DNA of 26,902 bases from a virus. Shown in pieces: positions 1 through 26,902 of this stretch. The stretch spans positions 1 through 26,902 of the IMG/VR virus record IMGVR_UViG_3300021440_000101; one strand, 5' to 3'. Both the position numbers and the translations under genes were made by a program. How positions within the stretch are numbered: position 1 is the first letter of the stretch; each line of letters starts with the position of its first letter. Below the pieces are notes generated by a model that was not told the DNA's origin, did not search any database, and worked only from the letters and a program-made list of their open reading frames with translations.

Positions 1-1
1 C

Positions 2-517
2 TTTAAGCGACTTGAAACGAAAGACGATGGAAAAGCCAATTCTCTCACTTCTGTTTCGTATGATTCTATGGTCGCAGTGAATATTGATAATTATTTCCGT
101 AAATATGGCACCAAGGGCAAGATTATGTCAGACGACACCGAAAAGACACAGTGCTTGACAGCAAGTATGGGTTGTGGCGGTGGAAATAATCCGTTGATTG
201 CCGAACCTGTGCGTATCGGCACGTTGCCTGGTCTTGGCAAAGGACAAGCTAACCGTATTTATTCTGTGCGTGGCAAGTCTGTTTGTTTGCAGGCTAATTG
301 TGGTGGCTCCGGCGCAAAGACAGGTTTATACAAGGTTGATTTGCCCGATGGCGACTACATTGTTCGTAAATTAACTCCCGTGGAATGTGAACGCTTACAG
401 ACTTTACCTGCTGGGTGGACACGTGATATTTCAGATTCTCAACGTTATAAAGCAATCGGCAACGGCTGGACGGTTGACGTGATTGCGTGGATTTTTAGCC
501 AGATACCAAAGGATTAG
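2..517 (+). CDS. DNA (cytosine-5)-methyltransferase, C-terminal part (5' end outside window)
   Basis: The frame is open from the window edge, so this is the last 171 residues of a longer gene. The C-terminal part has the C5-methyltransferase motif IX pattern (RKLTPVECERLQTLP) and the motif X pattern (RYKAIGNGWTVDVIAWI), which closes the SAM-binding fold. Between the edge and motif IX lie two Gly/Cys-rich stretches (CLTASMGCGGGNN and CLQANCGGSGAKTGLY) resembling the target-recognition region of phage Dcm-type enzymes. The catalytic Pro-Cys motif would lie upstream and is not visible. The enzyme would methylate C5 of cytosine in a specific DNA site. In a phage this usually protects against host restriction. 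The next gene starts 2 bases after the stop, so they are probably co-transcribed. Confidence 0.93.
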   Translation, partial: FKRLETKDDGKANSLTSVSYDSMVAVNIDNYFRKYGTKGKIMSDDTEKTQCLTASMGCGGGNNPLIAEPVRIGTLPGLGKGQANRIYSVRGKSVCLQANCGGSGAKTGLYKVDLPDGDYIVRKLTPVECERLQTLPAGWTRDISDSQRYKAIGNGWTVDVIAWIFSQIPKD

Positions 518-519
518 CC

Positions 520-873
520 ATGAAACTATCAGAACACGATTTACAGAAACAGGTTGTCGAACTCTTTCGCCGGGTTGGGTTTAAGGTCTTCGTTCTCGAT
601 GCGGCAACTGGAGTTGGATATTTCCGCCGGGACGATACTCGCAGGTTTGCGTTCCTGGCTGATCTGAAAGCACGTGGATATACCAAGGGTCAGCCTGACC
701 TGTGTATTGTTCGCAATAAGGTATGGTTTCTGGAATTGAAAAAGACGCCGAAAGCAAAAATCGGTGCAGAACAAAAAGACATGCAGGATTGGCTACATGC
801 GCATGGCCATAACGCAGCAATCATTTCATCTGTGGATGAAGCACTGCGTTTGGCAAACAATCCGTTAAACTAG
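520..873 (+). CDS. VRR-NUC domain nuclease
   Basis: This 117-residue protein matches the stand-alone VRR-NUC fold, a small restriction-endonuclease-like nuclease common in phages. The pattern is an early acidic residue (E5), GQPDL with D60, FLELKK with E72 and K74, and a downstream Q85, forming the PD-(D/E)xK-type metal site. The length fits the phage single-domain family. In related phages these proteins are thought to cut branched DNA or act in replication and recombination; the substrate here cannot be told. The start is supported by AAAGGA 10 bases upstream. It directly follows the methyltransferase, and the pair could also recall a modification/cleavage pair, but no specificity evidence supports that. 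Confidence 0.85.
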   Translation: MKLSEHDLQKQVVELFRRVGFKVFVLDAATGVGYFRRDDTRRFAFLADLKARGYTKGQPDLCIVRNKVWFLELKKTPKAKIGAEQKDMQDWLHAHGHNAAIISSVDEALRLANNPLN

Positions 874-883
874 GGAGGCGAAA

Positions 884-1120
884 ATGGAAAGAAAGGAAAA
901 AATAGAACCTTGTGCATATTGCGGTAAGCAGCCGACAATCGTATGCTTGCCGGGTGATTTGTTCTATGCACAGTGTCCACACAAACAAGAGGGGCATAAA
1001 ATGCAGGGGGTGTATGATTACTTGGGCATTACCAGACACCAGTGCATAGACACATGGAATAAAGCCCAGTGTTCATTGTCACAGTATATCAAAGCCCACA
1101 AAATAAAGGATGTAAAATGA
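884..1120 (+). CDS. Lar-like small zinc-binding protein
   Basis: This 78-residue protein has the layout of Lar/restriction-alleviation-like proteins: an N-terminal PCAYCG knuckle (C10, C13), a second cysteine/histidine cluster (C31, H33, H38), and a final region with C54 and a conserved-looking TWNKAQ. Lar of the Rac prophage modulates type I restriction, and many phage relatives share only the zinc fold, so the functional name is tentative. A strong GGGAGG precedes the ATG. The stop overlaps the next start as ATGA, indicating translational coupling. Its position after the methyltransferase and the nuclease suits an anti-restriction role, which is inference. Confidence 0.6.
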   Translation: MERKEKIEPCAYCGKQPTIVCLPGDLFYAQCPHKQEGHKMQGVYDYLGITRHQCIDTWNKAQCSLSQYIKAHKIKDVK

Positions 1121-1542
1121 AATACATTAAATATCCAGAGTTCGAGGGTTGGTTCAAAGAGGGCTTGTTTCAGAAACGGCAGATAAATGGCGAATTGTGG
1201 ACAGCAGGTCGCCAGATGTGGTATGTGAATAAGATTCGTGAAAAATACTTTGCGGGCGAAGTAGGGTGCATTTGGAACATCGGCAAGGTTGGTGGCTGTG
1301 GCGATATACCAACATTGGAACGCAACGGGTGGTTAAAAGCACAGATTAAAAACGGATTCAAGAACATAAGCAACGTAGATATGCGAATACCAATCATGGC
1401 GATTGTGCTGTGTGGTCTGCACCCGTTGCCAAAGGCACATGATATATCAGACGAGTGTGGGTTTGCGTGGAATCAGTTTACATACGAGTTTGCAAAGGGT
1501 CTGTTTGAATTATACAAAGCAAAGGTGGGAATATATGCCTAG
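1117..1542 (+). CDS. Hypothetical protein, 141 aa
   Basis: Family not recognised. The start at 1117 is chosen over an in-frame ATG at 1069 because it overlaps the previous stop as ATGA and has AAAGGATG just upstream. The earlier start would overlap the preceding gene by 52 bases. The protein is rich in Trp, Gly and Cys (WTAGRQMWYVNKI, IWNIGKVGGCGDIP). It has no signal peptide or clear catalytic motif. The mixed helix and strand pattern suggests a small soluble globular protein. It belongs to a run of short overlapping genes typical of phage early or middle regions. Confidence 0.75.
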   Translation: MKYIKYPEFEGWFKEGLFQKRQINGELWTAGRQMWYVNKIREKYFAGEVGCIWNIGKVGGCGDIPTLERNGWLKAQIKNGFKNISNVDMRIPIMAIVLCGLHPLPKAHDISDECGFAWNQFTYEFAKGLFELYKAKVGIYA

Positions 1543-1726
1543 ATACAACCTGAAAAACAATCCCGAGTTGGCGAAAGAAAGACATCGCCAGCAAAACCGG
1601 GAATGGTATAAAAGAAACAAAGAATATGTTATGTGGAGGCAACGTGAACGCAGATTGGAAAAACGGTTGATGGATAAGATGTTGATTTGCGAAGAATCAT
1701 ACCCGCACAAAGCACGCACATGGTAA
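1535..1726 (+). CDS. Small basic protein, 63 aa
   Basis: The start at 1535 overlaps the end of the previous gene by 8 bases and has AAAGGTGGG at ideal distance. A longer in-frame reading from 1403 would lie almost wholly inside the neighbouring gene, so it is rejected. The product is strongly basic and probably helical (RHRQQNREWYKRNKEYVMWR and following RERRLEKR). It resembles the Arg/Lys/Glu-rich leader often found in front of HNH nucleases, but no HNH core follows. A nucleic-acid-binding role is possible but unproven. Confidence 0.65.
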   Translation: MPRYNLKNNPELAKERHRQQNREWYKRNKEYVMWRQRERRLEKRLMDKMLICEESYPHKARTW

Positions 1727-1736
1727 AGGATAAATA

Positions 1737-1892
1737 ATGGAAGTTATTGCTTTTCTTGTTTATTGGTTGTTGCGACAGTGGCTTGATTTGTATTTTGATT
1801 ACAAAAAAGCAAAGTTGCCACCACAACCGCAACCAGTAAATACAAGTTGCATAGGTTTTGATTTGCCGCCAGAACAAGAGGTTGAAGAATGA
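1737..1892 (+). CDS. Small protein with hydrophobic N-terminus, 51 aa
   Basis: A short gene with AAAGGATAAATA directly before its ATG and an ATGA overlap with the next gene. The translation starts MEVIAFLVYWLLRQWLDLY, a hydrophobic/amphipathic helix that could be one membrane segment. It continues with a basic stretch (DYKKAKLP) and a Pro/Gln/Glu-rich tail ending in EQEVEE. No family is recognised. The support is its good ribosome binding site, close fit between neighbours and translational coupling. It could be a small membrane peptide, as is common among early phage genes. Confidence 0.6.
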   Translation: MEVIAFLVYWLLRQWLDLYFDYKKAKLPPQPQPVNTSCIGFDLPPEQEVEE

Positions 1893-2086
1893 GCAAGGTA
1901 ATAATAGTTCGATGTCCGCGTTGTTTATTGCCGTTTAATGCAAATTATGCGGCATTAGTTGAAAATACGATACAATGTCCACACTGTAAATGTTATGGCA
2001 TGGAAGATGAAGAATTTTTTAATTTACAACAGGAAATAACCAGTGCTATTATAGCACAGAAACAGAAAGAGGAAACAAATGCGTAA
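1889..2086 (+). CDS. Zinc-ribbon protein, 65 aa
   Basis: The protein has two CxxC pairs, RCPRC (C9, C12) and QCPHC (C30, C33), separated by 17 residues. This is a classic rubredoxin-like zinc ribbon, followed by an acidic helical tail. The N-terminus MSKVIIVRCPRCLLPF resembles many phage zinc ribbons of unknown role, and such domains usually bind nucleic acid or protein. The start overlaps the previous stop as ATGA, and the gene end overlaps the next gene by 8 bases, so it is part of a coupled chain. Confidence 0.7.
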   Translation: MSKVIIVRCPRCLLPFNANYAALVENTIQCPHCKCYGMEDEEFFNLQQEITSAIIAQKQKEETNA

Positions 2087-2270
2087 AGTAATTATATCTA
2101 TGCATAACTGCCAAAAGTGTGAAATGCTAAAAACACAATGTCCGGATGCGGAAGTTGTGGTTGCACAGCCAGAAGATTTATTGCAGTTTGCACGTCTGGC
2201 AAAAATACAATCTATGCCATTTGTGGTATGTGTTGGCGAACCACAAGAATTATCTGAAATATTAAAATAA
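2079..2270 (+). CDS. Glutaredoxin/thioredoxin-like protein
   Basis: This 63-residue protein follows the mini-glutaredoxin pattern: a first beta strand (KVIISM), then the redox motif NCQKC (C11, C14), a helix, strand AEVVV, and the cis-proline region SMPFVVCV. It resembles NrdH-type or thioredoxin-fold electron donors, which reduce ribonucleotide reductase and other disulfide enzymes in the cytoplasm. It is shorter than most glutaredoxins (about 80 residues) and lacks an obvious glutathione-binding GG motif; GEPQEL takes that place. AAAGAGGAAAC supports the start. No ribonucleotide reductase gene is visible beside it. Confidence 0.72.
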   Translation: MRKVIISMHNCQKCEMLKTQCPDAEVVVAQPEDLLQFARLAKIQSMPFVVCVGEPQELSEILK

Positions 2271-2292
2271 TTGAATCGGATAATTTTAGTTG

Positions 2293-2320
2293 TTGCAAAA
2301 ATGGAAAAAATGTTTATACT
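2293..2320 (+). promoter_or_regulatory. Sigma70-like promoter
   Basis: TTGCAA at 2293-2298 and TATACT at 2315-2320 are separated by 16 bases, close to the bacterial housekeeping consensus. It lies just after the end of the glutaredoxin-like gene. A start site about seven bases downstream would fall near 2327, exactly at the 5' edge of a hairpin, which strengthens the call. Confidence 0.6.
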
Positions 2321-2326
2321 AAACAA

Positions 2327-2438
2327 TATAATAGCAAAAGTGCTGTTATAAAAGGTTACATTTCAGTTTTTTTCTGCAACGTATTGCCTCCAATAAATAT
2401 GTTACGGAAAAGCCCAAGAGTTTTCTTGGGTCTTTTTT
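2327..2438 (+). ncRNA. Candidate small RNA or attenuated leader
   Basis: The segment lies between a promoter-like site and a strong intrinsic terminator, giving a transcript of about 110 bases with no convincing gene inside. It begins with a ten-pair hairpin (2327-2336 with 2341-2350, one U-G pair, loop AAAG). It then carries AAAGGTTACAT at 2351-2361, an exact 11-base copy of the sequence in front of groEL (2558-2568). A U-rich stretch follows, then a possible short hairpin GCAA-CGTA-TTGC, then the terminator. It could be a free small RNA or the attenuated leader of the groEL transcript. No RNA family is recognised. Confidence 0.45.
2412..2438 (+). terminator. Intrinsic terminator
   Basis: The arms CCCAAGA (2413-2419) and TCTTGGG (2424-2430) form a perfect seven-pair stem with a four-base loop, plus a closing G-U pair. 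A T-rich run (TCTTTTTTT) follows. It sits between the promoter at 2293 and groEL at 2570. Confidence 0.85.
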
Positions 2439-2440
2439 TA

Positions 2441-2568
2441 TGGGTAATCTCAACGAGTCACACGCACATTTTCATCTCCTTATTGTATAGAGGGCTTACG
2501 AGTTACCCACCCGTTTGGGCTGATGTTATGTAACCGATGTCAGCCCACATACAAAAGAAAGGTTACAT
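2441..2568 (+). promoter_or_regulatory. Structured groEL leader with possible pseudoknot over the ribosome binding site
   Basis: Two paired elements are visible. First, TGGGTAA-t-CTC (2441-2451) pairs with GAGTTACCCA (2500-2509). Second, a hairpin pairs 2516-2527 with 2536-2547: eight Watson-Crick pairs (TGGGCTGA/TCAGCCCA) extended by four weaker ones. Its eight-base loop ATGTAACC (2528-2535) is the exact complement of GGTTACAT (2561-2568), which covers the GG of the groEL Shine-Dalgarno and ends one base before the ATG. Loop-to-site pairing would form an H-type pseudoknot and hide the start. The 13-base linker (2548-2560) could span the stem. This is a prediction from sequence only. Confidence 0.5.
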
Positions 2569-2569
2569 C

Positions 2570-3844
2570 ATGCAAAAACAAATTATAAAGCAAATCAAAG
2601 ATGCTGTTCGGGTTATCGGTTCAACACTTGGCCCAAATGGCAAGTTGGTAGCAATTACCAACGAAAACCCAAATACGCATAAAGCAGAAACCGTTTTAAC
2701 CAAAGACGGTTATAAGGTATCGCAGAACATAAAAGATATGTCTGCTGGTGCTAACTTTGTTCGACAGGTTTGCAAACGTCAAGTTCGGGAAGTCGGTGAC
2801 GGCACGACATCTGTGGCTGTATTGTTGGCACATTTGATAGATTATTCATTGAAAGACCTGTATGCGTTGCAGTTGCAAGAAAAAGCATTAAAAGAGCATT
2901 TGGACAAGGTTGCTGTTAAAAAGATAGATTACAAATCACTTTATAATTTGGCAATGGTGTCCAGTAATGGCGATACAAATATATCATCTGTGGTTGCAGA
3001 TGTTGTTGGTCGCAATGGTAAAGACGGACATTACATTGTTGAAGAACGTGATCAAGACGGCATAACCAGTGAACAGATTAAAGGTTATGTTCTGGACAGT
3101 GGATACACTAACCAAGCATTTGTGAACACAAAAACTGGTGTTGAAATGATTGACCCGGTTGTGTTGGTAAAAGAATATATTTCGCTGAAAGACATAGCGG
3201 AAGTAGCAAGTGAAGCGATAAAGGCCGGAAAGCCGTTTTTATGCATTGGACAATGTGATGAACAGGCATTGTCGTCATTGGTTGCAAACCATTTGAACGG
3301 CACAGGGCAATTTTGCAATGTGACATTTACTGCGATTGGGAATAAACGTTCTGATTTGGTGGCGGATTTGACAGTATTAGCACCGCATATCAAAAAAGCA
3401 CACATTACCAGACGTATGGCCACATTTGAATACAGCGACAACAGCGAAATAAAAACATTATGCAAAGCGATTGAAAACGAAAGCAAGACGTTATCTGGTA
3501 GTGAAAAAGCATGGTGCAAAGAACGTTTGGCGCGTTTGGAAAGCAAGATTGCAAAGATATATGTAGGTGCTGAAACGACATCGCAGATGGTAGAATTAAA
3601 AGACCGTTTGGAAGACGCAATTTTGGCAGTTATACAAGGATTTGATGGTTACGTTAAGGGTGCTGGGCAGGCATTAGCAGATTTTGCGCCTACCAAGCAC
3701 AAGGTATGGCAGGTTATACGCAATGCTGTTGGTATTAAATACGTGCCAGATACGGTTATTGAACCGGTTAATTTGGTATATCAAGTGTTTAAGACAGCGG
3801 TAGAACAGGCAATTTTAATCAAAAGGACATGCCATGCAATATAA
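2570..3844 (+). CDS. groEL: GroEL-like chaperonin (compact, 424 aa)
   Basis: Clear group I chaperonin. The ATP-site landmarks are LGPNGK (20-25), TKDG with D46 (GroEL D52), GDGTT (76-80, D77 = GroEL D87), D349 in LKDRLEDA (GroEL D398) and KGAG (363-366, in place of GGG). All catalytic aspartates are kept, so ATP hydrolysis is likely. The protein has 424 residues against about 548. The N-terminus is about 10 residues shorter, the apical/intermediate region is reduced, the C-terminal equatorial part after KGAG has only 58 residues, and the GGM tail is missing. The start at 2570, not the in-frame 2537, is supported by AAAGG nine to twelve bases upstream. It overlaps the GroES-like gene by 11 bases. 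It probably folds a phage structural protein. Confidence 0.93.
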   Translation: MQKQIIKQIKDAVRVIGSTLGPNGKLVAITNENPNTHKAETVLTKDGYKVSQNIKDMSAGANFVRQVCKRQVREVGDGTTSVAVLLAHLIDYSLKDLYALQLQEKALKEHLDKVAVKKIDYKSLYNLAMVSSNGDTNISSVVADVVGRNGKDGHYIVEERDQDGITSEQIKGYVLDSGYTNQAFVNTKTGVEMIDPVVLVKEYISLKDIAEVASEAIKAGKPFLCIGQCDEQALSSLVANHLNGTGQFCNVTFTAIGNKRSDLVADLTVLAPHIKKAHITRRMATFEYSDNSEIKTLCKAIENESKTLSGSEKAWCKERLARLESKIAKIYVGAETTSQMVELKDRLEDAILAVIQGFDGYVKGAGQALADFAPTKHKVWQVIRNAVGIKYVPDTVIEPVNLVYQVFKTAVEQAILIKRTCHAI

Positions 3845-4058
3845 GGTTTTAAGAGATTTGGTGCAGATAGAGATATTACCAGATGCGGATGCGTTTGATG
3901 TATCTGATTTGCAATTCGCAAAGGTTATTGCCAAAGGCGATAAATGCGGAAAGGAATATAATGTTGGCGACATTGTGGGTTTTATAAAAAAGACCGCATA
4001 TGTTGGCGATGGCATTACATTTATCTTTGATGACAATGTTTTAATGGTGCGTAAATGA
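3834..4058 (+). CDS. groES: GroES-like co-chaperonin
   Basis: This 74-residue protein aligns by eye along most of GroES (about 97 residues): YKVLRDLVQIEI matches the first strand region, AKVIAKGDK matches GEVLAVG, YNVGDIVGF matches VKVGDIVIF, and the ending DDNVLMV matches NEEVLIM. It would cap the chaperonin ring. The mobile loop, which in GroES carries the hydrophobic IVL contact with GroEL, is shortened to an acidic stretch (LPDADAFDVSD) without that motif. The start lies inside the end of groEL, with AAAAGGAC upstream. The order is EL then ES, the reverse of bacterial operons. The position next to groEL supports the call. Confidence 0.75.
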   Translation: MQYKVLRDLVQIEILPDADAFDVSDLQFAKVIAKGDKCGKEYNVGDIVGFIKKTAYVGDGITFIFDDNVLMVRK

Positions 4059-4345
4059 CAGACCAAGAATTAAGGGAATATCTGTTTGAAACGAACCAAG
4101 CATTGTTAGATGAAGATGTGTCTGTTGACGATTTAATGCGACACAATGGCAATATTGACCATTTGCGACAACGTAGTCAAGACGAAGACATCGACAGGTT
4201 AGTTCGTGGATTATATGATAAGACCAAGATAAAGCAAGATTTGACGGGTAAATTTAGATTTGCGATGCGGTTACATGGCCGTAAATACCCGATTAAGTTA
4301 AAAAAGCCAGCAGCAGAACGTTTGTTGCTGAAATATGACGAATAA
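4055..4345 (+). CDS. Hypothetical protein, 96 aa
   Basis: Family not recognised. It starts as an ATGA overlap with the end of the GroES-like gene, so translation is coupled. The N-terminal half is acidic and helical (TDQELREYLFETNQALLDED) and the C-terminal half is basic (FRFAMRLHGRKYPIKLKKPA). There is no membrane segment or metal motif. It begins the group of small genes leading to the scaffold and terminase, so a packaging or head-assembly accessory role is possible but not shown. Confidence 0.7.
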   Translation: MTDQELREYLFETNQALLDEDVSVDDLMRHNGNIDHLRQRSQDEDIDRLVRGLYDKTKIKQDLTGKFRFAMRLHGRKYPIKLKKPAAERLLLKYDE

Positions 4346-4359
4346 ACAGGTTACACAAT

Positions 4360-4911
4360 ATGGCAGATGATACACAATACTTTGATTCTGATGACATCAG
4401 AGTCAGGGGTGGAATTGACATGCATCCGTTGTTCTATTGGCGGTGTGTGTATAACAAAGACAAAGATGTTTATAACATTTTGCCTTTCATGAAAATAAAC
4501 AATACGGATACTGGTCGTGCGGATTGGATGGATGTGCAGGTTACTGAAAACCATAAAATCCGTTACAGGAAGATTTGGCAAGAGTTTTTAGAAAGACAGC
4601 CAATTCATCGTCACGAATACACACGTGCAGAAATGATGAATGTGCAACAGTTCCGGGACAAGATAGAGATATTTCAAGGCCGCATACGGTTGCCGATTGA
4701 CCACCCAGAATACTGGCCAACGGTTAGTGATTTTAGCATTAAGTTAAATGCGGAAGACATTATCAAACTTAATTCTTTGGATGGCATAACAGAAACAACA
4801 CCCGAGCCAGCACCAAAGAGCAAAGACGACAAGATTTTGGATGCGTTAAACATGTTTGCTGAAAAGTTAGACAGTTTAGATAAGCGCATATCTGAAATAG
4901 AAAACAAGTAA
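4360..4911 (+). CDS. Hypothetical protein with C-terminal coiled coil, 183 aa
   Basis: Family not recognised. Residues 1-130 form an aromatic-rich globular region (MHPLFYWRCVYNKDKDVYN, DHPEYWPTVSDFSIKL). A Pro/Lys linker (PEPAPKSKDDK) follows, then a short coiled coil (ILDALNMFAEKLDSLDKRISEIENK, about 160-183). Coiled-coil tails like this are frequent in phage assembly proteins. The start has GGTTACA 5-11 bases upstream, the same motif found before groEL and the next gene. It lies directly before the scaffold-like gene. Confidence 0.75.
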   Translation: MADDTQYFDSDDIRVRGGIDMHPLFYWRCVYNKDKDVYNILPFMKINNTDTGRADWMDVQVTENHKIRYRKIWQEFLERQPIHRHEYTRAEMMNVQQFRDKIEIFQGRIRLPIDHPEYWPTVSDFSIKLNAEDIIKLNSLDGITETTPEPAPKSKDDKILDALNMFAEKLDSLDKRISEIENK

Positions 4912-4924
4912 AAAAGGTTACAGC

Positions 4925-5971
4925 ATGAACGAAATAAACGATATTGTAGAACAGGCATTTGCAGCGGAAGAATCTGCGGAAACAACACCAGAAACACAAG
5001 AAACAGAAATAAAGGTTGAACAACCAGCGGAAACCGAGCCAAAGGCAGAAGAAAAGCCAGCCGAAACGAAGCCGGAAGAAGCAAAGCCGGAAGAAAAGAA
5101 AGACGAAAAGCCGGCAGAAGAAGAAAAACCCGTTGAAAGCGATGCACCAAAGCAATTAAGACGTGAATTTGCTGATAATCATTGGAAAGACCTTGATGAT
5201 GATACAAAAGCGGAATTGACACGTTTATCCAATGAAAACGAACGCAATTATACACGTGCGTCAGAAGCGGAATATCGTGTTCGCCAAATGCGCAAGACAT
5301 TAAGTCCAGTGCAGGGTTATATTAGTGAAGTTGCACAAGCAGCCAATATTCCAGAAAATGAAGTTGTGCGTAATTGTGTAGATACTATGCAAAAACTGAC
5401 AGATAACCCGACAATGATGGCATCATACATGATAGCCAATGGACATATTCGTTTTGAAGACCCTGTGACAGTTATAAATACCATTGCAAAGACATATGGT
5501 ATTCAATTACAGACGGATGCAACACCACGTAATATACCAGAAGCAGATTATAACACGATTGCAAAGGCAAAATATGAAGCCAGACAGGCGAAATATGCAC
5601 AACCAGAAGAAACAACAGACGATATTGTGCAAGATTATGTGAATAATACACCGGGCATTAAAGCACTGTTAGATAATGCTGAAATACGTGATAGATTCTT
5701 GCATCAGATAACAATGGAACGCAATGCTGATCCAGAGGCGTCTGACATAGCGATAATAAACAAAGCAGCGGAAATATTTGATTATTTGAATAAACAACCG
5801 CAAGTTGTCGCGCCACAGCCACAACAGCCATCATTAGCAGAACAGAAGATGGCAAAGGTTGTAAGTCCGACAGCGAGCAACCCAGTAGAGCAAGCACCAG
5901 TAAAACACGAACCATTAACACCAGAACAATCTGTTCGTGAAACCCTGCGTGCTATGGGTTTGGATGATTAA
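4925..5971 (+). CDS. Probable capsid scaffolding protein
   Basis: The 348-residue protein starts with a strongly acidic low-complexity segment (about 15-75) of repeated AE, PE and KPAE-type units. A helical region follows (WKDLDDDTKAELTRLSNENE then RASEAEYRVRQMR), and the C-terminus is Gln/Pro-rich, ending SVRETLRAMGLDD. High charge, predicted helix, lack of a catalytic motif and a place just before the terminase and capsid genes fit phage scaffolds, which line the procapsid and leave before DNA packaging. The WKDL...DDDTKAEL pattern is seen in podovirus proteins near this position. The start has AAAAAGGTTACAGC upstream. The exact family is unproven. Confidence 0.6.
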   Translation: MNEINDIVEQAFAAEESAETTPETQETEIKVEQPAETEPKAEEKPAETKPEEAKPEEKKDEKPAEEEKPVESDAPKQLRREFADNHWKDLDDDTKAELTRLSNENERNYTRASEAEYRVRQMRKTLSPVQGYISEVAQAANIPENEVVRNCVDTMQKLTDNPTMMASYMIANGHIRFEDPVTVINTIAKTYGIQLQTDATPRNIPEADYNTIAKAKYEARQAKYAQPEETTDDIVQDYVNNTPGIKALLDNAEIRDRFLHQITMERNADPEASDIAIINKAAEIFDYLNKQPQVVAPQPQQPSLAEQKMAKVVSPTASNPVEQAPVKHEPLTPEQSVRETLRAMGLDD

Positions 5972-5991
5972 AATAGAACAAAGGTGGGATT

Positions 5992-6351
5992 ATGGCAAAC
6001 GAACAAAACCTTATCCCAAACTCTATGCGAAGTCCGAGTGAAGTAAGAGAAAACAGCAGGAAAGGTGGTATTGCATCAGGCGAAGCAAGAAGAAAGAAGC
6101 GAGAATTAGCGGAAATTGCACGTGCTGTGCTTGAACAACAGGTTACAGACGTTGCTGATTATGATTACGGTGCTGTGCCAATTAGCGATGCAACGGTTGC
6201 TGATATATTATTTGCGGTTCATGCCAATAAAGCATTAAAGGGCGATAAAGAATCTGCAAAGTTGGTTTTGGATGCTGCAAAGGGCGAAAACAAGCAAACA
6301 ATGCTTGGTGGGTTTCGGTTTGTTGTGGAATCGGGGGATGATGAAATATGA
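5992..6351 (+). CDS. Putative small terminase subunit
   Basis: The 119-residue protein has a basic helical segment (RENSRKGGIASGEARRKKRE, about residues 20-39) typical of a phage family encoded immediately before the large terminase. A helical segment follows (KALKGDKESAKLVLDAAKGE). Small terminases bind the packaging start site on DNA and hand it to the large subunit. The gene stop overlaps the terL start as ATGA, strong context for the role. The start is supported by AAAGGTGGG. It is short for a terminase small subunit, so a related DNA-binding packaging factor remains possible. Confidence 0.65.
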   Translation: MANEQNLIPNSMRSPSEVRENSRKGGIASGEARRKKRELAEIARAVLEQQVTDVADYDYGAVPISDATVADILFAVHANKALKGDKESAKLVLDAAKGENKQTMLGGFRFVVESGDDEI

Positions 6352-7811
6352 TTACATTAACCCCAGAGCAAGAAGCAGATAAACAACGCAGAATTGCCCT
6401 GTTTAATGACATGTTTAAGCATGATACTGATGCTAGACGGTTGTTAATTTATGGCGGTTCACGTAGTTCCAAGACGTTTCGTTCTTTGCGTAAGGTGTTA
6501 AAGCGAGCTGTTTATTATCCGGGTAGTCGCCATTTGATTGCACGTGATACATTTACTGCTTTGCGTAATGCCATTATACTGGACACTATGCCAAAGATGT
6601 TGCGGTTATATTATCCGCAATTATTTGAGCATTGGTGCGCTGGTGGCATGAATAACAGTGTTAACATATTCACATTGCCAAATGGTTCTGAATTGCATTT
6701 TAGAGCCATTGGAAACGAGCAAGAAGTTGAAAAGTTGCTTGGAACAGAATATGCAACAATACTGATTGACGAAGCATCAGAAGTCAATTATGAAGCATTG
6801 CAGAAACTGCGCACACGTCTTGCACAGAAAGTGGCCAGATATAACGACCCAAACAAGTTTATTAAACTGTTGGAAATAGTGATAGAGAATCCGCCACACA
6901 AAGGGCATTGGACATACAAAGAACACTTTTTGTTTCAATCGCCACTTGACCCAGATAAGAAGTTAAACCAAAGCATTTACGCAAATGTGCGGTTAAACCC
7001 GTTGGACAATTTGGAATATCTGCCTGATGATTATATTGACAGTTTGAAAGAATTGCCTGCACACGAGCAGACACGATTCTTGTATGGCGAGTTTGGCGAA
7101 GAAGCACGTGGTGCGGTATTAGCGACAGAGTTTGCAAAATACCCAGAAAATATACGCAAAAGCATTAAATATGACAATCGCTATCCTGTTTATACTGCGT
7201 GGGATATTGGGCATACAGATGCAACAGCGATATGGTTTTATCAGTGGATTGACGGCAGGGTTCGTGTAATAAATTACATGGAAGACACGTTGAAAGCATT
7301 GCCGTATTGGGTAGAGCAGTTAAAAAGCAAAGATTATCGCTATGATACTGTGTTTTTTCCGCATGACGGTGCAAATATGGAATGGGCATACGGTAACACA
7401 CGTGTTGCCAGAATGCGAAATTTGGGTTTCAGTTGTGTGACATTACCACGTTTATTAGAGCAGGAACAGATAGATATTGCACGTTCTATGATACCGATTA
7501 TAGACATAGACAAAGACCTGCAACGTGGAATAGATTGCATATATAACATGCGATATGATTACAAAGACGGCATGTTAAACACAAAAAACATTGTCCATGA
7601 CGAATATTCGCATGGTGGCAAGGCGTTCCTGTATATGTGCGAAAGCATTTACAAAGACAGGGATGAAAAACGCATATTTACCCAAGCAGAAAAGCAAGCG
7701 AAATACCTGCAAGACATGGCAAGCGATATTCGCAAGGGCATTGAAGCCAATCGTCAAGAATTGGTGGATGATGAAGATTTAACAAGGGTTACAAATGCAG
7801 ATAGTTGGTAG
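6348..7811 (+). CDS. terL: Terminase large subunit
   Basis: A phage DNA-packaging motor of 487 residues. The N-terminal ATPase has Walker A GGSRSSKT (36-43) and Walker B ATILIDEA with D141 and E142. The C-terminal RNase H-like nuclease has its acidic residues in AWDIGHTDAT (D286), FFPHDGA (D340) and HDEYSHGGKAF (D418). Both domains look complete, so it should pump DNA into the prohead and cut the concatemer. The gene overlaps the small subunit by 4 bases and the next gene by 17 bases. Confidence 0.97.
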   Translation: MITLTPEQEADKQRRIALFNDMFKHDTDARRLLIYGGSRSSKTFRSLRKVLKRAVYYPGSRHLIARDTFTALRNAIILDTMPKMLRLYYPQLFEHWCAGGMNNSVNIFTLPNGSELHFRAIGNEQEVEKLLGTEYATILIDEASEVNYEALQKLRTRLAQKVARYNDPNKFIKLLEIVIENPPHKGHWTYKEHFLFQSPLDPDKKLNQSIYANVRLNPLDNLEYLPDDYIDSLKELPAHEQTRFLYGEFGEEARGAVLATEFAKYPENIRKSIKYDNRYPVYTAWDIGHTDATAIWFYQWIDGRVRVINYMEDTLKALPYWVEQLKSKDYRYDTVFFPHDGANMEWAYGNTRVARMRNLGFSCVTLPRLLEQEQIDIARSMIPIIDIDKDLQRGIDCIYNMRYDYKDGMLNTKNIVHDEYSHGGKAFLYMCESIYKDRDEKRIFTQAEKQAKYLQDMASDIRKGIEANRQELVDDEDLTRVTNADSW

Positions 7812-8226
7812 TGATAATCCGCTGTTTTATGAAGCAGCGGCAATAATGCGTAAATATTTATCGCACATTGAGTTTTTACCACAGTGCAAGATAATGTTTG
7901 ATAAGGGTAGATATTACGGTTTAATCACTGCCAACGGCAATACAGTTATGTATGATCATGTGATTCTGGACAGGATGGTATGCAATCCAGAGATAATATA
8001 CATAGTGCTAAGCACATTATTTAGTTTTGGTCGCATTGTTAACACGTTTATTGAAAGTGACAATGTAGATGCACAGAGATTTGTCAGCGGCATTGGCTTT
8101 ACAAATACTGGCCTGTTGCGACAAGACCCAAAGCCATTAAAAATATGGTCAATGACGATTGACGAATGGCAAAACAACAAAATAAAACAACACTTTGAAA
8201 ACAACCGTTCCGCTAGCGGTAAATAG
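7795..8226 (+). CDS. GNAT-like acetyltransferase-fold protein
   Basis: The 143-residue protein ends with a pattern typical of small GNAT proteins in podovirus packaging regions: SDNVDAQRFVSGIGFTNTGL followed by KIWSMTIDEW, the N-xx-A-xRF-xxxxGF element of the acetyl-CoA fold. A clear R/Q-xx-G-x-G/A pyrophosphate-binding loop is not seen, so it may be a structural relative without activity. The gene begins inside the end of terL with GGGTTACA upstream. Similar proteins near terL in other phages have no settled role. Confidence 0.6.
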   Translation: MQIVGSDNPLFYEAAAIMRKYLSHIEFLPQCKIMFDKGRYYGLITANGNTVMYDHVILDRMVCNPEIIYIVLSTLFSFGRIVNTFIESDNVDAQRFVSGIGFTNTGLLRQDPKPLKIWSMTIDEWQNNKIKQHFENNRSASGK

Positions 8227-8348
8227 CGAGATAAAACAAAAACCCGAAAAACATGTTTGATTTGGCATGAAACAAAGCAAGTCGCAGTAAGAGTCGTGCG
8301 GTAAAACGCATATTGTTTAACGTGGATTTTACACATAGGAGTTTAGAT
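8227..8348 (+). other. Non-coding gap before the capsid gene
   Basis: A gap of 122 bases lies between the GNAT-like gene and the capsid gene. It ends with the capsid ribosome binding site TAGGAG at 8337-8342. A weak inverted repeat GTAAAA/TTTTAC lies just upstream. No convincing -35/-10 pair is seen, although this is a natural place for a late promoter, possibly one read by a phage-specific factor. Confidence 0.4.
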
Positions 8349-9317
8349 ATGAAAGGAAATCCAAATTTCGGGAATTTGTATTCAACATCTATTGACAATT
8401 ACACAGATTCCTTGAAAGATAACTACACAAAGAACAGCAAATTGCTGGAAGAATTGAAAAAATCTGGCAACGTCAAAACGGAAGATGGCGGTGTCGAAAT
8501 CTTACAAAACTTGGAAATGGCTGAAAACGGTGCTTACAACCGCTATGATGGTGCACAAGCATGGGATTTGGAATCCAAGAAATTTGCAACTGCTGCATCA
8601 TTTGCACGTAAGAAAGTTGCAGTTACTATGGTTGTTACCGGTTCTGAACTGATGGCAAACGAAGGCAAAGCCAAAATGATTGACTTGATTGCTGCCAAAA
8701 TCAAAAACGGTGCAAAAACATTACAAAACGGTTTGGCAACTGACGTTTATTCTGACGGTTCAGATGCATTACAAATCGGTGGTTTGCGTTATTTGGTTTC
8801 TGATACACCATCTTCTGGTATTGTTGGTGGAATTGACCCATCTGATTCAGATAACACATGGTGGAGGAACTACAAAGGAACATGCACATTGGCAACAGAT
8901 AACATGCCAAAAGTGTTCAATACTGCTATTTTAAGTTGCACACGTAACAACGATGCACCAAAAGCAGTATTTGTTGACAATGCTTTCTATACAGCATACT
9001 TTGCAAACTTACAAGCGACACAACGTTTTGTAAGCACAGAGGGCAAAGGTGGATTTATGGAATTGTCCATCAACGGTTTGCCAATCTTCTGTGATCAAGG
9101 TATCGCAGCAGCAACAATGCAAGGTTCAATCCCAGCGAATCATGCATATTTCTTGAATACAGATTTCTTGTATTTGCGCCCACACGTTCGCAGAAATCCT
9201 GCAAAGAAAGAACGTGTTAACAGCATCAACCAAGACCTTTACAGCGAAGCATGGTTGTGGGCAGGTAACATGACCACATCTGGCCGCGCATTTCAAGGTG
9301 TTGTTGTAGGTTCGTAA
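8349..9317 (+). CDS. Major capsid protein
   Basis: This 322-residue protein belongs to a capsid family common in podovirus-type phages. Its marks are DGGVEILQNLEMAENGAY near residue 46, a helix with VTGSELMANEGKAKMIDL, and the signature YSDGSDALQIGGLRYLV then GGIDPSDSDNTWWRNY. It should form the icosahedral shell in an HK97-like fold. The start at 8349 has AGGAG ten bases upstream; an in-frame ATG at 8313 lacks a ribosome binding site. A GC-rich terminator follows the stop immediately. It is the natural main client of the scaffold, and perhaps of the GroEL/ES pair. Confidence 0.93.
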   Translation: MKGNPNFGNLYSTSIDNYTDSLKDNYTKNSKLLEELKKSGNVKTEDGGVEILQNLEMAENGAYNRYDGAQAWDLESKKFATAASFARKKVAVTMVVTGSELMANEGKAKMIDLIAAKIKNGAKTLQNGLATDVYSDGSDALQIGGLRYLVSDTPSSGIVGGIDPSDSDNTWWRNYKGTCTLATDNMPKVFNTAILSCTRNNDAPKAVFVDNAFYTAYFANLQATQRFVSTEGKGGFMELSINGLPIFCDQGIAAATMQGSIPANHAYFLNTDFLYLRPHVRRNPAKKERVNSINQDLYSEAWLWAGNMTTSGRAFQGVVVGS

Positions 9318-9323
9318 TAACAT

Positions 9324-9349
9324 AACCCCGAGCAATCGGGGTTTAGTTT
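9324..9349 (+). terminator. Intrinsic terminator after capsid gene
   Basis: AACCCCGA (9324-9331) pairs perfectly with TCGGGGTT (9336-9343) around a GCAA tetraloop of the stable GNRA type. The weak T-run TTTAGTTT follows. Because the T-run is interrupted, it may allow partial read-through to the next gene. Confidence 0.75.
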
Positions 9350-9376
9350 AATCTATCAAGTAATAGGAGTTATAAA

Positions 9377-9694
9377 ATGGCATTTACAACAATTAACTTA
9401 ACAGAACCCGTTGCAGCAGACGAATTGGCTGCATACGGTGCAAAAGCAGGTCAACACGATTGCTATCGTGATGGTATCGCAGTGTTTGCAGTAAATACTG
9501 GTTCTTCCAGCATTTCAGCAGGAACAGTTTATGTAACAGCAACAGGCGAATTGAAAGGTTCTTCTGCTACTGGTTACTTAACCTGCAAATCTTTGGTTGC
9601 TTGCCCAGCGGGTGCAGGTATCTATGTGATTGCACAAGGTATTGTTCCGGGAACAACCCCAGCATATATTGCTTACACAGTTGTATCTGAATAA
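9377..9694 (+). CDS. Putative capsid decoration protein
   Basis: A small 105-residue protein rich in Ala, Gly, Thr and Ser, with alternating hydrophobic strands (GIAVFAVNTGSSSISAGTVY, GIYVIAQGIVPGTTPAYIAY). It has no catalytic motif. It lies directly after the major capsid gene with a strong TAGGAG. In many phages this place encodes a small beta-rich head decoration or cement protein that stabilises the expanded shell. The function is inferred from position and composition; no family is recognised by motif. Confidence 0.5.
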   Translation: MAFTTINLTEPVAADELAAYGAKAGQHDCYRDGIAVFAVNTGSSSISAGTVYVTATGELKGSSATGYLTCKSLVACPAGAGIYVIAQGIVPGTTPAYIAYTVVSE

Positions 9695-9710
9695 TCTGAC
9701 GAGCAAATAA

Positions 9711-9746
9711 CATGGTTTGTGCGTTCCATGACTAAAAACGCACAAA
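9711..9746 (+). promoter_or_regulatory. Overlapping alternative hairpins
   Basis: CATGG (9711-9715) can pair with CCATG (9726-9730). Alternatively TTTGTGCGTT (9716-9725) pairs perfectly over ten bases with AACGCACAAA (9737-9746). The second structure uses the loop of the first, so they exclude each other. A third hairpin, TCCGAT-AGG-ATCGGA, follows at 9754-9768. Together they form a structured segment between the decoration gene and the adaptor gene. No gene is seen in it. Confidence 0.45.
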
Positions 9747-9781
9747 AAGTCAATCCGATAGGATCGGAACACTAAAACAAC

Positions 9782-9839
9782 CCCATAAATAAACACATTA
9801 GACCTATTTGTTCAGTGTGCTTATTTATGGGCTTTTTTT
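9782..9839 (+). terminator. Long-stem intrinsic terminator
   Basis: CCCATAAATAA (9782-9792) pairs perfectly with TTATTTATGGG (9821-9831). After one mismatch, CACATT (9794-9799) continues pairing with AGTGTG (9814-9819). Seven T follow the stem after one C. It closes the capsid/decoration transcript 14 bases before the adaptor gene, so the adaptor needs read-through or a separate promoter. Confidence 0.85.
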
Positions 9840-9853
9840 GATAAGGATGTAAA

Positions 9854-10729
9854 ATGACAGTAAAAGAAATATTAGATTCAGTATTAACACGTGAGGGGTT
9901 GTATAGAAATATACCAAATCCATTTGCCACAACCGATTTGATTGTGCAAGAAAACATACGTGTTTTGAATGAGTTATTGGAAGATATAGTTCACAAGAAC
10001 AGTTTGTCAGAATTGTTGCGTAAAGTATCGTTCACAACGTATTTACAATGGGCTTCTGGCATATTTTATTCAGTGGGTAATGTTATTTACAGTGGCGATT
10101 ATCGTTATGAATGCATGGTGGCAGGCACGTCAACAGTTGACCCTGTATCTTTGGATTTAACACCGGGTAACATGGATACAGCCAGCGATGGTGTTATGTG
10201 GAAATGTTTAGGCGATTGGAATCAATATCCATTTGCAGATTTAGCACCCGATTGCGCTGGTGTAGATACTGCGACTATGATGAATATGAATCAACGTGTT
10301 CCTATGCAGGCGGTAAATATGCACCAGTGGATGTTAATGGAAGCATCGTCTGTGGCTGTTGGCACAACTGGAATATTCTGCATACGTGATCGTTCAATAT
10401 ACATCTTTCCGGGTTTAGCAGACGGAACAAAAATCAACTTCTTGTATTACACAATGTTACCAGTGATTGCATCAGACGGTGTGCAAAAAGCGAAGTTTGA
10501 TAACAGCACAGACACGTGTTTGATACCAGACCAGATATTGTTATTGGGAACGGTTTATCGGTATTTGAAAGATAAGGATATTGGTAATTGGGCTGAAATT
10601 GAGAAAGAGTTTGAAGAAACTGTGAAACAACATGAAGCACAAGGGCAAGCACCACAACAGATAGATTTAGCAGGTGGTGCATTAAAGAACGCAAGTAACT
10701 TATCAGATGGGAATTGGTATGTCGGATAG
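9854..10729 (+). CDS. Head-tail adaptor protein
   Basis: The 291-residue protein has the arrangement of podovirus adaptors (P22 gp4-like family): helical N-terminus, a beta-rich insert, and a C-terminal part with KFDNSTDTCLIPDQILLLG then TVYRYLKDKDIGNWAEIEKE. This last region matches the typical adaptor ending (a D/S-D-T-x-L-P-D-x-LLLLG helix followed by a long acidic helix). The insert around 70-115 (IYSGDYRYECMVAGTST, DGVMWKCLGDW) looks like a small carbohydrate-binding or immunoglobulin-like module, often seen in such proteins. It would join the portal to the tail nozzle. AAGGATG supports the start. Confidence 0.75.
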   Translation: MTVKEILDSVLTREGLYRNIPNPFATTDLIVQENIRVLNELLEDIVHKNSLSELLRKVSFTTYLQWASGIFYSVGNVIYSGDYRYECMVAGTSTVDPVSLDLTPGNMDTASDGVMWKCLGDWNQYPFADLAPDCAGVDTATMMNMNQRVPMQAVNMHQWMLMEASSVAVGTTGIFCIRDRSIYIFPGLADGTKINFLYYTMLPVIASDGVQKAKFDNSTDTCLIPDQILLLGTVYRYLKDKDIGNWAEIEKEFEETVKQHEAQGQAPQQIDLAGGALKNASNLSDGNWYVG

Positions 10730-12320
10730 AATAACAATGCCACTTTATCAAGTGGGGTGGTCAAGCGAAGCCCCATTAGCAGATAAAGGTGCAGGACATT
10801 TATTATCGTGTAAAAACTATGTAATTAAGCAGAATCTGTTGGAATCACGCAAAGGGTATTTCAATGTGCCTTTGTATGATAATGGCGATGCAATAGTATT
10901 TACAAAGCCAATCAAGACGATTATTCCGATACAGGAATACAATATGCTTATTGTGTGCAGTGATGACACAATTTACGTATTTGAAAAGATTGGCGGTGTA
11001 TATGCATTACAGCAATCAAATAGCGGATATTCTGGTTCTGAGTGGCGGTGGGTATATATGAACCACCAGATTATCATGGTTAATGGTCTGGACAATGCAC
11101 AGCAGATAATTGTAACCAATTATGGTTTAGCAACGCAAACAGTAACAATACAAGATTGGGCTGTAACATCTGCACCGAGCAAAGTGTTTGATTGGATAGC
11201 AGTATTAAACGCACAGATTACAGCAGGTTATGGCAATGATTTGTCTGCATGGTATTTGCCGGTTGGTTATGTTCAAGGCACAATGGCGGAGTTTGATATT
11301 GGCGATTCCGCAGGAACACCCAAGAAAGGTGGTAGCATAATTGGTGCATTTAACATATCACGTGATGCAGGTATGTCGTTAAATGCTTACATTGGCTTTA
11401 TAACCAATCAAGGCGAAGCGATAGTTTATACAGGTAATGATTTAGCAGACCCAACAAATATTGCGTTTAATGGTATATATCAGACAGGTTATCCTTTGGG
11501 TAAGACACCGTTTATAAACTGGTCTGGCGATTTAATCATAATGACGAACAAGGGCTTTATATCAGCCCACAGCATATTTGCAAATGGCGAAAACCAGAAT
11601 GAGCAGTATATATTCAGCCAACGCATAAACACATGGTTATTAGATCAAGCACGTAATTTTAGTAGGCAACCGGGTTTTATGGGGTTGGTGGTGCCAAATG
11701 AAGACATAGTGTTATTCAATATTCCACAAGGTGGTAATACCTTTGTGCAAGTGGTTATGAATATCACGTCTGGTAAATGGTCTATGTTCACAAACATAAA
11801 CGCATTTACGATGTGCGTAGCAGATGGTAATTTGCTGTTTGGTATGGCGGATGGTTTGTATCAGTATGGCACGTCAGATGCTGACACAAATGCAATACCA
11901 CTGGAAATATGGACATCATATACAAACTGCGGTTCTGATTTATTAAAACGCATAAACTTTATACAAATCAGACATGCGAGTAGTGCGAAGATAAATTTAG
12001 GTTTTGCGGTATATAAAGATTTTGAAAACCAATCATATTATAACTGGGTTGACACAAGTGAATTGCCAGACAGTATTGGCGAAAGTGGGTTTTATTGGTC
12101 AGATGATGACAACCCAAATGATCCAACACCCGGAACAGCGCAATGGGATACAGAATATTGGGCTGGTTCGTATGGCGATATGACAGCGACAGCAGATACA
12201 TATTCAGCATCTGGTTTAGGCCACAATTTTAGTGTTCGCATAACAGCAAATATTAAAAACATGAAGCATCAAGTCGTTGATTTGATGTTGTTATTTAACG
12301 CAAGCAAGACAGCAATTTAA
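10719..12320 (+). CDS. Tail stabilisation / nozzle protein (P22 gp10-like)
   Basis: A large (533-residue) beta-rich protein with the N-terminus expected of packaged-DNA stabilisation proteins: ITMPLYQVGW, then CKNYVIK and a LLESRKGYFNVP segment. Repeated strand pairs follow (YNMLIVCSDDTIYVFEK, WVYMNHQIIMVNGLDNAQQI, GNLLFGMADGLYQYG) like a propeller-type nozzle. It should plug the tail and hold packaged DNA. The start at 10719 overlaps the adaptor by 11 bases; ATGs at 10707 and 10737 are less likely alternatives, because the ribosome binding site is weak at each. Its place after the adaptor supports the role. Confidence 0.75.
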   Translation: MSDRITMPLYQVGWSSEAPLADKGAGHLLSCKNYVIKQNLLESRKGYFNVPLYDNGDAIVFTKPIKTIIPIQEYNMLIVCSDDTIYVFEKIGGVYALQQSNSGYSGSEWRWVYMNHQIIMVNGLDNAQQIIVTNYGLATQTVTIQDWAVTSAPSKVFDWIAVLNAQITAGYGNDLSAWYLPVGYVQGTMAEFDIGDSAGTPKKGGSIIGAFNISRDAGMSLNAYIGFITNQGEAIVYTGNDLADPTNIAFNGIYQTGYPLGKTPFINWSGDLIIMTNKGFISAHSIFANGENQNEQYIFSQRINTWLLDQARNFSRQPGFMGLVVPNEDIVLFNIPQGGNTFVQVVMNITSGKWSMFTNINAFTMCVADGNLLFGMADGLYQYGTSDADTNAIPLEIWTSYTNCGSDLLKRINFIQIRHASSAKINLGFAVYKDFENQSYYNWVDTSELPDSIGESGFYWSDDDNPNDPTPGTAQWDTEYWAGSYGDMTATADTYSASGLGHNFSVRITANIKNMKHQVVDLMLLFNASKTAI

Positions 12321-12334
12321 TTAAAGGACATAAA

Positions 12335-13072
12335 ATGGGAGTGATAACTTTACCACAGTCAATGGAACGTGATCGTGAAAATAACATTAAAGCGAATAGT
12401 GTTCATGTTGATGAAAACTTTGATACCTTATTGACGGCTGTAAATAAAAAGTTGGAACAGGATGGTTCAATAGTTCCGACAGCAGATTTGCCAATGGGTA
12501 ACCATAAAATCACAGGTATGGCAACACCGACATTATCTGGGGATGCAGCGACCAAAGGTTATGTTGATAGTGCGTTGGCATTAAAAGCAAATTTGGTATC
12601 GCCAACATTTACAGGAACACCAACAGCACCAACAATTGCGACAGTAACCGATAATAGCACAAAGATAGCCACAACCGAGTTCGTGGTTGAGGTGTTGAAA
12701 GCAATGTATCCAGTGGGTGCAATATTTATTGGCACACAGAATACATGCCCAATGTCACAATTCTTTGGCACATGGGAAATAGTTGCGACAGATAGAGCAT
12801 TATGGGGTGGTAACGGAACAAATGGCGCAACCACAATTGCAGCAGGTTTGCCCAACATTACTGGTTCATACGGAAATGGTGGTAGAGCACCATCCGCATC
12901 AGGTGCGTTTTATTTAGGTTCATCTTATGGTGCAACCAACAGAGATTATGATGGTAGCGGTAGTGCAAAACCCGGTATATTTGATGCAAGTCGTTCATCT
13001 TCTATTTATGGCGCATCCACAACGGTGCAACCACCTGCATATCGTGTAAATGTATGGCGCAGGACAGCATAA
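12335..13072 (+). CDS. Short tail fibre protein
   Basis: The 245-residue protein has the fibre layout. A helical head-proximal part with ENFDTLLTAVNKKL comes first. A fibre shaft with PTADLPMGNHKITGM and GDAATKGYVDSALALKA follows, then PTFTGTPTAPT. The C-terminal head runs from YPVGAIFIGT with LWGGN and GLPNITGSY, to the ending VQPPAYRVNVWRRTA. That last motif is a widely shared phage tip domain. It would bind the host surface. AAAGGAC supports the start. It lies before the portal gene rather than with the other fibres. Confidence 0.85.
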   Translation: MGVITLPQSMERDRENNIKANSVHVDENFDTLLTAVNKKLEQDGSIVPTADLPMGNHKITGMATPTLSGDAATKGYVDSALALKANLVSPTFTGTPTAPTIATVTDNSTKIATTEFVVEVLKAMYPVGAIFIGTQNTCPMSQFFGTWEIVATDRALWGGNGTNGATTIAAGLPNITGSYGNGGRAPSASGAFYLGSSYGATNRDYDGSGSAKPGIFDASRSSSIYGASTTVQPPAYRVNVWRRTA

Positions 13073-13094
13073 TTTTAGCAAAAGGTATTAGACA

Positions 13095-15095
13095 ATGGCA
13101 CAGAAAAAGCAAGAATACTGGCAGAAACAGTTGGAATTGGCTTTTGCTAATCCAGAGTGGAAAAAATGGATTAAAACATCCAAAAATATCGCCAGACGTT
13201 ATCGCAACCAAGCATTTTTATCAGACAATACACGCAAAAAAACCGATTTAGATACAGATTGCAAGGGTTATAACCTGTTGTATCGTAATGTATCGGTTCG
13301 TTTGCCATTCATATTGCCATTTATTCCAAAAGTGCAGGTTGATCGCACAAATAGAGATAATGACCAAGTGGCACGTGTTGCGAGCATGATATTGGAACGC
13401 ACAACAGCGAAGTTGGTTGATTGCCCACAGTTCAAACGTGCATGGAATTACGCAAAACTTGATGCTGAATTATCAAATTTGGCTGTGGTTTGGGTGTCTT
13501 ATGCACCATATTATACCAAAGACGGATTTTTGAAAGAAGATGTGACATTTGATTTTGTATCACATGAAGATTTTATCTGGCAAAAATCAAAACATTGGGA
13601 TGATGTGGGCTGGGTTGCGCGCAGAAAACGTATGACAGAAGAAGATGTTAAAAAACAGTTTCCAAATCTGCGTTTGACAGATGTATTAACCGATGATGAA
13701 TTGGAAGAAATACAGGCCACAGGTTTGATTGACGAAAAAGACCGTCAAGATAAGACGATATCTGTATATGAAATCTGGGATAAATGGGATAGAAAAGTGT
13801 ATATATTCCACCCAACATATAAACGCATACTAGCAACATACGATTATCCGTATGATATTGAATTTCCATGTGCAAGACCTTTATCTTATGATGAATTTAC
13901 CGATAGCACAGTGCCAGTATCACGTCATGCACAATATTTGGCGCAGTATGAAGCGGTTGACACGATAAACAAGAAAATAACCAAGATAAAAGATGCTTTG
14001 CGTGTGGCAGGTGGTTACGATGCGAGTATTCCAGATTTTGGCAAGATGTTTGATGCCGATAACGACAACAGTTTGATTGGCTTGAAAAACACCGAAAAAT
14101 TAAACGGTAAGCCACTTGAATCTGTTGTTTGGATGTTACCACAAGATAATATAGCAACCGCATTGGAACGTCTTAAAATCGTTCGTGATGAATACATCCA
14201 AGACATACAGAAAGGTTTGGGTATTTATGATGTGTTAGAGGGCGACACCAAAGCACAGGAAGCATACGGCACAAACCGTTTGAAAGGGTCTTTTGGAACA
14301 ATGCGTTTGCAGGATGACCAAAAAGATGCGATTTACTTTGTTCAAGACACAATCCGTATTGCGTGTGAAATAATCTGCCAGACGTTTGAACCTTTGTCTT
14401 TGTTGGCATATTCCACAATAGAATATGCAGAACAAGACCCACAGTTAGTAATGGCTGCGCTGGAATTGTTAAAGACAGACAGATTAAAGAACACACGTTT
14501 AACCATATCTTTGGAAGATGTGCGTAGTTATTATGATAGTGATTACAAAGCGAACATCAGCGAATTATGGACAAATGTGTTTAATCAGTTGGCATCTGTA
14601 TCAACTATGGTTCAGCAGATACCAGAAATGGCGATAATTGCAAAACCAGCGATTATGTCAATGATACGTGGTTATAAAGTTGGTGCGTTTGTAGAACAGC
14701 AAATGGAAGAAGCGATAGATAAAGCGATTGTTGCATACCAAGAACGCATGGCGCAGCCACAACAACCATCGCCAGACATGGTAAAGGCACAAAACGAACA
14801 GGCCAAGATTCAATTAGATTCACAGAAATTACAGTTGGAAGCACAAAAAATGGGTGCTGAATTACAGAATACATCCATGAAAGACCGCACAGCATTGGCT
14901 TTAGAAAACAAGCGAGCAGATGCGGAAATTGCGAAGATTGTAAGTGATACCGAAATTAACAAAGCAAAGGTTTCTATTATGAAACAGGATGCAGACCGCA
15001 AAGAACGTGAGTTGGATGCCGAAATCAAACTTGCGTTATACGGTGCATTACATCCAGAAACATCAGTAGACACCAATTTAGGCAGTATAGCATAA
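13095..15095 (+). CDS. Portal protein
   Basis: A 666-residue portal, the dodecameric ring through which DNA enters and leaves the head. Visible features are an N-terminal basic region with RRYRNQAFLSDNTRKKT, a wing/clip region with VSHEDFIW and GWVARRKRMTEEDVKKQF, and a stem/crown region with LGIYDVLEGDTKAQEAYGTN, typical of podovirus portals. A long charged coiled-coil barrel (about 570-650) with repeated EAQK/ENKRADAEIAK units ends the protein. The length agrees with P22-like portals. AAAGGTATT precedes the start. It lies after the adaptor, nozzle and fibre genes. Confidence 0.88.
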   Translation: MAQKKQEYWQKQLELAFANPEWKKWIKTSKNIARRYRNQAFLSDNTRKKTDLDTDCKGYNLLYRNVSVRLPFILPFIPKVQVDRTNRDNDQVARVASMILERTTAKLVDCPQFKRAWNYAKLDAELSNLAVVWVSYAPYYTKDGFLKEDVTFDFVSHEDFIWQKSKHWDDVGWVARRKRMTEEDVKKQFPNLRLTDVLTDDELEEIQATGLIDEKDRQDKTISVYEIWDKWDRKVYIFHPTYKRILATYDYPYDIEFPCARPLSYDEFTDSTVPVSRHAQYLAQYEAVDTINKKITKIKDALRVAGGYDASIPDFGKMFDADNDNSLIGLKNTEKLNGKPLESVVWMLPQDNIATALERLKIVRDEYIQDIQKGLGIYDVLEGDTKAQEAYGTNRLKGSFGTMRLQDDQKDAIYFVQDTIRIACEIICQTFEPLSLLAYSTIEYAEQDPQLVMAALELLKTDRLKNTRLTISLEDVRSYYDSDYKANISELWTNVFNQLASVSTMVQQIPEMAIIAKPAIMSMIRGYKVGAFVEQQMEEAIDKAIVAYQERMAQPQQPSPDMVKAQNEQAKIQLDSQKLQLEAQKMGAELQNTSMKDRTALALENKRADAEIAKIVSDTEINKAKVSIMKQDADRKERELDAEIKLALYGALHPETSVDTNLGSIA

Positions 15096-15105
15096 GGGGT
15101 AAAAA

Positions 15106-15840
15106 ATGGGACACAAACCAGACGCGCCAACATATAATGCATCTGCGGATAGAGCAGAGCAGAATAGATTAAACCAAGCAGCAGGGTTGCAACAATACGC
15201 AAATGTATCAAGTCCATTGGGCAGTTATCGTGTAAATGTTGACCCTGTAACAGGGCAAATGACGGTAAATAAAACACTGTCAGATAATAGCCAATTGGCA
15301 TTAGAACAGCAATTAAGGGCATTAGGTTCTTATACTGGCGACCCAACACAGGCGGCAAATGCGTATTACAATGCACAAATGACGTATTTACAGCCACATT
15401 TGGACAGACAGGTAGAACGTGCCGAAAGTTCATTAACCAATCGCGGATTACCAATTGGAAGCAATGCGTGGAACGAATATTTGGGCGATATTTATGAAAA
15501 CCAGAATCGCACATTGTCTGCGTTGAGCAACGAAGCATTAGCAAACGGCCAGCAGTATCAGAGCAACATCTTGAATCAAGCAAGCATGTTGGGCGGACAA
15601 GTGATAGACCCAACATTAGTAGCAGGCCAAGCAGGTGCAGGATTGAGCAACACATACGATAAGCAGTTCCAAAACGAACAGCAGAAATACCAGACCGAAA
15701 TGGCGCGCAAGAACGCACTGACAAGCGGTGTTTTAGGTGCGGTTGGCACGATTGGTGGTGCAGCATTAGGTTCTTTGTTAGCACCCGGCGTTGGAACAGC
15801 AGCAGGTGCAACAGTTGGTAGCACATTAGCAGGCAAATAG
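15106..15840 (+). CDS. Putative internal/ejection protein with glycine zipper
   Basis: The 244-residue protein has a helical, Gln/Asn/Ala-rich N-terminus (ADRAEQNRLNQAAGLQQYAN), a middle part with RGLPIGSNAWNEYL, and a hydrophobic Gly/Ala-rich end (205-244) of the form GAVGTIGGAALGSLLAPGVG, a membrane-inserting glycine zipper. This architecture is frequent in small proteins coded next to portals in podoviruses and fits a protein ejected into the host envelope. AGGGG supports the start. Function is by analogy. Confidence 0.65.
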   Translation: MGHKPDAPTYNASADRAEQNRLNQAAGLQQYANVSSPLGSYRVNVDPVTGQMTVNKTLSDNSQLALEQQLRALGSYTGDPTQAANAYYNAQMTYLQPHLDRQVERAESSLTNRGLPIGSNAWNEYLGDIYENQNRTLSALSNEALANGQQYQSNILNQASMLGGQVIDPTLVAGQAGAGLSNTYDKQFQNEQQKYQTEMARKNALTSGVLGAVGTIGGAALGSLLAPGVGTAAGATVGSTLAGK

Positions 15841-15849
15841 GAGTGACAG

Positions 15850-16782
15850 ATGGTAGATAATAACGCAACAGCGGTTCAAAACGCATTACAGGCAGGTGGT
15901 ATTCAATTGGCACTGCCACAGAGATTAGAACCAGTTACAACGAGAGAACATCAAGTTCAGAAAGTAGTGTATGATCCAGAAAAATTGGCTGCGGTAAAAG
16001 CGGCTTTGGGCATACAAAGACCAGCAATGAGCAGATGGGAAGCAGTAGCAAACGCATTGGCACAGACGCCAGAAGCGCGCAGTTTTACAGGTGGTTTTGG
16101 CGAAGAGATAATAAACCCATTTGCAAGCGGTTTTTCTACATTTGCGCGTAATTTTGGCAACGTTTATAGTGCATTGAAAGCCGATGAACGCACAAAGGCA
16201 GAACAAGCACGTGAAGATGCAATTAAAGCGGCAGAAATGGAAATGGAAGCCAGCAAGCAGAATGTGACGGATAAGGTAACCGACAGCCAAATGAAAGTTA
16301 ATGATCCAAATGCGAAAAGCACGCAAGAAATGGCAAAAGCGCTGGAAAGTTTGAAAGCATTGTATGCTTTGAAAGAAGAAAACCGCAAGTTAGTTGGCGA
16401 CTTTGATAATGCTTATACTGTTAAAGATAAAGACGGTAATGTAGATGTGGATAAAACGCTTGCAAATTATCGTGGTGCTAGTGGTATAAATCGCACATGG
16501 AAAAACCCAAATGCTTGGTATGGTTTTGCAACATCAAAGAAAGAAGCAGATGCGCGTAATAAATTGACAACATTGCGCGAAACCCAATTAAATAACATAT
16601 ACCAATCGTTGAAAGGTGCTGGTTCTATTACTGATACCGAATTGCAAACAATGGGTAAAACCGCAAGTGAAGCATACAACCCCTATTTGTTGGATTTGTC
16701 TATAAGCAACACCATTAGAAATTTGGAAGCAAAATATGGGTTAAACCAACAACCAAAATATGTTATTGAGGAGATACAATAA
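15850..16782 (+). CDS. Putative internal virion protein, 310 aa
   Basis: No family is recognised with certainty. Residues 110-190 are a long charged helix, likely coiled coil (TKAEQAREDAIKAAEMEMEA, ALESLKALYALKEENRKL). An N-terminal segment with GGFGEEIINPFASGFSTFAR and a C-terminal helical part follow the style of podovirus internal proteins. It lies between a glycine-zipper protein and a large ejection protein, and its stop overlaps the next start by one base (TAATG). AGGAG supports the start. Role as an internal/ejection protein is from context. Confidence 0.6.
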   Translation: MVDNNATAVQNALQAGGIQLALPQRLEPVTTREHQVQKVVYDPEKLAAVKAALGIQRPAMSRWEAVANALAQTPEARSFTGGFGEEIINPFASGFSTFARNFGNVYSALKADERTKAEQAREDAIKAAEMEMEASKQNVTDKVTDSQMKVNDPNAKSTQEMAKALESLKALYALKEENRKLVGDFDNAYTVKDKDGNVDVDKTLANYRGASGINRTWKNPNAWYGFATSKKEADARNKLTTLRETQLNNIYQSLKGAGSITDTELQTMGKTASEAYNPYLLDLSISNTIRNLEAKYGLNQQPKYVIEEIQ

Positions 16783-18581
16783 TGCCAAGATATAAACTTA
16801 CTGCACCAGATGGCCGCACTGTTATAGTTAGTGGCGATTCTGCACCAACAGAAGCAGATGCACAACAGATTTTTTCATCATTGTCGTCTAACCCACAACC
16901 AGAACAGGCAACAGAACAGCAAAAGCAAGCACCGAGAGATGGATACGGTATTGCTGCTGATATTATAGGTGCAGGCACGTCTGTGCTTAATCCTGCTGCA
17001 CAAGCGGTTGAACGTGGTGCGTGGGGTTCTTTGGGTGTAAATGCCAACAAATTAAATGCAGCATTTGATGCTTCTACACAGTATGTTGGAAACAAACTGA
17101 CCAAAGCGGTTACTGGCAGAGCAGACATAATACCGGCAGATTCAAAATATAATAATACTGGTGTTGAAAAAGAAGCAGGTTGGCGCGATTATTACAATCG
17201 TGCTTTGAATAGCGAACAAAGAATGCAACAAAAATTCCAGCAAGAACACCCGTATATAAATACAGGTTTAGAAATCGCAGGTTCTATGAAAGCAGGCGGT
17301 AATATACTTGGTAAAGCATTAGGTGCAGAAAAAGCAGGTGCGGCGGTTGCTAGTAAATTAGCGCCAAGCATAGGGCAAAAATGGGCAACGGTATTAGGTA
17401 AATCGGTTGCTGGTGCAATATCTGGCGGTTCTGGTGGTGCAGTATATGGTTTTGGCACAACCAATGGCAATATAAACGACAGATTGAAAGGTGCATTACG
17501 TGGTGCTGAATACGGCGCTGCAATTGGTGGTGCTTTGCCACCAGCATGGCAAGTTACAAAAGACACAGTTAAAGGTGCTGGTAAGTTGCTTGCAGAACTC
17601 GTTGGTAAAACAAGTGGCGCAGGTGCAAAATCTGTTGAACGTGCCTATGATGCTGGCATACGTAACAGCCAAGTTTTTAAAGATGCAATGCGTGGTAATT
17701 CAAGTGTTTATGATGTCGTAGATGATGTTGATAATGCTGTTAAGACATTGGAAAGAAACGCAAGTGCAAAATACAAGTCAATGTTACCAGAAAATAGCGC
17801 AACATTAAAGTTATCAGACACACAGTTTGAGAACGCACTTAAAACAGCAACAGATTCTATATCTGGTGTTACAGCCGGTGTTGATGATACCGCAGCAAAC
17901 GCAATAAACAAAGTGCATAAATTAGCACAAAATATAAAAGCCAATGGTGGTTTAACTTTTGATAATGCATTAGAAGCAAAGAAAGCAATAGATGGTATTA
18001 TTGAACCATTGTCACGTGCAGGCGAGAAAAACGCAGTTCGGTTATTAACACCAATTAAAAACGCATTAAATGAAACAATGGAAAAAGCAATCCCAGAATA
18101 TGGTGGTGCAAGAGCGGCATTTCGTGCGGACACAAGGTTAATAGACAGTATAAAATCTGCATTAACTAGCAAAGATCCAACGACAGAATTACGCAAATTG
18201 CAGGGTATTACACGTCAATCTGTTGCGGCAGCACAAGGCGGAAAGCAAGAATTAGGCAAATTACTTGATAAAATTTCTAACGGCAGAATTTTAGATGCTG
18301 TTGCAGGTGGTCAGGTTGTTGAAAAAATGCCACGAGATGCTTTAAGACTAGCGGGAGTTGGTGCAATTGGTGCTGGTGCAGTGGCGCATCCAACAACACT
18401 GTTAGCGCTTCCTGCAACATCGCCACGTTTGGTTGGCGAAACGGCATATGCATTAGGGCAAGTTGCAGGTCTTGCAGGCAATAAGTTGCAACCAGTTATA
18501 AATGCGTTAGGCAAGCATGCAAACAAAGTTCCTGTGTATCCTATATCACAAGCACTAGGATATGCGTTGGAAGAAGAATAA
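16782..18581 (+). CDS. Large ejection/internal virion protein
   Basis: The 599-residue protein begins MPRYKLTAPDGRTVIVSGDS then PTEADAQQIFSSL, a small N-terminal domain seen on many phage and bacterial proteins. Several hydrophobic Gly/Ala segments follow: YGIAADIIGAGTSV (55-68), GLEIAGSMKAGGNILGKALG (162-181), GKSVAGAISGGSGGAVYGFG (206-225), GAEYGAAIGGAL and, near the C-terminus, LAGVGAIGAGAVA. Between them is a long helical region. This pattern fits proteins stored in the head and injected to form a trans-envelope channel for DNA. GAGGAG supports the start. Confidence 0.7.
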   Translation: MPRYKLTAPDGRTVIVSGDSAPTEADAQQIFSSLSSNPQPEQATEQQKQAPRDGYGIAADIIGAGTSVLNPAAQAVERGAWGSLGVNANKLNAAFDASTQYVGNKLTKAVTGRADIIPADSKYNNTGVEKEAGWRDYYNRALNSEQRMQQKFQQEHPYINTGLEIAGSMKAGGNILGKALGAEKAGAAVASKLAPSIGQKWATVLGKSVAGAISGGSGGAVYGFGTTNGNINDRLKGALRGAEYGAAIGGALPPAWQVTKDTVKGAGKLLAELVGKTSGAGAKSVERAYDAGIRNSQVFKDAMRGNSSVYDVVDDVDNAVKTLERNASAKYKSMLPENSATLKLSDTQFENALKTATDSISGVTAGVDDTAANAINKVHKLAQNIKANGGLTFDNALEAKKAIDGIIEPLSRAGEKNAVRLLTPIKNALNETMEKAIPEYGGARAAFRADTRLIDSIKSALTSKDPTTELRKLQGITRQSVAAAQGGKQELGKLLDKISNGRILDAVAGGQVVEKMPRDALRLAGVGAIGAGAVAHPTTLLALPATSPRLVGETAYALGQVAGLAGNKLQPVINALGKHANKVPVYPISQALGYALEEE

Positions 18582-18601
18582 CACAACAAAGGGAGTGCGA
18601 C

Positions 18602-18634
18602 ATGCCATGCGGTAAAAAGAAAAAAGGTAAATAA
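18602..18634 (+). CDS. Mini-gene encoding MPCGKKKKGK
   Basis: A ten-residue reading frame, very basic, with one cysteine, preceded by a strong AAAGGGAG eight bases upstream. A terminator follows 4 bases after the stop. Such a strong ribosome binding site without any longer frame suggests real translation. No function can be assigned; a DNA- or RNA-contacting peptide, a virion-packaged peptide or a regulatory leader are options. Confidence 0.45.
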   Translation: MPCGKKKKGK

Positions 18635-18635
18635 A

Positions 18636-18662
18636 ACTGGGGGTTAAATACCCCCTTTATCA
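18636..18662 (+). terminator. Intrinsic terminator before fibre region
   Basis: GGGGGT (18639-18644) pairs with ACCCCC (18650-18655) around loop TAAAT, followed by a short TTTAT. It is GC-rich but the T-run is weak, so termination may be partial. It separates the ejection genes from the fibre genes. Confidence 0.65.
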
Positions 18663-18685
18663 TATAAACAACAAGAGGTTACGAA

Positions 18686-18988
18686 ATGGATAATAGGTTA
18701 CGCAGTTTTACATACGATGTGGCTATACAGCCCGTCAAGATGTCAGTTGAACAAGAAAACAAACATGAATACACCGAAGACGAAACAATTAAAGTCAGCA
18801 CCAAAGTAAATGTGACAGATACCGTTGACATTAAGCAGACGGCGGAAGCACAAGAAGCCGGTAAGATAAAGCCATACGGTTTAGATACTGATGCGGCATA
18901 TGATGTTGAAGTTAAAGAAAAAGTTGAAGATGCGGTTATTCAAGAACACATAGAGAAAGCCGTTAAAAAACACACCAAAAAGAAATAA
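18686..18988 (+). CDS. Hypothetical charged protein, 100 aa
   Basis: Family not recognised. It is highly charged, with alternating Val/Thr strands (DETIKVSTKVNVTDTVDIKQ), then an acidic/basic helical region and a Lys-rich tail (KAVKKHTKKK). It is the first gene after the terminator at 18636, with AGAGGTTACGAA before its ATG. It stops 2 bases before the next gene. A structural accessory role is possible only from position. Confidence 0.65.
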   Translation: MDNRLRSFTYDVAIQPVKMSVEQENKHEYTEDETIKVSTKVNVTDTVDIKQTAEAQEAGKIKPYGLDTDAAYDVEVKEKVEDAVIQEHIEKAVKKHTKKK

Positions 18989-18990
18989 TC

Positions 18991-19401
18991 ATGGCTTTTG
19001 ATATAAAACGCATAGATGCAGAAAGTCCACACACACAAACCGATTTGAAAGACAAAATACTATGCCGATACAATCGGTTTTTTTGTGGCAATAAAGACAC
19101 CAGAGCAATTGACGACAGCAACATCTTTGTTGCATTGCGATTGTCTTTGATGAAGACGCTGTTTGAAAAGAAAGGTTATTTAGATCTGCCTTTCATAGAC
19201 AGCGTAATTAAGCAAGTGTTGGGCAATTTTAAGACTAAACACCAAACACCAATAAAACAAGAACACTGGGCGATATTAAGCGACATGTGCTGGCAAGAAA
19301 TTGACAGACAAGCACATATTGAACCAGAAGAAGAAACAGACCCCGTTGATATTGACATTGACGATGCCGATATTGACGCATGGATAAATAGTGAGTTATA
19401 A
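18991..19401 (+). CDS. Hypothetical protein with acidic tail, 136 aa
   Basis: Family not recognised. The body has CRYNRFFCGNKDTRAIDD and a helical region (FVALRLSLMKTLFEKKGYLD). The C-terminus is a short acidic repeat (VDIDIDDADIDAWINSEL). AAAGAAAT precedes the start. It lies just before the large fibre gene, so it may be a fibre-attachment or assembly factor, but nothing in the sequence proves it. Confidence 0.65.
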   Translation: MAFDIKRIDAESPHTQTDLKDKILCRYNRFFCGNKDTRAIDDSNIFVALRLSLMKTLFEKKGYLDLPFIDSVIKQVLGNFKTKHQTPIKQEHWAILSDMCWQEIDRQAHIEPEEETDPVDIDIDDADIDAWINSEL

Positions 19402-19402
19402 A

Positions 19403-21739
19403 ATGGCACAAAGACACAACATAGATTGCACAGAACAGCCGATGACAAGATACGGCACAATACAAGGCCCAAGCAGACGTTATCGCAGATTAAGACACCC
19501 ATCATTTCCAGCGAGTGAATGGGCAGCAAAGAATCCATTATTGCAACGTGGGGAAATAGGTGCAGAAATAGACACGCACAGATTAAAAATAGGCGATGGG
19601 TTAACATACTGGAACGATTTGCCGTATGCGAGTGAAAGTGTAGCACGTTGGGGGGATATTGTTGGCACGTTGTCAGACCAAACAGATTTGCAGAATGCGT
19701 TAAACGGAAAGGTCAGCACAGACGGTTCGTCAACCATGACAGGTGTATTAAAAATGCGTGCGAGCATATCATTTGAATGTGCAATTGCACCATACTGGCA
19801 TGGTGTTGGTTTTTATAAATTAAATGATGATGATTCTGTTACGCTGATAGCAAGTCTAGAATACCAAGACAGTTTCACACCAGCAGAAAACAATGTTTAT
19901 AATATTGGTTCTACATCAAAGAAATGGAAAAATCTGTATTTGTCAGGTAAAGCATATATGTCTGTTATAAACAACGGATACGACATTGCTATTCCAGTGA
20001 CGAATAGTGCGGATGAATTTGCGTTAAAATCGCAACTTTCAAGCAAACAAGATACACTGACAGCAGGCACAAATATAACTATCACTGGCACAACCATAAG
20101 TGCGACAGACACAACCTATACTGGTAGTGATGGAATAACTTTAACAGGAACAAACTTTACAAACAGTGGTGTTCGTGCGGTGGTATCGGGAACAGCAAAC
20201 GGAACAATAAGCGTAAACACAAATGGAACGAGTGCTGATGTTTCTGTCACAGGTTTAGGTAGTGCGGCATATACAGCAAGCAGCGATTATGCAACATCTG
20301 CACAAGGAACGAAAGCAGATACAGCGGTTCAGCCGGGCGATTTGGCGACAGTAGCGACAACCGGTAGTTATACAGATTTGTTAAACAAACCGACAATACC
20401 AACGGTAAACGATGCAACAATTACAATTACACAGGGCGGTGTCACAAAAGGTAGTTTCACATTAAACCAAGCATCTGATGATACAATAGAGATTGACGCA
20501 GGCGGTAGCGGATACCACCCAGACCTGTTTGATTGGAAATGGGCCGACAGTTTGCGTAATGATGTTCAGTGGTTGCGTGCCGACACTTTCTCTTGGCAGA
20601 GTGGTGCGGTGTATCAGGCTGCATATAAACACCTGCGGAACGATATGTTTAATTGGTATTCGTGGGAAAACAACGGAACAACGATATACACCAAAAAAGC
20701 ATACCCAGAAGTCGGGGAAAAGGCTTATTCTGATTCTGCATTGACAACAGAAGTTGGCGAAATTACAGATGTTACCGATACGCTAGACATAACAGTTGAA
20801 AAGATAACCGTAAATAGCGTGGTTTATGATTCTGTTTCTGGTAGCAATATTCCGCCCACGACAGAAACCGTTGGCGGTGTGACAGTTCAATACATACCAG
20901 CGGAAGACGGGCATAAAATCGTGACGGATTTCCACGAAAGCGAAGTTGCCGATGTTTACACAGCGACAGGTGTGGCTTGGTATTACATCATAGATTACGG
21001 CTTGAAGCGGTTTAAGTTGCCACGTAGTAAGCACGAACATTATGGCGATAGACCAGTTGTTGGTAACGGCACTAGTATTTCCTTAACAACAGGTAGTGGT
21101 ACTGCATATGGTTTAAGATATAAACCAACTGACTCACCTGTCACATTTGGATTAACTGGTAATACAGCAGGACAAGCTGTTGGAACAGAGGTAACAACTT
21201 TTACAACTAGTTCAAATAGTGCAAATAAACTACTTGGATTGGTACCAGACAGCACAACGTCAGGTATTGTTTCAACACCTGTGCAAGACACAGACCAATA
21301 TAAATACCTGTATTTCTACGTAGGCGAATTTACACAGACGGCAATACAAAATACCGCTGGTTTGAACGCAGAATTGTTTAATGGCAAGGTTGACGTTGGG
21401 CATCAAGTAATAGCATTTCAAGCACCAACCGCAGGGAATGACTATACTTGGTATCGTAAGTATGCCGATGGCTGGGTTGAGCAAGGGGGATTTAAGGTTA
21501 TAAATTCTGCTTCTGTTTCTGGTGGAACATATAGCCAAGCAACAGTAGATTTCCCTATTGCGATGTCTTGTGTGTGTAATTGGAATTGCCAAGCAAAGCA
21601 CGATAGATTCAATGCAGGTTTTTTAACAGATTTGAAAGGTGCGGCAGCATCAAGTGCAATTGCTTATCAAGTAAATGATTCAACCTCATCTTTTGCAAAC
21701 CCGTATGTGGTTTGGGAAATTAAGGGTATAGCAGCATAA
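19403..21739 (+). CDS. Large tail fibre protein
   Basis: A 778-residue fibre. Near the N-terminus (37-76) it has a unit like the Mtd/hyaluronidase-type fibre repeat: NPLLQRGEIGAEIDTHRLKI then GDGLTYWNDLPYA. A Thr/Gly/Asn-rich shaft follows (about 205-360, e.g. GITLTGTNFTNSGV, GSYTDLLNKPTIPTV), then aromatic WLRAD/WQSGAVYQAAYK segments. The module KYLYFYVGEFTQTA precedes the tip, where TWYRKYADGWVEQGG leads to the ending VVWEIKGIAA. That tip is a gp53-like C-terminal fibre domain used in host binding. The ATG at 19403 is preferred to GTG at 19391 because the latter overlaps the previous gene and has no ribosome site, though the site at 19403 is also weak. Confidence 0.88.
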   Translation: MAQRHNIDCTEQPMTRYGTIQGPSRRYRRLRHPSFPASEWAAKNPLLQRGEIGAEIDTHRLKIGDGLTYWNDLPYASESVARWGDIVGTLSDQTDLQNALNGKVSTDGSSTMTGVLKMRASISFECAIAPYWHGVGFYKLNDDDSVTLIASLEYQDSFTPAENNVYNIGSTSKKWKNLYLSGKAYMSVINNGYDIAIPVTNSADEFALKSQLSSKQDTLTAGTNITITGTTISATDTTYTGSDGITLTGTNFTNSGVRAVVSGTANGTISVNTNGTSADVSVTGLGSAAYTASSDYATSAQGTKADTAVQPGDLATVATTGSYTDLLNKPTIPTVNDATITITQGGVTKGSFTLNQASDDTIEIDAGGSGYHPDLFDWKWADSLRNDVQWLRADTFSWQSGAVYQAAYKHLRNDMFNWYSWENNGTTIYTKKAYPEVGEKAYSDSALTTEVGEITDVTDTLDITVEKITVNSVVYDSVSGSNIPPTTETVGGVTVQYIPAEDGHKIVTDFHESEVADVYTATGVAWYYIIDYGLKRFKLPRSKHEHYGDRPVVGNGTSISLTTGSGTAYGLRYKPTDSPVTFGLTGNTAGQAVGTEVTTFTTSSNSANKLLGLVPDSTTSGIVSTPVQDTDQYKYLYFYVGEFTQTAIQNTAGLNAELFNGKVDVGHQVIAFQAPTAGNDYTWYRKYADGWVEQGGFKVINSASVSGGTYSQATVDFPIAMSCVCNWNCQAKHDRFNAGFLTDLKGAAASSAIAYQVNDSTSSFANPYVVWEIKGIAA

Positions 21740-21749
21740 GGAGTAAGCG

Positions 21750-22166
21750 ATGTCAGATATAAATATTGGACAAATAACAGAAGCATTAAATGATAAGACC
21801 GATAGAGATATGCGGAATGTTGACACCGTTTCTGGTGCTGATGCTGTTATTGAATGGCAAGCACCAACAGCACAGAATAATTATACTTGGTATCGCAAAT
21901 ATAAATCTGGTTGGGTTGAACAGGGCGGATATAGCGCAAGCACTGGTAGTTGGGGAACAACAACCATAAATCTTCCGGTGGCGATGCGTGATGCGTATTA
22001 CACATTAACAATCGGCGCAGATGGAACATCGGCTGATTTTACCAACAACGCAACAGCCACAGTTCGTGGTGGTAGCCGTAGTAGTGTAACAGCGCGAACA
22101 ACCACAAGTTTCCAATGCCAATCAAACAACATTGTGACTTGGGAAGTTAAGGGTTTTGCGGCATAA
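21750..22166 (+). CDS. Separate tail-fibre tip protein (paralogue of preceding fibre C-terminus)
   Basis: The 138-residue protein is built like the last part of the previous fibre. EWQAPTAQNNYTWYRKYKSG plus WVEQGG matches FQAPTAGNDYTWYRKYADG plus WVEQGG. Both then have a beta region with LPVAM/FPIAM and end in TWEVKGFAA or VWEIKGIAA. It thus carries a full gp53-like fibre tip with only a short N-terminal helix (INIGQITEALNDKTDRDM). It may form a second tip, replace the first, or cap the fibre. AAGGAG supports the start. Confidence 0.8.
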   Translation: MSDINIGQITEALNDKTDRDMRNVDTVSGADAVIEWQAPTAQNNYTWYRKYKSGWVEQGGYSASTGSWGTTTINLPVAMRDAYYTLTIGADGTSADFTNNATATVRGGSRSSVTARTTTSFQCQSNNIVTWEVKGFAA

Positions 22167-22177
22167 GGAGTAAAAAA

Positions 22178-22525
22178 ATGAACGAAAAATTTTATATTGG
22201 ACAGAAATTTTATACACCATATCCACCGGAAGCGGCAATATGGTGCAACCAAAACAACGCTATGATTGTGGAAAAACATGATGAGAATAATAACCGATAT
22301 TATGAAATTTGTGCCGTGCCAGAACCACCCGCGCCAACAGATGAAGAAATAAGACAAATGCGCGAATCTGCATATCAACAAGAAGCTGACCCGATAACCT
22401 GTCACATTAATAGATTGCGTGATGAAGAACAAACACCAGAGATTGAAGCAGAAATTGCTGATTTAATAGCAGAAAGAACAGCAAAGGTTGCAGAAATCAA
22501 AGAACGGTATCCGTATAACGAATAG
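22178..22525 (+). CDS. Tail-fibre-assembly-like protein
   Basis: The 115-residue protein has the usual two-part form seen after fibre genes in gut phages. The N-terminal part is aromatic (FYIGQKFYTPYPPEAAIWCN, MIVEKHDENNNRYYEI). The C-terminal helical part has PAPTDEEIRQMRESAYQQEA then DPITCHINRLRDEEQTPE and AEIADLIAERTAKVAEIK, ending YPYNE. Similar proteins are thought to assist fibre folding or attach to fibres. A strong AAGGAG precedes the start, and it follows the fibre-tip gene by 11 bases. Confidence 0.65.
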   Translation: MNEKFYIGQKFYTPYPPEAAIWCNQNNAMIVEKHDENNNRYYEICAVPEPPAPTDEEIRQMRESAYQQEADPITCHINRLRDEEQTPEIEAEIADLIAERTAKVAEIKERYPYNE

Positions 22526-22533
22526 AGGGAAAA

Positions 22534-22701
22534 ATGGCAAAACGACAAGAATGCGAAGTATTTTCGCGCAGCATGGGCTATATCAGACCTGTATCCAATT
22601 TTAATATTGGAAAAAGGGCTGAATACGAAGAACGCAAGACGTTCAAAGAGAACGTTATATTTGCGACAATTAAAAAACTACTAAAAACAAAAAAGGATTA
22701 A
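22534..22701 (+). CDS. Stand-alone glycyl-radical-type domain (NrdD C-terminus-like)
   Basis: A 55-residue protein with CEVFSRSMGYIRPVSNFNIG followed by KRAEYEERKTF. This matches the C-terminal end of class III anaerobic ribonucleotide reductase (NrdD), where a glycine in R-x-x-GY carries the stable radical and the GK-x-x-E-[FY]-x-x-R-x-x-[FY] tail follows. Gly15 would be the radical residue. One cysteine (C7) remains of the zinc site; the usual CPxCG partner is missing. No reductase or activase is visible here. It may repair a damaged host NrdD as GrcA does for pyruvate formate-lyase, or may have a new use. AGAGGG supports the start, and the gene fits tightly between neighbours. Confidence 0.65.
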   Translation: MAKRQECEVFSRSMGYIRPVSNFNIGKRAEYEERKTFKENVIFATIKKLLKTKKD

Positions 22702-22703
22702 AA

Positions 22704-23024
22704 ATGGCATATATTGGAAAAGTGACTTTAACATCAGCATGGGCAAAGTTGGAAGATTTAATCAAAGCGCAGGTAGATGGACAATCTGCATTTGCATTTG
22801 ATACAAGCAAGAAATACGGAATTGAAGTAGATACACCACGTGGGCCATATATCTTTGGTGCGTATTTATGCAATTCTGCAAGCGAACCAGCAAACGCAGA
22901 TGATGGGGAACATTTGGAACAAGAAAACTTTGGTGTTTATCAGCCAGAATCTGGTGCTTATTTATGGGTTAAAGCACGTGGTCAACAGGAAACAGTAAAA
23001 ATATCAGTATCTGAACAAAACTAA
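22704..23024 (+). CDS. Small structural-type protein, related to the 25541 gene
   Basis: The 106-residue protein has no recognised family. Beta-rich features include MAYIGKVTLTSAWAKLEDLI then FAFDTSKKYGIEV and the ending YLWVKARGQQETVKISVSE. The WAKLEDLI and LWVKA elements recur as WAVLESLV and LWVKT in the gene at 25541, suggesting a common origin. It lies just before the large lectin fibre. AAAGGAT supports the start. It may be a fibre-associated or decoration protein. Confidence 0.65.
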   Translation: MAYIGKVTLTSAWAKLEDLIKAQVDGQSAFAFDTSKKYGIEVDTPRGPYIFGAYLCNSASEPANADDGEHLEQENFGVYQPESGAYLWVKARGQQETVKISVSEQN

Positions 23025-23044
23025 AAAACAATAGGGGTGTCCGC

Positions 23045-25531
23045 ATGGGAATAACATTGACGGATTATTTGCTGTTTGGTGCAGCAAAGATTGGCGACAT
23101 AGACGATTTGTCTGTGCAAATCTTTCGTAGGAAAGTATTACAGTGGGGTGCGATTGCGACAGCGGTTGATGTGGTGGTTCGTGGTGTTCCACCAATCGTA
23201 TTACCAGAAGCAGTAGCAAATGGAATACATTACATAAACGCCTACGGTGGAACAAAATTGGCTTATGATATTCCACTAGAATACACGCAGGTTGATTATG
23301 CCACAAAGAAAGGCACAGCAGGCGTACAGGGTAAGTTTGATACTGGAATTAAACCAACTGTTGACGATGTTAAAATTGAAATAAAAGTAAAGATTGGTGA
23401 TGAAGCACAAGCGTCAGGACAAACAACCGTTGGTTCTTTCTATGCTTGTCAAGCACGAGCAACAGCAAGTGGCGATATTACAGGCATATCTGGTTCTTCG
23501 GCAAGTGGTAGCATAAATGGTATGCAAAACGGTCAATCGGTGGCTTCTGGTATAGTCAGAGTTAAAGACCATATTGACCTTATAAGTTATGAATACAAAA
23601 ACGGCAATCACAGTATTTATGTGAAAGATTTAACAACAAATACAGAAGATACACAGACAGGAACATATACATTTTCTGCACCAACCAAAAACCTTTATAT
23701 CTTTGGTAATACCACAACAACAAACAATCTGAATAATAACAATGCGTTGTATTATTGTAAGATTTGGGTGTCTGGTTCATTGGCATTTGATGCCGTTCCT
23801 GTAATACGTAATTCAGATAACGTTGTTGGTTTGTATGATAAGGTTAGCCAAACGTTTATAGAGCCGATTGTTTCAGAGGGCGGTGGTTTTGAAGCAGGTG
23901 CTATAACAACACCAACACCAAGCGACCCAATGGACATTTACTGCAATAACGGTGCTTTGAAAATACTGGACAAAAGCGATTGGACAATCTTTACAAACCC
24001 GACTTCTGTTGCAGGACAGGGCGTGTTTATTTCTGCTGATGGAAAATGGTATAATGCAAACGACAGGGGTGCAGGTTGTGCGATACCTTTGACAATCGGT
24101 AAACAATACACTTTGGTTATTCATAAGAAAACGGTGGATTTGGGAACAATCTTACGTTATGGACAAAGCCCACAAGAAACCCCGACAGGTGCAGGTATTC
24201 AACTGACAGATTGGTATAGGGGCGACATTACAGACGGAATGATGATTTCGTTTGTTGCTAAACAAGCATACTTTGTAATGCAGTTCTCTGCGGTGGCGGT
24301 TGAAGCAGGTATGATTCAAGAAGCGGTTGAAGTATTGGAAGCACAGGGTAGCGATTATACCTTTGTTGATTCTATCACTGCAAGCGGAACACAGTATATT
24401 GACACAGGAATACTTGCTGCAAGTGATATAAAAGCAGAAGTCAAGTATAAGCCAACAAATACAAGTGCTGCATATTGTGCTTTGGGTGGTAGAGATTTTT
24501 CATCTGGTGATAATAGAAACGCCTTTGGTATCTGGGCAAATGTGTCTGGCAGAACAAGATTTGATTTCCAAAGCAATTCAGTTTCTTCAACATTGGGTTC
24601 TTCAACGACCAACTGGAATATTGCTGTTAAAGACGGCGTGAAAAACTATTTTAATGGCACACAAGAAGAAAGCAACGATACGACAACTTTTGCTTCAACC
24701 AGAAATATGTATTTGTTTGGTATGTTGAGTGGCAGTAGTATTACAGGTAATATGGTTGGTAGCATAGCATATTGCAGAATATGGAAAGCAGGTGTTTTAG
24801 TTCGTGATTTTATACCAGCAATACGCAATTCTGATAGTGTTGTTGGTATGTATGATACGGTTTCTGGCACTTTCTTTACAAACGCAGGCACAGGAACATT
24901 TGTTGCAGGAACACCACTTGGTGATGGCGAAGTGCTGAAATTGACACCAAGCAACGACACAGTAGGTGTTGCGAATCTGTTAAAGATAGACAACTATGTA
25001 GATACACAAGAAATCTTGACAGGTTTAATCAACCACCAAGTAGGAATATATGTGTTTGATGGAACAGAAGATTGGACAGAGGGTAGCACAACATCATTGT
25101 CTATATCAAAAACATCGCTTGGAACAAGCACAACAGTTTTACCATCAACTTCAACTGATATGGTTTGCACACATTATCAGGTTCTAGGAACATCTGCGGT
25201 AGAAGACGCAATCTGGGTGGGTGCTTCAAATGTGAATTTTAGAGTGAGAGCAACTTACGCAACAGTATCTGATTGGAAAACTTTCTTGGCTGGGCAACAC
25301 ACAGCAGGAACACCTGTAATCGTAGTGTATCCGCTGGCAACGGCACAAGACGAAGTTGCCCCAGTTCCACAGACAATGCAGACGGTAGCAGGCGATAACC
25401 AACTTGACATCGTGCAAGCAGGTATGAGTGGGCTTGAAGTTGAATTGAAATACACAACAGGTGTTGCGGTTACCATAACCGAAGTAGAAAACGCACAACT
25501 TGATGACAATATAACAGTAACAATAGCATAG
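23045..25531 (+). CDS. Large tail fibre with two lectin-like modules
   Basis: The 828-residue protein carries two related modules of LamG/concanavalin-like type. The first (about 78-275) runs from VDYATKKGTAGVQGKFDTGI to YYCKIWVSGSLAFDAVPVIR then NSDNVVGLYDKVSQTF. The second (about 437-615) runs from DSITASGTQYIDTGI to AYCRIWKAGVLVRDFIPAIR then NSDSVVGMYDTVSGTFF. Each has the same closing unit. These folds bind sugars, suggesting receptor recognition on a glycan surface. The N-terminal part (about 1-75) would join it to the virion, and the C-terminal 200 residues are beta-rich. AGGGG precedes the ATG. Confidence 0.8.
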   Translation: MGITLTDYLLFGAAKIGDIDDLSVQIFRRKVLQWGAIATAVDVVVRGVPPIVLPEAVANGIHYINAYGGTKLAYDIPLEYTQVDYATKKGTAGVQGKFDTGIKPTVDDVKIEIKVKIGDEAQASGQTTVGSFYACQARATASGDITGISGSSASGSINGMQNGQSVASGIVRVKDHIDLISYEYKNGNHSIYVKDLTTNTEDTQTGTYTFSAPTKNLYIFGNTTTTNNLNNNNALYYCKIWVSGSLAFDAVPVIRNSDNVVGLYDKVSQTFIEPIVSEGGGFEAGAITTPTPSDPMDIYCNNGALKILDKSDWTIFTNPTSVAGQGVFISADGKWYNANDRGAGCAIPLTIGKQYTLVIHKKTVDLGTILRYGQSPQETPTGAGIQLTDWYRGDITDGMMISFVAKQAYFVMQFSAVAVEAGMIQEAVEVLEAQGSDYTFVDSITASGTQYIDTGILAASDIKAEVKYKPTNTSAAYCALGGRDFSSGDNRNAFGIWANVSGRTRFDFQSNSVSSTLGSSTTNWNIAVKDGVKNYFNGTQEESNDTTTFASTRNMYLFGMLSGSSITGNMVGSIAYCRIWKAGVLVRDFIPAIRNSDSVVGMYDTVSGTFFTNAGTGTFVAGTPLGDGEVLKLTPSNDTVGVANLLKIDNYVDTQEILTGLINHQVGIYVFDGTEDWTEGSTTSLSISKTSLGTSTTVLPSTSTDMVCTHYQVLGTSAVEDAIWVGASNVNFRVRATYATVSDWKTFLAGQHTAGTPVIVVYPLATAQDEVAPVPQTMQTVAGDNQLDIVQAGMSGLEVELKYTTGVAVTITEVENAQLDDNITVTIA

Positions 25532-25540
25532 GAGTTAGAT

Positions 25541-25825
25541 ATGGAAGAAGAAGTAATTATACCATCTGAACAAGATGAAGAAATCGTTGAAACACCAGTA
25601 GCAGAACCTGCACCTGCACCAATGGCGATTAAAACAAATGGTCGTTGGGCTGTGTTGGAATCTTTGGTAGAGCAGGAATTTGTTGTTGGTAAGACATACG
25701 ATATTAAATTCGGTGGCAAATGCGAAGTTATGATTTCAGCAGAACAACCGAAAGCAGGTATTGTAACAAACGAAATCGTTTATACCAAAGAAGCAGATAA
25801 GCAACTTTGGGTTAAAACAGCATAA
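25541..25825 (+). CDS. Small protein related to the 22704 gene, 94 aa
   Basis: After an acidic/Pro-rich start (about 1-28, PVAEPAPAPMAIK) the protein has GRWAVLESLVEQEFVVGKTY, KFGGKCEVMIS and the ending KQLWVKTA, parallel to the protein at 22704. Both are of similar size and lie on either side of the large lectin fibre. No known family is assigned. It may be an accessory fibre or decoration protein. AGGAG supports the start. Confidence 0.6.
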   Translation: MEEEVIIPSEQDEEIVETPVAEPAPAPMAIKTNGRWAVLESLVEQEFVVGKTYDIKFGGKCEVMISAEQPKAGIVTNEIVYTKEADKQLWVKTA

Positions 25826-25835
25826 GGGGGTAAAA

Positions 25836-26033
25836 ATGGCTATAACAAAATCTGAATTTGACACAGCACGCAAGATGGTGCAGGAAGCAATTATTAGACA
25901 TGGTGATTTGCGGACAGCCCTATTGACGATAAACCGTCTGGAAGCAGATGCAATCCGCAAAAGTATGAAAGTGATTGCTGACTACTTTGTGCAGACACGT
26001 AAACAAGCACAGAAAGAACCAAAGGAAAGATAA
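25836..26033 (+). CDS. Small helical protein, 65 aa
   Basis: Family not recognised. The sequence is nearly all helix, with two charged amphipathic segments (DTARKMVQEAIIRHGDLRTA, EADAIRKSMKVIADYFVQTR) and a basic end. No membrane segment is seen. AAGGGGG precedes the ATG and the next gene begins one base after its stop. It may belong to the lysis cassette by position. Confidence 0.6.
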   Translation: MAITKSEFDTARKMVQEAIIRHGDLRTALLTINRLEADAIRKSMKVIADYFVQTRKQAQKEPKER

Positions 26034-26034
26034 A

Positions 26035-26220
26035 ATGGCAAAGAAAAAGAAAATGACAAAAACCGAAATCATAGATAAAACAATCAAAACGATTGAATAT
26101 TTGATAGCCCCTGTGACGGCAGTATTGGCTATCTGGGACATAGATGCTGGTGTATATGTGGCATCTGGTGCAGGTATGATAGTGTCAATTCTATCGTTTG
26201 TGAAACTGTTTGTAAAATAA
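26035..26220 (+). CDS. Holin-like small membrane protein
   Basis: The 61-residue protein has a very basic, helical N-terminus (MAKKKKMTKTEIIDKTIKT) and then two hydrophobic stretches, YLIAPVTAVLAIWDI and YVASGAGMIVSILSFVKLFV, split by a short polar turn. That fits a two-helix holin or pinholin-type protein of the inner membrane. The start at 26035 has AAAGGAAAG upstream and is preferred to an in-frame ATG at 25975, which lies inside the previous gene. The neighbouring membrane proteins support a lysis role. Confidence 0.6.
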   Translation: MAKKKKMTKTEIIDKTIKTIEYLIAPVTAVLAIWDIDAGVYVASGAGMIVSILSFVKLFVK

Positions 26221-26229
26221 GGTGTGATC

Positions 26230-26517
26230 ATGAGTGTGCTTGATTGGGTGGGTGTTATATCTGCTGTGACACCTGCAATCTTGTATGGCTATAAGGTATT
26301 TGGAATGCTGAAAGATATTCAGAAAGACCAGAAAATACTGAAAATGGACACGACTAGAATGCAGTGTTTGCAGATGATGCAACATGATCCCACAAATCGT
26401 TTTGCAATAACATTTTTGCACGACAAATACAAAGGCATGGGTGGTAATTCCTATTTGGATGCGGAATATGCCAAATGGGAAAAGAAATACAATAAACCAA
26501 CAAAGGCGAATAAATGA
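26230..26517 (+). CDS. Membrane-anchored lysis-region protein
   Basis: The 95-residue protein has one N-terminal hydrophobic segment (WVGVISAVTPAILYGYKVF), a charged helical region (LKDIQKDQKILKMDTTRM), and a C-terminal part with HDKYKGMGGNSYLDAEYAKW. The YKxxGGNSYxxxxYxxW pattern is common in small proteins beside phage holins. It may act as a holin partner or lysis timing factor. ATG 26230 is chosen over GTG 26224 because AAGGTG is at the right distance. The stop overlaps the next start as ATGA. Confidence 0.65.
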   Translation: MSVLDWVGVISAVTPAILYGYKVFGMLKDIQKDQKILKMDTTRMQCLQMMQHDPTNRFAITFLHDKYKGMGGNSYLDAEYAKWEKKYNKPTKANK

Positions 26518-26774
26518 AAATTCAGTGGTTACAAGATTCGTCTGGCGAATACAGTTATGCACGTGTGCTTGGCACATTGTGCATAATTTGTAATATCGCG
26601 GGCATATTATATCTGGGTATTAGCGATATACACAACATCTGGCAGACTATTGTAGCCTGTTCGGGTTTTGTGACGGCAATATGCCTATGGCTGATTGAGA
26701 TATTTCGCAAACTGCCGAATATGTCTGTCAAGGTAGGCGATAAAGAATACAGCATAAAAAAGGAAAGCAAATGA
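26514..26774 (+). CDS. Putative holin
   Basis: The 86-residue protein has two clear transmembrane segments: VLGTLCIICNIAGILYLGI (about 18-36) and IVACSGFVTAICLWLIEIF (about 46-64). A short polar N-terminus and a basic C-terminal tail flank them. Such a size and topology fit phage holins that permeabilise the inner membrane. It is coupled to the previous gene by ATGA and to the next, a lipoprotein, also by ATGA. A family name cannot be given from motifs. Confidence 0.65.
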   Translation: MKIQWLQDSSGEYSYARVLGTLCIICNIAGILYLGISDIHNIWQTIVACSGFVTAICLWLIEIFRKLPNMSVKVGDKEYSIKKESK

Positions 26775-26902
26775 GAAAGGTTACAACGCTTATAGCGGTG
26801 TTGGTTTTGGCTGGTTGTGCCAAAAAAACACCGACAGAAACAATTATCGGGCAACATGTGCAGAATGCAGACGAAATAATAGATTATGCACAAGATCGGA
26901 AG
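26771..26902 (+). CDS. Small lipoprotein, possible outer-membrane spanin (3' end outside window)
   Basis: The gene runs off the window after 44 residues. The start MRKVTTLIAVLVLAGCAKK is a lipoprotein signal peptide with lipobox LAGC; cleavage would leave the Cys (residue 15) lipidated. Placement directly after a holin-like gene suggests an o-spanin that helps disrupt the outer membrane. The visible part is not Pro-rich, unlike classic Rz1, so another phage lipoprotein is possible. AAAAAGGAAAGC supports the start and it overlaps the preceding gene by 4 bases. Confidence 0.65.
   Translation, partial: MRKVTTLIAVLVLAGCAKKTPTETIIGQHVQNADEIIDYAQDRK

What the first reader, a model, noticed from the sequence alone, without database searches (positions are those of the whole stretch)
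2516..2568. Hairpin loop exactly complementary to the groEL ribosome binding site
A hairpin (2516-2527 with 2536-2547) presents the eight-base loop ATGTAACC (2528-2535). This is a perfect complement to GGTTACAT (2561-2568), which contains the GG of the groEL Shine-Dalgarno and ends one base before the ATG. The 13-base linker is long enough to span the stem. An H-type pseudoknot would hide the start and make groEL translation switchable by temperature, a ligand, a protein or another RNA. The pairing is seen in the sequence. The control function is inference.
Basis: partly seen in the sequence, partly recalled or inferred. Interest (0 to 1): 0.75.

Follow-up and report, generated by a model that had tools for sequence, protein, structure and literature searches.

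The report
Conserved pseudoknot over phage chaperonin start
In a family of gut phages that infect alphaproteobacteria, an RNA hairpin just upstream of the phage's own GroEL chaperonin gene carries a loop that matches that gene's translation start, and loop and start have changed together in relatives, so the RNA very probably works as a built-in lock on chaperonin production.

Summary
A hairpin this long with an 8-nt loop complement occurs nowhere else in the window and 0.017 times per shuffled strand. Related groEL leaders were recovered from phage contigs and MAGs. In six distinct leaders the hairpin loop is complementary to groEL's initiation region (7-12 bp), although the loop differs between clades (ATGTAACC, GTGTAACC, AUAACCC, UUCAUGGGUU, UUUGUUGGGUU). 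Loops pair with their own clade's start and mostly not with others'; Fisher p about 1e-5 over four lineages. Stem and loop/RBS pair both show compensatory changes. An upstream helix P1 covaries too. Two divergent leaders (L009, L010) lack the pseudoknot. New: in five leaders a second copy of the loop's complement lies elsewhere in the transcript (2354-2361 in the window, between promoter and terminator; 3' of the hairpin in L004/L002), suggesting a two-state switch. Most likely a cis-acting pseudoknot closes the groEL start and opens when the loop is captured elsewhere or by a trans factor. Pairing is well supported; repression and trigger are inferred. No Rfam match.

The parts
2293..2320 (+). 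sigma-70-like promoter TTGCAA-16-TATACT, likely start of the groEL transcript
   Evidence: consensus scan (9/12, number of sites not above chance by itself); position conserved in L005, L007, L011
2327..2350 (+). imperfect palindrome just downstream of the -10 (operator or 5' hairpin; ATACTAGCAATAGTAT in L005/L007/L011)
   Evidence: in the L005 and L007 records it occurs once each
2354..2361 (+). second copy of the loop complement, GGTTACAT (possible competitor of the RBS for the loop)
   Evidence: GGTTACAC at the same place in L005 and L007, matching their changed loop
2370..2411 (+). hairpin whose loop holds GCCTCC (anti-Shine-Dalgarno-like)
   Evidence: TGCCTCC conserved in L005, L007, L011
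2412..2439 (+). intrinsic terminator between promoter and groEL
   Evidence: terminator-like hairpin and T run at the same place in relatives
2441..2509 (+). helix P1 (2441-2451 with 2500-2509) with inner helix P1b (2455-2459 with 2493-2497); apical loop holds CTCCTT 2476-2481
   Evidence: fold; P1 pairs in all 7 leaders compared, with 2-7 both-sided changes per comparison
2516..2527 (+). P2 stem, 5' strand
2528..2535 (+). P2 loop ATGTAACC, anti-start sequence
2536..2547 (+). P2 stem, 3' strand
2561..2568 (+). GGTTACAT, pseudoknot partner of the loop; contains GG of the Shine-Dalgarno AAAGG (2558-2562)
2570..3844 (+). groEL-like chaperonin gene, 424 aa

Best explanation
The leader of this phage's groEL transcript is a structured RNA. 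Hairpin P2 presents a loop that pairs with the groEL translation initiation region (TIR: SD, spacer or start codon), forming an H-type pseudoknot that keeps 30S subunits off groEL. The pairing is supported by co-variation; the repression is inferred. The same loop can instead pair with a TIR-like copy elsewhere in the transcript (near the 5' end in the window clade, between P2 and the RBS in the L004/L002 clade). That would leave the RBS free, so the element is most likely a cis-acting two-state lock that limits or delays GroEL, and through the overlapping downstream gene perhaps a co-chaperonin, at the head of the late operon. What tips the balance (co-transcriptional folding order, ribosome traffic, a phage or host protein, or the short terminated leader RNA) is not known.
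For: Loop/TIR complementarity in six distinct leaders: window 8 bp, L005 8, L007 7, L011 12 with an internal loop and bulge, L004 10 (1 G-U), L002 11 (2 G-U). Shuffle p-values combine to 7e-7 over six and 1.2e-5 over one per lineage. The cross-energy table is near block-diagonal: window/L005/L007 loops to L004/L002 TIRs -1 to -2 kcal/mol, to their own TIRs -8.8 to -13.2; L004/L002 loops to own-clade TIRs -10 to -17. Compensatory changes: three pairs in the stem, one in the pseudoknot (A-U to G-C), 98.3% of cells paired, 8/500 shuffles as good, sliding controls 33-47%. P1 covaries in 7 leaders. The RBS is mostly open in the local nested fold, so the pseudoknot would be what hides it. Rough pseudoknot free energy -3 to -9 kcal/mol with penalty constants from memory. 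Second loop complement: exact in window, L005, L007 (p 0.003-0.012) and in L004, L002.
Against: No expression or probing data. Only three clades, few sequences; the window, L005 and L007 share most of the loop by descent. In L004/L002 the best complement is upstream of the RBS, and a nested alternative fold competes with P2. L002 alone is not significant (p 0.15). L007 has lost one pseudoknot pair. L009 and L010 have no such loop/TIR pseudoknot. With 100 nt of coding sequence the window's nested MFE drops P2. The copy at 2354 could be a relic.
Confidence: 0.62

Rival explanations
1. Trans version: the short RNA made from the promoter to the terminator (about 110 nt, carrying AAAGGTTACAT) binds the P2 loop of the groEL transcript and frees the RBS, so the leader by-product acts as an activating small RNA.
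For: The copy in the terminated region tracks the loop: GGTTACAT with loop ATGTAACC, GGTTACAC with loop GTGTAACC in L005 and L007; in L007 it fits the loop better than the RBS does. Promoter and terminator are conserved around it.
Against: No exact copy in that region in L004, L002 or L011. The full-length transcript has the same copy in cis. In the fold of the longer transcript its GGTT is predicted paired.
Confidence: 0.12
2. Protein operator: the pseudoknot is recognised by a phage or host protein (autogenous control as for T4 gene 32 or ribosomal protein S15), and the protein sets the repression.
For: Known precedent: T4 gp32 binds a pseudoknot in its own leader (PMC3014915). P1, P2 and pseudoknot make a compact structured leader; the wobble-rich top of P2 (UGUU/GAUG) is identical in window, L005, L007.
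Against: Loop and stem sequences are replaced between clades, which fits pure base pairing better than a sequence-specific protein. No candidate protein identified.
Confidence: 0.12
3. The pairing is real but serves another end: an activating or standby pseudoknot upstream of the RBS, mRNA processing or stability, or co-transcriptional attenuation, with no repression of initiation.
For: In L004/L002 the strongest complement lies upstream of the SD, where it would not cover the RBS; a terminator precedes the element directly.
Against: The start region is complementary to the loop in all six leaders.
Confidence: 0.1
4. Chance complementarity without function.
For: Short sequences, small sample, two relatives lack it.
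Against: Expectation 0.017 per strand, compensatory changes, combined p about 1e-5 across lineages.
Confidence: 0.04

Closest known systems
T4/T2/RB69 gene 32 leader pseudoknot (translational operator)
   Same: phage mRNA leader pseudoknot upstream of a start codon, variable among relatives (absent in RB49) (PMC3014915)
   Different: gene 32 pseudoknot lies 67 nt upstream and works by nucleating gp32 binding; here the pseudoknot itself contains the SD/start region, and the gene is a chaperonin
Small translational pseudoknot riboswitches (preQ1-II, SAM-II, SAM-V; from general knowledge)
   Same: H-type pseudoknot whose 3' strand is at the SD
   Different: no conserved ligand-binding core seen; loop and stem are replaced wholesale between clades; no Rfam match
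Ribosomal protein leader pseudoknots (rpsO/S15, alpha operon/S4; general knowledge, rpsO also in PMC3014915)
   Same: pseudoknot overlapping the RBS as translational operator
   Different: no protein partner known here; different gene class
groE/heat-shock RNA thermometers (ROSE, fourU; general knowledge)
   Same: RNA structure over the SD of a chaperone gene
   Different: those are imperfect hairpins, not pseudoknots; a temperature role is not expected in gut phages and was only roughly estimated

Membership tests
H-type pseudoknot translational operator (mechanistic class) | hairpin loop pairs with a downstream strand that overlaps the RBS/start | tested here: met
   six distinct leaders (complementarity, not probing)
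H-type pseudoknot translational operator (mechanistic class) | both helices supported by covariation | tested here: met
   3 stem pairs and 1 pseudoknot pair with both-sided changes; clade-specific loop/TIR sets
H-type pseudoknot translational operator (mechanistic class) | formation lowers translation initiation | not testable with these tools
   needs reporter or toe-printing
Known Rfam riboswitch or leader family | covariance-model match at or above gathering score | tested here: not met
   none at gathering; best E-value 0.63, far below threshold scores
T4 gene 32-type autoregulatory operator | encoded protein binds the pseudoknot and nucleates on an A+U-rich tract over the RBS | not testable with these tools
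   gene product here is GroEL-like, not a single-strand binding protein
RNA thermometer | melting in the physiological range opens the SD | tested here: inconclusive
   loop/TIR duplex energy changes only from -8.8 (37 C) to -7.3 kcal/mol (45 C); calculation is rough
Phage-encoded GroEL (Cpn60) | match to Cpn60_TCP1 / PHROG groEL above cut-off | tested here: met

The most novel reading that the evidence does not exclude
A phage RNA switch built from three copies of one pairing unit: the groEL start, an anti-start loop, and a start mimic in a short terminated leader RNA that captures the loop (in cis or in trans) and so ties chaperonin synthesis to late transcription.
Probability: 0.2. Interest if true: 0.75.

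Novelty: new variant of a known kind. Interest (0 to 1): 0.55.

Why it matters
Several phages encode their own chaperonin, but how its dose is set is, as far as these searches show, not described. A pseudoknot that closes the groEL start, with loop and start replaced together between clades, would be a clear case of RNA control of a phage chaperonin. It would add to a very short list: a 2010 review called T4 gene 32 perhaps the only viral pseudoknot used in autoregulation of translation (PMC3014915). The covariation makes it directly testable in a reporter strain.

Tried and rejected
Rfam scans: nothing. A minus-strand mini-ORF in the P1 loop (AAGGAG...ATGAAAATG on the minus strand) was considered and dropped: by reading, the frame differs or is absent in relatives (window MKMCV-stop; no start in L004). 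The in-frame ATG at 2537 as the true start was rejected: it lies inside P2, and in L005 the equivalent frame stops before groEL. Terminase, alignment, order- and class-level searches gave no further leaders. MAFFT could not align P1 across clades, so P1 pairs were counted on hand-located strands, which leans towards the structure. The operator palindrome was not found elsewhere in the L005 and L007 records.

Full report
What is there. P2 is a 12-pair hairpin with three G-U pairs; its loop ATGTAACC is the exact reverse complement of GGTTACAT, which starts in the SD (AAAGG, 2558-2562) and ends one base before the groEL ATG. The gene is a groEL homologue. The window is an IMG/VR virus record; relatives in MAGs are from gut alphaproteobacteria with genomes of about 0.8-1.0 Mb.

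Is it more than chance? Scanning the window for hairpins of at least 10 pairs with an 8-nt loop complement within 45 nt finds only this site; shuffled strands give 0.017 on average. For this sequence alone the loop/TIR match has p about 0.001-0.003.

Relatives. GroEL searches gave leaders in L005, L007, L004, L002 (= L003, same leader in another sample), L011, L009 and L010. In L005 and L007 stem and loop align directly. Stem pairs C-G/G-C, U-A/C-G and A-U/G-C exchange with compensation, and the outer pseudoknot pair changes A-U to G-C in L005 and is lost in L007. In L011, L004 and L002 the hairpin has a different sequence and a different loop, yet the loop is again complementary to that phage's own start region: L011 GGUGUUAU plus GAGCA over the start, L004 AGCCCAUGAA, L002 AACCCAAUGAA. 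Loops fit their own clade's start and mostly not those of other clades; the exception is the L011 loop, which also fits the window's TIR (-12.7 kcal/mol). Combined p is 1.2e-5 with one leader per lineage; L002 on its own is weak (0.15).

Other conserved parts. Between the terminator and P2 a long-range helix P1 is kept in seven leaders with quite different sequences, with an inner helix P1b in four, and an apical loop with a CUCCUU-like tract. Upstream lie a sigma-70-like promoter, a palindrome right after the -10, a hairpin with GCCUCC in the loop, and an intrinsic terminator. This resembles the lambda pR'-tR' layout (general knowledge): a short RNA that is terminated unless polymerase reads through into late genes (here groEL, a small overlapping gene, terminase and portal). 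No antiterminator was looked for.

The second site. The loop has another exact partner outside the start. In the window, L005 and L007 it lies at the 5' end of the transcript (2354-2361 in the window), and its last base follows the loop's change. In L004 and L002 it lies between P2 and the SD and fits about as well as the start. In all five cases the second site is transcribed before the start codon. L011 has only a structured candidate. This suggests a choice between two pairings rather than a simple lock, but the sample is small.

Mechanism. Shown by sequence: the pairing potential and its co-variation. Follows from folding: without the pseudoknot the RBS is mostly open, and the pseudoknot is favourable on a rough estimate (the penalty constants are from memory). 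Inferred: repression of groEL, release by loop capture, and effect on the overlapping gene 3834-4058. Weak points: the nested fold loses P2 in the window when 100 nt of coding sequence is included, and in L004 a nested alternative beats P2; L009 and L010 have no such pseudoknot.

Place among known things. It works like an RBS-occluding pseudoknot operator. It is not a member of any Rfam family. It differs from the T4 gene 32 operator, where the pseudoknot lies 67 nt upstream and nucleates protein binding (PMC3014915). The literature searches made here found no phage groEL leader of this kind; the library lacks most subscription papers.

Noticed in passing
window 2354-2361; L005 2765-2772; L007 2780-2787: Second exact copy of the loop complement within AAAGGTTACAT/C near the transcript's 5' end, tracking the loop's change.
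   Followed up: yes
window 2386-2391 and 2476-2481: Two hairpin loops with anti-Shine-Dalgarno-like tracts (GCCTCC, CTCCTT), kept in relatives; they recall alphaproteobacterial anti-SD small RNAs.
   Followed up: partly
window 2271-2282 and 2327-2350: TTGAATCGGATA upstream of the promoter and a palindrome downstream of it (ATACTAGCAATAGTAT in L005/L007/L011) are conserved; probable regulator sites of the promoter. The palindrome occurs once in each of the L005 and L007 records.
   Followed up: partly
window 2570-3844: The phage GroEL has only 424 residues against about 548 in E. coli; its profile matches solved GroEL chains only to about their residue 420-460.
   Followed up: partly
window 3834-4058: A 74-aa ORF overlaps the groEL end and looks like a short GroES by eye, but no Pfam, PHROG or PDB match was found.
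   Followed up: partly
L001 and L007 (one contig, IMGVR_UViG_3300037400_001975): Both ends of the 34.4 kb contig hold overlapping parts of groEL, so it is probably a complete circularly assembled genome.
   Followed up: no
L009 2809-2992: This leader keeps P1 but replaces P2 by a GTTGTTGGTTG/CAACCAACAAC hairpin system without a loop/start match.
   Followed up: partly
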